Positions 1-64,000 of a stretch of 64,000 nt of DNA are shown one piece after another. Made by a program: the position numbers and the translations under genes. The stretch covers positions 544,567 to 608,566 of the forward strand of contig NZ_LMPO01000008.1 of NCBI RefSeq assembly GCF_001424385.1, in the 5' to 3' direction. The DNA is from Curtobacterium sp. Leaf183 (lineage in GTDB: Bacteria; Actinomycetota; Actinomycetes; Actinomycetales; Microbacteriaceae). A model generated the notes under the pieces. That model had not been told where the DNA came from. It did not search any database and saw only the letters and a list, made by a program, of their open reading frames with translations. Numbering within the stretch: the stretch's first letter is position 1; every line of letters begins with the position of its first letter.

Positions 1-2097
1 CAGGAACGCCGCGTACCCGCCGATCGCGATGCCGATCAGGACCTTGCCCACGCGGCTGGTCAGCGCACCGACGACCTGCCTGCGGTAGTACCCGAGCACG
101 AGGCCGTGCGTGAAGACGACCTGCCAGGTCAGGAGCGGGAACACCGCGTTGAACTGCGATTGCAGCGGCGCGAAGTCCGGGTTGAGCGCCTGGAAGACGT
201 AGAGCGCCCAGCTGACCACCAGCACCGCCCACCAGAACCCGCGGCGGATCACCCAGAGCAACAGTGGGATGAACAGGCTCAGCACCACGAAGAGCCCCAT
301 GATGTTGAACGGCCACGGCCCCATCTCGAGCAGCAGGAACTGCCGGATCGCGAACCACGGCGGTGGGTAGGCCAGCAGCTGCATCGCGTTCGGGTACAGG
401 TCGTAGACGCGGCCCTCGGCGCCGACGCCGCCGGTGCCGGTCCCCCGGTCGGTGAAGGTGGTGATCGCGTCGGTGTTGAGGAACGGCACGAAACTCAGCG
501 CGAAGACGACCGCGATCACCACGAGCGTGACGACGTACTGCTTGCGCGCCCGCTTGAACGCCCCGACCGCGGCCACCCACTCGCCGAACTTCCTCACCGC
601 GAGCGGGTACGTCATGCCGAGCACCATGCCGGACAGGAACACGAACATCTCGGCGCCGGTGATCGCCCCGACCGCGTGCAGCGTCAGGTACGAGTACGGA
701 CCGCCGATCTCGATGTGCGTGATCACGACCGCCAGGATGATGAACCCGCGGAACAGGTCGAGGCGCAGGTCGCGCCCAGGCTTGCCGTCGTCCGGGTAGC
801 GCCAGCTCGGCAGCAGTCGCCCGAACAGCCCGCTCAGCAGGAACACGGCGGCCAGCCCCGCGGCCAACCAGACGATCCACGCCATCTGGTCGCCGCCGGT
901 GTCCAGCTGCTGGTTGGTGGCGGCGTTGCCGTCCTGCGGGGTGATGCGCTCGGTCACCGGCCCGGACACGAAGCGATCGGTCTGCTGCAGGTCGGTGCGG
1001 AGGGAGCCCGCGATGCCCGGCACCGCCGTGTCTCGCCAGTCGGCGACGCGGTTGCCGGCCTCCGGTTCGCGGCGGTTCGTCTCGAGGAACGTGACACCGC
1101 GGACGAGCGGGCGGTCCTGGATCGCGCTGAAGACCTGCCGCCACCACCCCTGCTTGACGGCGAGCTCGTCGGCGCCGCGCAGCGAGTGGTCGTACAGCGC
1201 CCCGGTGTCGAGCAGCATCGGACGGTCGTGCCCCTGGGCGAAGCGCGTGTAGAAGTCGCTCTGCTGCGGCTGCTGATAGCCCCACGTCTCGGCGAAGCGG
1301 GCCGCGACCTCGCCGGACTCCGGGACGTCGTTCGACGTGAGCGGGACGTCGCGCCCGGCGGCCTCGGTCGCCTTGCCCTTGCCGAAGTAGTACATCGACA
1401 TGCCGACCCAGTCGACCGACGCGTCGCCCGGCCAGTACGGCTCGTAGGGGTCGTCGGCTGCGGTGAGCTGCCCGTCGCCGTTCGTGTCGAGCTTCGCGGT
1501 GTCGGTGGCGGACAGGTCCTGCAGTCGCCCGGCGGACTGGCCGAACGGGTAGCCCGCGCCGTACGACGGTGACCAGACCATCAGGGCGTCGGACGACCCG
1601 CCGTGCACCGCCTTCGCGAGGGCCCGGAACGCCGCGACGTACTGCGTCGGCTGCTGCCCCCACCGCACCCACGTGCCGTTCATCTGCGGCGCGAACCGCA
1701 CGAGCACCTGCGTGCGGTACTGCTGGTGCACCTGTTCGAGCAGGTCGTTGGCGTGCCGGGCGTCGGCAGCGGTGAGGGTGCGCAGCGCGACGTCGGGCTC
1801 GAGGCTCACGACGAGGGTGGCCCCCTGCGCCGCTGCGGCACGGGTCGAACGGAGCAGCTGCTTCCGGGCGGCGCCGTCGATCGGGTAGTCGACCTCGACG
1901 CCGTAGCTCGACGGTGTCGCACCGAGCCGCCCCGCGTACCCGTCGGGCGCATCCGAGCCCCAGTCGAGGTCCGGGCCGTACCAGGCCCGGTCGGACGCCG
2001 GCGTGATCGGGGCGGCCTGTACCGGGAGCGCTCCCCCGAGGAGCAGCGTGCCGGCGACGACGACGAACGTGACGAGTCTGGTGAACGTCCTGCTCAC
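1..2097 (-). CDS. GH26-like domain fused to OpgC-type membrane acyltransferase (3' end outside window)
   Basis: The start is a GTG overlapping the stop of the upstream ATPase gene (GTGA). An N-terminal hydrophobic segment with an Ala-rich cleavage region looks like a signal peptide. Residues of about 30-330 resemble glycoside hydrolase family 26, with the segment FAPQMNGTWVRWG standing where GH26 has its HEMNG acid/base motif. A membrane segment follows near residue 385. After it comes a typical OpgC start (RDLRLDLFRGF, then GAEMFVFLSGMVLG) with several membrane helices. OpgC proteins transfer acyl groups to periplasmic or extracellular glucans, so I infer modification of the polysaccharide made by the coupled GT2. 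The usual catalytic glutamates of GH26 are not evident, so this part may bind rather than cut glycan. The frame is open to the window edge. Confidence 0.75.
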   Translation of the reverse strand, partial: MSRTFTRLVTFVVVAGTLLLGGALPVQAAPITPASDRAWYGPDLDWGSDAPDGYAGRLGATPSSYGVEVDYPIDGAARKQLLRSTRAAAAQGATLVVSLEPDVALRTLTAADARHANDLLEQVHQQYRTQVLVRFAPQMNGTWVRWGQQPTQYVAAFRALAKAVHGGSSDALMVWSPSYGAGYPFGQSAGRLQDLSATDTAKLDTNGDGQLTAADDPYEPYWPGDASVDWVGMSMYYFGKGKATEAAGRDVPLTSNDVPESGEVAARFAETWGYQQPQQSDFYTRFAQGHDRPMLLDTGALYDHSLRGADELAVKQGWWRQVFSAIQDRPLVRGVTFLETNRREPEAGNRVADWRDTAVPGIAGSLRTDLQQTDRFVSGPVTERITPQDGNAATNQQLDTGGDQMAWIVWLAAGLAAVFLLSGLFGRLLPSWRYPDDGKPGRDLRLDLFRGFIILAVVITHIEIGGPYSYLTLHAVGAITGAEMFVFLSGMVLGMTYPLAVRKFGEWVAAVGAFKRARKQYVVTLVVIAVVFALSFVPFLNTDAITTFTDRGTGTGGVGAEGRVYDLYPNAMQLLAYPPPWFAIRQFLLLEMGPWPFNIMGLFVVLSLFIPLLLWVIRRGFWWAVLVVSWALYVFQALNPDFAPLQSQFNAVFPLLTWQVVFTHGLVLGYYRRQVVGALTSRVGKVLIGIAIGGYAAFL

Positions 2098-2495
2098 CGG
2101 GTGCACACCAGCGTCCACACGTTGTGTCCGCCCTCGTGTCGGTGCTCGAGTCGGTCGAGCGCCGCGATCGCGAGCGCCAGGCCACGACCGTTCTCGGCGT
2201 CGACGTCCGCCATCGTCACGGCGCTCAGGTCGAGGTCGACCGGCAGCCCGTTGTCACGGAGCACCGCCGTGTACTCCTGCTCGGTCGCGCGGAGCTCCAC
2301 CGTGTAGCGCCGCCCGGCCTGACGGTCGGTCCGCGCCGTGTGCTCGACGATGTTCGCGGCGATCTCGGCCACGGCGGTCTCCAGCGCGAAACGACGTGCG
2401 ACGTCGTCGACGCCCAGCCCGTCCCACCACACGGCGAAGCGGTCCTGGACGGTGTCGAGACTCTCGGGCACGGCGGGGACGTCGAACGCGGTCAC
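2094..2495 (-). CDS. RsbW-like anti-sigma / serine kinase ATPase
   Basis: A 133-residue single-domain GHKL ATPase. The N box reads ETAVAEIAANIVEHT (about residues 40-54), the G1 box is LRDNG, and the G2 region is ENGRGLALAI. This is the RsbW/SpoIIAB pattern for proteins that bind sigma factors or phosphorylate STAS antagonists. The GTG start at 2495 overlaps the stop of the GT2 gene, and its stop overlaps the start of the GH26/OpgC gene, so all three are translationally coupled. No sigma factor or STAS partner is encoded nearby. Regulation of exopolysaccharide synthesis by partner switching is an inference. Confidence 0.8.
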   Translation of the reverse strand: MTAFDVPAVPESLDTVQDRFAVWWDGLGVDDVARRFALETAVAEIAANIVEHTARTDRQAGRRYTVELRATEQEYTAVLRDNGLPVDLDLSAVTMADVDAENGRGLALAIAALDRLEHRHEGGHNVWTLVCTR

Positions 2496-4513
2496 AGGGG
2501 GCCTCCGGAGGTGGTCGACTCGTGCTCGGACTGGACGGTGCCCGGTCCGCGGTACAGCACGGCGCGGATGACGATGCTGAAGATGAACAGGTCGAAGACG
2601 ACCCAGGCGGTGTTGACGAGCGGCGCGATGCCGGACGCCTGCCCGGTCAGGTAGCGGATGCCGATCAGCACGAGTGCCCCGACGAGCGCCCCCATCGCGA
2701 ACAGCTGCGGGCGGACGAGGTCCCAGCGCGGCTTCGCCTCTGCCTCGTCGCGGACCTTCGGCGTGACCCGGAAGCCGAGGGGCTTGCCGCGGAACACGTT
2801 CTCGAAGGCACTGGTCACGCTCTCGATCCACACCGGGAAGAGCGCGAGCGAGTACTGCTGCCCGCGCCAGGTGGGTCTGCCGGCGGCCACGACCCAGAAC
2901 AGCAGCTGGTTGAGCACCAGGAACGGGATCAGGCGCGCGAAGAAGTCGACGCTGTAGGCCTGCACCGGCACGACGCCGAAGGACAGGCAGAGCACCGGGG
3001 CTGCGATGTAGACGATCGCCGCGAAGCCGGACAGGTAGCTCCACATCGTCGAGAAGTACATGAGCCGCTGCCCGAACGACAGGCCCTTCTGCACGAGGGG
3101 GTTCTCGCGGAAGAAGACCTGCATGGTGCCCTGCGCCCACCGAAGGCGTTGCACGAGCATGGTCGGCAGGTCCTCGGGGGCCAGGCCCTTCGCCAGGATC
3201 TCGTCGTGGTACGCCGACTTCCATCCCAGGCCGTGCAGGCGCATCGCGGTCGCCATGTCCTCGGTCACCGAGATCGTGGCCAGCGGCATCACCGCCTGCG
3301 CTTCGTCGCCACGGTTCACGTCGACCGCGCGGGCGAGCACAGCGATCGCCTCGATCGCGACGACCGGGGACGCGTTGCGCTGTCCGAGCACGTCGAGTGC
3401 GGCGTCGTCGAGCCCGGCGAACGTGTTGGCGTCCGTGGACATCGCCGCCAGGTCCTGCAGGTCGTTCCGCACCGACTCGAGGTCGGCGGCGGCGAACCGA
3501 AACGCGATGGCGTCGATCCCGCGCTGGAACTCGTAGGTGACGTCGCCCAGGGGCTCGTCGCGGGACATCTGGTCGCGGGCGCGGTCCACCACGCCCTCGG
3601 CGTCGTCGAGCGCGGTGAGCACGCGCGGGTCGGTCTCGGTCTCGCGCGCCCGGGCCAACAGCTTGCGCGAGGTCTTCAGCGTGCGCTCGACCGAGGCCTC
3701 GACCTCCTGCACGTAGCGGGAGATCCCGAGCTGCATGAGGGCTTCACGCCGCAGGATCGCGTTCGAACCGCAGAAGAACGCGGCGTTCCACCCGTCCTTC
3801 GACTGCTGGATGGGACCGTAGAACAGCGGTGCCTGGCTGCCGAGCAGGTCGGCGTCCGGCACGTTCTCGAACCACTGTGGCGTCTGCACGAGCGCCATCC
3901 TGGGGTCCTTGAAGTACCCCAGCGTCCGGTCCAGGATCGCCGGGTCCGGGACCTGGTCGGCGTCGAGGATGAGCAGGAACTCGCCCTGCGTCGCCATCAG
4001 CGCGTTGTTGAGGTTGCCGGCCTTGGCGTGGCGTGGACGGTCGACCCAGTCCTGGCCGCGGGTGATCACCCCGAGGCCCAGCTGTTCGGCCGCCCGGCGC
4101 ATCTCGGGGCGGTTGCCGTCGTCGAGGATCCAGGTGCTGTGCGGGTAGCGGATCGCCTGCGCCGCACGGGCCGTGCGCATCACCAGGTCGATCGGTTCGT
4201 TGTACGTGGTGATGAAGACGTCGACGGTGACGTCGGTGGCGGGCGTGGTCGGCGGTTCGCCGCGCTCACGGAGCCGCCACGCGCCGAACGCGAACAGGAG
4301 CGAGTCGATCACGCTGTAGGTCTCGGCCAGGATGAGCGGCACGGCGATCCACCAGGAGTGCCAGTTCACCGACGCGACCCAGCGCCACACGACGTAGTTC
4401 AGACCCGCGAGCGAGGCGAGCAGCGCGACCGTCCGCACGGCCGTGATGCGGCGGCGGGCCGTGCCCGTCGACAGGCGCCGGCGGTCCTGACGGCTCAGGT
4501 CGAGCGCGGTCAT
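2492..4513 (-). CDS. BcsA-like family 2 glycosyltransferase (polysaccharide synthase)
   Basis: A 673-residue processive GT2 of the cellulose-synthase type. Two N-terminal membrane helices (about 25-75) precede the GT-A domain, and four or more helices follow it. Catalytic motifs are present in order: ILDDG, LDADQ, FFCGSNAILRR, SVTED and QRLRW. The interval between FFCGSN and TED is enlarged by about 170 charged, helix-prone residues rich in Arg, Glu and Asp, whereas in BcsA these motifs are close together. I see no C-terminal PilZ domain. It should polymerise a beta-linked glucan or similar polymer at the membrane. It is the first gene of the coupled operon; the sugar specificity cannot be read from sequence. 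Confidence 0.9.
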   Translation of the reverse strand: MTALDLSRQDRRRLSTGTARRRITAVRTVALLASLAGLNYVVWRWVASVNWHSWWIAVPLILAETYSVIDSLLFAFGAWRLRERGEPPTTPATDVTVDVFITTYNEPIDLVMRTARAAQAIRYPHSTWILDDGNRPEMRRAAEQLGLGVITRGQDWVDRPRHAKAGNLNNALMATQGEFLLILDADQVPDPAILDRTLGYFKDPRMALVQTPQWFENVPDADLLGSQAPLFYGPIQQSKDGWNAAFFCGSNAILRREALMQLGISRYVQEVEASVERTLKTSRKLLARARETETDPRVLTALDDAEGVVDRARDQMSRDEPLGDVTYEFQRGIDAIAFRFAAADLESVRNDLQDLAAMSTDANTFAGLDDAALDVLGQRNASPVVAIEAIAVLARAVDVNRGDEAQAVMPLATISVTEDMATAMRLHGLGWKSAYHDEILAKGLAPEDLPTMLVQRLRWAQGTMQVFFRENPLVQKGLSFGQRLMYFSTMWSYLSGFAAIVYIAAPVLCLSFGVVPVQAYSVDFFARLIPFLVLNQLLFWVVAAGRPTWRGQQYSLALFPVWIESVTSAFENVFRGKPLGFRVTPKVRDEAEAKPRWDLVRPQLFAMGALVGALVLIGIRYLTGQASGIAPLVNTAWVVFDLFIFSIVIRAVLYRGPGTVQSEHESTTSGGPL

Positions 4514-4647
4514 CGTGCGGTTCCCGAGCCGACGACCGACGTCGTGATGCGCTGCAAGGGGTCTCCTGATCGGACGGTGGTTGAGCGCTCCGTCCGTCGG
4601 GTCGGGCTCGGCGCCACGACCTGTCTACCTCAGGGGCGGCACCCTTG

Positions 4648-5391
4648 TCAGTCCGCCGCCCCGATCTGGGGACGAGCGGCGGCGAAGCCGATGTCCGCCG
4701 CGAGTCGCTCGACGACCAGGTCGAAGTACCGCTCGTGGTCCGTGACCGATCCGACGTAGTGCCCGAACAGCTCGAACGACACGGTGCCGAACACCGCCGT
4801 CCAGGCCATGAGCGTGCGCATCACCGCCTCGACCGGGGCGTCCCGTGTGATCCCCCGCGAGCGGATGTAGTCGATCGCACCGTCGACCACGGAGCCGGGT
4901 GCGCGGGGCGACGGGACGACCGCCGAGGTGGGTGCGTCGCGGCCGTCCATCGCGTCCATGACGATCCGGACCAGCACGAGTGTCGCCCGGGTCGCGGGCT
5001 CGATCGTCTCCTGCGGCGCCGCGTACCCGGGGACGGGCGAGCCGTACAGCAGCGCGAAGTCCCCCGGGTGCGCGAGCGACCACGTGCGGATCGCCCGGCA
5101 CGCGGCGACCCACCGCGCTCCAACGTCCGCTCGGTCGTGCGCGGCGTCGGCCGCCTCGACCGCGGCGCCGAGCTCGTCGTAGTCCTGCACGAGCAGCGCG
5201 GTGAGCAGGTCGTCCCGACTCGGGAAGTACCGGTACAGCGCCGACGACACCATGCCGACGTCACGGGCGACCGCGCGCAGGCTGAGCTGGGCCGGCCCCT
5301 CGTCGGTCAACCGGGCGCGAGCGGCGTCGGTGATGCGCGCGCGGATCGTCTCGCGAGCGAGGTCGCGTGCAGTCGGTGCCCGATCGGTCAT
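4648..5391 (-). CDS. TetR-family transcriptional regulator
   Basis: A 247-residue TetR protein. The N-terminal helix-turn-helix covers about residues 18-62, with LSLRAVARDVGMVSSALYRY as the recognition region. The C-terminal domain resembles the WHG/TetR_C group found next to short-chain oxidoreductases. I chose the ATG at 5391 because the upstream residues of the longer frame look non-coding. It is divergent from the NAD-dependent epimerase gene, and two near-identical inverted repeats lie between them, so it probably represses itself and that gene. Confidence 0.88.
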   Translation of the reverse strand: MTDRAPTARDLARETIRARITDAARARLTDEGPAQLSLRAVARDVGMVSSALYRYFPSRDDLLTALLVQDYDELGAAVEAADAAHDRADVGARWVAACRAIRTWSLAHPGDFALLYGSPVPGYAAPQETIEPATRATLVLVRIVMDAMDGRDAPTSAVVPSPRAPGSVVDGAIDYIRSRGITRDAPVEAVMRTLMAWTAVFGTVSFELFGHYVGSVTDHERYFDLVVERLAADIGFAAARPQIGAAD

Positions 5392-5428
5392 CCGTCCACC
5401 CTGCCACCAGAGAGCGCCGATCACAAAC

Positions 5429-5443
5429 GAGAGCACCGCTCTT
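5429..5443. promoter_or_regulatory. Candidate TetR operator 1
   Basis: The sequence GAGAGCACCGCTCTT is an imperfect inverted repeat (GAGAGC, 3 nt, GCTCTT) in the divergent promoter region between the TetR and epimerase genes. It nearly matches the second site 51 bp downstream. Confidence 0.6.
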
Positions 5444-5479
5444 GCTTTTTGTGGCGGGCGGTGTCATGCTCGGTGAACC

Positions 5480-5494
5480 GAGAGCAGTGCTCTC
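5480..5494. promoter_or_regulatory. Candidate TetR operator 2
   Basis: The sequence GAGAGCAGTGCTCTC is a perfect inverted repeat (GAGAGCA, 1 nt, TGCTCTC), 22 bp upstream of the epimerase start codon. A Shine-Dalgarno GGGAGG follows at about 5505-5510. The site would sit in the promoter or early leader of the target gene. Confidence 0.65.
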
Positions 5495-5516
5495 ACTTCG
5501 TACCGGGAGGAACCCC

Positions 5517-6458
5517 ATGTCGCAGCACCACGTCGTCGTCGGCGCCGGCCCCGTCGGCCGTCACGTCGCAGCACTGCTCGCCGGCCGCGGCGACCAGGTC
5601 ACCGTCGTCACCCGCACGGGCCGCGACACCGGCCTGGCCGGCGTGACCCACCTCGCGTTGGACGCGTCCGACGCCGATGCCCTGACGCGCGTCACCGAGG
5701 GCGCCGCCGTCCTGTACAACTGCGCGAACCCGGGCGACTACACGCAGTGGGAGCGGACCTGGCCCCCGCTCGCGTCGTCGTTGCTGTCGACGGCGGAGCG
5801 GACCGGTGCGGTGTACGCGATCACCGGGAACCTGTACCCGTACGGACCCACCACCGGCTCGATGCACGAGGGCCTCCCGGACGCTGCCACGGACCACAAG
5901 GGCGTCCTGCGGGCGCGCATGTGGCAGGACGCGCTCGATGCGCACCGCGACGGACGCCTGCGCACCGTCGAGGTCCGCGCGTCGGACTACGTCGGCAGCG
6001 GCATCGGACAGAACGGCCACGTCACGCGCGTGCTGCCGGACGCACTGCGGGGCAAGGGCGTGTGGATGATCGGTCGAACCGACCTGCCGCACACGTTCAC
6101 GGACGTGCTCGACGTCGCCCGCCTGCTCGTCGCCGCGGCCGACGACCCGTCCGCGCTCGGCCGCACGTGGATGGTGCCCTCGAACGCGCCGGTGTCCCAG
6201 GTCCGGGCGCTCACCGACGTCCTGGCCGCCGCGGGCAAGCCGGCCGTCACCGTGCACCGCTTGCCGGCACCGGCGCTGCGGGCCATCGGGCTCGTGTCGC
6301 CGATGATGCGCGAGATCGCCGAGATGGGGTACCAGTGGACGGCACCCTACGTGCTGGACGACCGCGCGGCCCGGGAGCACTTCGGCATCGAACCGACCCC
6401 CTGGGACGAGGTCTGCCGCCGGACGCTGGCGGGCGTCGCAGAACCCGCTCGGGCATAG
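5517..6458 (+). CDS. NAD-dependent epimerase/dehydratase family protein
   Basis: A 313-residue extended or atypical short-chain dehydrogenase. The Rossmann nucleotide-binding motif GAGPVGRHVA lies at about residues 8-17, and NLYPYGPT occurs in the position of the active-site region, without an obvious YxxxK pair. The ATG at 5517 has a good Shine-Dalgarno (GGGAGG). It is divergent from a TetR gene with two shared operators, so it is likely induced by the TetR ligand. The substrate is unknown. It converges with the helicase gene on a strong hairpin. Confidence 0.82.
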   Translation: MSQHHVVVGAGPVGRHVAALLAGRGDQVTVVTRTGRDTGLAGVTHLALDASDADALTRVTEGAAVLYNCANPGDYTQWERTWPPLASSLLSTAERTGAVYAITGNLYPYGPTTGSMHEGLPDAATDHKGVLRARMWQDALDAHRDGRLRTVEVRASDYVGSGIGQNGHVTRVLPDALRGKGVWMIGRTDLPHTFTDVLDVARLLVAAADDPSALGRTWMVPSNAPVSQVRALTDVLAAAGKPAVTVHRLPAPALRAIGLVSPMMREIAEMGYQWTAPYVLDDRAAREHFGIEPTPWDEVCRRTLAGVAEPARA

Positions 6459-6579
6459 GAGCGCACATCGGGCAGGGGGGTCGGACCGCGCACAGGCAAT
6501 CGGATCGCGCATGGTCGGTCAGAAGTTCAGACCCGCTACGCGCGATCCCACCCACCACCGCCGCGCGACAGCACCCCGA

Positions 6580-6627
6580 GACGGACGGGAGGCCCGGTGC
6601 CAGCTGGCACCGGGCCTCCCGTTCGTC
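6580..6627. terminator. Bidirectional terminator hairpin (GACGGGAGGCCCG family)
   Basis: A 24-bp stem with one mismatch, GACGGACGGGAGGCCCGGTG followed by CCAG, is directly opposed by its complement, with almost no loop. It lies between the convergent epimerase and helicase genes. The core recurs at several gene ends in this window. Confidence 0.8.
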
Positions 6628-6638
6628 AGGGGGACGCG

Positions 6639-8405
6639 TCAGTAGCGCGGCCGGCGCTCCGGACGCTCGTCGCGGTCCTCGCGCGGTCCGCGGCGGTAGC
6701 CGCCCGCGCCACCCCCGCGACGGTCGGGCTTGATCTCGATCAGCCGACCGCTGATGCGGGTGTCGCTGAGCTTGCCGAGCACGTCGCCGGGCATGTCCGA
6801 GGGCAGCTCGACGATGGAGAAGTCCGGCTGGATGCGGATCGCACCGAAGTCGTCGCGACGCAGGCCGCCCTCGTTCGCGAGCGCGCCGACGATCTGGCGC
6901 GGTTCGACGCGGTGGCGACGGCCGACCTCGATGCGGTAGGGGGTCATCGGGACCGAGCGGCGTCGACGGTCACCGCCGTCGTCCTCGCGCGTCTTGCGCT
7001 CGTCGCGACGCTGGTCGCGCTCCACCTGGCGACGCAGGGCGTCCTCGGCGGGGTCGAGCAGCAGCGGGGTGTCCCCCTGGGCGACCACGGCGAGCGCCGC
7101 GGCGACGTCCTGTTCCGGGACGTCGTGGTGCTCGACGTAGTGAGCGATGATGTCGCGGAAGGCGTCGATGCGCCCACGGGACTCGAGCGCCGCGGTGATC
7201 GCGTCGTCGAAGCGGGTCAGGCGGGTGACGTTGACGTCCTCGACGCTGGGCAGCGTCATCTCGGTCAGCGGCTGGCGGGTCGCCTTCTCGATCGCGATGA
7301 GCAGCCGGCGCTCGCGCGGGGTGACGAAGCTGATCGCGGCGCCGCTGCGACCGGCACGACCGGTGCGGCCGATCCGGTGCACGTACGACTCGGTGTCGAC
7401 GGGGATGTCGAAGTTCACCACGTGGGTGATCCGATCGACGTCGAGACCACGGGCGGCGACGTCGGTCGCGACCAGGATGTCGAGCTTGCCCGACTTCAGC
7501 TGGTTGACCGTGCGCTCGCGCTGCGCCTGGGCGACGTCACCGCTGATGGCCGCGGCGGCGTAGCCACGGGCACGGAGCTTCTCGGCCAGGGTCTCGGTCT
7601 CGCTCTTGGTGCGGACGAAGATGATGAGGCCCTCGAAGTCCTCGACCTCGAGGATGCGGGTGAGGGCGTCGACCTTCTGCGCGTACGACACGATCAGGTA
7701 GCGCTGCGACGTGTTGGCGGAGGTGGTCGTCTTCGCCTTGACGGTGATCTCGGCCGGGTCGTTGAGGTACTGCTTGGAGATGCGACGGATCTGCGCGGGC
7801 ATCGTCGCCGAGAACAGGGCGACCTGCTTGGTGTCCGGGGTCTCGGCCAGGATCGTCTCGACGTCCTCGGCGAAGCCCATCTTGAGCATCTCGTCGGCCT
7901 CGTCGAGCACCAGGTACTTCAGCTCGGACAGGTCGAGCGTGCCCTTCGCGATGTGGTCCATGATGCGACCGGGCGTGCCGACGACCACGTCGACGCCGCG
8001 GCGCAGGGCGGAGAGCTGCACGCCGTAGGCCTGTCCGCCGTAGACCGGCAGGACGTGCACGCCGCGCATGTGCGACGCGTACTGCTCGAACGCCTCGCAC
8101 ACCTGCAGCGCGAGCTCGCGGGTCGGCGACAGCACGAGGGCCTGGGGCAGCTTGCTGCCGGCTTCCATGCGGGACAGGACAGGCAGCGCGAACGCGGCCG
8201 TCTTGCCGGTGCCGGTCTGGGCGAGGCCCACGACGTCGCGGCCCGCGAGCAGGGTGGGGATGGTGGCGGCCTGGATCGCGGACGGGGTCTCGTACCCGAT
8301 CTCCTTGACGGCCTTGAGCACGGGCTCGCTGAGCCCCAAGTCGGCGAACGTCACCACGGGCCCCTCGTCGGTGGGGTCAATGGTGCTGTTCGTTTCGGAG
8401 GTCAT
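6639..8405 (-). CDS. deaD: DEAD-box ATP-dependent RNA helicase (DeaD/CsdA type)
   Basis: A 588-residue helicase with all core motifs: AQTGTGKT (62-69), PTREL (94-98), DEAD (168-171), SAT (199-201) and HRIGRTGRAGR (343-353). After the RecA-like lobes there is a charged linker and a DbpA-type RNA-binding domain (about 480-555, containing EVGRRHRVEPRQIVGALANE). A basic, Gly/Arg-rich tail ends the protein. It should unwind RNA during ribosome assembly, mRNA decay or cold growth. It is a single gene with a terminator at its 3' end. Confidence 0.96.
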   Translation of the reverse strand: MTSETNSTIDPTDEGPVVTFADLGLSEPVLKAVKEIGYETPSAIQAATIPTLLAGRDVVGLAQTGTGKTAAFALPVLSRMEAGSKLPQALVLSPTRELALQVCEAFEQYASHMRGVHVLPVYGGQAYGVQLSALRRGVDVVVGTPGRIMDHIAKGTLDLSELKYLVLDEADEMLKMGFAEDVETILAETPDTKQVALFSATMPAQIRRISKQYLNDPAEITVKAKTTTSANTSQRYLIVSYAQKVDALTRILEVEDFEGLIIFVRTKSETETLAEKLRARGYAAAAISGDVAQAQRERTVNQLKSGKLDILVATDVAARGLDVDRITHVVNFDIPVDTESYVHRIGRTGRAGRSGAAISFVTPRERRLLIAIEKATRQPLTEMTLPSVEDVNVTRLTRFDDAITAALESRGRIDAFRDIIAHYVEHHDVPEQDVAAALAVVAQGDTPLLLDPAEDALRRQVERDQRRDERKTREDDGGDRRRRSVPMTPYRIEVGRRHRVEPRQIVGALANEGGLRRDDFGAIRIQPDFSIVELPSDMPGDVLGKLSDTRISGRLIEIKPDRRGGGAGGYRRGPREDRDERPERRPRY

Positions 8406-8447
8406 CCTGGTACGGTACCCGGTCCACGCCGTCGCTTCGACCCGGGC

Positions 8448-9089
8448 TCAGCCCGCGAGCGCGCTCCGTCGCCGGCGCCGAGCCCCGAGCAGCCGGCCGA
8501 GCGCGAGCACCAGGACGGCCAACACGGCGAGTCCGACGATCAGCGCGAGCAGGTACAGCACGAGCGGACCGACCCCGCCGACCGCGTCCACGTCGTAGAA
8601 GGGGTACGGGTAGAACCCCGTGATCGGACCCCGGACCAGCGAGTACACGCTGTAGACGACCGGGAACACCAGTGCGATCGGGGCGTCGCGCCACGGCTGC
8701 CGGCCGCGCGGCGGGAGCACCACCCAGTCGACGAGCACCGCGACCGGCATCACCATGTGCAGGACGACGTTCACCCACGGGTACAGGGGTCCGAGGTCGA
8801 GTCCGGCGAGCAGGACGTTGAAGACGAGGCCGACGAACACCATGTTGACCACCGAGCAGAACCGCACCACCGCCCAGGCCCGCGTCTCGGGCAACCCCCG
8901 CGCCAGCCGGACGGCACCGACCACGAACACGACGACGGCGATCAGGTTGCCGAGGTTGGTGAAGTACGAGAAGAAGTTCACGATCCCGAGCCCCAGCCGG
9001 ACCGACACCGAGAACTGTGCGACCTGCGCCACGAGCACGAGCGCAGCGAAGACGAGGCGGTACACGAGCATCACGCGAGCCGTGGTCAT
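8448..9089 (-). CDS. Pr6Pr-family integral membrane protein
   Basis: A 213-residue protein with about six membrane helices spaced over its whole length. It matches the Pr6Pr pattern: NFFSYFTNLGN near residue 40, PWVNVVLH near 105, and GFYPYPFYDVD near 160. The function of the family is unknown. I chose the ATG at 9089 because residues upstream in the longer frame are not membrane-like. The gene stands alone between the helicase gene and the paralogous membrane pair. Confidence 0.82.
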   Translation of the reverse strand: MTTARVMLVYRLVFAALVLVAQVAQFSVSVRLGLGIVNFFSYFTNLGNLIAVVVFVVGAVRLARGLPETRAWAVVRFCSVVNMVFVGLVFNVLLAGLDLGPLYPWVNVVLHMVMPVAVLVDWVVLPPRGRQPWRDAPIALVFPVVYSVYSLVRGPITGFYPYPFYDVDAVGGVGPLVLYLLALIVGLAVLAVLVLALGRLLGARRRRRSALAG

Positions 9090-9115
9090 GTCGTGACCGT
9101 ACCGGAGATGCCGCT

Positions 9116-9616
9116 TCAACGGACCGGACCACCGTACGGCCGCGGATGACATCGAGCCGGGAGCCAGAACCCACCGGCCCGCGCGAGCGCGGCTGCCGAC
9201 GCGGCAACGACGGGGAAGGGGACCAGGACGGCCCAGAGCTCCGGCGCGAGCGCGACGGGCACCGCCGCCAGCGCCCCTCCGAGCAGCGCATTGGCCCCGA
9301 CGTGCACAGCCGGGTACTGGACCCGGCGCAACGCCGAACCGAGCACCTTGGCGAACGGCAGCGCCACTGCGCCGCCGAGGACCACCGGGACGGCGGCGAA
9401 CGCACTCATGAACAGCGCCCATCCCGCAGTCGAGTCCAGGTCGACCCACCACGTGCCGTCGCCGATCGTGGAGCCCGGCGCCTGGACGACCGCGGAGAGG
9501 ACGAATGCCTCGAACAGGACGACCGGAAAGGCGAGGGCGAACCAGAGGAGCGACCAACTCACGAGCCGAAGGCTGTCTCCCCAGGTCCAGGGCGGCATGA
9601 CCGGGGCGGCGTTCAT
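9116..9616 (-). CDS. Small membrane protein, paralogue 2 of a tandem pair
   Basis: A 166-residue protein with about four membrane helices. It begins with a PPWTWGDSLRL motif, carries DGTWWVDLDSTAG near residue 53, and ends in ARAGGFWLPAR. The same order of motifs occurs in the preceding gene (PTWTWHASIRLELR, GGTWWSTAGN, ARAGGFRRADR), so the two are tandem duplicates that have diverged. Its ATG overlaps the stop of that gene. I do not recognise the family. Confidence 0.75.
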   Translation of the reverse strand: MNAAPVMPPWTWGDSLRLVSWSLLWFALAFPVVLFEAFVLSAVVQAPGSTIGDGTWWVDLDSTAGWALFMSAFAAVPVVLGGAVALPFAKVLGSALRRVQYPAVHVGANALLGGALAAVPVALAPELWAVLVPFPVVAASAAALARAGGFWLPARCHPRPYGGPVR

Positions 9617-10158
9617 GCGGTCGGTCGTGCGGTCTCGTCGGGAACGGTCGTGGCCGAGGTGGTCTGGTCAGACCGCGTCGCTCCGACCGCACGGTCAGCG
9701 CGCCGGAAGCCACCTGCCCGGGCCAGCGCTCCCGCGGCCCCCGCTGCGGCCGACACCACGGCGAACAGCGGCCAGGCCGACGGCCACACCGCGGCCGGCA
9801 TCGCGGCGAGCGCCCCGGCCAGGAGCGCGGTGGACAGCACGTGGAGGACGCGGTGACGGACAGGGCGCATCAGCACGCCGAGCAGCATCGTGAACGGCAG
9901 CGCGACGACCGCGCCGACCACCGTCGGGATCAAGGACACGGCGTCCATGTACACGGCCGCCAGCACTGCGTTGCCAGCGGTCGACCACCACGTGCCACCG
10001 CCCAGGCCACCTCCGAGCGCCGGGACGGCCGGCGCCACGAGGACACCGACGACGGTGACGACCGGCAGGGTGGCCCCGAGCATCCAGCCGAGCGCGCGGA
10101 GTTCGAGTCGGATGCTCGCGTGCCAGGTCCACGTGGGCACGGGCAGCTCGGCGGTCAT
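9613..10158 (-). CDS. Small membrane protein, paralogue 1 of a tandem pair
   Basis: A 181-residue protein with about four predicted membrane helices and a polar C-terminal tail rich in Thr, Asp and Arg. It shares the WTW N-terminal motif, a GGTWW motif before helix 2 and the ARAGGF ending with the next gene. It overlaps the upstream TetR stop (ATGA) and the downstream start (ATGA), so the three genes are translationally coupled. The family is not recognised; control by the TetR protein is likely from the layout. Confidence 0.76.
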   Translation of the reverse strand: MTAELPVPTWTWHASIRLELRALGWMLGATLPVVTVVGVLVAPAVPALGGGLGGGTWWSTAGNAVLAAVYMDAVSLIPTVVGAVVALPFTMLLGVLMRPVRHRVLHVLSTALLAGALAAMPAAVWPSAWPLFAVVSAAAGAAGALARAGGFRRADRAVGATRSDQTTSATTVPDETARPTA

Positions 10159-10838
10159 GCCGCGCGCCCGGCAACGATGCCGACGATCTCGCTGACGGCG
10201 CTGCGGAACGGGCGGACGCGCAGCATGGGCAGGGCGAAGCGGAGCACCCGGAGCATCGCGTCGACGAGCCGCTCGGTCCGGCGCTGGTCCGGTGACGTGT
10301 CGTACGTCCAGAACAGGGCGAACAGCAGGTAGCCCATCCAGAGCGCCGTCGGCAGGTCCTCGGCCAGGTCGCCCGGCAGCTTCTGACGCGCCCCGGCGAC
10401 CGCCCGGCGGAACAGGTCGAGCACCAGGTCGCGCGCCTCGGATGACTCGGTGGACAGCGGGTTGACCGGGGAGCCGGGCGCCATCGCCGCGGTGAGGAAC
10501 TGGGGTGCGATGGCGTGGTACTCCCGCAGGTTCGCGAGCCCGGTGCGGACGACGATCCCGATGCGCGCGGTCAGGTCGTCGGTCGTGTCGAGCAGCGGCA
10601 GCGCCGCCGCACGGTGCTCGTGCTGCACGTCGACGTAGAGCTCCTGCACGAGGTGGTCCTTGGTCGGGAAGTGGTAGTACGCGTTGCCGACCGACAGTCC
10701 GGCCTGCTCAGCGATGCCGCGCATGGTCGTGGCGTCGTAGCCCTGTTCGCGCAGGGACCGGATCGCGACGGCACGGATGGCCGCCCGGGTGCGCTCCCGC
10801 TTGGGCAGCGGCTTCTCGTCATTTTCGAACACGTTCAA
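10155..10838 (-). CDS. TetR-family regulator of the membrane-protein pair
   Basis: A 227-residue TetR protein. The HTH lies at about residues 14-58 (ATTMRGIAEQAGLSVGNAYYHF), followed by a ligand domain with TALWMGYLLFALFW. The start is probably TTG at 10838, since GGGAG lies 6 nt upstream of it. An in-frame GTG at 10832 is the alternative. An inverted repeat covers the start region, which fits autorepression. It is first in an operon with the two paralogous membrane proteins and divergent from a VOC-fold gene. Confidence 0.88.
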   Translation of the reverse strand: MNVFENDEKPLPKRERTRAAIRAVAIRSLREQGYDATTMRGIAEQAGLSVGNAYYHFPTKDHLVQELYVDVQHEHRAAALPLLDTTDDLTARIGIVVRTGLANLREYHAIAPQFLTAAMAPGSPVNPLSTESSEARDLVLDLFRRAVAGARQKLPGDLAEDLPTALWMGYLLFALFWTYDTSPDQRRTERLVDAMLRVLRFALPMLRVRPFRSAVSEIVGIVAGRAA

Positions 10839-10840
10839 AA
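10822..10840. promoter_or_regulatory. Candidate TetR operator overlapping the start codon
   Basis: TTTTCGAACACGTTCAAAA is an imperfect palindrome (TTTTcGAAC, AC, GTTCAAAA) over the initiation region of the TetR gene. It also lies about 55 bp upstream of the divergent VOC gene. Confidence 0.5.
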
Positions 10841-10892
10841 GCTACTCCCAAGTGGCCGGGACAGCAATGACAGCTCCGCGTACGGTTGGCAA

Positions 10893-11264
10893 ATGCCGAC
10901 TGCGCGCGAGTTCCAGGTCACCATCGACTGCGCCGACCCCGGACCGCTCGCCCGGTTCTGGGCCGACGTCCTGGGGTACCGAGTGCAGGGCGACGGCGAG
11001 GCGTGTGTCGACCCGGCCGGTGTCGGCCCCCGGATCTGGTTCCAGCGGGTCCCCGAGGGCAAGGTCGTCAAGAACCGGCTGCACCTGGACGTGCGGGTCG
11101 CCACCGGACTGGTCGGTGACGAGCGGTTGCAGGTGCTCGAGGCCGAGGGATCCCGACTCGAAGCACTCGGTGCCTCGCGGGTGCGTCTGCTCATCGCGGA
11201 CGACGAGAACGAGTCGTGCCTGGTGATGCAGGACCTCGAGGGCAACGAGTTCTGCCTGGACTGA
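10893..11264 (+). CDS. VOC-superfamily (glyoxalase-like) protein
   Basis: A 123-residue single-domain protein of the vicinal-oxygen-chelate fold. It has the pattern FQVTIDCADPGPLARFWADVL-like start (residues 6-26), RLHLDV near residue 62 and a final QDLEGNEFCLD. Small members act as lyases, dioxygenases or resistance proteins; the substrate cannot be assigned. It is divergent from the TetR gene and may share its operator. Confidence 0.83.
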   Translation: MPTAREFQVTIDCADPGPLARFWADVLGYRVQGDGEACVDPAGVGPRIWFQRVPEGKVVKNRLHLDVRVATGLVGDERLQVLEAEGSRLEALGASRVRLLIADDENESCLVMQDLEGNEFCLD

Positions 11265-11555
11265 CGAGCACGAACCAGAACCCGAACGCGGCAGCAGTGC
11301 CGGTGTGTGACGACGTCCGGGCCGGCACTGCCAGGCCGGGATCGCCACGGGGCGGTTGTTTTCGATCCTCGCGGTGACGAATCCGGTCGGCTCACCCCGG
11401 GTTCCGTCGACCGGATCCGTCAGCGCGGATCGGGAACGTGGCGACCCGGCGAGCCCACGCTCCGGCACGAGACGATCTGGCAGGAGACGCTCCGGCCGGC
11501 AGGGCGTACGGTCGTCGGAGCCGCACCGCAGCGCCTCGGAAGGACCAGCACGGCC
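11265..11555. other. Intergenic stretch without recognised features
   Basis: About 290 bp separate the VOC gene from the FAD oxidase gene. No convincing coding frame, RNA gene or strong hairpin was seen. It should hold the promoter of the oxidase gene. Confidence 0.4.
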
Positions 11556-12941
11556 ATGACCCTGACGAACCCCGTCGACACCACCGCCCTCGAGCAGCTG
11601 CTCCCCGCCGATCAGGTCCTGCGTGACGCCGAGTCGCTCGAGCGCTACCGCCACGACGACGCCGAGTGGGCCGAGTCCCATCTGCCGCTCGCCGTCGTGC
11701 TCGCCCGCAGCACCGAGGACGTCGTCGCCACGGTCCGCTGGGCTGCGTCGAACGGGGTCCGTGTCGTCCCTCGCGGCGCCGGCACGGGACTGTCCGGTGG
11801 GGCGAACGCCGTCGAGCACTCGGTCGTCGTGTCGATGGAGCTCATGGACGCCGTCCTCGAGGTGAACACCGACGAGCGCTACGCCGTCACGCAGCCGGGG
11901 GTCATCAACGACGCCCTCCGTGCCCGGGTCGCCGAGGACGGCCTCTGGTACCCGCCGGACCCCGCGAGCTCGGCGATCTCGACGATCGGCGGCAACGTCG
12001 CGACGAACGCCGGCGGGATCTGCTGCGTCAAGTACGGGGTCACGCGCGACTACGTGCTGGGCCTGACCGTGGTGCTCGCCGACGGCTCCGTGGTCGAGCT
12101 CGGGCGCCGCACCGCGAAGGGCGTCGCCGGGTACGACCTGACGGCGCTGATGGTCGGTTCGGAGGGCACGCTCGGCATCGTGACGAGCGTCACCGTGAAG
12201 CTGCTCCCCCTCGCCGGGCGCGACGAGCGGGCCGTCATCGGGTACTTCCCGTCGCTCAGCGCCGCCGGGGACGCCGTCGCCGCGATCTCGCGGGCCGGCA
12301 TCATCCCCGCCGCGCTCGAGATCGTCGACCGCACCTGCCTGCGCGCCGTCGACGACTGGATGCACCTGGGCCTGCCGTCCGAGGTCGACACGCTCCTGCT
12401 CGCACGCATCGACGAGCGCGGCGCAGCCGGGGACGACATCGCCGACCACGTCGCCGGGGTCTTCGCCGACGCGGGCGGCACCGACGTCGAGCGCGCGACC
12501 GACCCCGACGAGATCGACCGGCTGTTCCAGGCACGTCGGCTGGCGTACCCGGCACTCGAGCGGCTCGGACCGGTGCTCACCGAGGACATCTGCGTGCCGC
12601 GCAGCGCCGTGCCCGAGATGCTCCGCCGGATCCAGGCGACCGCGGCGGCGAACGACGTCACGATCGCGAACATCGCCCACGCCGGCGACGGCAACCTGCA
12701 CCCGCTGATCATCGCGCCCGAGGGCGACACCGCCGCGAAGGCCCGCGCGAAGGCCGCCTTCGACCGGATCGTGGCCGACTGCCTCGACCTCGGCGGCACC
12801 GTCACCGGCGAGCACGGCGTCGGGCTGCTCAAGCTGCCCGGGCTCCGCGAGGAACTCGGCGAACGGGTCATCGCGATGCACCGCTCGGTCAAGGACGCGC
12901 TGGACCCGGCCGGCACGCTCAACCCCGGCAAGGCGTTCTGA
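11556..12941 (+). CDS. FAD-binding oxidase of the GlcD / D-lactate dehydrogenase type
   Basis: A 461-residue PCMH-type FAD enzyme. The N-terminal FAD domain carries PRGAGTGLSGGANA (about 72-85) and the STIGGNVATNAGGICCVKYG loop. The C-terminal cap has the metal and substrate motif IANIAHAGDGNLHP (about 368-381) and the final GTVTGEHGVG motif (about 413-422). Such enzymes oxidise D-lactate, glycolate or other 2-hydroxy acids. The exact substrate is unclear. The following hydrolase gene overlaps its stop codon. Confidence 0.93.
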   Translation: MTLTNPVDTTALEQLLPADQVLRDAESLERYRHDDAEWAESHLPLAVVLARSTEDVVATVRWAASNGVRVVPRGAGTGLSGGANAVEHSVVVSMELMDAVLEVNTDERYAVTQPGVINDALRARVAEDGLWYPPDPASSAISTIGGNVATNAGGICCVKYGVTRDYVLGLTVVLADGSVVELGRRTAKGVAGYDLTALMVGSEGTLGIVTSVTVKLLPLAGRDERAVIGYFPSLSAAGDAVAAISRAGIIPAALEIVDRTCLRAVDDWMHLGLPSEVDTLLLARIDERGAAGDDIADHVAGVFADAGGTDVERATDPDEIDRLFQARRLAYPALERLGPVLTEDICVPRSAVPEMLRRIQATAAANDVTIANIAHAGDGNLHPLIIAPEGDTAAKARAKAAFDRIVADCLDLGGTVTGEHGVGLLKLPGLREELGERVIAMHRSVKDALDPAGTLNPGKAF

Positions 12942-13801
12942 TGCCGTCGTTCACGTCGTCGGACGGTGCTCGCCTGGCCTACACCGACACGACACCGGAG
13001 ACCGGCAGCACCGGCAGCACCGGCAGCACCGGCAGCACCGGCATGCCCGGCATGCCCGGTCGCACCGTCGTCCTGGTGGCCGGCTACGCGATGCCCGCGA
13101 CCGGCTGGGCGCTGCAGGAGGACGCCCTGCTCGCCGCCGGCCACCGCGTGGTCGCGTTCGACCGCCGCAGCCACGGCGACAGCGAGGACGTGCTCTGGGG
13201 CCAGCGCGTCGCCCGACACGGGGCCGACCTGCACGAACTACTCGTCCACCTCGACCTGCGCGACGTGCTGCTGGTCGGGCAGTCGATGGGCGCCTCGACG
13301 ATCTGGGCGATGGTCGACCTGTTCGGCACCGACCGGGTGGCGAAGGTGCTGACGATCGACCAGACACCCAGGCTCGTCAACGACGACTCCTGGCAGCACG
13401 GTTTCTACGACATGACCCCGCAGAACAGCGGCACGTTCTTCGACGACGGCATCCCGGACACCGGCCGTGGCAAGCGCGTGGACCCGGAGAACCCCGGCGT
13501 GCGGCGGCTGGTCGAGCGGATCGGGGGCTTCCCGGCGGTGCGCACGCCGAACGCGCCCGAGACCGTCCGCCTGCTCCGCGACCACGGCCTGCAGGACTGG
13601 CGGGACGTCGTGGCCCGCCTCGACGTCCCGTTCACGATGGTCGCCGGGCGCGACAGCCAGCTCTGGCCGTGCTCGCACGCACAGGCAGCCGTCGGCACGA
13701 ACCCGAACGGCCGGGCCGTGGTGATCGAGGACGCCGGGCACGCGACGAACCTGGACCAACCGGACGCGTTCAACGAGGTGCTGCTCGGCTTCGCCGCGTA
13801 G
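12941..13801 (+). CDS. Alpha/beta hydrolase
   Basis: A 286-residue alpha/beta-hydrolase. The nucleophile elbow is GQSMGAS, and the remaining triad members are probably Asp in AGRDSQ and His in DAGHATNL. A low-complexity Gly-Ser-Thr and Gly-Met-Pro insert (about residues 21-40) sits between the first strands and is encoded by a 9-bp repeat. The ATG overlaps the FAD oxidase stop by one base, so the two are co-translated. The substrate is unknown. Confidence 0.9.
   Translation: MPSFTSSDGARLAYTDTTPETGSTGSTGSTGSTGMPGMPGRTVVLVAGYAMPATGWALQEDALLAAGHRVVAFDRRSHGDSEDVLWGQRVARHGADLHELLVHLDLRDVLLVGQSMGASTIWAMVDLFGTDRVAKVLTIDQTPRLVNDDSWQHGFYDMTPQNSGTFFDDGIPDTGRGKRVDPENPGVRRLVERIGGFPAVRTPNAPETVRLLRDHGLQDWRDVVARLDVPFTMVAGRDSQLWPCSHAQAAVGTNPNGRAVVIEDAGHATNLDQPDAFNEVLLGFAA
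13001..13057. repeat. In-frame 9-bp tandem repeats in the hydrolase gene
   Basis: Four perfect copies of GGCAGCACC (13004-13039) encode Gly-Ser-Thr repeats, followed by two copies of GGCATGCCC (13040-13057). The 9-bp unit keeps the frame, so copy-number change would alter only linker length. Confidence 0.85.
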
Positions 13802-13810
13802 ACCGGTCGA

Positions 13811-14323
13811 ATGACTCCTCGCTGGCCCGGACACCCCACCCCGACCACTCCCGGCCCCGGACAGGAGTCGGTGTGGGACTACCCCCGCCCGCCGCGGCTC
13901 GAGCCGACCGACGAGCGGATCGTGGTGCGTCTGGGTGGCGAGGTGATCGCCGACACCACGAACGCCGTCCGCGTGCTCGAGACGAGCCACCCGCCCGTCT
14001 ACTACCTGCCCGTCGAGGACTTCGTCGACGGGGCGCTCACCCCGACGAGCGGCACGAGCATGTGCGAGTTCAAGGGCCGCGCGCAGTACGAGGACGTGCA
14101 CGGCGGGGACGTCACGGTCCCGAGTGCCGCCTGGTACTACCCCACGCCCGAGCCGGGCTACGGCGAACTCGTCGGCCGGGTGGCGGTCTACCCGAGCCGC
14201 ATGGACTCCTGCGAGGTCGCGGGCGAACGGGTGCAGTCGCAGGCGGGTGACTTCTACGGCGGGTGGATCACGTCGAAGGTGGTCGGGCCGTTCAAGGGCG
14301 AGCCGGGCACGCTCGGCTGGTGA
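13811..14323 (+). CDS. DUF427-domain protein
   Basis: A 170-residue protein. After a Pro-rich start it has the DUF427 core: VRLGGEVIADTTNAVRVLET, PVYYLP, CEFKGRAQYEDV, AAWYYPTP and VAVYPSRMDSCEV. The family is widespread in actinobacteria and of unknown biochemical function. It starts 9 bp after the hydrolase stop and is probably the last gene of that operon, since a terminator-like hairpin follows. Confidence 0.88.
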   Translation: MTPRWPGHPTPTTPGPGQESVWDYPRPPRLEPTDERIVVRLGGEVIADTTNAVRVLETSHPPVYYLPVEDFVDGALTPTSGTSMCEFKGRAQYEDVHGGDVTVPSAAWYYPTPEPGYGELVGRVAVYPSRMDSCEVAGERVQSQAGDFYGGWITSKVVGPFKGEPGTLGW

Positions 14324-14330
14324 TCCGGAC

Positions 14331-14374
14331 CGGACGGGAGGCCCGTGGCGGGCCCGCCACGAGCCTCCAGTCCG
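14331..14374. terminator. Bidirectional terminator hairpin
   Basis: CGGACGGGAGGCCCGTGGCG pairs with CGCCACGAGCCTCCAGTCCG through a few mismatches. It lies 8 bp after the DUF427 stop and 8 bp before the end of the convergent NAD(P)-binding gene. Confidence 0.75.
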
Positions 14375-14381
14375 GTGCCCG

Positions 14382-15263
14382 TCAGGGCGCGATCGTCTCC
14401 AGGTCCGCCAGCAGGCTCGCGTGGGTGGGCTCCCACCCGAGTGCCCGGCGGGTGTGCTCGCTCGACGCCGGCTGGTCCATCGCGAAGATGGGTCCGAACG
14501 GGCCGAAGGTCTCGTCCGCGACCCGCTCCACCGGCAGGCCGAGCCGTCGGCCGATGACCTCGACCAGGTCGAGCACCCGGTCGCCCTCGTCGGCGACCGC
14601 GTGCCAGACGCTCCCCGCGGGGGCGGACTCGAGCGCGAGCCGGAACAGCACGGCCACGTCGCGCGCGTGCACGGCGGGCCAACGCTGCTGCCCGTCCCCC
14701 GGGTACCCCGCCACACCGGTGCGCCGGGCCGCCTGGGTCAGGAGTCCGGCGAACCCGCCGGCGCCGTCCGCGTGCACGGTGCGCGGCAGGCGGACGGCCG
14801 AGACCCGCACGCCACGGTCAGCCAGGGCCAGGGCGGCGTTGACCGATCGCGCACGCCCGGCGACCGGCCCCTCGAGCGGCAGCGGATCGGTCTCGACCGC
14901 GGCCCGTCCGGCGACCCACGGCGTCCCCGACACGACGACGAACGGCCGGTCGGAGTCGACGAGTGCCGATCCGAGGGCGGTCATCGCCGCGGACTCCTGC
15001 GCGATGGCGGCGGCGAGCCCGTCGGCGCTGTCGTACTCGTTCGGGAAGGCGAGGCTGACGACGCCCTCGGCCGCGGCCGCCTGGGCGTGCAGCAGGTCGA
15101 CGTCGTCGATCGAGCCGGGGACGGGCGTGGCTCCGGCCGCGGTGAGTGTGGCAGCCGAGGCGTCGGACCGGGCCAGGGCGGAGACGGTGTGTCCGGTGGC
15201 GATGAACTCGGCGACGACGGCCGTGCCGATGGTGCCGGTCCCGCCGGTGATGAAGACGTGCAT
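14382..15263 (-). CDS. NAD-dependent epimerase/dehydratase family protein
   Basis: A 293-residue extended SDR. The cofactor motif GGTGTIGTAVV is at residues 7-17, and the protein ends with WEPTHASLLADLE, typical of SDR reductases acting on small substrates. I chose the ATG at 15263, which has GAGGAG upstream. It is divergent from a TetR gene across a large inverted repeat, so it is probably that regulator's target. The substrate is unknown. Confidence 0.86.
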   Translation of the reverse strand: MHVFITGGTGTIGTAVVAEFIATGHTVSALARSDASAATLTAAGATPVPGSIDDVDLLHAQAAAAEGVVSLAFPNEYDSADGLAAAIAQESAAMTALGSALVDSDRPFVVVSGTPWVAGRAAVETDPLPLEGPVAGRARSVNAALALADRGVRVSAVRLPRTVHADGAGGFAGLLTQAARRTGVAGYPGDGQQRWPAVHARDVAVLFRLALESAPAGSVWHAVADEGDRVLDLVEVIGRRLGLPVERVADETFGPFGPIFAMDQPASSEHTRRALGWEPTHASLLADLETIAP

Positions 15264-15285
15264 GGGTGCTCCTCGAAGTGATGCG

Positions 15286-15326
15286 ACTGTTGTCCCGTCA
15301 CGGTACACCCGTGATGGGACAACAGT
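15286..15326. promoter_or_regulatory. Long inverted repeat, candidate TetR operator
   Basis: ACTGTTGTCCC (15286-15296) is the exact complement of GGGACAACAGT (15316-15326), and the inner bases are also roughly symmetrical. It occupies the gap between the divergent SDR and TetR genes, so both promoters could be controlled from it. Confidence 0.7.
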
Positions 15327-15346
15327 CCCGTCGATATGCTCGACCC

Positions 15347-15925
15347 ATGGCACGCTGGGAGCCCGGAGCTCGAGAACGACTCGTCCTGGCCGCCGTCGAC
15401 CTGTTCTCGGACCAGGGCTACGACGAGACGACCGTGACGCAGATCGCCGAACGCGCCGGCGTGACCAAGAGCACGTTCTTCCGGCACTTCCCCGACAAGC
15501 GTGAGCTGCTCGTCGCCGGGCAGGAGACGCTGAGCCGCCTGCTCGCCGACGGGATCACCGAGGCCCCCGCGGACAGCACGCCCCTGGCTGCCGTCGCGGC
15601 CGGGCTCGAGCGGGCCTCGGCCGAGATGGGTCCCGTGAACCGGGAACTCGGTCCACGGCTGCGGGTCGCCGTCGCCGCGAGCGCCGAGCTGCAGGAGCGC
15701 GACGCCCTGAAGTCCGTCGGGATGGCCGCGGCGATGACCGATGCGCTCGTCGCCCGCGGTGTCGCCGATGCCCCGGCACGGCTGGCGAGCGAGATGGGTG
15801 TGCTCGCGTTCAAGCGGGGCTTCGAGCGGTGGTCGGGTGGCCAGGTGGCCGAGGACGACGGGCTGGCCGAGCACGCCTTGGCAGCGCTGGCCGAACTCCG
15901 TGCCGCGGCAGCGACCCTTGACTGA
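15347..15925 (+). CDS. TetR-family transcriptional regulator
   Basis: A 192-residue TetR protein with the HTH at about residues 9-54 (TTVTQIAERAGVTKSTFFRH). The C-terminal domain is short and Ala-rich. It is divergent from the SDR gene at 14382-15263, with a long inverted repeat between them. The next gene begins within or just after its stop. Confidence 0.88.
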   Translation: MARWEPGARERLVLAAVDLFSDQGYDETTVTQIAERAGVTKSTFFRHFPDKRELLVAGQETLSRLLADGITEAPADSTPLAAVAAGLERASAEMGPVNRELGPRLRVAVAASAELQERDALKSVGMAAAMTDALVARGVADAPARLASEMGVLAFKRGFERWSGGQVAEDDGLAEHALAALAELRAAAATLD

Positions 15926-15929
15926 GCGC

Positions 15930-16910
15930 GTGCGGGCCGGAGCGGTCGTCCGGTGGTCGCTCGCGGGCCTGGTCCTCGCGGTGTGCGTCGTGCTGCTCGT
16001 GCCCGCCGCCTTCGGCGTGTCCACGCTGCTCGGGCCGGCGCAGCTCGTGGCCCTGCGCGGCGTCACGGCGATCGGCCTGCTCGTCGGAGCAGGGTTCGTG
16101 CTGCTCCTCGCCGTGGTGCTGCGGCTGTTCCGGCTCCGGATCGCATGGCTGGTGGTCGCGGCGCTGGTGCTCGTCGCCAGCAGCGTCGCCCAGGTCGGCG
16201 TCGGTGCCGTCCGGGCGATCGCGCCCGGACCCGTCGACGCCCGCACCGACCTGGTGATGGCCGGCTTCAACACCGAGCACGGTCAGGTCGGCGACGCCGA
16301 GTTCGTGTCGTTCGTCCGCACCGAGGGCATCCAGGTCGTGGCGATGCCGGAGACCGATGCTTCCCGGGCCGCAGCGCTGCAGCGGGCACTCGCTCGCGCG
16401 GGGCTCGACTTCCAGCGGTTCGGGGTGCAGGTCGGCGACAGTGCGAGCACGGCGACGAGCCTGCTGGTCGACCGACGCCTGGGCGCGTACCGCCAGGCGC
16501 AGGCGGCGGCCACCACCCTCGGCTCGGTCGCCGCGGTCCCCGTGGACGGCGACGGGCCGCGGTTCGTCGCGGTGCACACGAACCCGCCCGTTCCGACGTC
16601 TGCCGACATGCGGCGGTGGCGGCACGACGTCCCCGCGGGCCTGTCCGGGTGCCGGGGGAACGCCGTGGTGGCCGGCGACTTCAACGCGACGGTCGACCAT
16701 GCCGTGTTCGAGGTGCCCGACGGCTGCCGCGACGCCGCTGCCAGCACGACGAGCACGGCGACGTGGCCGACCACCGCGCCGCCCTGGCTCGGTGGCGCGA
16801 TCGACCACGTCCTGGCGACCGACCAGTGGCGTCCCGTGCGGACCGAGGTCCGGGACGTGGGCCGCAGCGACCACCGCGCGATCGTCGCGCACCTGCACCG
16901 GATCAGCTGA
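15930..16910 (+). CDS. Membrane-anchored endonuclease/exonuclease/phosphatase (EEP) family protein
   Basis: A 326-residue protein. Three hydrophobic helices (about 5-100) precede an extracytoplasmic EEP domain. Metal and catalytic positions visible are NTEHG, MPETD, AGDFNATVDH and the final SDHRAIVAHL. Related proteins are metal-dependent phosphodiesterases or nucleases. The GTG at 15930 is 4 bp after the TetR stop; a TTG at 15918 overlapping that stop is possible. It is probably cotranscribed with the TetR gene. Confidence 0.82.
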   Translation: MRAGAVVRWSLAGLVLAVCVVLLVPAAFGVSTLLGPAQLVALRGVTAIGLLVGAGFVLLLAVVLRLFRLRIAWLVVAALVLVASSVAQVGVGAVRAIAPGPVDARTDLVMAGFNTEHGQVGDAEFVSFVRTEGIQVVAMPETDASRAAALQRALARAGLDFQRFGVQVGDSASTATSLLVDRRLGAYRQAQAAATTLGSVAAVPVDGDGPRFVAVHTNPPVPTSADMRRWRHDVPAGLSGCRGNAVVAGDFNATVDHAVFEVPDGCRDAAASTTSTATWPTTAPPWLGGAIDHVLATDQWRPVRTEVRDVGRSDHRAIVAHLHRIS

Positions 16911-16939
16911 CCCGGTCGCCGGCACGCTGCCCGGATCCG

Positions 16940-17659
16940 CTACAGGTCGACGCCCGCGAGCACGGCCCGGTCGCCGCGCAGCCGTACCTGCACGCTCGCG
17001 ATGTCGGCTCGGGCGATGTCGGTCGACGCCGACAGCCCGCGAGCATCGGCGCCGGCAGCCGTCCACGACGCCACGGTCGAGGTGCTGCCGTCGGTGCGGA
17101 CGACGACCAGGTCGTACATGACCGACCCGTCCGAGGCCCACGTCGTGCCGCCGTACGAGCATCCCCAGTCGAAGCGGGTGCCCCACTGCTCGCCGCTGAC
17201 GGCGAGGTCGACGTCGAGACCGCGTTCGCCGACCATGTCGTAGCGGTCCGCGGCCGCGGTGGCGGTCCGTCCCGCCTGGACCGAGGCGCCGCGCTCGCCG
17301 GCGGTGCCGACGGCGAGCCCGCCGAGCACGGCGACCACCACCGCGAGACCCGCGGTGGCGGCGACCCAGACGCGACGGCGGCGACGACGGTGTCGGACGC
17401 GGTGCGCGACGGCGGTGAGGGTGCTCTCGGACCGCGTGTCGGCCCTCCCGTCCGGTTCCGCGATCTCGACCGCCTGGTCGGCCGGCAGCTTGCCGAGCAG
17501 ACCGGGCAGGCCGACGAGCTCGGCGACGGCGGACGCGCAGCGGTCGCACGTCTCGAGGTGTCGCTCGTACTCCAGCCGCTCGTGCGGCGGGAGCGAGCCG
17601 AGCACGTAGGCCGCGTCCCACTCCACGTACGGGTCGTCGGGCGTCGGGTCGCCGGTCAT
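16940..17659 (-). CDS. Zinc-finger anti-sigma factor (RskA/RslA type)
   Basis: A 239-residue transmembrane anti-sigma factor. The N-terminal zinc-binding motif is HLETCDRCASAV (about residues 30-41), after the typical AAYVLGSLPPHE. One helix spans about residues 102-124. The extracytoplasmic part has two cysteines in DWGCSYGG and elsewhere few. It should hold the adjacent ECF sigma factor at the membrane until a signal triggers release. The ATG overlaps the sigma factor stop. Confidence 0.9.
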   Translation of the reverse strand: MTGDPTPDDPYVEWDAAYVLGSLPPHERLEYERHLETCDRCASAVAELVGLPGLLGKLPADQAVEIAEPDGRADTRSESTLTAVAHRVRHRRRRRRVWVAATAGLAVVVAVLGGLAVGTAGERGASVQAGRTATAAADRYDMVGERGLDVDLAVSGEQWGTRFDWGCSYGGTTWASDGSVMYDLVVVRTDGSTSTVASWTAAGADARGLSASTDIARADIASVQVRLRGDRAVLAGVDL

Positions 17660-18180
17660 CGGGTCACTCCTCGTTCCTGCAGTGCGAGTCGGACGGCTCG
17701 CAGCCCGTAGTGCAGCCGTGACTTCACGGTGCCCTCGGGGATGTCGTGACGGCGGGCGATCTCCGGCACGGTGTGTCCGAGCCAGTAGGCGTCGACGACG
17801 ACACGGCGGTGGTCCGGGGTGAGTGACGCCAGTGCGTCCGCCACCACGATCCGGTCGAGCACGGCGTCGGTGCGGTCGGACTCGGCTCGGTCGACCGTCC
17901 ACTCCGAACCGGTCTCACGGCGGTTCCGTGCCGAGCGGGCCTCGTCGACGACCAGGTTCCGCGCCACGGTGAACAGCCACGCGCGGGCGCCGTCCGGGGT
18001 CCGCTCGAGCACGTTCGGCCGCTGCCAGGCGCGGACCATCGTCTCCTGGACGACGTCCTCGACCGCCTCGACCCCCGAGCCGCCCCGCGTGAGGTGCCGC
18101 ACGTACCGGGTGAGCGCGTCGCCGTGCTCTCGGTAGAGCGCCTGCAGCAGCTCGTCAGCGGAACGGCTCGTCACGGTCAC
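17656..18180 (-). CDS. ECF sigma factor (SigK/SigL type)
   Basis: A 174-residue sigma-70 family protein. Region 2 (about 14-82) includes VEDVVQETMVRAWQ and WLFTVARNLVVDEAR; region 4 (about 115-165) includes LASLTPDHRRVVVDAYWLGH and IPEGTVKSRLHYGLRA. The GTG start overlaps the YceI gene stop and its stop overlaps the anti-sigma start. YceI / ECF sigma / zinc anti-sigma is a familiar actinobacterial arrangement, likely for envelope or redox stress. Confidence 0.94.
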   Translation of the reverse strand: MTVTSRSADELLQALYREHGDALTRYVRHLTRGGSGVEAVEDVVQETMVRAWQRPNVLERTPDGARAWLFTVARNLVVDEARSARNRRETGSEWTVDRAESDRTDAVLDRIVVADALASLTPDHRRVVVDAYWLGHTVPEIARRHDIPEGTVKSRLHYGLRAVRLALQERGVTR

Positions 18181-18866
18181 TTCCCGAGGTCGAGGGAGAA
18201 CTCCACGGAGCCCTTCCCGTCCACGGTCACGAACCCGAGGGACGGTGCGGTCACGCCGTAGTCCTGGAAGGTCACCGGCACCGAGCCGACGACCTGCACG
18301 GTGCCGCCGTCGCCGACCGCGACCTGGGCGTCCGCGGTGACGGGCTTCTCGACGCCGTGCAGGTCCATCGTGCCGGTCAGGGTGACGTCCTGCTTCGTGC
18401 CGTCGAGCGCCTGGGACACGTCGACCGGCTTCGTCAGGGTGAAGGTCGCCGTCGGGAACTGGTCGGTCTGGAGCGCCTTGGTGCGGAAGTACTCGTCGCG
18501 GGCGGCCTCCGGCGTGCTGATCTTGCCGACCTGCACGGTCACGGTCGCCGTCGTCAGCTTCCCGCTGGCGACGGTTGCCTTCCCCTCGACGTCCTTGGTG
18601 CGACCGACCACGTTCACATCATTCCCCTGCAGGACCTCGTGCACCCGGTACCCGGCGAACGAACCGCTCTGGCTGGTCCAGTTGCCGTCCGCGTCCGACG
18701 CGTCGAGCTTGGCGGACGAGCTCGCACGGAGCGACGGGGCCGCTTCGGCCTGCGCGTTGACGGTGTTCGCGTAGATGGCCGGACCGGCAACGGCCGCCGC
18801 CGCCCCGATGACGACGACGCCCGAGGCGATGCCGATGAGGATCTTGGTGCGCTTGGTGAGTGCCAT
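18177..18866 (-). CDS. YceI-family protein with N-terminal membrane anchor
   Basis: A 229-residue protein with one N-terminal hydrophobic helix (about 9-31). The YceI lipocalin-like barrel follows, marked by VVGRTKDVEGKATV, VGKISTPEAARDEYFRT, FPTATFTLTK and TGTMDLHGVEKPV. YceI proteins bind isoprenoid-like lipids in the periplasm; this one would be anchored outside the membrane. I chose the ATG at 18866. It is the first gene of the sigma-factor operon and so a likely target of that sigma factor. Confidence 0.92.
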   Translation of the reverse strand: MALTKRTKILIGIASGVVVIGAAAAVAGPAIYANTVNAQAEAAPSLRASSSAKLDASDADGNWTSQSGSFAGYRVHEVLQGNDVNVVGRTKDVEGKATVASGKLTTATVTVQVGKISTPEAARDEYFRTKALQTDQFPTATFTLTKPVDVSQALDGTKQDVTLTGTMDLHGVEKPVTADAQVAVGDGGTVQVVGSVPVTFQDYGVTAPSLGFVTVDGKGSVEFSLDLGK

Positions 18867-18917
18867 ACCCGGACAACGGGGCAGCGCGTCGGATGGTTCA
18901 GATCTCGTCACGGACAT

Positions 18918-18947
18918 GACGGGAGGCCCGGCACCGGGCCTCCCGTC
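18918..18947. terminator. Terminator hairpin between two leftward operons
   Basis: GACGGGAGGCCCGG and CCGGGCCTCCCGTC form a perfect 14-bp stem around CA. It follows the ABC importer operon and precedes the YceI operon, so it separates two co-directional units. Confidence 0.85.
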
Positions 18948-18980
18948 CGCCCTGGGGTCAGAGCACCGCGGGGCGGCTGC

Positions 18981-20315
18981 TCACTTGCCAGCGGCCTGGT
19001 TGTAGGAGGCGATCTGCGACTTCGCCTGCTGCTCGGCAGTGCGCATCGTGCTTGCCACGTCCGAGCCCTCGACGACCCGGTTGAAGGCGCCGATCACGGT
19101 GGCCCGCACGGTCGGGAAGGCCCCGGTCACACAGCCCGCCGCGGCGGTGCTCGCCGGGTCGGCCGCCAGCTGGCGGTACATCGTCGCGACGTTCGGGTCC
19201 GCTAGGGACCGCTTGCCGACGCTCGTGTCCGCGGCGCCGGTGTCCATCGCCAGGTAGCCGGTGGCCTTGGCCCACTTCGCCTGCACCTCGGGCGTCTGGA
19301 GCCACTTCGCGAAGTCGAACGAGGCCTGCTGCTGGGCGGACGAGTGGCCCTTGCCGGAGATCCAGAGCGCGTTGCCGCCGATGACCTGCCCGGCGTCCTT
19401 CGAGGACGCGGTGGTCGGGAAGCTCGCGACGACGGACTTCGAGCCGTCCGGGTCGACGGTCGTGTATGCGCCGGACGAGGTGAGGAGCATGCCGACCTTG
19501 CCGCTGGCGAACGCGGAGTTCATCGCCGCGGAGTCCGTCCCGGGGTTGAGTGCGACGCCCCCCTGGTACAGCGACTGGAGCGTCGTCATGAAGTCGACCT
19601 GGCTGTCCGAGGTCAGGGAGACCCCCGTGGCTGGCCTCGACCCACGACCGTTCTGGGGCGTGCAGAACGCCTTCCCACCCGCGGCGGAGAGCTCCTCGAG
19701 CATCCACGAGTCGCCCATGTTCATGCTGAAGCCGTAGGCCCCGCTCGCCTGGTGGATCTGCTTCGCCCAGGTGGCGACCTCGGCGAGCGTCTTCGGCGGC
19801 GACGACGGGTCGAGCCCGGCCTTCGTGGCGAGCGCCCGGTCGATGTAGAGCACCGGCACCGAGACGGAGAACGGCATCGCTGCGAGCCCGTCCTTGCCGC
19901 TGTAGTACCGCGTGGCGGCCGGGGCCATCGTCGATGTGTCGACCTTGCCGAGGCTCGACGGTGCGACGGTCTGTCCGGAGTCCATCATGAAGCCCGTCGA
20001 GACGTCGTTCATCATGAGCAGGTCGGGCGTCGACGAGGACTGCACCGCGGCCGTGTACTTCGTCTGCACCGCTGCGTAGTCGCCCTGGAAAGATGCCTTC
20101 ACCGTGGCGTGGTCCGTGTTGTCGGCGTTGTACTCGGTGACGAGGGAGTCCAGCTCGGTGGCGGCGGGACCGGCCATGGCGTGCCAGAACTGCACCGTGA
20201 CGGGGCCGGACGAGGCAGTGGTGGCGGACCCGGAGGCGGAGCAACCGGTCAGGGCGACCGCGACGGCGGCGGTGACGCCGAGCATGAGGACGGCGGAGGG
20301 ACGGCGAGACGGCAT
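18981..20315 (-). CDS. ABC transporter solute-binding lipoprotein (UgpB-like)
   Basis: A 444-residue extracellular solute-binding protein of the sugar / glycerol-3-phosphate class. The signal peptide ends in the lipobox LTGC (about residue 27), and the mature part starts with VTVQFWHAMAGPAATELDSL as in UgpB. It is the third gene of a permease-permease-binding protein operon. The ATPase is not encoded and is probably shared. A palindrome upstream of the operon is almost identical to one upstream of the phosphoesterase-LacI operon. The ligand may therefore be a phosphorylated polyol or phosphodiester; that is inference. Confidence 0.87.
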   Translation of the reverse strand: MPSRRPSAVLMLGVTAAVAVALTGCSASGSATTASSGPVTVQFWHAMAGPAATELDSLVTEYNADNTDHATVKASFQGDYAAVQTKYTAAVQSSSTPDLLMMNDVSTGFMMDSGQTVAPSSLGKVDTSTMAPAATRYYSGKDGLAAMPFSVSVPVLYIDRALATKAGLDPSSPPKTLAEVATWAKQIHQASGAYGFSMNMGDSWMLEELSAAGGKAFCTPQNGRGSRPATGVSLTSDSQVDFMTTLQSLYQGGVALNPGTDSAAMNSAFASGKVGMLLTSSGAYTTVDPDGSKSVVASFPTTASSKDAGQVIGGNALWISGKGHSSAQQQASFDFAKWLQTPEVQAKWAKATGYLAMDTGAADTSVGKRSLADPNVATMYRQLAADPASTAAAGCVTGAFPTVRATVIGAFNRVVEGSDVASTMRTAEQQAKSQIASYNQAAGK

Positions 20316-20359
20316 GGGGCTGCTTCCTGTCGTGGGAGTGGTGGGGATCAGAGGACGGG

Positions 20360-21190
20360 TCATTTGAGCGCGCCGGCGGTCAGACCACCGGCCAGGAACC
20401 GCTGCGCGAGCAGGACGAGGACCAGGACGGGGAGCGTGACCATCGCGGCTCCGGCCAGGACGACCCCGACGTCCGAGGCCTGGGCATCCGCGAGCTGCGC
20501 GATCCCGACCTGCACGGTGCGGTTCTCCGGCGAGTTCGTCACCAGGAGCGGCCAGAAGAAGCCGTTCCACGCCGCGGTGGCGCTGACCAGGGTCACGGAC
20601 ACCAGGGTCGGCCTGGTGATCGGCAGCAGCATGGACCGGATGAACCGGAAGTGGCCTGCGCCGTCGAGCACCGCGGCCTCGCGCAGCTCGTCCGGGAAGC
20701 TCAGGAACGCCTGGCGGAACAGGAAGATCGTCAGCGCCGAGGCCACGAAGGGCAGGAACACGACCAGCAGGGTGTCGATGAGGTGCCAGGACGAGACGGT
20801 CAGGTAGTTCGCGATCAGGGTGGTCTCGCCGGGGATCATCATGCTGGCGAGCAGCACGAGGAACAGCGCGCGGGTCCCCCGCATCCGGCAGAACACCAGC
20901 GCGTAGGCGGTCATGATGCCGATCGTGACCTGCAGCACCGTCTGGCAGAAGGTCACGACGACGCTGTTCAGGAACTGCTGCCCGAGCGGCACGACCTGCG
21001 TGGCACGGACCAGGTTGTCGAGCGTCAGGTGGATCGGCACCAGCCCGGGGAGCCCCTGCTCGAGGTACCGGGTGGGGGTGAGTGCGCCCTCGAAGACGTA
21101 ATAGAGCGGGAAGCACACGACGACGACCGCGACGACCAGCCAGACGTACACGAGCGTGCTCCGGAAGCGTCGGGCGGTGACCGGGCGCAT
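20360..21190 (-). CDS. ABC transporter permease (MalG/UgpE type)
   Basis: A 276-residue inner-membrane permease with six helices. The ATPase-contact loop is EAAVLDGAGHFRFIRSMLLP (EAA motif, about residues 185-204). It ends in FLAGGLTAGALK, typical for carbohydrate-class permeases. Its start overlaps the stop of the other permease, and the binding protein gene follows after 44 bp. Confidence 0.92.
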   Translation of the reverse strand: MRPVTARRFRSTLVYVWLVVAVVVVCFPLYYVFEGALTPTRYLEQGLPGLVPIHLTLDNLVRATQVVPLGQQFLNSVVVTFCQTVLQVTIGIMTAYALVFCRMRGTRALFLVLLASMMIPGETTLIANYLTVSSWHLIDTLLVVFLPFVASALTIFLFRQAFLSFPDELREAAVLDGAGHFRFIRSMLLPITRPTLVSVTLVSATAAWNGFFWPLLVTNSPENRTVQVGIAQLADAQASDVGVVLAGAAMVTLPVLVLVLLAQRFLAGGLTAGALK

Positions 21191-22131
21191 CAGTAGTTCA
21201 CCCGCTTCTCGAGCACGCCGAACTGGACGAGCGACAGCCCGAGCACCAGCAGGAACAGCATGACCCCGAGCGCGGCGGCGAGCCCGAAGTTCGCGCTCGC
21301 GGAGCCGAACGCCTGCTGGTAGATCGCGTAGACCAGCGTGCGGGACGAGTTCGCCGGTCCGCCCTCGGTCAGGATCTGGATCTGGCCGAAGGTCGTCAGC
21401 GCCTCGACGGTACCGGTCACGACGACGAAGAACAGCGTCGGGGTGACGAGCGGGAGCGACACGGACCAGAACGTGCGCACCGGTCCGGCACCGTCGAGGT
21501 GCGCTGCCTCGACGACGTCCTGGTCGATTGCGCCGAACGCCCCGACCAGCAGCAGCACGGTGAACCCGAGCGAGCCCCAGACCGTGACGACGATGACACT
21601 CGCCAGCGCCCAGTGGGTGTCGGTCAGCCACGGCACCCCCTGGCCGCCGGACTGGCGGATCACGGTGTTCACGAGACCGGTCCCGGGAGCGAGCATCGCG
21701 GCGAACGCGACTGACCCCGCCGACACCGAGACGACCATCGGCGAGGTGAGGAGCGCCTGGAAGACCGCGGTCCCCCGCAGCTTGGCGGTCAGCGGCACCA
21801 CGATCAGCAGCCCGAACACGATCCGACCCGCGACGACGCCGGCGCAGAACAGCGCCGTGTTGCCCATCGTCTGCGCGAAGGCGGGGTCGGTGAGCGTCCG
21901 GACGTAGTTCTGCAGGCCGACGGAGCCAGCGGGCTGCCCGAAGATGTCGGTTCCCTGCGTGCTCAGCACGATGACCCGCACGAGTGGGTAGAAGACGAAC
22001 ACGCCGAACACGACGAGCGCCGGCAGCAGCAGCACCGTACCGACGCGGCGATCAGCCCGCAGCCAGGACCGTGACGTCCGGGCGGGGCGCGCGGGACCGG
22101 CCACCAGGCCGGGCCGGACGGAGACCGTCAT
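21190..22131 (-). CDS. ABC transporter permease (MalF/UgpA type)
   Basis: A 313-residue permease with six helices and an N-terminal cytoplasmic stretch of about 30 residues. The EAA loop reads EAAHLDGAGPVRTFWSVSLP (about 212-231). It is first in the importer operon. The ATG at 22131 is preceded by a LacI-type palindrome at 22149-22164, about 18 bp upstream, which would block transcription or clearance. Confidence 0.92.
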   Translation of the reverse strand: MTVSVRPGLVAGPARPARTSRSWLRADRRVGTVLLLPALVVFGVFVFYPLVRVIVLSTQGTDIFGQPAGSVGLQNYVRTLTDPAFAQTMGNTALFCAGVVAGRIVFGLLIVVPLTAKLRGTAVFQALLTSPMVVSVSAGSVAFAAMLAPGTGLVNTVIRQSGGQGVPWLTDTHWALASVIVVTVWGSLGFTVLLLVGAFGAIDQDVVEAAHLDGAGPVRTFWSVSLPLVTPTLFFVVVTGTVEALTTFGQIQILTEGGPANSSRTLVYAIYQQAFGSASANFGLAAALGVMLFLLVLGLSLVQFGVLEKRVNY

Positions 22132-22148
22132 GGGAGGACACCTTCGGG

Positions 22149-22164
22149 TAGGGAACGTTCCCTA
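22149..22164. promoter_or_regulatory. LacI-type operator upstream of the importer operon
   Basis: TAGGGAACGTTCCCTA is a perfect 16-bp palindrome with a central ACGT, as in LacI/GalR operators. It lies between the divergent importer and phosphatase genes. A 15-of-16 match occurs at 24885-24900 upstream of the phosphoesterase-LacI operon. Confidence 0.8.
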
Positions 22165-22370
22165 TCCGGGAACGGCTTCCACTGTGCGGGTGTGGTCGCA
22201 GGCCGGTCAAGCGTCGTCGGCGTCCTGCCGCTGTCCGTTCACACCGCGTTCAACGGCCGGCCTGTGCGGACACGTCGGGGCCGATGGACACCGCCGGTGT
22301 TCACCCCCGGTTCCGTCGGTCGGCCGCCCCGGTTCACCGTCCACGCCGGCCGGACCGCTAGACCGGGGAC

Positions 22371-23195
22371 ATGCCCCGATCCTCCGCCGACCTCCGCTCC
22401 GCCGCCGAGACCGCCTGCCGCGCGGTCGCCCCGCAACTGCTCGACGCGTTCCGGTCCGACATGACGATCACGACCAAGCGCGACGCCCACGACGTCGTCA
22501 CCGTGCACGACCGCGCGGCCGAGGTCACGATCACGGCATCACTGACCGCGGCGTTCCCGGGTTCGGTCGTCCTGGGCGAGGAGGGCGGCAGCACGGGGGA
22601 CGCGTCCCTCCGCTGGATCGTCGACCCGATCGACGGCACCGCGAACTTCGCGCGGGGCCTGGCGTACTGGTGCGTGTCGATCGCCGCCGAGCGCGACGGG
22701 GAAGTCGTCGCCGGTGCCGTGTACGACCCCGTCGCGGATCACATGTTCGCCGCGGACGACTCCGGTGCCGTGCTCGACGGCACACCGATGCGGTCGGTCG
22801 CACTCGCCGAGCCCGACGCCACCGTGCTGACGAGCTTCCCGGTGCAGCAGGACCTGGAGCTGCTGGGCGAGGACGCCGCGCTCACCCTGCTGCGCGACCT
22901 GACCCTGCGGTACCGGCACCACCACAGCACGGGCAGCGGCGCCCTGAACCTGGCGCACGTCGCCGCCGGCTGGTCCGACGTCACCATGGGCTTCGCGACG
23001 CACCCGTGGGACGTCGCCGCGGGTGCGTTGGTCCTGCAGCAGGCCGGCGGGTGGTTCCGGGGGTTCCGCGCCGGTACCCCGACTGCGGCAGCGCACCGCG
23101 CCGAGGACTACGTCGCAGGGGGCGGCGGCGCAACGCACGACCACCTGGTCGACCGGGTGCAGCGGTTGTCCGCCGCGATCACACCGCGTGGCTGA
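22371..23195 (+). CDS. Inositol monophosphatase family protein
   Basis: A 274-residue Mg-dependent sugar-phosphatase fold. The signature motifs are GEEGG (about 69-73), WIVDPIDGTANFARG (about 82-96) and the C-terminal THPWDVAAGALVLQQAGG. It should hydrolyse inositol-1-phosphate or a similar phosphate monoester. It is divergent from the ABC importer across the shared LacI palindrome, and its stop lies 3 bp from the end of the LacI gene. Together these suggest breakdown of the imported solute. Confidence 0.92.
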   Translation: MPRSSADLRSAAETACRAVAPQLLDAFRSDMTITTKRDAHDVVTVHDRAAEVTITASLTAAFPGSVVLGEEGGSTGDASLRWIVDPIDGTANFARGLAYWCVSIAAERDGEVVAGAVYDPVADHMFAADDSGAVLDGTPMRSVALAEPDATVLTSFPVQQDLELLGEDAALTLLRDLTLRYRHHHSTGSGALNLAHVAAGWSDVTMGFATHPWDVAAGALVLQQAGGWFRGFRAGTPTAAAHRAEDYVAGGGGATHDHLVDRVQRLSAAITPRG

Positions 23196-23198
23196 CGC

Positions 23199-24215
23199 TC
23201 AGCGCCCGATGCCGGTCGCCAGCGCAGCCGCAGACCCACGGGGCACCAGGACGGTCGGCAGGACCTCGTGTCGCTCCACCCGCCGTCCGCGCAGCCGCTC
23301 CACGACGAGCTCGACGACGCGTGCACCCATGCGCCGACGCGGCTGATCGACGCTCGTCAGGTCGAGGCGCGCAGCCAGCGCGGTGCCGTCGAACCCGGTG
23401 ACGGCGGCCATCCGCGGCAGGTCGAGCCCGGCGTCCCGCGCAGCCGCCAGCAGCCGTGCCGCCGTGGAGTCGTTCGCGGCGACGAACGCCGTCACACCCT
23501 CGCCCAGCTGCCGGGCGATGCGCCCGGGGTCATCGACGAGCGCGTCGACGTCCGCCACGCGCACGTCCGCTGCTGCGCCGATCCGACCGGCGACCTCGGC
23601 GTGCACCAGCGCGCGACGCGTCGTGGAGGGGTACGGCGACTCCGCCACGAAGCAGGTCCGCACGTGCCCGAGTGACGCCAGGTGCAGCAGCAGCCCGCGC
23701 ATGCCGGACTCCTCGTCGGCACCGACTGTGTCCACGCCGACACCGACCAGTCGCCCCGCACCCGACCCGAGGACCGCCACGGGCAGGTCCCGAGCGACCG
23801 CAGCGAGGCGCGCAGAGGCGAGCCGACTGCTCACCACGGCGACCCCGAGGACGCCGTCGGCCGACCCACGGGAGTCGTGCAGGGCCTCCAGTCCGGCCAC
23901 CAGCCGCGCGTCGCCGCGGAACGCGTCGACGACCCGCAGGTCGAAGCCCAGGGTCGCCGCGGTCGCGCGGGCACTGGCGAGCACCTCGGCGTGGAAGGGG
24001 TTGGCCGCCTCGGTGACGAGGATCCCGATGACGAGCGGGTCACCGGACGCGCGTCGCCGCGCCAGGGCACCGACCGGGAGGCCCAGCTCGTCCGCCGCGC
24101 GCACGGCGCGGTCTCGACGGGGTGCGGACACACCGTCGTCACCGCGCAGGGCGAGGGAGACGAGGGACCGTGACAACCCGGTCGCGGTCGCGACGTCCGC
24201 CAGGGTGACGGTCAC
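23199..24215 (-). CDS. LacI-family regulator coupled to a 2H phosphoesterase
   Basis: A 338-residue LacI/GalR protein. The HTH is at the extreme N-terminus (TLADVATATGLSRSLVSLAL, residues 4-23), followed by a periplasmic-binding-like effector domain ending in TSVDQPRRRMGARVVELV and a VLVPRGS motif. The GTG at 24215 overlaps the phosphoesterase stop (GTGA). The operon promoter carries the TAGGGAACGTTCCCCA site and the importer the matching palindrome, so I infer it represses both units. Confidence 0.9.
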   Translation of the reverse strand: MTVTLADVATATGLSRSLVSLALRGDDGVSAPRRDRAVRAADELGLPVGALARRRASGDPLVIGILVTEAANPFHAEVLASARATAATLGFDLRVVDAFRGDARLVAGLEALHDSRGSADGVLGVAVVSSRLASARLAAVARDLPVAVLGSGAGRLVGVGVDTVGADEESGMRGLLLHLASLGHVRTCFVAESPYPSTTRRALVHAEVAGRIGAAADVRVADVDALVDDPGRIARQLGEGVTAFVAANDSTAARLLAAARDAGLDLPRMAAVTGFDGTALAARLDLTSVDQPRRRMGARVVELVVERLRGRRVERHEVLPTVLVPRGSAAALATGIGR

Positions 24216-24862
24216 GCCAGGGTCCAGGTGCGGACGTGCTCCCAGGTCATCGTGTGCCACCACCGGCCGCTCCAGTCCGGGCTCGCCGTCCGGTACAGGG
24301 CGACGGTGTCGCCGCGGAAGACGCTCGGCACCTCGACGTCGAGGCCGCGGACGAACGCCCCGACCTCGTCGTGCAGGTCGGGTCGGCCGTACAGGTCGTG
24401 CGAGGCCAACGACAGGTGGCCCCGCCAGTGCTCCGGGTCGTAGTCGTTCGCCTGCGGCGAGTGCATCGACCGTCGGAACGGGGCAACCGCGGCGTCGACG
24501 TCGCGGGCCAGCCGCACGAAGTCCTCGTTCAGGGAGCCGTCCGGGCGATCGGCGACGTCGTAGACGTACCCGATCCCCTGCTCGCGGACGCCGGCGTTGT
24601 GCACGTCGAACGCGGGCCGGTCGCGCAGGAGCTCGGTGATCGCGGTCTCGACGGCCTCGGCGTCCCGGCCGAACGGCTGGCTCCCCACCAGCGTCGCGTG
24701 GGGAGGGAATGCGCCGGCGGACACCAGGCCGTACTGCGCGCGGAGCTGGTCGGTCACGACCGTGACGGCGCGACACGTGCGCGGGTCGGGCCGCAGGTAC
24801 ACGCCGTACCGGTAGGGGTCACTGGAGTCGATGGGGCGCTTGGCTCGGTCGGCGTGCGGCAT
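24212..24862 (-). CDS. 2H phosphoesterase superfamily protein (2'-5' RNA ligase / cyclic phosphodiesterase-like)
   Basis: A 216-residue protein with both signature motifs of the 2H fold: PPHATLVGS (HxT, about residue 50) and GHLSLAS (HxS, about residue 145). 2H enzymes open cyclic phosphodiesters such as 2',3'-cyclic phosphates or ADP-ribose 1'',2''-cyclic phosphate. I chose the ATG at 24862. It is in one operon with the LacI gene and carries the same operator as the importer, so a metabolic rather than RNA-repair role is suggested. The substrate is unknown. Confidence 0.82.
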   Translation of the reverse strand: MPHADRAKRPIDSSDPYRYGVYLRPDPRTCRAVTVVTDQLRAQYGLVSAGAFPPHATLVGSQPFGRDAEAVETAITELLRDRPAFDVHNAGVREQGIGYVYDVADRPDGSLNEDFVRLARDVDAAVAPFRRSMHSPQANDYDPEHWRGHLSLASHDLYGRPDLHDEVGAFVRGLDVEVPSVFRGDTVALYRTASPDWSGRWWHTMTWEHVRTWTLA

Positions 24863-24884
24863 GGCTTCCGTTCGGGATCGCGTG

Positions 24885-24900
24885 TAGGGAACGTTCCCCA
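24885..24900. promoter_or_regulatory. LacI-type operator upstream of the phosphoesterase gene
   Basis: TAGGGAACGTTCCCCA differs by one base from the palindrome at 22149-22164. It sits 23 bp upstream of the phosphoesterase start codon. Confidence 0.8.
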
Positions 24901-24975
24901 TCGTGCTCGCGATCCGCGGCGGACGCACCCGTCTGGACGGCGACGCCCAGGTGAACGGCAGGTGACGGGGCGCCC

Positions 24976-25989
24976 TCAGCGTCGGGCGAGCGTGCGACCG
25001 GGGACGAGGGTGCCGTCGATCGCCGTGTGGGTCGCGCTGGCGATGGTGCCGTCGATCTGGTCGACCACGTCGTCCACCGACAGTGCCCCGATGACGTCGA
25101 GGGGCTGCCGCCACGAGGTGATGCCGAGCAGTTCGGTCGCGAGGGGGCGGATGCCGTCGTAGCCCGTGACGGAGACGTCCGCCGGGGCCTCGAGACCGCG
25201 GCGGCGCATCGCCTCGAGGACACCGACCGCCCAGTGGTCGCTGGGCGCCATCACCGCCGTCACACCGCCCGCCGTCACCACCTGGTCGATGAACGAGTCC
25301 AGGGCACGCGGGTCGGCGCCGTGGTCCTCGGAGCGGATCCGGAGCACGTCCACACCCCGGGCTCGGAGCCGTCGGGCCATGGCGTCGGTCCGGGCGGACT
25401 GCGTGAGCGACCCCGAGGGCGCGACGGTCAGCACGGCGACGCGCTCGTGCCCGAGGTCGGCCACGCGGTCGGCGAGGGCACGCCCACCACCGCGCTCGTC
25501 GCAGTAGACGCTGCTGACCGACTCGTCGCGCTCCGGGCGCCCGGCGACCACGGTGGGGATGCGGCGCGCGAACGGCAGGACGTCGTCGACGGGCAGGGCG
25601 CCACTGCAGACGATCAGCCCCTCGACACGCAGCGACACGAGGGTCTCGAGCGCGCGCCGCTCCTCGGCGATCGGGAACGAACCGGCTCCCGTGGCGGTGA
25701 CGACGCGGTACCCACGCTCGGCTGCCCGGAGTTGGAAGGCCGTGAGCAGGTGTCCGTAGAAGGGGGTCGCAGCATCGCGGACGAAGACCCCGAGCGTGTG
25801 CGTGCGATGCGCGGACATGCCGCGCGCGTTGGCGTTCGCGACGTACCCCAGGTCACGCGCGGCCTGCTTCACCCGGTCGACGGTGGCCGGGGCAACCCCG
25901 TACGACCCGGCGAGCGCGCGGGACACGACGGACTTCGAGACACCGGCCGCGGCGGCGACGTCGTGGATCGTCGGGACGGCGCTGCTCAC
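24976..25989 (-). CDS. LacI-family transcriptional regulator
   Basis: A 337-residue LacI/GalR protein. The HTH reads TIHDVAAAAGVSKSVVSRAL (about 7-26), with the hinge NARGMSAHRTHTLGVFV and a full effector domain including APSDHWAVGVLEAMRRRG and SVTGYDG. GTG at 25989 is the start. It lies between the phosphoesterase operon and the hydrolase-decarboxylase operon, in the same direction. No clear target operator was seen, so its regulon is open. Confidence 0.92.
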   Translation of the reverse strand: MSSAVPTIHDVAAAAGVSKSVVSRALAGSYGVAPATVDRVKQAARDLGYVANANARGMSAHRTHTLGVFVRDAATPFYGHLLTAFQLRAAERGYRVVTATGAGSFPIAEERRALETLVSLRVEGLIVCSGALPVDDVLPFARRIPTVVAGRPERDESVSSVYCDERGGGRALADRVADLGHERVAVLTVAPSGSLTQSARTDAMARRLRARGVDVLRIRSEDHGADPRALDSFIDQVVTAGGVTAVMAPSDHWAVGVLEAMRRRGLEAPADVSVTGYDGIRPLATELLGITSWRQPLDVIGALSVDDVVDQIDGTIASATHTAIDGTLVPGRTLARR

Positions 25990-26057
25990 CGCGTCCGCCG
26001 TCGTGTGGTCATGCCCTCACGCTAGCGGCGACTCGTCACGCTCGGCGTCGGTGATGG

Positions 26058-26819
26058 TCAGAGCCCGGTGAACTCCACGAGTCGACGAAGCAGGTCCTGG
26101 CGCAGCGGCACCGACGACCACCCGTGATCGGCACCGTCGACCGGGACGAACGTCGCGCCCTCGAGGAGCTCGCCGTACCGACGGCCGTACTCGACCGGCA
26201 CGATCGTGTCGTCGGTGCCGTGCACGACCATCGCCGGACCGCGGTACCCCGCCGCGACGCCGTACACGTCGAGTCCCGCCTGCACCTCGTCGATGAACGC
26301 CGGCCCGAGTGCGGTGCCGCCGAAGTCGAACCAGCCGCGCTCGCGGACCGGGGCGATCGGCTGCCCCATGATCGCGTCGTGCACGGTGATGTCGTCGACC
26401 ACCACGCCCGCCGGCGACCACAGGGTCAGGGACCGGACGAGTTCGGGCACCCCGGCCGCGGCCATCGCCGACTCGACGGCACCCAGGCTGTGCGCCACGA
26501 CGTGCACCCGTCCGGCGTCGGCGGCGAGCTGCTCGATCATCGTGCTGACCTGGGCGACCTCGTCGCCGATCGTGACGTCGAGGAAGTCCCCGTCGCTCGC
26601 CCCGTGGCCGAGGCGGGAGTACGACCGCACCCCGACACCGCGATCGGCCAGGGTCCGGGCGGTCTGCACGAAGAGCTGGCGAGCACCGGTGTCCGAGTCA
26701 CCGAAGCCGTGGACGAGCAGGACCGCGGGCGAGCCCGGGCGGACGTGGCCGTACTCCCAGCCACGGATGACGTGTCCGCGGTGGTCGAGGGTGACCGGCG
26801 TCATCGGGGTGTCGGTCAC
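26058..26819 (-). CDS. Alpha/beta hydrolase coupled to phenolic acid decarboxylase
   Basis: A 253-residue alpha/beta-hydrolase. The oxyanion region is LLVHGFGD, the nucleophile elbow AHSLGAV, the Asp probably in HGTDDTIVP and the His in GADHGWSS. The GTG at 26819, with GGAG upstream, is 3 bp after the decarboxylase stop, so the genes are cotranscribed. Release of hydroxycinnamates from esters by a feruloyl-esterase-like enzyme before decarboxylation would make sense, but the specificity is not visible. Confidence 0.86.
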   Translation of the reverse strand: MTDTPMTPVTLDHRGHVIRGWEYGHVRPGSPAVLLVHGFGDSDTGARQLFVQTARTLADRGVGVRSYSRLGHGASDGDFLDVTIGDEVAQVSTMIEQLAADAGRVHVVAHSLGAVESAMAAAGVPELVRSLTLWSPAGVVVDDITVHDAIMGQPIAPVRERGWFDFGGTALGPAFIDEVQAGLDVYGVAAGYRGPAMVVHGTDDTIVPVEYGRRYGELLEGATFVPVDGADHGWSSVPLRQDLLRRLVEFTGL

Positions 26820-26821
26820 GG

Positions 26822-27349
26822 TCAGTTGCTCCGGTCGGCGAACCCGGCGGGCAGGTCGCCGGGCGCGGTGTCGATCACGGTCTCGTCGTCCTGGCCGACG
26901 TGCTCGAACAGCGTGATGTGCGCGAACTCCGGGACGACGTAGATCGGGTAGGTCGGGCCCTGGTCGCGGTACTCGCGCATCCGGTCGAGGTGGTCGTTCT
27001 GGAACAGCACGGTCTTGCTGCCGTCCTGCTCGACCCAGTGCGGGAAGAAGATCGTGCCGTGCAGCACCCGCTCGCCCGGGACGACGTTCACGACGACACT
27101 CGTGCCGGTCGGCTCGTTCCACGACACCTTGTAGACGCCCTCGGTCAGGACGACCAGGTCGACCTGCTGATCCTTGACCCAGCGGCCGCCGACCATGCCG
27201 GTGTGGATGCGGTAGTCGATCGTCGTGGCGTTCTTGACGTACATCTCGTACTGCCAGCCGTTGGCGTAGGTGTAGATGAACCGGTGTCCGACGATCCCGG
27301 AGAGGTCCTGGTCCGGGACGGGTGAATCAACGCTCGTGGTGATGGTCAT
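26822..27349 (-). CDS. padC: Phenolic acid decarboxylase
   Basis: A 175-residue enzyme with the full PAD family pattern: [48 protein letters not shown] and [16 protein letters not shown]. It decarboxylates ferulic, p-coumaric and caffeic acids to vinyl phenols in the cytoplasm, which detoxifies plant phenolics. It is divergent from a MarR-type regulator, a common arrangement for padC, and coupled to a hydrolase gene. Confidence 0.96.
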
Positions 27350-27391
27350 GACTCGAGTTTGCTCCCGAACTACGTTTGTTGCAAGCGCTTT

Positions 27392-27408
27392 TCAGGGAGA
27401 TACCCTGA
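27392..27408. promoter_or_regulatory. Inverted repeat in the padC / MarR divergent region
   Basis: TCAGGG, AGATA, CCCTGA is a perfect inverted repeat just upstream of the MarR start, overlapping its Shine-Dalgarno. It is a candidate binding site for the MarR regulator; an RNA hairpin masking the ribosome binding site is an alternative. Confidence 0.5.
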
Positions 27409-27412
27409 GGAA

Positions 27413-28099
27413 GTGGACACCCCGAGAACCGAACCGGACCTGGCGTCCGTAGCGCGGCAGCTGAGCGCAGAGATCGGACCGTTCCGCCGCGCCCTGCTGA
27501 CCACCGCACGACGGACGGGCGCCCTGCCGGAGATCCCGGACGCCCAGATCGAGGTGCTCCGCCGTCTGGACGAGGACGGCTGGTCCAGCCCGACGCAGCT
27601 CGGTCGCGCCCTCGGTCTCGCCCGTTCGACGGTCAGCAACCTGGTCGCCGCGATGCAGCGCGACGGCCTGGTCGATCGCCGTCTGGCCACGGGCGACGGA
27701 CGGAGCACCGAGGTCGGGCTGACCGAGCTGGCCAGGGAACGTCTGTCGGTCTACGACGCCGCCGCTGAACGCGTCCTGGTGGCTGCGATGGGTGCCATGT
27801 CCACCGACGCACAGGCCGCGTTGGCCGCCGCTCTGCCGCGTTTCGCCGAGCTGCGGCGCGCCCTCGAGTCGCGGGGGCCGATGGACGACGGCGCCCCGGT
27901 CCTCCGGCCCGGCCCGGCCCGGCCCGGCCGACTGACCCGGCCGACTGACGCGGCCGAGCTCGCCGCGGGACCGAGGTTCAGATCTGCGGATGACGAATCC
28001 GGTTCCAGATTCCCGGGGATCGGCAACCAGATTCGTCATCGCGGCGATCGAGATGCGTCCCCTCCGGACGTGGCAGAGCGGCGGGTGACGGGCGGCTGA
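27413..28099 (+). CDS. MarR-family regulator, likely of padC, with abnormal C-terminal extension
   Basis: A 228-residue product. Residues of about 10-150 form a MarR winged helix (VLRRLDEDGWSSPTQLGRAL, LARSTVSNLVAAMQRDGLVDRRL, DGRSTEVGLTELARE). MarR proteins are usually 140-160 residues. The last 60 or so here are low-complexity Pro/Arg/Gly sequence starting at a GGCCC repeat and include an RNA hairpin, so they may be a frameshift product. The GTG at 27413 has CTGAGGA upstream. Divergence from padC implies repression relieved by phenolic acids. Confidence 0.82.
   Translation: MDTPRTEPDLASVARQLSAEIGPFRRALLTTARRTGALPEIPDAQIEVLRRLDEDGWSSPTQLGRALGLARSTVSNLVAAMQRDGLVDRRLATGDGRSTEVGLTELARERLSVYDAAAERVLVAAMGAMSTDAQAALAAALPRFAELRRALESRGPMDDGAPVLRPGPARPGRLTRPTDAAELAAGPRFRSADDESGSRFPGIGNQIRHRGDRDASPPDVAERRVTGG
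27906..27929. repeat. Pentanucleotide repeat (GGCCC)4.8 inside the MarR gene
   Basis: Four full GGCCC units plus GGCC occur at the point where conserved MarR sequence ends. The unit is not a multiple of three, and an alternative frame meets TGA codons within 10-20 bp, so a change of copy number would set where the protein ends. Confidence 0.8.
27989..28040. repeat. Inverted repeat in the tail of the MarR gene
   Basis: GATGACGAATC (27989-27999) is the exact complement of GATTCGTCATC (28030-28040), with a 30-nt loop. It lies in the unusual 3' extension, as expected if that region were originally intergenic. Confidence 0.7.
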
Positions 28100-28342
28100 G
28101 CGTCACCACCGAGGCGTCGACGGCCAGGACCGGCCACCGCCCGAGCGCGCCACACCAGACGTCCGACCTCGCCCGGGAACTTCGCCATGGCGACCGGGAC
28201 CCACCCCGATACTTCTGGCTCAGGTGCAGCTGAGTCCCGGAGTCCCCAGGCGACGTGACACTGCACCGCGCCCAGACATAGGATGTCTCACGCCCGCGAC
28301 ACCGCCGTCGCCGAGCTGCCGCGCAACCGATCGGAGCACGTC

Positions 28343-29887
28343 GTGCACGAACCGCTCACCCCGCTCGACCCGACCACCCTGCCCGAGCCCGTCGACGTGT
28401 CCGACAACACCGCGGCGCTCGCAGCGGTCGACGCCGTCGTCCGCTCGGGCCCGTACGACGCCACGTGGGAGTCCCTGCAGCAGTACCGTGCACCGCTCTG
28501 GTACCAGGACGCCAAGTTCGGGATCTTCATCCACTGGGGCGTCTTCTCGGTGCCGGCGTTCCGCAACGAGTGGTACTCCCGTGACATGTACCGCGCCGGG
28601 ACGCCCGAGTACGAGCACCACCGCGAGACCTACGGCAGCCAGCAGGACTTCGGCTACAAGGACTTCATCCCGTCCTTCACGATGGAGCACTTCGACGCAG
28701 CGGCCTGGGTGCGGGTGTTCCGCGAGGCCGGCGCACAGTTCGTCGTCCCTGTCGCCGAGCACCACGACGGCTTCACGATGTACGACACCGACCGCTCGCG
28801 GTGGAGTGCCGCGCAGCTCGGCCCGCAGCGCGACGTCTTCGGCGAGCTCCTCGTCGCCGCGGACGCCGCATGGATGGTCCGCGGGGCGTCGTCCCACCGC
28901 GCCGAGCACTGGTTCTTCATGAACGGCGGCACGAAGTTCGCCTCCGACGTGCTCGACGAGCGCTACAGCGACTTCTACGGGCCGGCGCAGCGCGAGGAGA
29001 CCGCTCCGAACGAGCGGTTCCTGGAGGACTGGCTGCTCCGGACGGTCGAGCTGATCGACAAGTACCGCCCGCAGGTGCTCTGGTTCGACTGGTGGATCGA
29101 GCAGCCCGCGTTCCAGCCCTATGTCCGCACCCTGGCGGCCTACTACTACAACCGTGCGGCCGAGTGGGGGCGCGAGGTGGTCATCAACTACAAGTGGGAG
29201 ACCTTCGCCCCCGGCAGCGCCGTCTACGACATCGAACGTGGTGCGATGGGCAGCACGCCAGAGGCCGTGTGGCAGAACGACACCGCGATCGCGAAGACCG
29301 CCTGGAGCTGGATCGAGGGCCACGACTACAAGACCGTGCGGGACCTGGTCGCGGAGCTCGTCGACGTCGTCGCGAAGAACGGCGTCCTGCTGCTCAACAC
29401 CGGCCCGAAGCCGGACGGCACGCTGCCCGAGGAGGAGGTCCGGATCCTGCGTGGCATCGGCACCTGGTTGGCGCGGAACGGCGAGGCGATCTACGGCACC
29501 CGCCCCTGGACGATCTCGGGCGAGGGCCCGACCACCCGTCCGGCCGGGTCGTTCGTCGATGCCGAGGCCATCGTCTACACCGCCGAGGACGTCCGCTTCA
29601 CGACACGACACGACGTCACCGGCGAGGCCGTCTACGCGACGCTGCTCGCCGATCCGGCCGACGGGGTGGCCCGCATCCGCGCGCTCGGCTCGGCCTCCGG
29701 ACTGCTCGGGCACGAGATCCGGTCGGTCGCCGTCCTGGGCCACGACGGCGACGTCGCGTGGGAGCAGCGTCCCGACGCCCTCGTGGTACAGCTCGACGGT
29801 GTCGACAGCGTCGACTCCGGACCCGTCGTCCGGGTCCGGCTCGCGCCGACGGTCACCCCGGAGCGGACGGACTTCCTGCACCAGTGA
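28343..29887 (+). CDS. Alpha-L-fucosidase (GH29)
   Basis: A family 29 glycosidase of about 514 residues. It has KFGIFIHWGVFSVPAF early, the EHHDGF motif, and the nucleophile in LWFDWWIE (Asp about 249 from this start). NTGPKPDGTLPEEE marks the end of the barrel, followed by a beta-sandwich domain. There is no signal peptide, so it acts inside the cell on imported fucosides. GTG at 28343 has GGAG six bases upstream; ATG at 28283 is an alternative without a good Shine-Dalgarno. It is monocistronic and ends at a bidirectional terminator. Confidence 0.92.
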   Translation: MHEPLTPLDPTTLPEPVDVSDNTAALAAVDAVVRSGPYDATWESLQQYRAPLWYQDAKFGIFIHWGVFSVPAFRNEWYSRDMYRAGTPEYEHHRETYGSQQDFGYKDFIPSFTMEHFDAAAWVRVFREAGAQFVVPVAEHHDGFTMYDTDRSRWSAAQLGPQRDVFGELLVAADAAWMVRGASSHRAEHWFFMNGGTKFASDVLDERYSDFYGPAQREETAPNERFLEDWLLRTVELIDKYRPQVLWFDWWIEQPAFQPYVRTLAAYYYNRAAEWGREVVINYKWETFAPGSAVYDIERGAMGSTPEAVWQNDTAIAKTAWSWIEGHDYKTVRDLVAELVDVVAKNGVLLLNTGPKPDGTLPEEEVRILRGIGTWLARNGEAIYGTRPWTISGEGPTTRPAGSFVDAEAIVYTAEDVRFTTRHDVTGEAVYATLLADPADGVARIRALGSASGLLGHEIRSVAVLGHDGDVAWEQRPDALVVQLDGVDSVDSGPVVRVRLAPTVTPERTDFLHQ

Positions 29888-29903
29888 CGCGATGGTGACG
29901 AAT

Positions 29904-29952
29904 GACGGACGGGAGGCCCGTGGCGGTGTCGCCACGGGCCTCCCGTTCCGTC
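29904..29952. terminator. Bidirectional terminator hairpin
   Basis: GACGGACGGGAGGCCCGTGG pairs with CCACGGGCCTCCCGTTCCGTC with a GTGT-centred loop and one bulge. It lies between the convergent fucosidase and oxidoreductase genes. Confidence 0.85.
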
Positions 29953-29964
29953 GTGTGGTTGCGG

Positions 29965-32270
29965 CTACCCGACGGTGGCCGGCACGCGCGTCGGCGTCAG
30001 GGTGACGGGGACCGCCTTGGACACGGGCGTGTTGCTGCCCTTCGCGGCACTGTCGAGCGGGACGAGCACGTTCGCCTCGGGGAAGTACGCGGCCGCGCAG
30101 CCGCGCGCACTCGGGTACTCGACGACGCGCCAGCCGTGCAGCACGCGCTCGACGTCGTCGTGCCACACCGTCGTGACGTCCACGAGCTGTCCGTCGGTCA
30201 GGCCCAGGTCGGCCAGGTCGAGCGGGTTGACGAACACGACGTGCCGGCCCTTCTTGATGCCGCGGTACCGGTCGTTCAGGCTGTAGATGGTGGTGTTGTA
30301 CTGGTCGTGCGAGCGCAGCGTCTGCAGCAGCAACGTGCCCTCGGGGCGCTCGACGTGCTCGAGCTCGTTGACCGTGATCATCGCCTTGCCGGTCGCGGTC
30401 TCGAACGTGCGCGAGTCGCGCGGGCCGTTCGGCAGGACGAAGCCCTCCTTGCTGCCGGCTCGACGCGAGTAGTCGTCGAAACCGGGGACGACGCGGCTGA
30501 TGTGGTCGCGGATGACGCCGTAGTCGGCCTGCATCGCCGACCAGTCGATCGGCACGCGGTCACCGAGGGTCGCGCGGGCGAGCTCGCAGACGATCGCGAC
30601 CTCGGACAGCAGCCCGGGTGCGACCGGCGGGACCTGGCCGTGGCTGCCGTGCACGGAGCAGACGGTGTCCTCGACCGAGACGAACTGCGGGCCGGACGCC
30701 TGGACGTCGATCTCGGTGCGGCCCATCGTCGGCAGGATGAGCGCCTCGTCACCGACGACGGCGTGGGAGCGGTTGAGCTTCGTCGACACCTGGACGGTCA
30801 TCTCGGTGCCGCGGAACGCCGCCTCGGCGAGCTGCGTGTCCGAGATGGCGGCGACGAGGTTGCCACCCATGCCCATCCAGAACTTGACCTCGCCGCGCTG
30901 CATCGCCGTGATGCCCTTGAGCGCGTCGACGCCGTGCTCGCGCGGGGGCTCGAAGTGGAACTCCTTCGCCAGGGCGTCGAGGAACGTGTCCGGCATCTGC
31001 TCCCAGATGCCCATCGTGCGGTCGCCCTGCACGTTGCTGTGCCCGCGGATCGGTGAGGCGCCGGCACCGGGACGGCCGATGTTCCCGCGCAGCAGCAGCA
31101 GGTTGATGATCTCCTTGATGGTGTCGACGGCCTTGGTGTGCTGGGTGATGCCCATCGCCCAAGTGATGATCGTCCGCTTCGACTTCAGGTAGCGGGCGGC
31201 GACCTCGTCGATCTCGTCGATCGTCAGGCCGGTCGCACGGACCACCTCGTCGTCGTCGACCCGCAGGGCGTGCTCGACGAAGTCCTCGTAGCCGCTCGTG
31301 TGCTCGGCGATGAAGGCGTGGTCGACGACGGTGCCCGGGGCGGCCTGCTCGGCGAGGATCACGCGCTTCGAGATCGCCTGCAGCAGGGCCATGTCGCCGC
31401 CGAGTCGGATCTGCAGGAACTGGTCGGCGATCTGGGTGCCGTGGCCGACGATGCCGCGGACCTTCTGCGGGTTCTTGTAGCGCCGGAGCCCGGCCTCGGG
31501 CAGCGGGTTCACGGCGACGATCTCGGCGCCGCCCTGCTTGGCGTCCTCGAGGGCCGTGAGCATGCGCGGGTGGTTCGTGCCCGGGTTCTGGCCCATCACG
31601 ATGATGAGCTCGGTCTCCTCGAAGTCGTCGTAGGCGATCGTGGACTTGCCGATCCCGACGACCTCGGCCATCGCCAGGCTGGTGGACTCGTGGCACATGT
31701 TCGAGCAGTCCGGCAGGTTGTTGGTGCCGAAGGCCCGGACGAACAGCTGGTAGACGAAGGCGGCCTCGTTCGAGGTGCGGCCCGAGGTGTAGAACGACGC
31801 CTCGTCGGGGCTGGCCAGGCCGTTCAGCTTCGCGCCGATGATCTCGAACGCACGCTGCCAGCTGACGGGCTCGTAGTGGTCCTTGCCGGCGGGCTTCCAC
31901 ACCGGTTCGGTCAGACGGCCCTGCATGCCGAGCCAGTACTCGGTCTTGTCGAGCAGGTCGGTGATCGAGTGCTCCGACCAGAAGGTCCGCGGCACGAGCA
32001 CCGGGTTGGCCTCCCACGTGACGGCCTTCGCGCCGTTCTCGCAGAACTCCGCGACCTTGCGGTGGTCGGGGTCCGGCCAGGCGCAGCTCATGCAGTCGAA
32101 GCCGCCCTTCTGGTTCAGGGAGGTCATGAGCTTGAGGGTCCGGGCCACGCCGAGCTGCTTGATCGCGGGGTCCATCGAGTGCAGGACCCCCGGCACGCCG
32201 GCTGCCCACTCCTTCGGCTCGCCGACGGTCATCTCGGCATCGGTCACGTCGTTGACGGGGGGCTGCTCGG

Positions 32271-32274
<4 letters not shown>
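29965..32274 (-). CDS. FdhF/YdeP-family molybdopterin oxidoreductase
   Basis: A 769-residue molybdopterin enzyme. The N-terminal part has [13 protein letters not shown] (a CxxC, about 58-70) but not the complete four-cysteine Fe-S motif of true formate dehydrogenases. [20 protein letters not shown] and [16 protein letters not shown] follow, the latter probably holding the Mo ligand Cys; cofactor-binding motifs such as [20 protein letters not shown] come later. Members act as formate dehydrogenase-like or acid-resistance enzymes. The ATG overlaps the fdhD stop, fitting dependence on FdhD. It ends the molybdenum operon. Confidence 0.93.
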
Positions 32275-33167
<893 letters not shown>

Positions 33168-33225
33168 GGGTCGGGTCTACCACCCCGGTGGGCGCGGACC
33201 AAGGGCCACGGTCAGCCGACGCGCA

Positions 33226-34410
33226 TCACGACCAGGGCAGCGGCAGCGTGGGCACGACGTCCCCGGCCGTCCCGCCGCCGGTCGGGACGACCATCAGCCC
33301 GTCCGCGTCCGCCAAGCCCCGGAGCATCGCGGAGGTCTGCCGGCTCGCCGGGACCGCCCGCGCGACGCCGTCCGGGTGGTCGTCACGGACGTACGCCAGC
33401 ACCAGGGAACCCGGTCGGTCGTTGGGCACGTCGACCGCCAGACGGACCGTCGACGTGCTCGCGGCCGGTCGACCGAGCATCCCCGCCACCAGCGGCGCAC
33501 CGAGCAGGACCATGCCGACCATCGCGGCCATCGGGTTGCCGGGCAGGCACAGGTACAGGGTGTCCTCGCGGCGCGCCAGCAGCATCGGGCGACCCGGGCG
33601 CACCTGGACCCGGTCGAGCAGCAGGTGGGCGCCGATCGCCTCGAGGGCACCGCGGACGTGGTCGGTCGACGAGCCGGCGGTCCCGCCCGTGGTGACGACG
33701 AGCCGTGCGGTGCTGTCGGCGAGCGCCGTCGTGGTGGCGTCGCGGTCGTCGGTGACGCGCAAGGACTCGACCGGGTCGGCGCCGAACGCGCGGAGGATCC
33801 CCGGCAGGGTGTGGGTGAAGACGTCGCGGACCTGTCCCGGGCGCGGGACGCCGGTACCGACGATCTCGTCGCCGAGCACCGCGACCCGGACGGTCGGGGC
33901 GACGGCGACGGACACGTGGTCGACGCCGGAAGCCGCCGCGAGCGCCGCCCGGGGTGGGGTCAGCACGGTGCCGGCGCGGAACAGCAGGTCGCCCAGCGCG
34001 ACCTCCTCGCCCGCGGGCCGGATGTGCCGCCGAGCCGCCGCGGCGTGCCGGACGAGCCGTCCGGCGTCGTCCACGTGGGCGTCCTCGGACCGCACCACGC
34101 TCGTCGTGCCCGGTGGGACCGGGGCACCGGTCGTGACGGGGCGGGCCTGACCGGACTCGAGGGTCTGCGTCGACGGGGCCGCGCCGGCGACGATCGCCGT
34201 GCCGAGCCTCCACGGCGGGTCGCCCGCGACGGCCCAGCCGTCCATGGCGGCACCGTCGTGTCCCGGGACGGCACCCGGCGCGCGCACGTCGGCCGCGAGC
34301 GTGCGGCCGAGCGCCGCCGCCAGGTCGACCGCGACGGGTGCCCCGGCGCACAGCGCACCCTGGCGGTGGGCCTCGTCGCGCGCCGCCGTCCAGGACAGGT
34401 CCGACGTCAC
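33226..34410 (-). CDS. moeA: Molybdopterin molybdenumtransferase MoeA
   Basis: A 394-residue MoeA-type protein. It shows the AMDGWAV motif (about 54-60), PVTTGAPVPPGTTSVVRSED, VLGDEIVG, TTGGTAGSSTDHV and CLPGNPMAAMV, all typical of molybdate insertion into adenylylated molybdopterin. GTG at 34410 overlaps the preceding small gene (GTGA). It is in one operon with mobA and fdhD/fdhF. Confidence 0.93.
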   Translation of the reverse strand: MTSDLSWTAARDEAHRQGALCAGAPVAVDLAAALGRTLAADVRAPGAVPGHDGAAMDGWAVAGDPPWRLGTAIVAGAAPSTQTLESGQARPVTTGAPVPPGTTSVVRSEDAHVDDAGRLVRHAAAARRHIRPAGEEVALGDLLFRAGTVLTPPRAALAAASGVDHVSVAVAPTVRVAVLGDEIVGTGVPRPGQVRDVFTHTLPGILRAFGADPVESLRVTDDRDATTTALADSTARLVVTTGGTAGSSTDHVRGALEAIGAHLLLDRVQVRPGRPMLLARREDTLYLCLPGNPMAAMVGMVLLGAPLVAGMLGRPAASTSTVRLAVDVPNDRPGSLVLAYVRDDHPDGVARAVPASRQTSAMLRGLADADGLMVVPTGGGTAGDVVPTLPLPWS

Positions 34411-34679
34411 CGGGCGGCGTCGCCGTCCGTGCCGCGTGCGAGCGCCCGCTCGGTCGCCAGGCGCGCGGTGTCGGCGATGTCCGCCGGCGCTCCCCCGCGC
34501 AGTCCGGCCGCGTAGCCGACCAGGAACGTGGTCAGGGGTGCGGCGGGCCGGGCCACCCCGTGCGCCGCGTCACGGGCCAGGTCGAGGACGACGTCGATGT
34601 CGAGGTGGAAGTCGTCGGGCAGTCCGAGCGCCTCGGCGAGCTCGGTCGTCCACGCCGTGAGGACGTCGTCGGTGGTCAT
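34407..34679 (-). CDS. DUF6457-type small protein of the molybdenum operon
   Basis: A 90-residue acidic, helical protein: LTAWTTELAEALGLPDDFHL at the start, then LDLARDAAHGVARPAAPLTT and FLVGYAAGLRGGAPADI. This pattern is known as DUF6457 and recurs beside molybdenum-cofactor genes in actinobacteria. The function is unknown. It lies 4 bp after mobA and overlaps moeA. Confidence 0.78.
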   Translation of the reverse strand: MTTDDVLTAWTTELAEALGLPDDFHLDIDVVLDLARDAAHGVARPAAPLTTFLVGYAAGLRGGAPADIADTARLATERALARGTDGDAAR

Positions 34680-34683
34680 GGGT

Positions 34684-35310
34684 TCAGTCAAGCAGCCGGG
34701 CGACGTCCTCGGCGCTGTCGATGTCCGCGCAGAGCACCGACGGCAGCGGGACCTCGACCAGGTCGAGCGCGGCCAGGAGTCGTCGCATCGACAGGTCCTC
34801 CAGGCCGCCCGACGCTTCGCGCAGCCGGTCGAGGGCATCGCCGAGCGCCTCCGTGCGGTAGAGCGCGAGCAGCGGTTGGCGTCGGCCGTCCTCGTCGACC
34901 GCGATGCACCCGTCGCGCGGCGCGGTCGCGCCGGCGCCGTCGAGTAGCAGGGCGGTGGCCCGCTCGGGGTGGACCAGGTCGCACGCCAGCACCAGCGTCC
35001 ACACCGAGCCCGTGGGCACGGCGGCGAGCCCGGCGGCCAGGGCGGCGACCGGGCCGGCGAAGGGCGGGTCCTCGCGGGTCCGGACGATCGTGTCCGGGCC
35101 GAGCCGGGCCTCCCGAGCGTCCCGGTCCGCGTCGGGACGCGCGCCGACCAGCACGACCTGCGCCGCTCCCGAGGCCGCGGCGAGCGCGTGGTCGAGCAGG
35201 GTGGCGCCGTCCGCGAGGAGCGCGGTCTTGTCGACGCCGCCGAGCCGGGAGGACCGTCCCCCGGCCAGCAGGACGGCGTCATGGGGCAGCGTGGTGGCGT
35301 CGTCGACCAT
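34684..35310 (-). CDS. mobA: Molybdenum cofactor guanylyltransferase-like protein (MobA)
   Basis: A 208-residue nucleotidyltransferase with the MobA signature LLAGGRSSRLGGVDKTAL (about 15-32), later VLACDLVHPE and RRQPLLALYR. It would attach GMP or CMP to the molybdenum cofactor; MobA is favoured since the partner enzyme is of the bis-MGD type. The ATG at 35310 starts the mobA-DUF6457-moeA-fdhD-fdhF operon. Confidence 0.9.
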   Translation of the reverse strand: MVDDATTLPHDAVLLAGGRSSRLGGVDKTALLADGATLLDHALAAASGAAQVVLVGARPDADRDAREARLGPDTIVRTREDPPFAGPVAALAAGLAAVPTGSVWTLVLACDLVHPERATALLLDGAGATAPRDGCIAVDEDGRRQPLLALYRTEALGDALDRLREASGGLEDLSMRRLLAALDLVEVPLPSVLCADIDSAEDVARLLD

Positions 35311-35373
35311 GGTCGGCACCCTACGCGGAGTCGCCTCCCCGCTTGCGGTCGGAGTCGGTTGGCCCGGTGACCG

Positions 35374-35406
35374 GGTCAGTTGACCTGCTTCTGTGTACAC
35401 TTGACC
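35374..35406. promoter_or_regulatory. Repeated half-sites upstream of the MNT/HEPN pair
   Basis: GGTCAGTTGACC (35374-35385) is an inverted repeat, followed by the palindrome GTGTACAC (35393-35400) and another TTGACC (35401-35406). It sits 36 bp before the nucleotidyltransferase start and could be the operator of the pair. Confidence 0.45.
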
Positions 35407-35441
35407 CGGATCCGTGGACAACATCGTGGATGGAGGCTCCC

Positions 35442-36032
35442 GTGCAACTGGCGTCACCGCTGACATCGCTCGTCGGAGCGTCGCAGGCAGCAGCGCTCCG
35501 CGTGCTTGCCCGCACGAACTCCGGCATGACCGGTCGCCAGGTGGCTCGCGTCGCCGACCTCGGCAACACCGGGATCAAACGCGCTCTGGACAAACTCGAA
35601 CACGCTGGTCTCGTCACCGTCGACCGTGGCGTGCACAGTTCGAGCTACCACGTGAACCAGGACCACGTGCTGTGGCCGGCCCTGCGTCTGGCACTCGACG
35701 CCCCGCAGCTGCTCGACCAGCGGATCCGGGACTTCGTCGAGCAGTCCGGCATCGACGTCGTCACTGTCGCGGTGTTCGGTTCCGTCGCACGAGGAGACGC
35801 GACGGAGGAATCCGACGTGGACCTGGTCGTCGTCTACCCCGGCGAGCCGGACGAGCACCTGTCCGTCGAACTCGGTGGCCACGTCGAGCGCTGGACGGGC
35901 AACGACTGCCAGGTGTTCGACGTCTCGCGGGCAGAGCTGTCGAGGATGGTCGCCGAGGCTGACCCGCTCATCGAGTCCTGGCGTCGTGACGCGCGCACGA
36001 TCGTGGGCACCGACCTGCGCGGCCTCATCTGA
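35442..36032 (+). CDS. HTH-nucleotidyltransferase (MNT) protein, putative antitoxin
   Basis: A 196-residue protein. Residues of about 1-75 form a winged HTH (MTGRQVARVADLGNTGIKRA, LDKLEHAGLVTVDRG). Residues of about 100-190 are a minimal nucleotidyltransferase with the catalytic motif FGSVARGDATEESDVDLVVV. MNT proteins paired with HEPN proteins act as antitoxins, some by adenylylating the toxin. The GTG at 35442 has GGAGG five bases upstream; ATG at 35430 is the alternative. A HEPN-like gene starts 20 bp downstream. Confidence 0.86.
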   Translation: MQLASPLTSLVGASQAAALRVLARTNSGMTGRQVARVADLGNTGIKRALDKLEHAGLVTVDRGVHSSSYHVNQDHVLWPALRLALDAPQLLDQRIRDFVEQSGIDVVTVAVFGSVARGDATEESDVDLVVVYPGEPDEHLSVELGGHVERWTGNDCQVFDVSRAELSRMVAEADPLIESWRRDARTIVGTDLRGLI

Positions 36033-36052
36033 TTGCCGCACGAACCAGAGCG

Positions 36053-36436
36053 ATGAGCGCGCAGGACGTCCGGGTGCGTCGCGACGACGCGCGGTCGTTC
36101 CTGGAGACGGCTCGGCTGCTCGTCGAGTCCGACGTCCAGGCAGACTGGAAGACCGCGGGTTCGAACGCCGTGCTCGGCGGGATCGCGGCGTCCGATGCGA
36201 TCTGCGGGGCGGTGCTCGGCGAGCACCACAACGGGGAAGACCACCGCGAGGCGAAGCGGCTCCTCGACCGCGCGACCTCGCCCGACACCACACCGGGCGT
36301 GAACCTCAAACGCCTGGTCGACGAGAAGACGAACTACCAGTACTCGTCCGCGCGCGTCACGCTGGCGGGTACCCGGAGACTCATCACGGCGCTCGAGCGG
36401 CTCGTCGAGAAGATGGACGCGGTTCTCCAGGGCTGA
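36053..36436 (+). CDS. HEPN-like helical protein, putative toxin partner
   Basis: A 127-residue all-helical protein. RSFLETARLLVESDVQADWK, SNAVLGGIAASDAICGAVLG and the C-terminal LITALERLVEKMDAVL fit the HEPN fold. The RxxxxH ribonuclease motif of classical HEPN toxins is not obvious; EHHNGEDHREAKRLL is the nearest His-rich stretch. It follows the HTH-MNT gene by 20 bp. A toxin-antitoxin-like or regulatory pair is inferred from this arrangement. Confidence 0.75.
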   Translation: MSAQDVRVRRDDARSFLETARLLVESDVQADWKTAGSNAVLGGIAASDAICGAVLGEHHNGEDHREAKRLLDRATSPDTTPGVNLKRLVDEKTNYQYSSARVTLAGTRRLITALERLVEKMDAVLQG

Positions 36437-36614
36437 CCGGATCAGCGATGGCCGCGGCGGTCCGGTCTCGCCCTACGTGACCGGTCGCCGCTACGGGGTC
36501 CAGCGTTCGACGGTGGACCGGCGCCGGCGAGGTCGGACGGTCTGGAACATGACGACTGTCCCAGGTGGGCAACTCTCGTCGTCCAGGGGAACCGTTGCTC
36601 GCCCCGGAGCGGTT

Positions 36615-36660
36615 CGGACAGGAGGCACGGTGCGGGGCGACACCGAGCCTCCTGCCCGTC
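36615..36660. terminator. Terminator-like hairpin
   Basis: CGGACAGGAGGCACGGTG pairs with CACCGAGCCTCCTGCCCG around an 8-nt loop, a variant of the recurrent hairpin. It lies downstream of the MNT/HEPN pair and of the leftward regulator remnant. Bases 36437-36614 hold no recognised gene. Confidence 0.7.
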
Positions 36661-36680
36661 AGGTGCCCACCTCAACTCGT

Positions 36681-37334
36681 TCAGGGCGTCGACGTCGCCG
36701 CCCCGAGCTGCACCGCGAGCTCCATGCAGCGCAGCTGCGCCGGGGAGAAGTCGTAGGGCATGCTCCTGATGACCTCCGAGGCGCTCCTGACGCGGGCGCC
36801 GTCCGCTGCGTCCGGCTCGGACACCGCGTCAGCGTCCCCGGGCGGATGCAGCTCGTCCCAGGCGTCGAAGATCGCGTCGTCTTCCTCGAGCTGACCGGAC
36901 TCCTCGATGACGCGCATCAGCGCGGTCTCGAAGGCGTGCCGCTCGGCGGCGACCCGCGCCACCCGGGGGTCGTCCACGGCGACCGTGTCATCGAGCGCCC
37001 CCTCGGCCAGGTCGATGCGATCGGACTCGGCGCGCAGCTCGGGGTGGAGGGCCAGCGCGAGGAAGCGGCCGGCCTGGGCGACGGCACCGAGCGGACCGAA
37101 GACCCGCTCGGTCACCAGCAGGGTGTCCAGATCGTCCTGGCGCAACAGGCCCTCCGGCGCAGCCTGCAGGCGGCGGGAGACGATGTCGTCGAGCAGTCCC
37201 AACCGGCTGCCGAGGGTCCGCATGCGCTCCACCGCGGCCCGCTTGCGCCGCAGCTCGGCCTCCTGCGCGGCAAGGGCGTCCTCCAGTCGCGCGAGGACTC
37301 CGTCGACGTCGTGTTCGTCGCCGGCACCGCGCAG
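36681..37334 (-). pseudogene. 3' remnant of a regulator (possibly MerR-type), 5' end lost
   Basis: An in-frame ATG gives 183 residues from 37232, but coding-like sequence reads further upstream (EHDVDGVLARLEDALAAQEA, then ELRRKRAAVERMR) to the edge of phnE at about 37334. This acidic/basic alternation is a coiled coil like the linker after a MerR DNA-binding domain. The rest, including FSPAQLRCMELAVQLGA near the end, would be an effector part. No HTH remains. It faces the truncated phnE head to head, so both lost their starts. The MerR assignment is tentative. Confidence 0.5.
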
Positions 37335-38852
37335 ATGGACCCGATCAGCTTCCCGTCACCCGGTGACCTGGTCTACCTGATCGGCCTGACCCTCGGCATC
37401 GTCATCCTGGGCACGGTCGTCGCCGCGGTCATCTCGGTGCCGGTGGCCTGGGTCGCGGCCGCCAACACGACGCCCGTCAGCTGGATGCGCTGGCTCGGCC
37501 GGGCGATCGGCGCCGTGACCCGCGCCGTCCCGGACGTCGTCATCGCCCTGGCGTTCTCGCTGACCTTCGCGCTGGGGAGCCCGCTGCCGGGCATCCTGGC
37601 GCTGGGCATCCACTCGATCGGCATGATCTCGAAGCTGTTCGCCGACGCGGTCGAGCAGATCGACGACGGGCCCCGGCTGGCGATCCGCGCCGCGGGAGGA
37701 TCGCGCGCGCAGGAGTTCTGGGCCGGGGTCTTCCCCCAGGTCCTCCCGTCGTGGATCGCGACCACGCTGCACCGCTTCGACATCAACCTGCGGGGCTCGG
37801 CGATCCTGGGCTACGCCGGCGTCGGCGGCCTCGGGTACGCGATGAAGATCTCCTTCGCGCAGTTCCCCACCGGGTACGGACGAGGCCTCGGCATCGCGAT
37901 CGTCATCTTCGTCCTGTGCGTCGTGCTCGAGGTCGTCTCGTCGACGATCCGCCGGAACCTGCTCGGCGTCGAACCGTCCGGCCGGGGTCTCGGTGACCGC
38001 ATCGTCCGCCGTGCGACCAGGAACCGACCCGCACCGGTCCGCCGCGACGGCACCGCGGTCACCGTGGCCTCGATGTCCCGGCGACCGTGGACTCCCCGAC
38101 GTGTGCGGAACACCGCGTGGTCGCTCGGTGCGGTCGCGCTCCTGGTCGCCAGCTGGTGGATGGCCGGCGTCGACTTCGACGACATCGCCTGGAACCAGGT
38201 GATGCCGACCCTGCGGAGCTTCTGGCCGTTGAGCCTCGGCACCCACTCCTTCGGCGAGTTCGCCGGCGCGCTGCTGGTGACGGTGCAGGTCGCCTTCGCC
38301 GCCGCGCTGCTCTCGCTCGTCCTGTCGCTCGTCGTCGGGTCGCTCGCCGCGCGCAACGTCGCACCGAACGGTCCGGTCCGCACGGTGTTCCGTGTGGTGC
38401 TGGTCGTGTTCCGCGGCGTCCCGGAGCTGGTCCTCGCGATCTTCCTCATCATGGTCACCGGCCTCGGCAACCAGGCCGGGGTCGTCGCCCTGGCGTTCGG
38501 CGGGATCGGGCTGCTCGGCAAGCTCATCGCCGACTCGTTCGAGGAGGTCCCATCCGGACCCGAGCGCGCCCTGACGGCCGCCGGAGCCACCCGGGGCCAG
38601 CGCTACCTCGCCGCCACGCTCCCGCAGGGGATGCCCTCGCTCGTCGGCAACTCGCTGTACCTCGTCGACACGAACATCCGCGCGGCGACCCTGCTCGGGA
38701 TCGTGGGCGGTGGTGGCGTCGGCTTCTACCTGACGAACGCGTCGACGGTGCTCACCCTGCACGGGCAGGTGACGACCCTGGTCCTGATGGTGCTCGTCGC
38801 CGTGCTCGCCGTCGAGGGGCTCGCGGCCTGGATGCGCCGGGTGTACCGGTGA
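37335..38852 (+). CDS. phnE: Fused double-domain phosphonate ABC permease PhnE, 5'-truncated
   Basis: About 505 residues containing two PhnE permease domains in tandem. Domain 1 has [20 protein letters not shown] and [20 protein letters not shown]; domain 2 has [19 protein letters not shown] and [20 protein letters not shown]. Domain 1 starts directly at its second membrane helix ([20 protein letters not shown]), lacking the N-terminal helix and about 50-60 residues that domain 2 retains. No Shine-Dalgarno precedes the ATG at 37335. phnC and phnD, usually upstream, are missing. It is probably non-functional or unexpressed. Confidence 0.82.
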
Positions 38853-39466
38853 CCGGCCGTCTCGGCGTGGAGCCGCTGGTCGGCGCCGGCACCGTGATGA
38901 CCGGCAGCACCCTCGGGCGCTGGGTCGAGGTCGGAGCGGACTGCCGACTGCTCGACAGCGAGCTCGACGACTACAGCTACTGCGACCGCCTGTGCGACCT
39001 CGCGAACACGTCGGTCGGCAGGTTCTCGAACATCGCCAGTGCCGTGCGCATCGGCGCGACGGACCACCCGCTCGACCGGGCAACGCTCCACCACTTCATG
39101 TACCGCAGCAGCCGGTACTGGGACGACGCCCCCGACGACGAGGCGTTCTTCGCCGAGCGACGCGCACGCCGCACCCGGATCGGGCACGACACCTGGATCG
39201 GACACGGTGCGCAGATCAAGCCCGAGGTCACGATCGGCGACGGTGCGGTCGTCGCCGCGGGCGCGGTCGTCACCCGCGACGTGCCGCCGTACGCGATCGT
39301 CGCCGGTGTGCCGGCCCGCGTGATCCGGTTCCGACAGCCGCCCGAGGTCGCCGAACGGCTGCAGCGGCTGGCCTGGTGGGACTGGGACGACGCCACGCTG
39401 CGCGCGCGGCTCGACGACTTCCGGACGCTGTCGGTCGAGGCGTTCCTGGAGCGGTACGGCGCGTAG
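38849..39466 (+). CDS. Phosphonate-associated hexapeptide-repeat acetyltransferase
   Basis: A 205-residue left-handed beta-helix transferase. Hexapeptide turns run from VGAGTVMTG to [20 protein letters not shown], and the family's [19 protein letters not shown] is present. This type is characteristic of phosphonate-utilisation clusters; the acyl acceptor is not established here. GTG at 38849 overlaps the phnE stop. It converges with phnF. Confidence 0.86.
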
Positions 39467-39538
39467 TCGCGCGTCCGGCACGACCGGGAGGCCCGGTGCG
39501 GCTCCGACACGGACCGCGCCTGGACGACGGGGCCGGCC

Positions 39539-40294
39539 CTAGGGCGTCCCACCGGACATCGCCGGGTGCTCCACGTCGAGCTCGACCCGGTCGGCCCGGA
39601 AGCGGGTGGTCCCCGCCTGCAGCGGCGTGCCGTCCGGCAGCGCGTCGAGGGCGTGCACGACGAGCACCACCGAGCCGGCCGGCAACGCCATGTCCGCGGC
39701 CTCGCCGCCCGTCGCGATGCGCGCGGCGACTGTCGTCGACGCGCGGACGTAGTCCTCGATCCCGACGGCGCGCAGCGCGAGCGTCATCGACCCCGTCCGG
39801 GCGAAGTGCTCGTCGAGGCCGGCGACCCGCTCGGCATCGAACCAGTGCGTGCCCGACGAGATCGTGACGTCGTCGACGGTGCGGGTGGTCTCCATCAGCA
39901 GCGCGGGGCGTCCGTCGAGTCGGAGCTGTGCGTCGACGTCCGCCGGCGGCGCGGGTTCGACGCGCGACGACAGCAGCCGTCCGGGCGCCACCGCTCCCCG
40001 TCGGCCGACGCTGTCGCTCAACCGGGTGCGCAGCCCGATGCGGTGCATGATCACCGAGTGCTCGACGACGAACGTCCCGCTCCCCCGTCGGGACCGCACC
40101 AGGTCCTCGGCGGCGAGCGCGGCGACCGCCTGGCGCACGGTGTTCCGGTGCACGCCGAACCGTTCGGCCAGCACGCCCTCGGTCGGCAGCTTGGCGGCGG
40201 GTGCCAGCGACCCGTCCGCGATCTCGCGGCGGAGCTCGTCGGCGATGAGTCGCCAGGCCGAGTACCCGCTCGCCGACCTGCGCTGCACCGTCAT
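39539..40294 (-). CDS. phnF: GntR/HutC-family regulator of phosphonate genes
   Basis: A 251-residue GntR protein. The winged helix covers about residues 12-80 (KLPTEGVLAERFGVHRNTVR, AAEDLVRSRRGSGTFV), followed by a UTRA ligand domain (about 90-245). It is divergent from phnG with an inverted repeat between them, which is the usual PhnF arrangement. It should repress the phn operon until a phosphonate-related signal or low phosphate is sensed. Confidence 0.9.
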   Translation of the reverse strand: MTVQRRSASGYSAWRLIADELRREIADGSLAPAAKLPTEGVLAERFGVHRNTVRQAVAALAAEDLVRSRRGSGTFVVEHSVIMHRIGLRTRLSDSVGRRGAVAPGRLLSSRVEPAPPADVDAQLRLDGRPALLMETTRTVDDVTISSGTHWFDAERVAGLDEHFARTGSMTLALRAVGIEDYVRASTTVAARIATGGEAADMALPAGSVVLVVHALDALPDGTPLQAGTTRFRADRVELDVEHPAMSGGTP

Positions 40295-40405
40295 GCGACC
40301 GCACTCTACCGGCGTCGGTGAACGGCCTCGTTCCCCCGATGTTCACCGACCGTCGTGCTGCCCGACGCCTGCGGGGGTCGTGCCGCACGCCCGACAGCGG
40401 TAGCG

Positions 40406-40435
40406 TCAAGTTATCCAGAAACACAGACAACTTGA
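40406..40435. promoter_or_regulatory. Candidate PhnF operator
   Basis: TCAAGTT and AACTTGA flank a partly symmetrical core (TCCAGAAACACAGA). The element lies 13 bp upstream of phnG in the phnF-phnG divergent region. Confidence 0.6.
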
Positions 40436-40447
40436 ACGGAGTTCGTC

Positions 40448-40933
40448 ATGAGCACAGCGTCCGGAGCACCTCCGGTCGAGGTCGCGGAACGGCAGCGGTG
40501 GATGCGGACCCTCGCGCTCGCACCCGTGGCCGACCTGGACACCGCATGGCAGCGGATCGACCCGAAGCCGACCGTGCAGGCGATCCGCGGACCGGAGACC
40601 GGTCTCGTGATGGTCCGCGCACGCATCGACGCCGGCGGCGACCGCTTCAACCTCGGCGAGGCGACCGTCAGCCGCGCGACCGTCCGCCTGACCGGGGACC
40701 CCCTGGCCGAGGACGTCGTCGGGACCTCGTACCTGCTCGGCACCGACGTCGAACACGCACGGCTCGCGGCGGTGTTCGACGGGCTGCTCGCCGACGCCGG
40801 ACTGCGCGACCGGGTGCTGACCGAGGTCGTCGCACCGCTCGAGCGCGCACAGGCCGAGCGGGACGAGCAGCGCCGGGTCGACGCCCGCAGCACCCTCGTC
40901 GACTTCTTCACGGTCTCGCGGGAGCACGCATGA
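40448..40933 (+). CDS. phnG: C-P lyase subunit PhnG
   Basis: A 161-residue PhnG. It has RQRWMRTLALAPVADLDTAW, the conserved ETGLVMVRARIDAGGDRFNL and GEATVSRATVRL, as expected. PhnG is part of the PhnGHIJ core complex that attaches alkylphosphonate to ribose and cleaves the C-P bond. It is the first gene of the phn operon, and its stop overlaps phnH (ATGA). Confidence 0.94.
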   Translation: MSTASGAPPVEVAERQRWMRTLALAPVADLDTAWQRIDPKPTVQAIRGPETGLVMVRARIDAGGDRFNLGEATVSRATVRLTGDPLAEDVVGTSYLLGTDVEHARLAAVFDGLLADAGLRDRVLTEVVAPLERAQAERDEQRRVDARSTLVDFFTVSREHA

Positions 40934-41550
40934 GCACCACACCGCTGATCCCCGCCCCCGGCTTCGCCGACCCGACGCGCGACGCGCAGCACGTCTTCCG
41001 CGCGGCCCTCGACGCCCTCGCCCACCCCGGTCGCCGGTACCCGCTGACCGGTCCGGCCACACCGCCCGCCGCACTCGGCCCGGGACTCGCCGCGATCGCG
41101 CTGACGCTGTTCGACGAGGAGTGCTCCGTCTGGCTCGCCGGCGCCGCCGGCGACGACCCGGAGGTCACCGCCTGGCTCGCGTTCCACACCGGCGCGGTCC
41201 GGGCCACGCTCCCCGCCGACGCTGACTTCGTCGTGGTGAGCCGGGCCTCCCGTCCGGTCCTGGCCGACCTGGCCCAGGGGACCGACGACGACCCGCACCG
41301 CTCCGCCACGCTCGTGCTCGACGTCCGCGGTGCGGACGGCGACGCGCGGCTGACCGCCAGCGGGCCCGGGATCGACGGCAGCGTCGTCGTCGACGCACCG
41401 TGGGTGGACGCGACGTTCCTGGCGGAGTGGCGGGAGAACGGCGTCCGCTTCCCGCGCGGCGTCGACCTGCTGCTGGTCGGCGACGACCACGTGTCGGCGC
41501 TCCCCCGCACCACGCGCCTGCACACGACCGACCCCCGAGAGGACGCCTGA
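40930..41550 (+). CDS. phnH: C-P lyase subunit PhnH
   Basis: A 206-residue PhnH. Marked by the N-terminal GFADPTRDAQHVFRAALDAL, AHPGR, LTLFDEECSVWL and the FPRGVDLLLV near the C-terminus. It dimerises in the PhnGHIJ complex. It overlaps phnG by four and phnI by one base, so translation is coupled. Confidence 0.94.
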   Translation: MSTTPLIPAPGFADPTRDAQHVFRAALDALAHPGRRYPLTGPATPPAALGPGLAAIALTLFDEECSVWLAGAAGDDPEVTAWLAFHTGAVRATLPADADFVVVSRASRPVLADLAQGTDDDPHRSATLVLDVRGADGDARLTASGPGIDGSVVVDAPWVDATFLAEWRENGVRFPRGVDLLLVGDDHVSALPRTTRLHTTDPREDA

Positions 41551-42707
41551 TGTACGTCGCAGTCAAGGGCGGCGAGAAGGCGATCGCCAACGCGCACGCC
41601 CTGCTCGCCCAGGAGGGCCGTGGTGACCCCGCGACCCCGCGCATCACCGCCGACGCGATCGCCGGACAGCTGTCCGTCCTGGTCGCCCGGGTCATGAACG
41701 AGGGCTCGCTCTACGACCCGGAGCTCGCCGCCCGCGCCGTGCTGCAGGCGCAGGGCGACGTGCTCGAGGCCGTGACGCTGGTGCGGTCGTACCGCACGAC
41801 GCTCCCCCGGCTCGGGTACACGTTGCCCGTCGACACCGCGGCGCTCCCGCCGCAGCGGCGCATCTCGGCGACCTTCAAGGACCTGCCCGGCGGCCAGCAG
41901 CTCGGTGTGACGTTCGACTACACGCACCGGTTGTTCGCCGATGCCGCGGCCGACGGTCCTGAGCAGACCGAGGCGGCGAGCGAGCCGTCCGGGCCGATGC
42001 CCCGCGTCAACGACCTGCTCGGCGACGCGTCGCTTATCGAACCCGAGCGGCGCCCGGGGTCGACCGACCCGGAGCCCGCCGACCTGACCCGCGACCCGAC
42101 GATGTTCCCGATGAGCCGTGCCGAGCGGCAGCAGGCGCTGACCCGCGGCGACGAGGGCTTCCTGCTGTCGCTCGGCTACTCGACGCAGCGCGGCTTCGGC
42201 CGGACCCACCCCTTCGCGGGCGAGGTCCGCGTCGGCGAGGTCGAGGTCGAGTTCAACGCACCGGACCTCGGCTTCGCGGTGCCGCTCGGGCGCATCGAGG
42301 TGACCGAGTGCCAGATGATCAACCAGTTCACGGGCAGCGCGGACGCGCCGGCGCAGTTCACGCGCGGCTACGGCCTGACGTTCGGCCGCAGTGAGCGCAA
42401 GGCGATGTCGGTGTCGCTGCTCGACCGGGCGCTCCGCGCGGACGAGTTCGGCGAGCGTCGGGTCGCACCGGCGCAGGACGAGGAGTTCGTGGTGAGCCAC
42501 AGTGACAACGTGCAGGCGACCGGGTTCGTCGAGCACCTGAAGCTGCCGCACTACGTCGACTTCCAGGCCGAGCTCGGCCTGGTGCGGCGGCTGCGGCAGG
42601 AGCACGCGACGCGGACGACGGAAGCGGCCGCGGCCGCGGCGCATGCGGACTCGGGTGCGACCGGCTCGGCTGCTGCCGCCGTCGAGCTGCAGGAGGTCGG
42701 CGCATGA
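41550..42707 (+). CDS. phnI: C-P lyase subunit PhnI (nucleosidase/ribosyltransferase)
   Basis: A 385-residue PhnI. The start MYVAVKGGEKAIANAHALLA is typical, and later segments include LGYSTQRGFGRTHPFAGEVR and VTECQMINQF. PhnI, with GHL, exchanges the base of ATP for the phosphonate to give a ribose-phosphonate triphosphate. The C-terminus carries an Ala-rich tail of about 40 residues. It overlaps phnJ (ATGA). Confidence 0.96.
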   Translation: MYVAVKGGEKAIANAHALLAQEGRGDPATPRITADAIAGQLSVLVARVMNEGSLYDPELAARAVLQAQGDVLEAVTLVRSYRTTLPRLGYTLPVDTAALPPQRRISATFKDLPGGQQLGVTFDYTHRLFADAAADGPEQTEAASEPSGPMPRVNDLLGDASLIEPERRPGSTDPEPADLTRDPTMFPMSRAERQQALTRGDEGFLLSLGYSTQRGFGRTHPFAGEVRVGEVEVEFNAPDLGFAVPLGRIEVTECQMINQFTGSADAPAQFTRGYGLTFGRSERKAMSVSLLDRALRADEFGERRVAPAQDEEFVVSHSDNVQATGFVEHLKLPHYVDFQAELGLVRRLRQEHATRTTEAAAAAAHADSGATGSAAAAVELQEVGA

Positions 42708-43594
42708 GCGGCGAGCTGGTCTACAACGTCGGGTACCTCGACGAACAGACGAAGCGGATGATCCGGCGAGCGCTGCTGAAGGCCGTCGCGATCCCCGGCT
42801 ACCAGGTGCCGTTCGCCTCGCGCGAGGTCCCGATGCCCCGCGGCTGGGGCACCGGCGGCGTGCAGGTGACCGCGTCCGTGCTCGGCGAGGACGACGTGCT
42901 CAAGGTGATCGACCAGGGCGCCGACGACACCACCAACGCGGTGTCGATCCGGCAGTTCTTCGCGAAGGTCACCGGAGCCGAGACGACGACCCGCACCGAC
43001 CGGGCCACGGTGATCCAGACCCGGCACCGGATCCCGGAGACGCCGCTGCAGGACGGTCAGGTGATGGTGTACCAGGTGCCCATCCCCGAGCCGCTGCGCT
43101 TCCTGGAACCCCGCGAGACCGAGACGCGGCGCATGCACGCGCTCGAGGAGTACGGGCTGGTGTACGTGAAGCTGTACGAGGACATCGCGCGGTACGGGCA
43201 CATCGCCACGACGTACGCCTACCCGGTGCTCGTCAACGGCCGGTACCTGATGGATCCGTCGCCCACCCCGAGCTTCGACAACCCGAAGCTGCACCAGAGC
43301 CCCGCGCTGCACCTGTACGGCGCCGGCCGCGAGAAGCGCATCTACGCCGTGCCGCCGTTCACCGACGTGGTGAGCCTGGGCTTCGAGGACCACCCCTTCG
43401 AGCCGCAGCGGTTCGAGCAGCCGTGCGCGATCTGCGGCTCGACCGGCGTGTACCTCGACGAGATCATCACCGACGACGCCGGGGGCGTGCTCTTCGCCTG
43501 CTCCGACACCGACCACTGCGAGCGGACCGTCGCCGCGGCGGGTGCTGGTGCTGGTGCTGGTGCGACCACGACGACCGAGGAGGTCTCCGCATGA
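42704..43594 (+). CDS. phnJ: C-P lyase radical-SAM subunit PhnJ
   Basis: A 296-residue PhnJ. The iron-sulfur and catalytic cysteines are in CAICGS, about 20 residues later ACSDTDHC, in the C-x2-C-x20-C-x5-C order. PhnJ breaks the C-P bond by radical chemistry, releasing the alkane and a 5-phosphoribosyl 1,2-cyclic phosphate. A short Gly-Ala repeat encoded by GGTGCT units lies near the C-terminus. It overlaps phnK. Confidence 0.96.
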   Translation: MSGELVYNVGYLDEQTKRMIRRALLKAVAIPGYQVPFASREVPMPRGWGTGGVQVTASVLGEDDVLKVIDQGADDTTNAVSIRQFFAKVTGAETTTRTDRATVIQTRHRIPETPLQDGQVMVYQVPIPEPLRFLEPRETETRRMHALEEYGLVYVKLYEDIARYGHIATTYAYPVLVNGRYLMDPSPTPSFDNPKLHQSPALHLYGAGREKRIYAVPPFTDVVSLGFEDHPFEPQRFEQPCAICGSTGVYLDEIITDDAGGVLFACSDTDHCERTVAAAGAGAGAGATTTTEEVSA

Positions 43595-44367
43595 CCGACA
43601 GTCCCCTGCTCGACGTCCGCGGTGCCGGGCACCGCTACGGCGACCGCTACGGCTGCCGCGACGTCGACTTCCAGCTCTGGCCCGGCGAGGTCCTGGCCGT
43701 CGTCGGCGAGTCCGGCTCCGGCAAGTCGACGCTGCTCGGCACCCTGTCCCGACGGCTGGCGCTGACCGAGGGCAGCGTCCGCTACGCCACGGCCGACGGC
43801 TCCACCGTCGAGCTCGCCGACCTGAGCGAGAGCGCGCTCCGTCGGCTCTGGCGCTCCGAGTGGGGCTTCGTGCACCAGGACGCCGCCGACGGGCTCCGCA
43901 TGCACGTCAGCGCCGGCGGCAACGTCGGCGAACCGCTCATGGCGACGGGATGGCGGCACTACGGCCGGATCCGTGCGGCCGCAGCGGAGTGGCTCGAACG
44001 GGTCGAGATCCCCGTCGACCGCATCGACGACGCCCCGACCACGTTCTCCGGCGGCATGCGCCAGCGCCTGCAGATCGCCCGCAACCTGGTGGTGTCCCCC
44101 AGGCTGGTCTTCATGGACGAGCCGACGAGCGGTCTGGACGTGTCGGTGCAGGCCCGCCTGCTCGACCTCATCCGCTCCCTCGTCGCCGAACTCGGGCTGG
44201 CCGTCGTGATCGTCACGCACGACCTCGCCGTCGCCCGGCTGATCTCGCACCGGACCCTCGTCATGCAGGGCGGCCGCGTGATCGAGTCCGGTCTGACCGA
44301 CCGCGTGCTCGACGACCCCCAGGCCGCGTACACGCAGCTCCTCGTCTCCTCGATCCTCCAGGGGTGA
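43591..44367 (+). CDS. phnK: C-P lyase ABC-type ATPase PhnK
   Basis: A 258-residue ABC ATPase. Walker A is GESGSGKST (about 40-48), the signature is FSGGMRQRLQIARN, Walker B is RLVFMDEPTSGLD and the switch is VTHDL. The variant KHRYGDRYGCRDVDF-like start (residues 13-28) is typical of PhnK. PhnK docks on the PhnGHIJ core rather than on a membrane permease. Confidence 0.95.
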   Translation: MTDSPLLDVRGAGHRYGDRYGCRDVDFQLWPGEVLAVVGESGSGKSTLLGTLSRRLALTEGSVRYATADGSTVELADLSESALRRLWRSEWGFVHQDAADGLRMHVSAGGNVGEPLMATGWRHYGRIRAAAAEWLERVEIPVDRIDDAPTTFSGGMRQRLQIARNLVVSPRLVFMDEPTSGLDVSVQARLLDLIRSLVAELGLAVVIVTHDLAVARLISHRTLVMQGGRVIESGLTDRVLDDPQAAYTQLLVSSILQG

Positions 44368-44374
44368 ACCGACC

Positions 44375-45100
44375 ATGACCGAACCGATCCTCACCGTCTC
44401 CCGGGTCGAGAAGACCTTCACCATGCACCTGCAGGGCGGCCAGCGCATCGAGGTGCTGCGCGGACTCGACTTCCGCGTGCACCCGGGCGAGTGCGTCGTC
44501 CTGGGCGGCGCCTCCGGCGCCGGCAAGAGCTCCGTCCTGAAGATGGTCTACGGCAACTACGCCGTCGACCGCGGGAGCGTCCTGCTCGGCGGTGACCCAC
44601 CGCTCGACCTCGCCACCGCCGACCCGCGGCAGGTCCTCGCCGCCCGTCGGCACACGATGGGCTACGTCAGCCAGTTCCTGCGCTGCGTCCCGCGCGTGCC
44701 CGCACTCCAGGTGGTCGCGGAACCGCTGCTGGAGCGCGGCGTCGCCCGCCAGGAGGCCCGGGACCGGGCCGCAGCGCTGCTCACCCGGGTGCACATCCCG
44801 GAACGCCTCTGGTCACTCCCGCCCGCCACGTTCTCCGGCGGCGAGCAGCAGCGGGTGAACATCGCGCGCGGGTTCGTCGCGGACCTGCCGCTGCTGCTGC
44901 TCGACGAGCCGACGGCCTCGCTGGACGTCCGGAACCGTGACGTGGTGGTGGACCTGATCGCCGAGAAGCGGGCGAACGGCACCGCGATGCTCGGCATCTT
45001 CCACGACACCGAGGTGCGCGAAGCCGTCGCCGACCGCATCGTCGACGTCGCGGCGTCCTCGCCCGCGGCGCTCCGGACCCCGGTCCCGGTGGCGTCGTGA
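44375..45100 (+). CDS. phnL: C-P lyase ABC-type ATPase PhnL
   Basis: A 241-residue ABC ATPase. Walker A is GASGAGKSS, the signature FSGGEQQRVNIARG, and Walker B LLLLDEPTASLD. It has the PhnL-type segment TMGYVSQFLRCVPRVPAL. PhnL supports formation of the ribose-phosphonate. It starts 7 bp after phnK with AGGGGTG upstream and overlaps the DUF1045 gene (GTGA). Confidence 0.95.
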   Translation: MTEPILTVSRVEKTFTMHLQGGQRIEVLRGLDFRVHPGECVVLGGASGAGKSSVLKMVYGNYAVDRGSVLLGGDPPLDLATADPRQVLAARRHTMGYVSQFLRCVPRVPALQVVAEPLLERGVARQEARDRAAALLTRVHIPERLWSLPPATFSGGEQQRVNIARGFVADLPLLLLDEPTASLDVRNRDVVVDLIAEKRANGTAMLGIFHDTEVREAVADRIVDVAASSPAALRTPVPVAS

Positions 45101-45846
45101 GGGCAGCGCTCTACGCCGCCCCCGGGACGCCGTCGGTGCACCCGGTCGCGAGCCGGCTCCGGACCCTGGCGGAGCAGTGGCTCGGCCGGAGCGCCTCCGG
45201 GCAGCCGGTCGAGGCCGCGGCGCCGCTCGGACACCGCCGGTCGTCGATCGACGCGATCACCGTCGACGCACGCCGCTACGGTTTCCACGGCACGCTCAAG
45301 GCGCCGTTCCGGCTCGCTCGTGGCACCACGCTCGACGAGCTCGACGGCGCCGTGGCCCGCTTCGCCGCACGCCGTCGGCTCGTGGTGATCCCGCAGCTGA
45401 CGCTCGCCCGGATCGACGGGTTCTTCGCGCTGGTCCCCGGCACCCCCGCCCCGCACCTGGAGGCCCTGGCGAACGACGTGATCGTGCGCTTCGACCGGTT
45501 CCGGGCGCCGATGTCCGACGCCGAGCGCGACCGCCGCGACCCGGCCGGCCTGACCGAGCGGCAGCGCGAGCTGTTGGCGACCTACGGCTACCCGTGGGTG
45601 CTCGACGAGTTCCGGTTCCACTGCACCCTGACCGACCGGATCCCACCCGGGCAGCAGCCCGAGGTCGAGCGGATGCTGCGCACCTGGTTCGACGAGGTGC
45701 TCGGACAGGACGTGCCGCTCGACGCGATCGGGCTGTTCGTCGAACCCGAGCCCGGCGCGCCGTTCGAGCTGCACACCACGCACCGGCTCCACCCCACCCT
45801 CACCTCCCGCACCGCCGAACTGCCCGTCAGCGAAGGACCCCGATGA
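45097..45846 (+). CDS. DUF1045 phosphonate-operon protein, 2H phosphoesterase fold
   Basis: A 249-residue protein known from phn operons as DUF1045. Two HxT motifs of the 2H superfamily are visible: YGFHGTLKAPFRL (about 62-74) and FRFHCTLTDRI (about 170-180). No phnP is present in the operon, and C-P lyase yields a cyclic ribose phosphate that must be opened. I infer that this enzyme does the PhnP reaction. It is coupled to phnL and phnM by overlaps. Confidence 0.88.
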   Translation: MRAALYAAPGTPSVHPVASRLRTLAEQWLGRSASGQPVEAAAPLGHRRSSIDAITVDARRYGFHGTLKAPFRLARGTTLDELDGAVARFAARRRLVVIPQLTLARIDGFFALVPGTPAPHLEALANDVIVRFDRFRAPMSDAERDRRDPAGLTERQRELLATYGYPWVLDEFRFHCTLTDRIPPGQQPEVERMLRTWFDEVLGQDVPLDAIGLFVEPEPGAPFELHTTHRLHPTLTSRTAELPVSEGPR

Positions 45847-47018
45847 CCCGCGAGACCGTCTTCACCAACACCCGTGTCGTGCTCGGCGACGAGACCGTGC
45901 TCGGCACCGTGCTCGTCCGGGACGGCCTGATCGCCGACGTCACCACCGGACCCGCGGTGACCGCCGGCGAGGACCTGCGCGGCGACCACCTGATGCCGGG
46001 TGTCGTCGAGCTGCACACCGACCACCTCGAGTACCACTTCAGCCCCCGCCCCGGCGTCTCGTGGGACCCGCTGCCGGCCGTGCTCTCGCATGACGCCCAG
46101 CTCTCCGCGGCTGGCGCGACCACCGTGTTCGACGCGGTCCGCATCGGGTCCGAGCCCGACGGGCGCGACGGCGCAGCGGCGGCCGCGCACCGGCTGGCCG
46201 GGGCCGTCGAGTCCGCGATGGGCGCCGGACTGCTGCGCGCCGACCACGCGGTGCACCTGCGCTGCGAGGTGTCGTCCGCGGACTGCCTCGACGCCTTCCA
46301 CGAGTTCGACGACGACCCCTACGTGCGGTTGGCTTCGCTCATGGACCACACGCCCGGGCAGCGGCAGTACGCCGACGTCGAGGACTTCAAGCGCTACTAC
46401 CTGGCCAAGCGCCGGGTGAGCGAGGCGGACTTCGAGCAGTACGTGCAGCTGCTCCACGAGCAGTCGGCCCTGCACGCCGACCGCAACCGACGGGCCATCG
46501 CCGGGCTCGCCACCGAGCGCGGCATCACCCTCGCCGCCCACGACGACGCGACGCCCGAGCACGTGGCGGAGTCGGTCGCGCTCGGTGTGCACATCTCGGA
46601 GTTCCCGACGACGGTCGTCGCCGCGAGGGCCGCGGTCGACCAGGGGCTGCACGTGGTGATGGGCGCACCGAACATCGTCCGCGGCGGCAGCCAGTCCGGC
46701 AACGTGGCGGCGGCGGAGCTGCTCGACCTCGGTCTGCTCGACGTGCTGTCCTCCGACTACGTGCCGTCGAGCCCGCTGCACGCCGTGTTCCAGCTGGCCG
46801 CGGACGGGGCGATCACCCTGGCCGAGGGTGCGCGGTTGATCAGCACGAACCCCGCCCGGGCGGTCGGGCTCGACGACCGCGGCGAGATCGCGATCGGCAA
46901 GCGCGCCGACCTGGTGCGCGTGGCGACGCACGAGCTGCCCGCCGACGAGCGCCGCCCGAACGGCCGGCACATGCCCGTCGTCCGCGGTGTCTGGCGCAGC
47001 GGGGAGCGCGTGTCGTGA
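45843..47018 (+). CDS. phnM: Ribose-phosphonate triphosphate hydrolase PhnM
   Basis: A 391-residue amidohydrolase. Metal ligands are seen in VELHTDHLEYHF (HxD), LMDHTPGQRQY, TLAAHDDAT and VLSSDYVPSS. It splits pyrophosphate from the ribose-phosphonate triphosphate before PhnJ acts. It overlaps its neighbours at both ends. Confidence 0.96.
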   Translation: MTRETVFTNTRVVLGDETVLGTVLVRDGLIADVTTGPAVTAGEDLRGDHLMPGVVELHTDHLEYHFSPRPGVSWDPLPAVLSHDAQLSAAGATTVFDAVRIGSEPDGRDGAAAAAHRLAGAVESAMGAGLLRADHAVHLRCEVSSADCLDAFHEFDDDPYVRLASLMDHTPGQRQYADVEDFKRYYLAKRRVSEADFEQYVQLLHEQSALHADRNRRAIAGLATERGITLAAHDDATPEHVAESVALGVHISEFPTTVVAARAAVDQGLHVVMGAPNIVRGGSQSGNVAAAELLDLGLLDVLSSDYVPSSPLHAVFQLAADGAITLAEGARLISTNPARAVGLDDRGEIAIGKRADLVRVATHELPADERRPNGRHMPVVRGVWRSGERVS

Positions 47019-47596
47019 CCACGGCCGGCGCGGACCCGGTCGTCACGACACCGATCGGCCCCGGCGCGTTCGTCGCCGTCGTCGGGGCGAGCGGTGTCGG
47101 CAAGGACGCGCTCATCGCCTACGTCCGCGAGCGCACCCCGGACACCGTCCGCTACCCGCGGCGCACCGTCACCCGCCCGTCCGGACCGGGCGAGGAACAC
47201 GACCCCGTCGACGAGGAGTCGTTCGAGGCCGCGACCGGCTCCGGGGCGTTCGCCGTGCACTGGCGCGCGCACGGGCTCGGGTACGGCATCCCCGCGGTGG
47301 TCGACCGGGAGGTCCTCGCGGGCCGGACGGTCGTCGTGAACGTCTCCCGCGGCGTGCTCCGTGCACTCGCGGACCGCTACGAACGGCTCCTCGTCGTCCG
47401 GGTGACGCTGTCCGACGTCGTCCGCGCCGAGCGGCTCCGGGCCCGCGGCCGCGAGGTCGGCGACGCCGTCACCGCCCGCATGGACCGCCCCGACCCGGCG
47501 CCCGACCAGCACGTCGACGTCGAGATCGAGAACGACGGACCGCTCGAGCGCGGCGGCGAGGCGCTGCTCCGGGTCGTCCTCGGCGTGACCCGATGA
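47015..47596 (+). CDS. phnN: Ribose 1,5-bisphosphokinase PhnN
   Basis: A 193-residue P-loop kinase of the guanylate-kinase type. The P-loop is GASGVGKDAL (about 28-37), followed by YPRRTVTRP and HWRAHGLGYGIP. It phosphorylates ribose 1,5-bisphosphate to PRPP, closing the C-P lyase pathway. The GTG start overlaps phnM, and its stop overlaps the next gene. Confidence 0.94.
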   Translation: MTTAGADPVVTTPIGPGAFVAVVGASGVGKDALIAYVRERTPDTVRYPRRTVTRPSGPGEEHDPVDEESFEAATGSGAFAVHWRAHGLGYGIPAVVDREVLAGRTVVVNVSRGVLRALADRYERLLVVRVTLSDVVRAERLRARGREVGDAVTARMDRPDPAPDQHVDVEIENDGPLERGGEALLRVVLGVTR

Positions 47597-48474
47597 CGTC
47601 CGTCGCGGTCGTCGGCCCGGGGGCGATCGGCACCACCGTCGCCGCCGCACTGCACCAGGCCGGCCGCACTCCCGTCGTCGCCGGCCGGTCCGCTCGCGAG
47701 GACCTGCGACTGCGCACCGGTTCCGACCTGGTCGTCGTGCCCGGTCCGGTCCTGACCGACGCGGCGCGCGTCGAGGGGCCGGCGGACGTGGTGTTCCTGG
47801 CGGTCAAGGCAACCCAGGTCGCCGAGGCGGCGCCCTGGCTGTCCGCGCTGTGCGGCCCGGACACCGTGGTGTGCGTGCTGCAGAACGGCGTCGAACAGGT
47901 GTCCGCGGTCGCACCGCTCGCGCCGACCGCCACCGTGGTGCCGGCGGTCGTGTGGTTCCCCGCGGTCCGTCAGTCCGACGGCGTCGTCCTGCTCCGCGGC
48001 GCGGCCCGGCTGACCGTGCCCGCGACGCCCGCGGGTGACCGGGTCGTCGCGGCCGTGGCGGGCTCGTGGTGCACGGCCGAGTCGGCCCTCGACTTCCACA
48101 GCGTCGCATGGCGCAAGCTCGTGCAGAACGCGGTCGCCGGGCTCATGGTCCTGACCGGGCGCACCGCAGGGGTGTTCGCCCGGTCCGACGTCGTCGGGGT
48201 CGCCCGCTCCTACGCCGCCGAGTGCCTGGCCGTGGCGCGTGCCGACGGGGCGGTGCTCGACGACGACGTGGTCGATGCCGTGCTCGACGGGTTCCGCGGT
48301 GCTCCGGCGGACCAGGGCACGTCGATCCTCACCGATCGCCGGGCTGGTCTGCCGCTGGAGTGGGACGTCCGGAACGGCGTGGTGCAACGGCTGGGCCGCC
48401 GGTACGGGGTCCCCACGCCGGTGTCGGACGTCGTGGTGCCGCTGCTGGCGGCCACGAGTGACGGGCCGGGCTGA
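47593..48474 (+). CDS. Ketopantoate reductase-like (ApbA/PanE) oxidoreductase at the end of the phn operon
   Basis: A 293-residue NADP-dependent reductase. The Rossmann motif VVGPGAIGTTVAAAL is at the N-terminus, LQNGVEQ follows, and WRKLVQNAVAGLMVLTGR marks the C-terminal domain. ATGA overlap with phnN shows cotranscription. A PanE-like enzyme is not a standard C-P lyase component, so it may process a keto acid from a particular phosphonate. Pantothenate synthesis is the alternative. Confidence 0.85.
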   Translation: MTSVAVVGPGAIGTTVAAALHQAGRTPVVAGRSAREDLRLRTGSDLVVVPGPVLTDAARVEGPADVVFLAVKATQVAEAAPWLSALCGPDTVVCVLQNGVEQVSAVAPLAPTATVVPAVVWFPAVRQSDGVVLLRGAARLTVPATPAGDRVVAAVAGSWCTAESALDFHSVAWRKLVQNAVAGLMVLTGRTAGVFARSDVVGVARSYAAECLAVARADGAVLDDDVVDAVLDGFRGAPADQGTSILTDRRAGLPLEWDVRNGVVQRLGRRYGVPTPVSDVVVPLLAATSDGPG

Positions 48475-48483
48475 CGGTCGAGT

Positions 48484-48519
48484 CGTCACTATTGTGACGT
48501 CGTCGTCACCATTGTGACG
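48484..48519. repeat. Two tandem 16-bp palindromes
   Basis: CGTCACTATTGTGACG (48484-48499) and CGTCACCATTGTGACG (48504-48519) differ at one base and are 20 bp apart centre to centre, about two helical turns. They lie between two convergent genes, where a promoter operator is not expected. Confidence 0.85.
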
Positions 48520-48551
48520 AGTCCCGTGGCCGCGACGGACGGAGCGCGTCT

Positions 48552-49250
48552 TCATGCAGGGCGCCCGGCCCGTCGCGGGTCGAGCACCGGCCATCCCGCA
48601 GCCCGGGCATGGGCGGCGAGCTGCCGGTCCGGGTTCACCACGACCGGGTGGCCGACGAGCGAGAGCAGTGGGATGTCGTGCCGCGAGTCCGAGTACGCCC
48701 AGCACGCCTCGGGGTCGGAACCCGTCCGGTCCAGGAGTCGCCGCGCAGCGGCGGCCTTGTGCTCCCCGTGCAGGAACTCGCCGTCCTGGCGGCCGGTGTA
48801 GCGGCCGTCGTGCACCTCGAGCCCGCTGGCGAGCGCGCCGGTCAGGCCGAGCCGTCGAGCGATGACGTCGGCCAGGAACGCCGGCGACGCGGTCACGAGC
48901 CACACCTCGCGCCCGTGCGCCAGGTGGTCCTGGGCGAGGCGCGCCATCGCCGGCCACACGGCCGCCTCGGTGTGGCGGGCGTAGACGTCGGCGGCCAGGC
49001 GGTCCATGTCGGCGACCGGCACGCCCGTCAGCACCGCGAGCCCTCGGGCCCGCGCTGACGCCAGGTGCCGGTCGTTCTCCCCGCGGGCCTTGAACCGCGC
49101 CTGCTTCCACATCGCGTCGACGATGTCCCGCACGGACAGCAGACCGGCGGCACGCAGCCCACGCACGAGGTGGAAGGCGCTCGCGCCGTGCACGAGGGTG
49201 TTGTCCACATCGAAGAACGCGATGGCTGACGACGTCGCTTGCTCGCGCAT
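48552..49250 (-). CDS. HAD-IB family phosphatase (SerB-like)
   Basis: A 232-residue HAD hydrolase. Motif I is FFDVDNTLVHG (about 12-22), motif II WLVTASPAFLADVIA and motif IV YSDSRHDIPLL. The IB group includes phosphoserine phosphatase-like enzymes acting on small phosphomonoesters. The natural substrate is unknown. It is a single gene, convergent with the phn operon. Confidence 0.88.
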   Translation of the reverse strand: MREQATSSAIAFFDVDNTLVHGASAFHLVRGLRAAGLLSVRDIVDAMWKQARFKARGENDRHLASARARGLAVLTGVPVADMDRLAADVYARHTEAAVWPAMARLAQDHLAHGREVWLVTASPAFLADVIARRLGLTGALASGLEVHDGRYTGRQDGEFLHGEHKAAAARRLLDRTGSDPEACWAYSDSRHDIPLLSLVGHPVVVNPDRQLAAHARAAGWPVLDPRRAGRPA

Positions 49251-49277
49251 GATCGATCCAGGCTACGCGACCGACCT

Positions 49278-49325
49278 GACGGACAGGAGGCTCGTGGCGG
49301 CGCCGCCACGGGCCTCCAGTCCGTC
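49278..49325. terminator. Terminator hairpin
   Basis: GACGGACAGGAGGCTCGTGG pairs with CCACGGGCCTCCAGTCCGTC through a few mismatches. It follows the SMP-30 gene and precedes the HAD gene in the same direction. Confidence 0.8.
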
Positions 49326-49331
49326 ATCTGG

Positions 49332-50201
49332 TCACGGACCGGGGACCGTCACCCGCACTGCCGAGATCCGCCCGGCGCGCGTCCGCGCCGTCGTCGCCGG
49401 GTCGTAGCTGTCGGCGGTCGCCAGGTAGAGGGTCCGCCCGTCGGGGCCGCCGAGGGCGCAGTCGACGGCGCAGCGTCCCGGTGCGTCGATGCGGTCGGTG
49501 ACCTCGCCGCCCTCGACGACCCGGAGGAATTCGCCCGTGTCGACGGAGCACACCCAGACGGCGCCCTCGGCGTCGACGGTGCTGCCGTCGGGCGTCACAC
49601 CCTGCGGCAGCACAGCCCACTCGCGGCGGCCGGTCAGAGATCCGTCGGCCTGGATGTCGAACGCGGTCAGGCGACCACCCCAGGTCTCGCTCACGACCAG
49701 CGTGCGCGTCCCCGGCAGCACGTTCGCGCTGTTCGGGAAGACCAGGCCGTCCGCTGCGAGTCGGACGGCGCCGTCGGGCTCGACGACGTACAGCGGGCCG
49801 GGCCGGAGCTCCTCGCCGCCGTACAGGTCGTAGCCGAAGGCGCCGATGTAGGTGCGACCGGTCACGTCGTCGACGACCAGGTCGTTGACGAGCGACGACT
49901 CGATGCCCGACAGGTCGGCGAACACGCCCTGCGACCCGTCCAGCTCGACCGCCACGATCGTGCGGGACTCCATCGCGCTGACGACCAGGCGGCCGTCCCC
50001 GAGCCAGCCGAGGCCCGACGACTGGCCGTCGACGCTGGCCTCGAGGCGGGGCGCGTCGATCGTGGCGGGGTCGATCGAGAAGACCTCGCCCGTGTGCATG
50101 TCCGCGTACCAGAGCCGCCCGTCATGCCAGCGGTTCCCCTCGGGGAAGCGGATGCCGGTGACGACGTCGGTCGCGGTCGTGGGGTCGAGGGTGATGTGCA
50201 C
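49332..50201 (-). CDS. SMP-30/gluconolactonase-like protein
   Basis: A 289-residue six-bladed propeller. Metal-binding segments include FPEGNRWHDGRLWYADMHTG (Glu near residue 21), SSLVNDLVVDDVTGR, FPNSANVLPG and GVTPDGSTVDAEGAVW. Family members hydrolyse sugar lactones with a divalent metal. There is no signal peptide. It is monocistronic. Confidence 0.9.
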   Translation of the reverse strand: MHITLDPTTATDVVTGIRFPEGNRWHDGRLWYADMHTGEVFSIDPATIDAPRLEASVDGQSSGLGWLGDGRLVVSAMESRTIVAVELDGSQGVFADLSGIESSLVNDLVVDDVTGRTYIGAFGYDLYGGEELRPGPLYVVEPDGAVRLAADGLVFPNSANVLPGTRTLVVSETWGGRLTAFDIQADGSLTGRREWAVLPQGVTPDGSTVDAEGAVWVCSVDTGEFLRVVEGGEVTDRIDAPGRCAVDCALGGPDGRTLYLATADSYDPATTARTRAGRISAVRVTVPGP

Positions 50202-50230
50202 GGGACCAGGATGCCAGCGGCGACCTGCAC

Positions 50231-50260
50231 GACGGAGCCCCGCCGAGACGGGGCGCCGTC
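50231..50260. terminator. Short terminator-like hairpin
   Basis: GACGGAGCCCCG pairs with CGGGGCGCCGTC around a 6-nt loop. It is 8 bp beyond the end of the OpuC-type binding protein gene. Confidence 0.7.
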
Positions 50261-50268
50261 CCTCGGTG

Positions 50269-51207
50269 CTACTTCAGCAGCCCTTCCTTGGTCAGCCAGT
50301 CCTTCGCTGCGGTCGTGGCCTGGGCCTTCTCGCTGCCCTCGACACGGTTGCGCAGTTCGATGAGGTCATCGGTCGTCAGCTTCGCCGAGATCTTGTTCAA
50401 CACCGACGCCAGCTTGGCGCTGTAGATCTTCTTGTTCAGGAACGGCAGGACGTTCTGCGCCGCGATCAGGTTCTCGGGGTCCTTCAGCACCTGCAGCTTC
50501 TCCGTCTTCAGGTCGGGCGACGTCGTGTAGATGTCGGCCACCTGCACCGTGTCGTCGACGAGCGCCTTCACGGTGTCGGGCCCGCCGTAGTCCTCGATCG
50601 ACTTGAACGTCACCTTGTCGACGCCGTACGTCGACTTGAGCCCGGGGATGCCGTAGGGCAGCGTCCCGAACTGCGGGTTCGCGCCGAGCGTGAACGGCTC
50701 GATCTTCGACAGGTCGGAGATCGACGTCAGGCCCTTCTCCTTCGCCAGCGCCTGGGTGACGACGTAGGCGTCCTTGTCCTGGGCGGGCGACGGCTCGAGC
50801 ACCTGGAAGTCCTTCGGGACCTCGGTCTTCAGCGCGGCGTCGACGTCCGAGGTCGTCTTCGCGGCGGCCTTGGTGTCGTAGAAGAAGAGCAGGTTGCCGT
50901 TGTACTCCGGCATCAGGTTGATCGACCCGTCCTTGAGCGCGGGGATCGTGGTCTGGCGGGGGCCGAGGTTGAACTTGGTCGTCACATCGAACCCGGCGTC
51001 CTTGAGCGCGAGCGCGTACATGTTGCCGAGGATCTCGCTCTCCGGGAAGTTGAACGACCCGACGACGATCGGCGTCTTCCCCGAGCCGGAGTTGCCGTCG
51101 GAGGTCGCTCCGGTGGGGTCCGCGGAGGAGCACCCGGAGAGCGCCACGATCGCCCCGATCGCCACCGCCCCCGCGAGGATGCGTGTTCTGGTGCCTGCTG
51201 TGAACAT
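50269..51207 (-). CDS. OpuC/OsmF-type osmoprotectant-binding lipoprotein
   Basis: A 312-residue glycine-betaine/choline-type binding protein. The signal peptide ends at the lipobox LSGC. The mature part has VVGSFNFPESEILGNMYALA, MPEYNGNLL and a C-terminal SAKLTTDDLIELRNRV, as in OpuCC and ProX-like proteins. It is third in an operon after two permeases; its start overlaps the preceding permease stop. The ligand class is quaternary ammonium compounds by family. Confidence 0.92.
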   Translation of the reverse strand: MFTAGTRTRILAGAVAIGAIVALSGCSSADPTGATSDGNSGSGKTPIVVGSFNFPESEILGNMYALALKDAGFDVTTKFNLGPRQTTIPALKDGSINLMPEYNGNLLFFYDTKAAAKTTSDVDAALKTEVPKDFQVLEPSPAQDKDAYVVTQALAKEKGLTSISDLSKIEPFTLGANPQFGTLPYGIPGLKSTYGVDKVTFKSIEDYGGPDTVKALVDDTVQVADIYTTSPDLKTEKLQVLKDPENLIAAQNVLPFLNKKIYSAKLASVLNKISAKLTTDDLIELRNRVEGSEKAQATTAAKDWLTKEGLLK

Positions 51208-51986
51208 CAGTGTGCCCTTTCGTCGACGGTGGATGCCGTCACCGCGCGGCGCCGGGATGGCAGCGCACGGAAGCGTGTGCGACGGCGGCGGATCTGACCG
51301 TGCAGGCCGCGTCGGGTGAGGAACTGGACGAGCGCGAAGAGGCCGTCGATCACGAGCGCGAGCGCCGTCACGAGCAGCGCACCGCCCAGGATCAGGTTGT
51401 TCTCGTTCAGGCTGATGCCGGTCGAGATGATCGCGCCCAGCCCGCCGAGCGAGACGTACGACGCGATCACGACCGTCGCGATGACCTGCAGGACCGAGGC
51501 GCGGATGCCGCCGATGATCAGCGGCAGCGACAGCGGGACCTCGACCTTGAGCAGGATCTGCAGTTCGGTCATCCCGACCGAACGGGCGGCGTCCACCGTC
51601 ACCGGGTCCACGGACTCCACCCCCGCGTACGCCCCGGCGAGGATCGAGGGGATCGCCAGCACGACGAACGCGATGATCGACGCGATGAACGCCGTCTGGG
51701 TGAACGGCACGGTGTAGCCGATGATGACGAAGAGCGTGCCGAGCAGACCCAGCGTCGGCAGCGCGCGCATGGATCCGCTGAAGCCGATCACGAAGCCGCG
51801 GCCGCGTCCGGTGTGGCCGATGTACAGGCCCAGCGGGAGCGCGATCACTGCGGCGATGGCCACCGAGATGAACGTGTACAGCAGGTGCTCGACGAGCCGG
51901 TCCTGGATCGGGAGCGGCGTCTGGAGTCCGGCCTGGTAGTTGGCGGGGTCGAAGAGCCACGCCACGGCGCTGAAGAAGAACTGCAC
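51207..51986 (-). CDS. OpuC-type ABC permease
   Basis: A 259-residue permease with six helices and the ATPase loop DAARSVGMTELQILLKVEVP. SGSMRALPTLGLLG and SYVSLGGLGAIISTGI are typical of OpuC/ProW permeases. A cytoplasmic Arg-rich tail of about 30 residues ends the protein. GTG at 51986 lies 2 bp after the previous permease gene. Confidence 0.9.
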   Translation of the reverse strand: MQFFFSAVAWLFDPANYQAGLQTPLPIQDRLVEHLLYTFISVAIAAVIALPLGLYIGHTGRGRGFVIGFSGSMRALPTLGLLGTLFVIIGYTVPFTQTAFIASIIAFVVLAIPSILAGAYAGVESVDPVTVDAARSVGMTELQILLKVEVPLSLPLIIGGIRASVLQVIATVVIASYVSLGGLGAIISTGISLNENNLILGGALLVTALALVIDGLFALVQFLTRRGLHGQIRRRRTRFRALPSRRRAVTASTVDERAH

Positions 51987-51988
51987 GG

Positions 51989-52678
51989 TCAGGCCCCCGG
52001 TTCGATCGTCGCCAGCGTCGCTCGGAGCCGCGGCGACCGCCGCGAGGGCCGACGCGACCACGGCATCAGGACGCGACCGAGCAGCACCAGGAGGGTGTCG
52101 AAGACCAGGGCGATCACGAGGCTCGCCGCCACCCCGACGAGGATCTCCTCGAGGAACTGTCGCTGGCGTCCGTCCGTGAACAGGAAGCCGATGTTCGCCG
52201 AGCCGACCAGGGCACCCACCGAGACCAGGGCGACGGTGCTGGCGGAGACCACGCGCATTCCGGCGAGGAGCACGGGACCCGCCAGGGGGAGCTCGACCGA
52301 CCAGAACCGCTGCCACGCCGAGTAGCCGACCGAGGTCGCCGAGTCGATGGTGTCAGCGGGAACGGCGGCGAACGCGTCGGATGCCAGTTTCACCATGAGG
52401 GCGACCGCGTAGACGGAGAGCCCGACCACGACGTTCACGGGGTCCGTGATGCGGGTGCCGAGCAGGTACGGGAGGATCACGAACAGCGGCAGTGACGGGA
52501 TCGTGTAGAGCAGACTGCCGCCGCCGACGATGACGGACCGGACCAGCTGGAACCGGTTCGCCACCCACCCCAACGGCACCGCCACGACGAAGCCGAGGAC
52601 GATGGGCACCGCGGCGAGTGCCGTGTGCGTGACTGTCAGACTCCAGATGAGACTGAAGTTCGCAGTGATCCAGTTCAG
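51989..52678 (-). CDS. OpuC-type ABC permease with disturbed start region
   Basis: A permease of about 229 residues with the loop DSATSVGYSAWQRFWSVELP. Homologous N-terminal sequence (NWITANFSLIWSLTVTHTAL) begins at a CTG codon (52678). The ATG at 52686, with GAGG properly spaced, is out of frame and stops after three codons. The bases CTGAC-CTGAA between them look like a 5-bp duplication that shifted the frame. An in-frame GTG at 52609 would give a shorter protein lacking the first helix. No OpuCA ATPase gene is adjacent. Confidence 0.8.
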   Translation of the reverse strand: MNWITANFSLIWSLTVTHTALAAVPIVLGFVVAVPLGWVANRFQLVRSVIVGGGSLLYTIPSLPLFVILPYLLGTRITDPVNVVVGLSVYAVALMVKLASDAFAAVPADTIDSATSVGYSAWQRFWSVELPLAGPVLLAGMRVVSASTVALVSVGALVGSANIGFLFTDGRQRQFLEEILVGVAASLVIALVFDTLLVLLGRVLMPWSRRPSRRSPRLRATLATIEPGA

Positions 52679-52706
52679 GTCAGCATTCCAATCCTCGTCG
52701 GACAGC

Positions 52707-52730
52707 CTGCGGGTGGTTCGTCCCGCAGGA
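52707..52730. terminator. Hairpin between the GH32 gene and the osmolyte operon
   Basis: CCTGCGGG and CCCGCAGG form an 8-bp stem with an 8-nt loop. It could end the fructan operon, which reads leftward into this gap. Confidence 0.45.
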
Positions 52731-52816
52731 CCGCTGCCTCGGGCCCAAGGATAACCGCGCGGCGTCGTCCTGGGCCGGAATGCGCTTCTCGTCTCGGCGT
52801 GGGGCCGGTGGAACCG

Positions 52817-54244
52817 TCAGTGCGGGGTTGCCTCGGCAGGGATCGCCCCGGCGGTCGCAGCCGGGGTCGAGACGGTCTCGTCGAGGCTCCAGACCACCGT
52901 CTGCTCGGGCGCTTCGACGCGCCAGGGCGGAGGCTGTGTGGGGTAGACGCGTGTGGTGACGGAGCGGCCGGCACTGGTGAACAGCTCGACCACGGATCCG
53001 TCCAGGAGCAGCCGGACCGCGGGCCGGTCCGCCGACCGGTCGAACGGAGCACGGACGACCGCGGGGGTCGGGTCAGCGCGGTGGTCGGTGCTGGCGGACG
53101 CCCGGTCGACCGTGAGGGTGTCCGCATCGACGTCGATGCGGATGTCGAGGTGCTCGGTCTCGGAGAACCGCACACGGATGCACCCGGTGACGGGCACGGG
53201 CAGCACGACCTCGGCCTGCGCGCCGATCGTCGCACCGTGCGCTGGATGCGCCGAGCCGGTCCGGAGCGCCGTGACCGCCGGGTGGGGTTCGGTCGCCAGC
53301 CGACCGTCCGCGAGCCACGCATGCCGCGGGAGCGAGATCGCGCCCGACCAGCCCGCCTGTGCCGCCCACTGGTCGGTGCGGCCCTCGGTGATCCACCCGA
53401 ACAGGACCGGACCCCACGAGCTGGTCCGCATCACGGATGCCGCGTAGAAGTGCTGCCCGTCATCGACCCTGGACGGCCGCGGCGCACCCGTCAACGGGAT
53501 CGCGATCACGTCGCCAGGGCCGTCCGCATGGGACCAGGACCCGACGACGGCGAACTCGACGCCGTCCACCTCGAGGATCTGGGGACACTCCCACCCCTCA
53601 CCCGTGTCGACGCCGTCGACGGTGTCCCGCGCCATCGCGACCAGGTCACCGACGGAGGCCCAAGTGATGCCGTCCGTGGATCGGTAGTGGCGAACGGAGG
53701 CCGTCTGGTCGGCCGCGGCGGCGCCGACCGCCATCGACCACCCGGCACCGTCCCGCCAGACGAACGGATCGCGGAACATCGTGATCGCCTCGTCGGTGGA
53801 CGGGTCCGCCAGGACCTGTACCGGTGGCCCGAACGTGGCGCCACCGTCGGTGGAGACCGCCATGAGCACCGACTGGAACGGACTGTGGTCGACCTTGCCC
53901 GAGTAGTAGGCGCGGATCGTGCCGTCGTGCGTCACCGTGTTGCCGGACCACGCGCCTCCCGAGTCGGCGCCGCCGGGGACGGGGACGATCGCCGGTCGCT
54001 GCAGGGTCCAGTGGACCAGGTCCTCGCTGGTGGCGTGCCCCCACTCGACCGGGATGTCGAGGTCGACCAGCGGCCGGGACTGGAAGTACAGGTGCGCCTG
54101 CCCACCGATGTCGATCGGTCCGTTCGGGTCGTTGACGTAGCCGCGCGGAAGCCGCACGTGGAACTGCGGGAGGTGGTGGTCAGCGGTGGTCACGATCGGT
54201 GCTGCTCCCTGGTGGGCTCTGGGGTCGAGTCGGACGTCGGTCAT
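52817..54244 (-). CDS. GH32 beta-fructosidase (levanase/invertase type)
   Basis: A 475-residue GH32 enzyme. The nucleophile motif is GYVNDPNGP, then MFRDPFVW (RDP) and the acid/base motif GWECPQI. A C-terminal beta-sandwich starts near residue 330. There is no signal peptide, so it cleaves imported fructosides in the cytoplasm. The ATG overlaps the permease stop, making it the last gene of the importer operon controlled by the divergent LacI. Confidence 0.93.
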   Translation of the reverse strand: MTDVRLDPRAHQGAAPIVTTADHHLPQFHVRLPRGYVNDPNGPIDIGGQAHLYFQSRPLVDLDIPVEWGHATSEDLVHWTLQRPAIVPVPGGADSGGAWSGNTVTHDGTIRAYYSGKVDHSPFQSVLMAVSTDGGATFGPPVQVLADPSTDEAITMFRDPFVWRDGAGWSMAVGAAAADQTASVRHYRSTDGITWASVGDLVAMARDTVDGVDTGEGWECPQILEVDGVEFAVVGSWSHADGPGDVIAIPLTGAPRPSRVDDGQHFYAASVMRTSSWGPVLFGWITEGRTDQWAAQAGWSGAISLPRHAWLADGRLATEPHPAVTALRTGSAHPAHGATIGAQAEVVLPVPVTGCIRVRFSETEHLDIRIDVDADTLTVDRASASTDHRADPTPAVVRAPFDRSADRPAVRLLLDGSVVELFTSAGRSVTTRVYPTQPPPWRVEAPEQTVVWSLDETVSTPAATAGAIPAEATPH

Positions 54245-55149
54245 CGGGAGGACCCCGCGGTGACGCCTTCGATGAAGTACCGCTGCGCGACGATGAACAG
54301 GATCACACTCGGGATCATGGTCAGCACCACGCCGGCGAGCACGACGGAGATCGACCCGGTACCCAGGTTGCCCTGCAGACCGACCAACCCCAGCGGCAGG
54401 GTGAAGGAGTCCTGCTGGTTGAGGAAGATCAGCGGCCGGTAGTACTCGGCCCAGAACCCCGAGAAGTTCAGGATCGCGAGCGTCGCGATCGCCGGGCTCG
54501 CCATCCGGGAGTACACGTGCCAGAACACCCCGAACTGCGTGGCGCCGTCGATCCGCGCCGCTTCGCCGAGTTCCTTCGGCATCTGCATGAAGTACTGCCG
54601 CATCAGGAACGTCCCGAACGCACTCCCGAGTGCCGGGACGATCAGCGACGCGATGGAGCCGGTCAGCCCCATGTCCTTCAGGATGACGAACACGGGGATG
54701 ATGATCGTCTGGATCGGCACCATCATCGTGGCGAGGAAGACCCCGAAGATCGTGTTCTTCCCGGGGAAGCTGATCATCGCGAACGCGTACCCGGACAGGG
54801 TGCACGTGATCGTCTGGCCGACGACGATGAGCAGCGTCACCAGGACGCTGTTGACGAAGAACTGGCCGATCGGGATCTGGTTGAACACCGCCGCGTAGTT
54901 GCCGAAGTCCCATGAGAGCGGCAGCCACTGGGGCGGGTTCTGGAACGACTCCGCCGGTGTGCGGAGGGACGTGGTGACCGTCCAGAGCAGCGGGCCGAGC
55001 GCGAACACCGCGGCGATGACCAGGATGACCAGCCCGACGACGCTGCCGACGGTGGCCACCGGCTTCCGACGGCGGACGATGTGGGTGGCCTCCGGCTGCG
55101 CGGCGGTCTCCGGGGCGTGCAGCGGGTTGAGGGTGTCGGTGGTCGTCAT
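54241..55149 (-). CDS. ABC sugar permease (MalG type)
   Basis: A 302-residue permease with a long polar N-terminus and six helices. The ATPase-contact loop is EAARIDGATQFGVFWHVYSR. It ends in YFIEGVTAGSSR, typical of carbohydrate permeases. It overlaps both neighbouring genes by four bases. Confidence 0.93.
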   Translation of the reverse strand: MTTTDTLNPLHAPETAAQPEATHIVRRRKPVATVGSVVGLVILVIAAVFALGPLLWTVTTSLRTPAESFQNPPQWLPLSWDFGNYAAVFNQIPIGQFFVNSVLVTLLIVVGQTITCTLSGYAFAMISFPGKNTIFGVFLATMMVPIQTIIIPVFVILKDMGLTGSIASLIVPALGSAFGTFLMRQYFMQMPKELGEAARIDGATQFGVFWHVYSRMASPAIATLAILNFSGFWAEYYRPLIFLNQQDSFTLPLGLVGLQGNLGTGSISVVLAGVVLTMIPSVILFIVAQRYFIEGVTAGSSR

Positions 55150-56093
55150 TGGTAGAACACCAGCTTTCGTGCGGCGAGGAACTGGATCCCGGTGATGATG
55201 CCGATGATGACCAGCAAGAGGATGGCGATGGCGGATGCGAATCCGAACTGCAGGTTCTGGAAGCCGGCCTGGTACAGCGAGATGGTCGCGGTCGTCGTCG
55301 CGGTCCCCGGCCCGCCCTTCGTCATGATGAACGGCTGGTCGAACAGTTGCATCGCGTTGATCATGGCGATCACCGTGGCGAAGAGGATCGTCGGGCTGAT
55401 CAGCGGGATCTTGATCCGGAAGAGCGTGCGCCACGGACCCGCACCGTCGATCGCCGCGGCTTCCTGCACGTCCACCGGTACCGACATCAGCGCGGCGACG
55501 AACAACACGAAGGTGAAGCCGACCTGCTGCCACACCACCACGAGGACGATCGTGACCTTCGCCCAGAACGGGTCGTTGAGCCAGTGCGCCCCGGGCAGCC
55601 CGATCTCGTTCAGGTAGTAGTTGATCAGTCCGAACTTGGTGTCGAAGATGTAGCCCATGAAGATCGACACCGCGGCGGTCGATGCCAGCAGTGGCAGGTA
55701 GAACGACGTCCGGAAGAACACCCGGGTGGTGTTGCGTCTGCGGTTGTTCGCCAGGACGGCGAGCAGCATGCCGAGGGAGATCTGCAGGACGACGATCGCC
55801 AGCGCGAGGATGACGGTCACGCCGAACGACGCGAGCACGGGTCCGTCGGTGAACAGCCGTACGTAGTTGTCGAAGCCGACGAACTTCGGGCTGCTGATCA
55901 CGTCCCACGACGTGAAGGACAGGCCGAGCGAGGCGAGGATGGGGATGAGGGTGAACACGGCGACGAAGAGCACCGCGAGCCCGATCATCAGGAACCCGAA
56001 CGTGGACTCGCGTCGGCGTGCACGCTTGGCAGCCGGTCGGCGGGCTGCGACCTCGGCAGCCCGCCGGATGGGTGTCTCTGTTGCTGCGGTCAT
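55146..56093 (-). CDS. ABC sugar permease (MalF type)
   Basis: A 315-residue permease. A basic N-terminal stretch is followed by six helices and the loop EAAAIDGAGPWRTLFRIKIP. The ATG at 56093 overlaps the binding-protein stop by one base. It works with the MalG-type permease and a shared ATPase not encoded here. Confidence 0.93.
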   Translation of the reverse strand: MTAATETPIRRAAEVAARRPAAKRARRRESTFGFLMIGLAVLFVAVFTLIPILASLGLSFTSWDVISSPKFVGFDNYVRLFTDGPVLASFGVTVILALAIVVLQISLGMLLAVLANNRRRNTTRVFFRTSFYLPLLASTAAVSIFMGYIFDTKFGLINYYLNEIGLPGAHWLNDPFWAKVTIVLVVVWQQVGFTFVLFVAALMSVPVDVQEAAAIDGAGPWRTLFRIKIPLISPTILFATVIAMINAMQLFDQPFIMTKGGPGTATTTATISLYQAGFQNLQFGFASAIAILLLVIIGIITGIQFLAARKLVFYQ

Positions 56094-57499
56094 CACGAGG
56101 CCTGTGACGCTGCCTTCTCGATGTCTGCTTGCAGACCGTCGAGTGCCTTCTTCGCGTTGCCGGACGAGATCGCCTGCGTCGTGCGTTGGTTCAGGGCCGT
56201 CGCGAGCGCGTTGTAGTACGGCGGTGCGGAGATCGGCACCGAGTTGTCGAGCTGGTCGTAGAACACCGACCAGTGCTCCGGTCCCGTCGTCTTGTACCGT
56301 TCGGCCGTCATCAGCGACTTCTGCGCCGGGGTGGTGACGTTCCCGGGCCAGAGGGCGTCGAAGCTCTCCGGCTGCACCATGAGCTTGATGACCTCGAACG
56401 CCAGGTCCTTCTGCTTCGACGAGTTGAAGATGCCGTAGCCGCCGGCACCGAAGAGCGACCTGTTGCTCTTCCACGTCGGGAACTCGACCACGTCGAAGCT
56501 GCCGTCCTTCATCCCTGCGTTGTGGAGACCGCCGGCCCAGAACCCGCCGCCGATCGTCATGCCGATCCGGCCGGAAGCCATCAGCCCCTGCAGGGTGGCA
56601 CCGCCGCCGACGTCAGGTGACGGAGAAGCGCCGGACTTCTGCAGGTCGATCACGTACTGCAGTGCCTCGACGGCCGCGTCCGAGTTCGCCGTGGGGTCAC
56701 CCCACTTCCAGCCGCCCCCGCGCCCGGAGACGCCGATCGGGTTGTCCGAGAACGCCTTGCTCTTCCACAGCCAGTCGCCGCCGGAGTACTTGCCCTCGTC
56801 GAGCAGGTTCCCGTCGTTGGCGTAGAGGAACGACGTCCAGCTCCCCCAGAGACGCACCACCCAGTCGAACGCGTAGGTGCCGCCGCCGACCTTGGCGAGG
56901 CTCTCGGCCGAGGAGTGGAAGTCGTCCATGGACCACTTGCTCGTCGGACGCGACACACCGGCCTTGTCGAACAGGTCGGTCGAGTAGAACATGCTGCCCG
57001 CGTTGAAGCTGTCGGGCAACGTGTAGAGGTGCCCCTGGTACATCGTCGACTCGAGCAGCACCGGGTGCGCGCCGGTGAAGTACGTGTGCAGGTCCGACAG
57101 GTTCTTCGTGACGTAGTCGTCGAGCGGGGTCAGGAGGTTCTTCGACGCCAGCAGCTGCTGGCCCTCCGTCGCGACGCTGACGATGTCCGGGACGTCGCCC
57201 GAGGCGATCTGCGTGAGGACCTTGGCGAGGAAGTCGTTCCAGTCCGTGCCGTTGATCGCAGTGACCTGCAGGCTCGCCTTCTTGTCGAGCCGCTTGATCT
57301 TGGGCTCGATGGCCTTCTGCAGCGCAGTGGCGGCGCTCTGCTCACCGAAGTAGAGCATCTTCACCGTGCCGGAGCTGCTGCTCCCGCTGCCTGCGGTCGA
57401 GCACGCGGCCAGCGATCCGATGCCGGCCAGGGCGAGCCCGGCCCCACCGAACTTGAACAGCGTGCGCCGATCGATCGGGGTGCTGAATCCGTTCGTCAT
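56093..57499 (-). CDS. ABC sugar-binding lipoprotein of the fructan locus
   Basis: A 468-residue solute-binding protein. The signal region has a Tat-like DRRTLFKFGG and the lipobox LAAC (about residue 32). The mature part is of the family 1 sugar-binding type (GDVPDIVSVATEGQQLLASK and later MASGRIGMTIGGGFWAGGL). I chose the ATG at 57499, which has AGAGAGGAGCGACC upstream. Context with two GH32 enzymes suggests fructo-oligosaccharides. Confidence 0.9.
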   Translation of the reverse strand: MTNGFSTPIDRRTLFKFGGAGLALAGIGSLAACSTAGSGSSSSGTVKMLYFGEQSAATALQKAIEPKIKRLDKKASLQVTAINGTDWNDFLAKVLTQIASGDVPDIVSVATEGQQLLASKNLLTPLDDYVTKNLSDLHTYFTGAHPVLLESTMYQGHLYTLPDSFNAGSMFYSTDLFDKAGVSRPTSKWSMDDFHSSAESLAKVGGGTYAFDWVVRLWGSWTSFLYANDGNLLDEGKYSGGDWLWKSKAFSDNPIGVSGRGGGWKWGDPTANSDAAVEALQYVIDLQKSGASPSPDVGGGATLQGLMASGRIGMTIGGGFWAGGLHNAGMKDGSFDVVEFPTWKSNRSLFGAGGYGIFNSSKQKDLAFEVIKLMVQPESFDALWPGNVTTPAQKSLMTAERYKTTGPEHWSVFYDQLDNSVPISAPPYYNALATALNQRTTQAISSGNAKKALDGLQADIEKAASQAS

Positions 57500-57541
57500 G
57501 GGTCGCTCCTCTCTGAGCGATCGTGGCTCCTCCACCGAAGC

Positions 57542-57554
57542 CAATACGTATTTG
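57542..57554. promoter_or_regulatory. LacI-type operator 1 of the fructan locus
   Basis: CAATACGTATTTG contains the palindrome AATACGTATT. An identical 13-mer lies 46 bp away. It sits upstream of the leftward importer operon. Confidence 0.75.
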
Positions 57555-57587
57555 CAGGGCGAGCGTACACAGCGGCGGGAACAGACG

Positions 57588-57600
57588 CAATACGTATTTG
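57588..57600. promoter_or_regulatory. LacI-type operator 2 of the fructan locus
   Basis: The second exact copy of CAATACGTATTTG lies 34 bp before the LacI start codon. Paired sites suggest repression of both divergent promoters. Confidence 0.75.
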
Positions 57601-57634
57601 CTTCTGGCATGATGAGACGGACGAAGGAGGGTCG

Positions 57635-58690
57635 ATGGCGAGCCGCAACAGCACGACGCAGTCACAGCGCGTCACCATGAAGGACGTCGCGCGCCACGCC
57701 GGGGTGTCGCAGCCGACGGTGTCGTTCGTGCTGAACGACCGCCGCGACGTCTCGATCGCAGCCGAGACACGCGCACGCGTGCTGGAGTCCGCGAAGGCGC
57801 TGAACTTCCGACCCAACCGCGCCGCACAGTCCCTGCGATCGAACCGGTCGTACACGGTCGGCGTGATCGCCGACCGGCTGGTCTCGCAGCCCTACGCCGG
57901 GCACATCGTGCTGGGCGTGCAGCAGGCCGTCCAGGAGGCCGGGTACGTCTGCTTCGTGGTGGAGACGGCGCAGACGACCGACGGTGGCAAGGCGGCGGTG
58001 GAGAACCTCGTCCAGCAGGGGGTCGCCGGCCTGGTCTACGCGGCGCCCGGCCCCGAGTACGTCACTCCGGTCGACGGGCTCGACGCCGTTCCGACGGTCT
58101 TCGTCAACTGCTTCCCCCAGGGCGACGCGCCGGCCGTCACCGTGCTGGCCGACGAGTTCCAGGGCGGCCACGACGTCGCGGAAGCCGTCTTCGCCGCGGG
58201 CCACACGGACGTGGCGTTCCTCGGCGGCCCGGAAGACGACTACGCCTGTCGGGAGCGGAAACGCGGGCTCGACGAAGCCGCGACGGAAGCCGGCGTCGAC
58301 CCGGAGGCCATCCGCGTGCACTTCGGCACCTTCCAGGTCGGCTCCGGCTTCGACCTGGCGATCGAGGTGTTGACCGGGAACCGACCGTCCGCCGTGATCT
58401 GCGGCAACGACCGCATGGCCGTCGGGGCCCTGATGGCGGCGCAGTCGCTCGGTCTGCGCTGCCCGGAAGACGTCAGCATCGTCGGGTTCGACGACCAGCC
58501 CGACCTCGCGGACCAGATGCACCCACCGCTGACCACCGTCGCACTGCCGCATCAGCAGATGGGGTTCGAAGCCGGGACCCTGCTGCTGGCAGCGGGCGAA
58601 CAGCCCGGCCGGCACCTCGTGCCCTGCGAGTACGTCCCCCGGAGCTCGCTCGCAGCGCCGCGACCCGCTGACCCGAAGGAACCCGAGTGA
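57635..58690 (+). CDS. LacI-family regulator of the fructan locus
   Basis: A 351-residue LacI/GalR protein. The HTH is TMKDVARHAGVSQPTVSFVL (about 14-33), followed by FRPNRAAQSLRSNRS and a full effector domain. GAAGGAGG precedes the ATG at 57635. It lies between the divergent importer operon and the downstream GH32 gene, whose start overlaps its stop. It should repress all of them in the absence of the sugar. Confidence 0.93.
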   Translation: MASRNSTTQSQRVTMKDVARHAGVSQPTVSFVLNDRRDVSIAAETRARVLESAKALNFRPNRAAQSLRSNRSYTVGVIADRLVSQPYAGHIVLGVQQAVQEAGYVCFVVETAQTTDGGKAAVENLVQQGVAGLVYAAPGPEYVTPVDGLDAVPTVFVNCFPQGDAPAVTVLADEFQGGHDVAEAVFAAGHTDVAFLGGPEDDYACRERKRGLDEAATEAGVDPEAIRVHFGTFQVGSGFDLAIEVLTGNRPSAVICGNDRMAVGALMAAQSLGLRCPEDVSIVGFDDQPDLADQMHPPLTTVALPHQQMGFEAGTLLLAAGEQPGRHLVPCEYVPRSSLAAPRPADPKEPE

Positions 58691-60159
58691 CTCCCCCACC
58701 CAGCACGCACTTCCAGCCGCCGAACGGATTCGTCGGTGACGTCATCCCGTACGAGCACGACGGGACTGCATGGCTGTTCTACCTGCTCGACGAACGGCCA
58801 GACGCTCCGCCGCTCGAACGTGCGACCGGCATGCCCTGGGCGGCCGTCACGACGACCGACTTCGTGACCTTCGACGACCAGGGCGTCGTGCTGCCCTCCG
58901 GCGGCCCGGACGCCAGCGACCACGACTGCTACACCGGCAGCGTCGTCCGCGGGGACGACGGCACGCTGCACCTGTTCTCCACGGGCCACAACCCCCGCAT
59001 CCGGACCAGCACCGATGACGACGCGAAGGATGCCCAGGTCGTCTGCCACGCCACCTCCGACGGCGACCTGACCGCGTGGACCAAGCACCCCGAGTGGGAC
59101 CTCCCCGCGCTCGCCGGCTACTCCCCCGAGGACTGGCGGGACCCGTTCGTGTTCCGCCCACATGCGGATCGGCCGTGGCAGATGCTGCTGGCCACGCGCC
59201 GACCAGACGAGCCGTACCGCCGGTCCGGACTCGTCGCCCGACTCGAGTCCGACGACCTCGTGACCTGGCGAGACGCCGAACCGCTGTGGGAGCCACACCG
59301 CTTCATCACCCAGGAATGCCCGGACGTGTTCCAGTGGGGTGACTGGTGGTACCTGGTGTACTCCGAGTTCTCCGACGCGTTCTGCACGCGCTACCGCATC
59401 GCGACGTCCCCGGACGGCCCGTGGACCGCGCCGGCCGACGACACGGTCGACGGCCGCGCGTTCTACGCGGCGAAGACGGTGGCCCTCGACGGCGCTCGGT
59501 ACTTCGTCGGCTGGATCGCCTCGAAGGACGGACGGCGTGACGCCGGCCCCTGGCAGTGGGCAGGGACGATGGCGACCCTGGAGGCCCACCAGCGTCCGGA
59601 CGGCTCGTTGCGGTTCGACCTCCCCCACACCCTGCAGGCGGCGTACGCGCACACGACCGACGTCACGGAGCAGCTCGAGCCGCGCAACGGCGCGGCTCAG
59701 GCGGTCGGGACCGGAGCGGTGACCCGGTACGCGTCCTGGATCGGACCAGAGCTCCCGTCCGAGGCGCTGGTCACCGTGGACGTCGACCTCGCACCGGACA
59801 CGGGGGCCTTCGGCATCCTGCTGCGGACGACCGACGACGGCGAGCACGGCTACGCACTCCGTCTCGAACCCGCTCGCAACCGCCTCGTGCTCGATCGATG
59901 GCCGCGCGGCACCACCGGGACCGAGCAGTGGCAGGTCCTCGGCGACGTGCCGCACGCGGTCGAACTCGAACGCCCGGTCGACCTCGCACCGGGCCGACAC
60001 CGGATCGTCGTGCACCTCGACGGCGACATCTGTGTGGCTGTCGTCGACGGGGCCGTCGCGCTGAGCACGCGCCTGTACGACCGCGCGGACGGACGGGTCG
60101 GTCTGTTCGTGCAGGACGGCGCGTTCCGTCTGGACCGGATGACGATCAGGACACGCTGA
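58687..60159 (+). CDS. Divergent GH32-family glycosidase
   Basis: A 490-residue five-bladed propeller plus C-terminal sandwich. The usual WxNDPNG is replaced by PPNGFVGDVIPYEHDG, whose Asp is the likely nucleophile. WRDPFVF (RDP) and TQECPDVF (acid/base Glu) are intact. It has no signal peptide. This variant N-terminal motif may indicate a specificity other than sucrose or levan. The GTG overlaps the LacI stop (GTGA). Confidence 0.87.
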   Translation: MTPPPSTHFQPPNGFVGDVIPYEHDGTAWLFYLLDERPDAPPLERATGMPWAAVTTTDFVTFDDQGVVLPSGGPDASDHDCYTGSVVRGDDGTLHLFSTGHNPRIRTSTDDDAKDAQVVCHATSDGDLTAWTKHPEWDLPALAGYSPEDWRDPFVFRPHADRPWQMLLATRRPDEPYRRSGLVARLESDDLVTWRDAEPLWEPHRFITQECPDVFQWGDWWYLVYSEFSDAFCTRYRIATSPDGPWTAPADDTVDGRAFYAAKTVALDGARYFVGWIASKDGRRDAGPWQWAGTMATLEAHQRPDGSLRFDLPHTLQAAYAHTTDVTEQLEPRNGAAQAVGTGAVTRYASWIGPELPSEALVTVDVDLAPDTGAFGILLRTTDDGEHGYALRLEPARNRLVLDRWPRGTTGTEQWQVLGDVPHAVELERPVDLAPGRHRIVVHLDGDICVAVVDGAVALSTRLYDRADGRVGLFVQDGAFRLDRMTIRTR

Positions 60160-60172
60160 CGCCGACGCGGGC

Positions 60173-60658
60173 TCAGCCGGATGGTTGCGCCTGTCCGACG
60201 ACGACGAGGCGCCAGGTGCTGGTCCTGTCGCTGTCGAAGGCGCTGCAGGCAACGCTGTCGATGGCGGCGGGTGGCCCGTCGGGAACCGCGATGCGGTGCG
60301 GGCTGTCGCGGCAGCGCATCGCACCGACTGTGGTGTCTCGGCTTCCGGTGTCGGTCGCGGTGCGGATCACGGCGCGCATCTGCCCGTTGCCGAAGCAGGA
60401 GAACTCCAGATGGTCGACGGGTTGGGATGCTGGGAACTGCAGTCGGACGCCCGGTTCCACTTCCTGCGGCGCCTGTTCGCCGGCGTCGATGTTCGAGACG
60501 AGCACACCGAGGACGCCGGGGTTCGCCTCGGCCACCCGGTCCTGCTGTTGCTGCCAGTCGGCGAGCGTCCCGCTGTCCACCGACGTGGCCGAGCAACCGG
60601 TGAGGGCGATGAGCACTCCGGCGAGGGCGGGGACGACAATCGCGTGGACTCGGCGCAC
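60173..60658 (-). CDS. Small lipoprotein of unknown function
   Basis: A 161-residue protein. The N-terminal signal segment ends in the lipobox LTGC (residues 19-22), so it is probably lipid-anchored outside the membrane. Three further cysteines occur in the mature part (EFSCFG, AMRCRD, SVACSAF). I do not recognise the family. GTG at 60658 is the start. It converges with the GH32 gene. Confidence 0.72.
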   Translation of the reverse strand: MRRVHAIVVPALAGVLIALTGCSATSVDSGTLADWQQQQDRVAEANPGVLGVLVSNIDAGEQAPQEVEPGVRLQFPASQPVDHLEFSCFGNGQMRAVIRTATDTGSRDTTVGAMRCRDSPHRIAVPDGPPAAIDSVACSAFDSDRTSTWRLVVVGQAQPSG

Positions 60659-60805
60659 GTCGTGAGCCTAACGGCGACTGATGCCGTCGAGCCCCCGGCG
60701 AGGTGTTCGGTCTATTCGCGGATGCCAGTGCTTGCGCGGATCGCCGATGCCAGTCGTGACGGGCGTTCCACGGGTATCGGGATTCTGTTCCATGGCACCG
60801 CGACG

Positions 60806-61387
60806 TCAGCCGTTGTCGGCCGCCTTTCGAACGCGGAGCTGCGCCAGTCCGGCTCCGACTCCCGCGACCGCGCTGGCAGTGAGGCCAGTCGCTATCAGCC
60901 CGGCTGCGGCCGCGATGCTGGTCATGAGCACTCTGAGGTTCCCGCGTGGCTTGCGCGGTGAGTGTGCGCGGACCGCGTTTTCGAACCACGACGTTGGCAC
61001 TTCGCCGATGTGCCAGTTCGCGATGCGGCTGCTCGCCTCGAGGGCGACCTTGAAGACCTGATTCTGGGTGGACGCGGCGTTCATCAGGTTCACCTGGGTG
61101 GCCAGCCATGTGGCGATCGCCCTGTCGTGTTTGGACAGTCCAACGAGGAGTCGTGGGACGAGGAGCGCGTAGTCCAACTCTGGCTTGTGCCAGAGCCTCG
61201 CCACAGTCGGCCAGGTGCGGCGCCTTGTGATTCGGTCGAGTGCGTCGAGTACTTCGAGCACGGCCGCCTCCCGCGCCTGCGACCGGCCGGCGCGCATCGT
61301 CGTCACTTGCGTGTACGTGAAGAGCCCGACTGTGACGACGATGGAGATGAGCGCTGCAAGTTGTGCAGCCGCCGCGACCCCTGTCAA
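60806..61387 (-). CDS. Hypothetical protein with two membrane helices
   Basis: A 193-residue protein with an N-terminal helix (about 5-27) and a C-terminal Ala-rich helix (about 150-175) around a cytosolic or outer domain containing TRRRTWPTVARLWHKPELDY. No known family is recognised. The start is probably TTG at 61387, with GAGG upstream. It follows the next gene by 11 bp and likely shares its transcript. The base composition is lower in GC than most of the window. Confidence 0.6.
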   Translation of the reverse strand: MTGVAAAAQLAALISIVVTVGLFTYTQVTTMRAGRSQAREAAVLEVLDALDRITRRRTWPTVARLWHKPELDYALLVPRLLVGLSKHDRAIATWLATQVNLMNAASTQNQVFKVALEASSRIANWHIGEVPTSWFENAVRAHSPRKPRGNLRVLMTSIAAAAGLIATGLTASAVAGVGAGLAQLRVRKAADNG

Positions 61388-61398
61388 CGCTCGTAGCC

Positions 61399-62130
61399 TC
61401 AGCGGTCGAGCTCGTTGAGCGCGAGGATCTGGTCGTGGGTGAAGTGCCCGAGAGGTGCTCCGTCTGAAGCCACTGTGGCGATCGACTGCACGGACGGCCT
61501 GATTCGATTGCCGACCGCGTCGTTGAAGGCGATCGGGCTGGCTACGAAGCTCGCGAGGTTCGGGAACGGGTTGAAGTAGTCGAACTGGTCCCTCGTGATG
61601 CCGGCCTTGGCAGGGTCGAAGGTCACCTGCACAATTCCGCCTTCGAAGCGCACTTGGGAGACGGCTTTGGCGAGGACGACGCCCTTGGAAGAACGCTCGG
61701 CGAAGTAGTCGTTGAAGACTTGAAGCACCTCGGCGTCAGTCACAGCTGGGCCATTAGCCGAGGCGGAGGCGGCTGCAGCCCCTGCAGTTGCAGTGGCCGA
61801 CGGTGTCGGCACGGCAGAGGTGGTTGCTCTTGCGGAGGCTTCCGGCCTCGCGACCGCGGTTGCCGTCTCGACAGGCGCAGGATCACCCTCGGTAATCGCT
61901 CCGATGATGATCCCGATGACTGCTATAGCAGCTACGGAACCGCCGATGATGAGCGTCTTCTTCGGAAGCGGCTTCTTCGGCCGGCGGAAGACGAGACTTG
62001 ACCGGAGCGCTCCCTGGTTCTGCTGGACGAGTTCCCACCCGTCCTTTTCCATCTTCGTTCGCGTCTTCCCTTCAAGACCGCGAATGGCGTTCACGGTCTT
62101 CGTTTCGTACCGCACGTGTTCGTCGTTCAA
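61399..62130 (-). CDS. Hypothetical DUF4177-like membrane protein
   Basis: A 243-residue protein. The N-terminal 50 residues (RYETKTVNAIRGLEGKTRTK, then MEKDGWELVQQNQG) resemble DUF4177-type modules. A helix (about 57-78) is followed by an Ala/Ser/Thr/Pro linker and an external domain of about 110 residues. TTG at 62130 with AAGGAG seven bases upstream is the best start. The function is unknown. Confidence 0.68.
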   Translation of the reverse strand: MNDEHVRYETKTVNAIRGLEGKTRTKMEKDGWELVQQNQGALRSSLVFRRPKKPLPKKTLIIGGSVAAIAVIGIIIGAITEGDPAPVETATAVARPEASARATTSAVPTPSATATAGAAAASASANGPAVTDAEVLQVFNDYFAERSSKGVVLAKAVSQVRFEGGIVQVTFDPAKAGITRDQFDYFNPFPNLASFVASPIAFNDAVGNRIRPSVQSIATVASDGAPLGHFTHDQILALNELDR

Positions 62131-62199
62131 CGACTGTCTCCTTGCTCACGATCAACTGTTTCTCTTCCGCTCGCAACGCAGGGCGCCAGCGGCTGCTCA

Positions 62200-62436
62200 T
62201 CACTGGCCGATCAAGCGAGTCTTTGCGCTGGCGAACTCGTCGTCAGAGAGCACTCCAGCGGTTCGGAGGTCAGCGAGTTTCTGGATCTGCTCGGCCAGCC
62301 CATCGGTGCGGCCCGCGCAAGCAACGGACGCACGCCCGTTCAGGTGCTGTTCGGCAGCGCACTCGGGGTCGTCAAATGGCGACGAATCCGCTGTCTCGGT
62401 AGGAATACCCTCCCGGTCCGGGTTCTTGCGTCGAAT
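62200..62436 (-). pseudogene. SHOCT-domain coding remnant in a shifted frame
   Basis: A 78-codon open frame ends with a clear SHOCT domain (LAEQIQKLADLRTAGVLSDD, then EFASAKTRLIGQ). It has no ATG, GTG or TTG and no ribosome binding site. It overlaps the 3' end of the hypothetical gene at 62372-62737 in a +1 frame. SHOCT domains usually sit at protein C-termini, so this is probably the frameshifted tail of that gene. Confidence 0.6.
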
Positions 62437-62737
62437 TCACCGCGTGGTCGAGGTGAATGGCCAGCAAGCTGAAGGCAGCCAGCTCCGGGAGGTCGTCTGT
62501 CGTGTTGGAGGTAAGGGCGACTGCCGCGCGCTGCAAATACGGCCACGCTGCTGCGAGTTCGGACTCGAGGACTTGTACTCGTACCACCTTCTGCCACGGA
62601 GAGCCGTCGGCCTTCGTTCTCGGTGTGGGCGTCAGAACGATCGTGCTCTCCTGGTAGTGCACCTCCATGGCGTCCGGACGGGCGGCGAGCCAGACGAACA
62701 GTTCGCGATGGATGCTCTTCAGGGACGGTTCGCTCAC
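62372..62737 (-). CDS. Hypothetical protein, possibly missing its SHOCT tail
   Basis: A 121-residue protein with a mixed alpha/beta pattern (SLKSIHRELFVWLAARPDAM, VRVQVLESELAAAWPYLQRA). No known family is recognised. GTG at 62737 has GGGAG six bases upstream. Its last residues overlap the frame that encodes a SHOCT domain. Confidence 0.55.
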   Translation of the reverse strand: MSEPSLKSIHRELFVWLAARPDAMEVHYQESTIVLTPTPRTKADGSPWQKVVRVQVLESELAAAWPYLQRAAVALTSNTTDDLPELAAFSLLAIHLDHAVNSTQEPGPGGYSYRDSGFVAI

Positions 62738-62882
62738 GGTGCTCCCAATCTGTGCCGACCTGTTGATTGTCCCGCACACCCACTCTGGGCGGAGGTGCCG
62801 GTGGGTGGGGTCCGCGTTGGTGTCGCCAGCGCCCGACTTCTCCGCTCCTGCAGGGAGCGGAGGCCGGACCACCGGCGGTGTT

Positions 62883-63086
62883 TCAAGTCGGTTTCTTTGC
62901 TCTTCGGCCGAGCTGGGCTGCTTCTGCGTTTCGTTGGTACCCCAGGTAGGCGATGACCGCCAACACTCGGTGCCTCGTGGTGGGAGCGACGCTCGTGGGG
63001 TCGTTGAGGACGCGTGAGACAGTCTGGTGCGAGACGCCTGCCACCGTCGCCACGTCGTAGATGGTGGGTGCACCAGCTTCAGCCAT
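62883..63086 (-). CDS. LacI-family DNA-binding domain only (truncated regulator)
   Basis: A 67-residue product containing just the LacI HTH (TIYDVATVAGVSHQTVSRVL, about 8-27) and the start of the hinge (LGYQRNAEAAQLGRRA). LacI proteins normally have about 340 residues. The effector domain is absent downstream, where lower-GC unrelated genes begin. It lies behind the GH127 gene in the same direction and may once have controlled it. A pseudogene is more likely than a dedicated HTH-only protein. Confidence 0.72.
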   Translation of the reverse strand: MAEAGAPTIYDVATVAGVSHQTVSRVLNDPTSVAPTTRHRVLAVIAYLGYQRNAEAAQLGRRAKKPT

Positions 63087-63240
63087 CTGCTTTCACCTGA
63101 TCTGTCCGTGTCGCCGCGGCCGCGAGGCAAGACAGGCGGTCTCTGATTGCCCAGCTGGTGCACCCATCCGCGAATGCAATCGGTCGCCTACGAAGGCTGG
63201 CGTTCGCGTCATAGCGCTTCCTCTCCCGCTTCCAGCGGCG

Positions 63241-64000
63241 TCATTCAGTGGGGAGGAACACCCGCATCGTCGATGGACCTCGATTCCCCCAGGTCGAATA
63301 GGGGACGAGCCGCACTGTGTCGATGAACGTCGTCTCTGTGACTGCGGCTCCGTAGGGAAGCGGTGATCCGGTCTGCGCTTCTCGTACCGCGATCCCGACC
63401 CGGACGTCGTCTGGGCCGTCGTCCTGCAAGGCGACTTCGTCGAGGAGGACGACATCGTTGATCGCTCTTCCGAGGTCCGTGGACTCCAAGGCGTAGACGA
63501 GGGGGCCCCGCTCGATGGCGACGGTGCCGCGAAGAGCATCGATGCGCGGATCGGGGTGCGTGATCCGGGCCCGATTGGGTGCCGTCAGCGTCACCCTGTC
63601 TCCCCGGTTGAAGATCCGATCGACGGCGATCGACGTGCCACCCGCCACGCGGTGGTGGCCGTCCGGCGTGTCGAGCTCGGCGGTCGTGGCCCAGGCCGGC
63701 ACTCGGAGTCGAAGCTCGAGCGGTGTCTCACTCGACTTGGTCGCCGTGACGATCACTTCGCCGTTGAACGGCCAGCCGGAGCGGACCTCGAAGCCTGCCG
63801 TGCCGCCGCCCGGGAGGTCGACGTCGATGTCGTAGTCGCCGTACTGGTGCAGCTGGAGTCCGTGCTCGGTCATCGTTGCGAAGACTGATTCCACGCTCGC
63901 GAGGGTCCGGGCGAGGTTCGTCGGGCAGCACGAGACCTCGAACCAGGGTGCACGCAGACTCGCGAGCGCTCTGGCACTCACTTCGTCCTCAGGTGGGACT
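63241..64000 (-). CDS. GH127-family beta-L-arabinofuranosidase-like protein (5' end outside window)
   Basis: The frame is open to the right edge, giving the C-terminal 250 or so residues. The segment FEVSCCPTNLARTLAS holds the Cys-Cys pair of the zinc-bound active site typical of GH127. Beta-sandwich domains follow (SGWPFNGEVIVTATK, ELRLRVPAWA). The family releases beta-L-arabinofuranose from plant glycoproteins and pectin. The catalytic domain is mostly beyond the window. Confidence 0.85.
   Translation of the reverse strand, partial: VPPEDEVSARALASLRAPWFEVSCCPTNLARTLASVESVFATMTEHGLQLHQYGDYDIDVDLPGGGTAGFEVRSGWPFNGEVIVTATKSSETPLELRLRVPAWATTAELDTPDGHHRVAGGTSIAVDRIFNRGDRVTLTAPNRARITHPDPRIDALRGTVAIERGPLVYALESTDLGRAINDVVLLDEVALQDDGPDDVRVGIAVREAQTGSPLPYGAAVTETTFIDTVRLVPYSTWGNRGPSTMRVFLPTE

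Follow-up and report, generated by a model that had tools for sequence, protein, structure and literature searches.

We propose that the operon of three genes on the minus strand near the start of the window (the whole stretch of 64,000 nucleotides of Curtobacterium sp. Leaf183 DNA that was analysed) may be the synthase part of a partner switch that works with no sigma factor, in which a STAS protein would gate a BcsA-like synthase, acting in trans in Curtobacterium. We place about as much belief as doubt in this reading. Its evidence, read in the sequences, is a four-gene block in relatives, a fusion of GT2 and STAS, the pattern of a phospho-acceptor serine, two reciprocal losses and intact kinase motifs.

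The features of the operon are listed in the table; in full length the third gene corresponds to 12178-14664 of L009, which comes from the window's own genome. An earlier note on this DNA had claimed that the three genes overlap by GTGA, and both junctions were indeed read as GTGA in the window sequence. Its gene identities were also confirmed, by Pfam domains for GT2 (Cellulose_synt and Glycos_transf_2), the RsbW-type protein (PF13581) and the OpgC part (OpgC_C), and by a structure model for the GH26 part. The gene order was found in 18 of the 19 Curtobacterium-type named loci, the nineteenth (L100) stopping at a contig edge, and because of this recurrence the order is not due to chance. The 4-base GT2-RsbW overlap was present in all 19.

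Table. Features of the operon and its upstream neighbour (positions in the window)
Feature	Position	Strand	Remarks
GT2 synthase	4513-2492	-	673 aa; BcsA-like processive GT2; without PilZ domain
Helical insert in GT2 catalytic domain	3323..3748	-	residues about 256-397, ~140 aa; candidate docking site of the switch
RsbW-type HATPase_c_2 kinase	2495-2094	-	133 aa; no adjacent STAS
GH26-like/OpgC fusion	1..2097	-	GTG start at 2097; runs beyond window start; 828 aa in total
GH26-like domain	958..1989	-	about residues 37-380; by alignment and predicted fold
GTGA overlap, GT2 stop / RsbW start	2492..2495	-	
GTGA overlap, RsbW stop / GH26-OpgC start	2094..2097	-	
TetR-family regulator	4648..5436	-	upstream of the operon; PF00440, PF13305

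The GT2 protein carries the motifs DD, DxD, TED, QxxRW and FxVTxK, the last of these being the gating loop. Its predicted structure (mean pLDDT 77.5) has the membrane fold of processive GT2 enzymes, with BcsA as the leading PDB matches, while its score against the BcsA equivalog model TIGR03030 was 339.9 bits with a cut-off of 699.1, too low for equivalog assignment. No PilZ match was obtained in the protein or the whole genome by profile search. The synthase has the fold and the DxD, TED, QxxRW and FxVTxK motifs in common with BcsA/CelA, but differs by the missing PilZ, the helical insert of about 140 aa and other operon partners. In the model the helices of the insert span residues 256-292, 296-317 and 322-358, followed by two short ones at low confidence, and the GT2 matches to BcsA are interrupted at residue 263, within the insert. 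The spacing from CGSNA to TED was 161-183 aa in 116 rows and 127-128 aa in 5 rows, the latter being those without linked RsbW and with the STAS serine lost.

The RsbW-like protein matched HATPase_c_2 (PF13581, E=2.5e-12) and remained below the NCBIfam cut-offs for RsbW/SpoIIAB anti-sigma equivalogs (15.5 bits against 145 and 12.9 against 155). In the third protein, OpgC_C (PF10129) scored 179.7 bits against a gathering cut-off of 21.4 (E=1e-52). For the GH26 part itself Pfam gave no match, but GH26 enzymes were the leading PDB matches of its AlphaFold2 model (mean pLDDT 83.3; TM about 0.5 by query length), and stand-alone neighbours homologous to it match PF02156. Sequence searches of solved structures with RsbW and with the GH26/OpgC protein returned no useful match. 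By alignment, Gln 141 and Asp 300 occupy the GH26 catalytic positions in place of Glu, the acid/base and nucleophile sites, respectively, and both glutamates are replaced in this way in 22 of 22 Curtobacterium-type rows. A hydrolase function in Curtobacterium was rejected on these residues, with the fold retained in the model, and the domain is probably a non-hydrolytic pseudoenzyme. The protein resembles known OpgC proteins and GH26 glycanases in domain and fold, but here the two are fused in one protein and, unlike in the glycanases, both catalytic residues are exchanged. Both glutamates are kept in 12 of the 35 fused relatives elsewhere, and those 12 may be active.

The usual actinobacterial arrangement around a BcsA-like GT2 is a block of PP2C, GT2, STAS and RsbW with no sigma gene in it, which by its predicted gene content is a complete partner switch. 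STAS and RsbW were counted as linked at up to 3.5 kb on the GT2 strand, and PP2C, GH26 and OpgC at up to 6 kb, in six-frame pieces of the loci. By this rule 39 of 43 Microbacteriaceae loci and 53 of 80 named loci have STAS beside GT2; for RsbW the counts are 36 of 43 and 73 of 80 (one of the latter, L155, at a distance of 3.3 kb), and for PP2C 30 of 43 and 50 of 80. The 80 named loci are the best hits out of at least 569 relatives and are skewed to near kin; the two sets overlap in part (L088 and L021 have identical GT2), so that joint counts are not independent. The PP2C phosphatases examined had a GAF or receiver domain. Locus L134 has no linked switch, and a separate GT2-STAS-RsbW locus is present in the same genome. 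Over 249 genomes, 33 carried both GT2 and RsbW, 9 GT2 only, 13 RsbW only and 194 neither (odds ratio 55, p about 2e-22, kinship ignored), and three of the nine (G040, G115 and G165) do carry linked RsbW by profile (L066, L065 and L067, respectively). Since RsbW of this kind occurs in 13 of 207 genomes without GT2, a cassette of this type can have a different target, and this may also hold for the unlinked STAS of Curtobacterium.

The conservation check suggested in the earlier note thus found the kinase absent or unlinked in a minority of homologous loci, and the partner-switch control of polymer synthesis which it had put forward gains support from the PP2C, STAS and RsbW that relatives carry beside the same synthase. 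The idea of a kinase without STAS as the normal composition was rejected: STAS stands beside GT2 in most relatives, and the STAS-less kinase is a derived state that arose by loss.

The acceptor serine of STAS was conserved in all 85 loci with linked RsbW and lost in 5 of the 7 without it (that of L118 was read by eye). Among the 39 STAS-bearing family loci it was lost in 5, and the two loci keeping it despite no linked RsbW were L069 and L054, the latter from a genome with RsbW at an unlinked site. In G133 and G186, STAS is fused C-terminally to GT2 (Pfam 26.4 and 23.1 bits, cut-off 22.6). The phospho-acceptor serine is absent from the fused STAS, so the fusion speaks for association and not for phospho-control.

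STAS and PP2C are missing from the Curtobacterium operon and the kinase is retained. Among the loci compared, this composition is confined to the Curtobacterium clade (one clade of 23 GT2 rows) and to L155, an odd plasmid locus. That no STAS lies nearby, as noted earlier, holds within the window: the single stand-alone STAS of the genome (DSSG) is on another contig, C9, beside a second RsbW, and the other STAS match falls in a 537-aa frame that is probably a transporter. PP2C of the SpoIIE type was found three times over the cut-off in the genome, all away from the locus. An unlinked STAS is present in 57 of 59 Curtobacterium genomes with a STAS-less kinase, the exceptions (G267 and G309) being fragmented assemblies, and is missing from both genomes that keep STAS in the operon; of 66 genomes of the genus, 3 have neither kinase nor STAS (G256, G263 and G269) and G260 has only the unlinked pair. 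The unlinked STAS was flanked by AraC and PEP carboxylase in 16 of 16 loci examined, and at this site the relative G163 carries GT2-STAS-RsbW. All 5 genomes examined from the Arthrobacter agilis clade encode a single GT2 with no switch linked to it. They also carry, on a different contig, a single PP2C-STAS-RsbW cassette, and the cassettes most closely related to it lie next to a GT2. Since only a small number of loss events in kindred genomes is involved, the large counts overstate independence.

From sequence we infer a direct STAS-synthase contact, the direction of control, STAS in trans and the roles of GH26 and OpgC. STAS, a small protein, would be phosphorylated and bound by the RsbW-type kinase and dephosphorylated by the PP2C phosphatase. 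Unphosphorylated STAS would dock on the cytosolic side of the synthase, at the place of the PilZ domain by which BcsA binds c-di-GMP, and/or on the helical insert, and synthesis would be switched on. In Curtobacterium the operon kinase most likely acts on the sole remaining stand-alone STAS. The OpgC protein probably acylates the exported glycan, and the inactive GH26-like domain may hold the glycan chain.

RsbW might instead act directly on GT2 by binding or phosphorylating it, for example at the helical insert, and in Curtobacterium without any STAS. This would agree with the invariable 4-base overlap, with the kinase ATP-site residues (E44, N48, D81, G83, G103 and G105) intact in 23 of 23 Curtobacterium-type rows, and with the five GT2s that have no linked RsbW and a serine-less STAS, in which the insert is shorter by about 40 aa. 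However, the fusion partner of GT2 is STAS, which is also its slightly steadier neighbour elsewhere (39 versus 36 family loci; the ranking is reversed in the named loci, 53 versus 73, due to Curtobacterium), and we consider direct action unlikely. A transcriptional switch, in which RsbW holds a sigma factor, STAS frees it and the synthase genes are mere neighbours or targets, is the mode of the best-known partner switches (RsbW/RsbV and SpoIIAB/SpoIIAA), and sigma-70-type matches do exist in the genome below the SigB/F/G cut-off (best 133 bits against 234). It is opposed by the lack of any SigB/F/G-type sigma over that cut-off in the genome, a strict one which 1 of 14 control genomes passed, by the synthase being the conserved neighbour, and by the GT2-STAS fusion, which it leaves unexplained; we judge it decidedly improbable, and a sigma-factor target was set aside as unsupported. 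The earlier remark that no sigma gene is nearby accordingly stands for the SigB/F/G type only.

The lowest credence is given to RsbW being a fading remnant of a switch that decayed in Curtobacterium, with a constitutive synthase and another job for the unlinked pair. STAS and PP2C are lost from the operon, and the A. agilis clade has also lost the kinase from the locus. Median pN/pS in Curtobacterium was 0.49 for the kinase, the fastest of GT2, RsbW and the OpgC part, against 0.17 for GT2, with 0.08 against 0.09 in the near relative Frigoribacterium and 0.41 against 0.15 in Clavibacter, which both kept STAS. In this comparison pS lies close to saturation, and between lineages with STAS the kinase/GT2 ratio is variable. 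Fast evolution in Curtobacterium and not in Frigoribacterium leans towards decay, but the kinase of the STAS-bearing Clavibacter is likewise fast. Against decay stand a kinase pN/pS below 1, the absence of internal stops from 61 full b-type kinase matches across the genus, the retained overlap architecture, and the six invariant ATP-site residues, two of which vary among the 81 rows outside the Curtobacterium type.

The proposed partner-switch control of a synthase through STAS has partial parallels. BgrV-BgrR, HsbA-HsbD and SiaABC-SiaD are partner switches on diguanylate cyclases, and SiaC directly binds the helical stalks of SiaD (PMC8457831). As there, STAS phosphorylation would control an enzyme and not a sigma factor; unlike there, the proposed target is a polymer synthase and not a c-di-GMP-making enzyme, the bacteria are Actinobacteria, and the direct contact is a predicted one. 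SypE-SypA of Vibrio fischeri and HmpU-HmpV-HmpW of Nostoc punctiforme are tied to polysaccharide or biofilm, with unphosphorylated STAS as the active form and a direct target reported as unknown (PMC8256260, PMC4517449). In contrast to these, STAS in the Actinobacteria is encoded next to a specific synthase or as part of it, and a candidate target can thus be named. Anabaena all4160 has a STAS fused N-terminally to a glycosyltransferase (PMC8256260), whereas here the fusion is C-terminal on a BcsA-like GT2. Among the open-access papers listed, none was seen to describe a BcsA-like synthase together with a STAS/RsbW/PP2C module.

More generally, and with slightly more doubt than belief, STAS may be a direct regulatory subunit of an actinobacterial class of cellulose-synthase-like polymerases, replacing PilZ, with the switch parts (kinase, phosphatase and STAS) interchangeable between synthases and with two operons twice reduced to a lone synthase plus a switch unlinked to it. 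The classic example of control by c-di-GMP is the BcsA-type synthase, and the present locus suggests that in bacteria a stress-type protein switch can take over the gating of an enzyme resembling cellulose synthase. This serine-phosphorylation switch is seemingly used by a large actinobacterial branch, including Curtobacterium, Nocardioides, Arthrobacter, Rhodococcus and Gordonia, and it offers the polymerase as a candidate answer to the question of the STAS target in the Syp and Hmp systems.

The operon of the window lies on the minus strand and encodes a BcsA-like processive synthase (GT2, 673 aa), an RsbW-type kinase (RsbW, HATPase_c_2 protein, 133 aa) and a GH26-like/OpgC protein (828 aa), whose gene extends beyond the window start, the remainder being taken from the genome sequence. 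The overlap of the three genes claimed by the earlier note was confirmed, as two GTGA junctions join them. The nearest named relatives of the locus are Curtobacterium, with GT2 identity up to 94% among the top-ranking members of a set of 569 or more. The DD, DxD, TED, QxxRW and FxVTxK motifs, presumably with their usual GT2 meanings, are present in the window GT2 as invariant alignment columns. BcsA structures were the top PDB matches of its model, and its score against the cellulose synthase equivalog was 340 (threshold 699). No PilZ was detected by domain scan in the window GT2 or anywhere in the genome. In L009, a stretch of the window's own genome, a block neighbouring the operon, with genes for a probable regulator, a binding protein and transport, resembles a set for sugar uptake, the domain scan having covered its terminal oxidoreductase; an MFS gene adjoins the block on the operon's far side.

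Locations of the features discussed
Feature	Location	Remark
Window	G000:C8:544567-608566	
GH26-like domain	window 958-1989	acid/base Glu to Gln, nucleophile Glu to Asp
C-terminal STAS fused to BcsA-like GT2	L071:7046-9433; L072:6013-8130	phospho-serine replaced
Second divergent stand-alone GH26 gene	L071:9474-10427; L072:5187-5984	beside the fusion, opposite strand
GH26 and OpgC, not fused	L087:10426-12921	Curtobacterium sp. ZW137; two called genes, 15 bases apart
Kinase-phosphatase protein, about 535 aa	L030:8769-10376; L034:9553-11160; L037:8093-9712	next to STAS
Neighbouring block	L009:1937-8300	GFO/IDH/MocA oxidoreductase at end

In the 249 Microbacteriaceae genomes searched (RsbW, E<=1e-8; GT2, E<=1e-60), RsbW was matched in 46 and GT2 in 42, with 33 genomes carrying both, 9 GT2 only and 13 RsbW only (odds ratio of 55 and p of about 2e-22, without correction for kinship); RsbW was detected by profile in 3 of the 9. 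Linked genes were counted by profile search on six-frame pieces in all 43 family loci from the 42 genomes (G068 contributes two) and in the 80 top-scoring named loci out of 569 or more relatives. The small partner-switch protein STAS was found with GT2 in 39/43 family and 53/80 named loci, RsbW in 36/43 and 73/80, and the SpoIIE-type phosphatase PP2C in 30/43 and 50/80, respectively. PP2C-GT2-STAS-RsbW was the commonest order, with frequent 4-base overlaps and GH26/OpgC following in many, and GAF+SpoIIE and STAS domains were confirmed by Pfam in the examples scanned. Since these genes adjoin GT2 in relatives, the synthase operon with a kinase and without STAS, described by the earlier note, holds at the window's locus but not as a general composition, being the local form of a partner switch that is otherwise complete. 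Three loci carry a single kinase-phosphatase protein resembling SypE-like dual regulators (HATPase_c_2, GAF and SpoIIE by Pfam in L034; L030 and L037 assigned by similarity); GT2 is absent from its vicinity in L030 and L034.

The arrangement is best read as a partner switch with STAS acting directly on the synthase: phosphatase and kinase would determine the phosphorylation state of STAS, which in its unphosphorylated form would directly activate the synthase. Two rival readings place the action elsewhere, RsbW acting directly on GT2 or a sigma factor being the switch target; against the latter, no SigB/F/G-type factor exceeded the strict cut-off in the genome search. Among the known relatives, the BgrV-BgrR, HsbA-HsbD and SiaC-SiaD switches differ in targeting diguanylate cyclases, according to PMC8457831; the proposed target here is a BcsA-like synthase. 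The SypA and HmpV switches, also known relatives, are tied to polysaccharide, with direct targets reported as unknown in PMC8256260 and PMC4517449. The parts are already known; no description of such a switch wired to a BcsA-like synthase was found in the literature searched.

In G133 and G186, STAS is fused at the GT2 C-terminus (PF01740, 26.4 and 23.1 bits, cut-off 22.6), the place where PilZ sits in BcsA. In G222, G118 and G173, STAS follows GT2 and RsbW is not linked. All five genomes have TPAG, TASG or TAAG in place of the acceptor motif DSSG, whose phospho-serine position we assume from SpoIIAA/RsbV. With a linked RsbW, the serine was retained in 85/85 STAS (53 named, 32 family; L118 has DSSA); with no linked RsbW, it was lost in 5/7 and retained in L054 and L069, the former having RsbW elsewhere in the genome. 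CGSNA and TED are 161-183 aa apart in 116 rows, against 127-128 aa in the same five genomes. In the structure model, the GT2 insert forms three long helices, followed by a short pair of low confidence. Since the STAS-like SiaC binds helical stalks of the enzyme SiaD (PMC8457831), this insert is a candidate dock by analogy. The stand-alone GH26 gene beside the L071 fusion exceeds the Pfam cut-off.

In the GT2 tree (121 rows), the STAS-less rows require three changes. All 23 rows of the Curtobacterium type fall into a single clade (SH-aLRT 100), which branches from within the complete loci. The STAS-less kinase occurs in 59/66 Curtobacterium genomes, 57 of which have one unlinked STAS (the two exceptions are fragmented assemblies), and a second RsbW adjoins it in the 16 loci read. 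G286 and G287 carry the complete operon including STAS, with no unlinked pair seen, G260 has the pair only, and neither kinase nor STAS was found in G256, G263 and G269. In G163, GT2-STAS-RsbW occupies the site of the pair, with the AraC and PEP carboxylase flanks common to 16/16 pair loci examined; the STAS-to-PEP carboxylase interval holds GT2 and PP2C in G163, an MFS transporter gene in 11/16 pair loci and no called gene in 5/16. The RsbW and STAS trees group the unlinked pair with G163; the window kinase falls with those of Frigoribacterium, G168 and G286/G287. On these trees and shared flanks, one Curtobacterium operon retained synthase and its kinase and the other STAS and its kinase; that GT2 was lost at the pair site, and not acquired by G163, is read from the gene order usual elsewhere.

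Decay of the switch in Curtobacterium is a further rival. E44, N48, D81, G83, G103 and G105, presumably with the roles known for RsbW, are retained in 23/23 Curtobacterium-type RsbW rows (D81 and G83 vary in 81 other rows, the rest being constant), and no stop codon lies inside any of the 61 full-length matches of the window kinase's type (b-type) in the genus. Median pN/pS was 0.49 for the kinase vs 0.17 for GT2 in Curtobacterium, 0.08 vs 0.09 in Frigoribacterium and 0.41 vs 0.15 in Clavibacter, the latter two having kept STAS. Since this contrast differs between the STAS-keeping lineages, relaxed selection on the Curtobacterium kinase is at most possible.

The GH26-like domain has the GH26 fold (mean pLDDT 83.3; GH26 heads the PDB matches). 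Gln and Asp occupy the two positions, which we take to be acid/base and nucleophile, in 22/22 Curtobacterium-type rows. Among 35 fused relatives elsewhere, the acid/base Glu is present in 32, the nucleophile Glu in 14 and both in 12; stand-alone GH26 neighbours have both in 20/22, two being truncated at one position. Judged from these residues, the Curtobacterium domain is probably a glycan-holding pseudo-glycosidase on the OpgC acyltransferase. Fusion with OpgC is absent in one Curtobacterium locus, L087.

The Arthrobacter agilis clade (L127, L128, L133, L137, L145 and L135) has a GT2-GH26/OpgC locus without switch genes. In its five genomes counted genome-wide (L135 left out), each has exactly one GT2 match (E<=1e-40) and a PP2C-STAS-RsbW cassette on another contig. 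The best matches of the cassette (PP2C 73-74%, STAS 75-77%, RsbW 54-58%) are Arthrobacter operons in which GT2 sits between PP2C and STAS, and the clade appears to be a second case, independent of Curtobacterium. Against action of the switch in trans on GT2, RsbW of the same kind occurs in 13/207 GT2-less genomes, so that unlinked switches may serve something else. Reduction to a single synthase plus a single switch would be expected of a switch able to control every synthase of this kind in trans.
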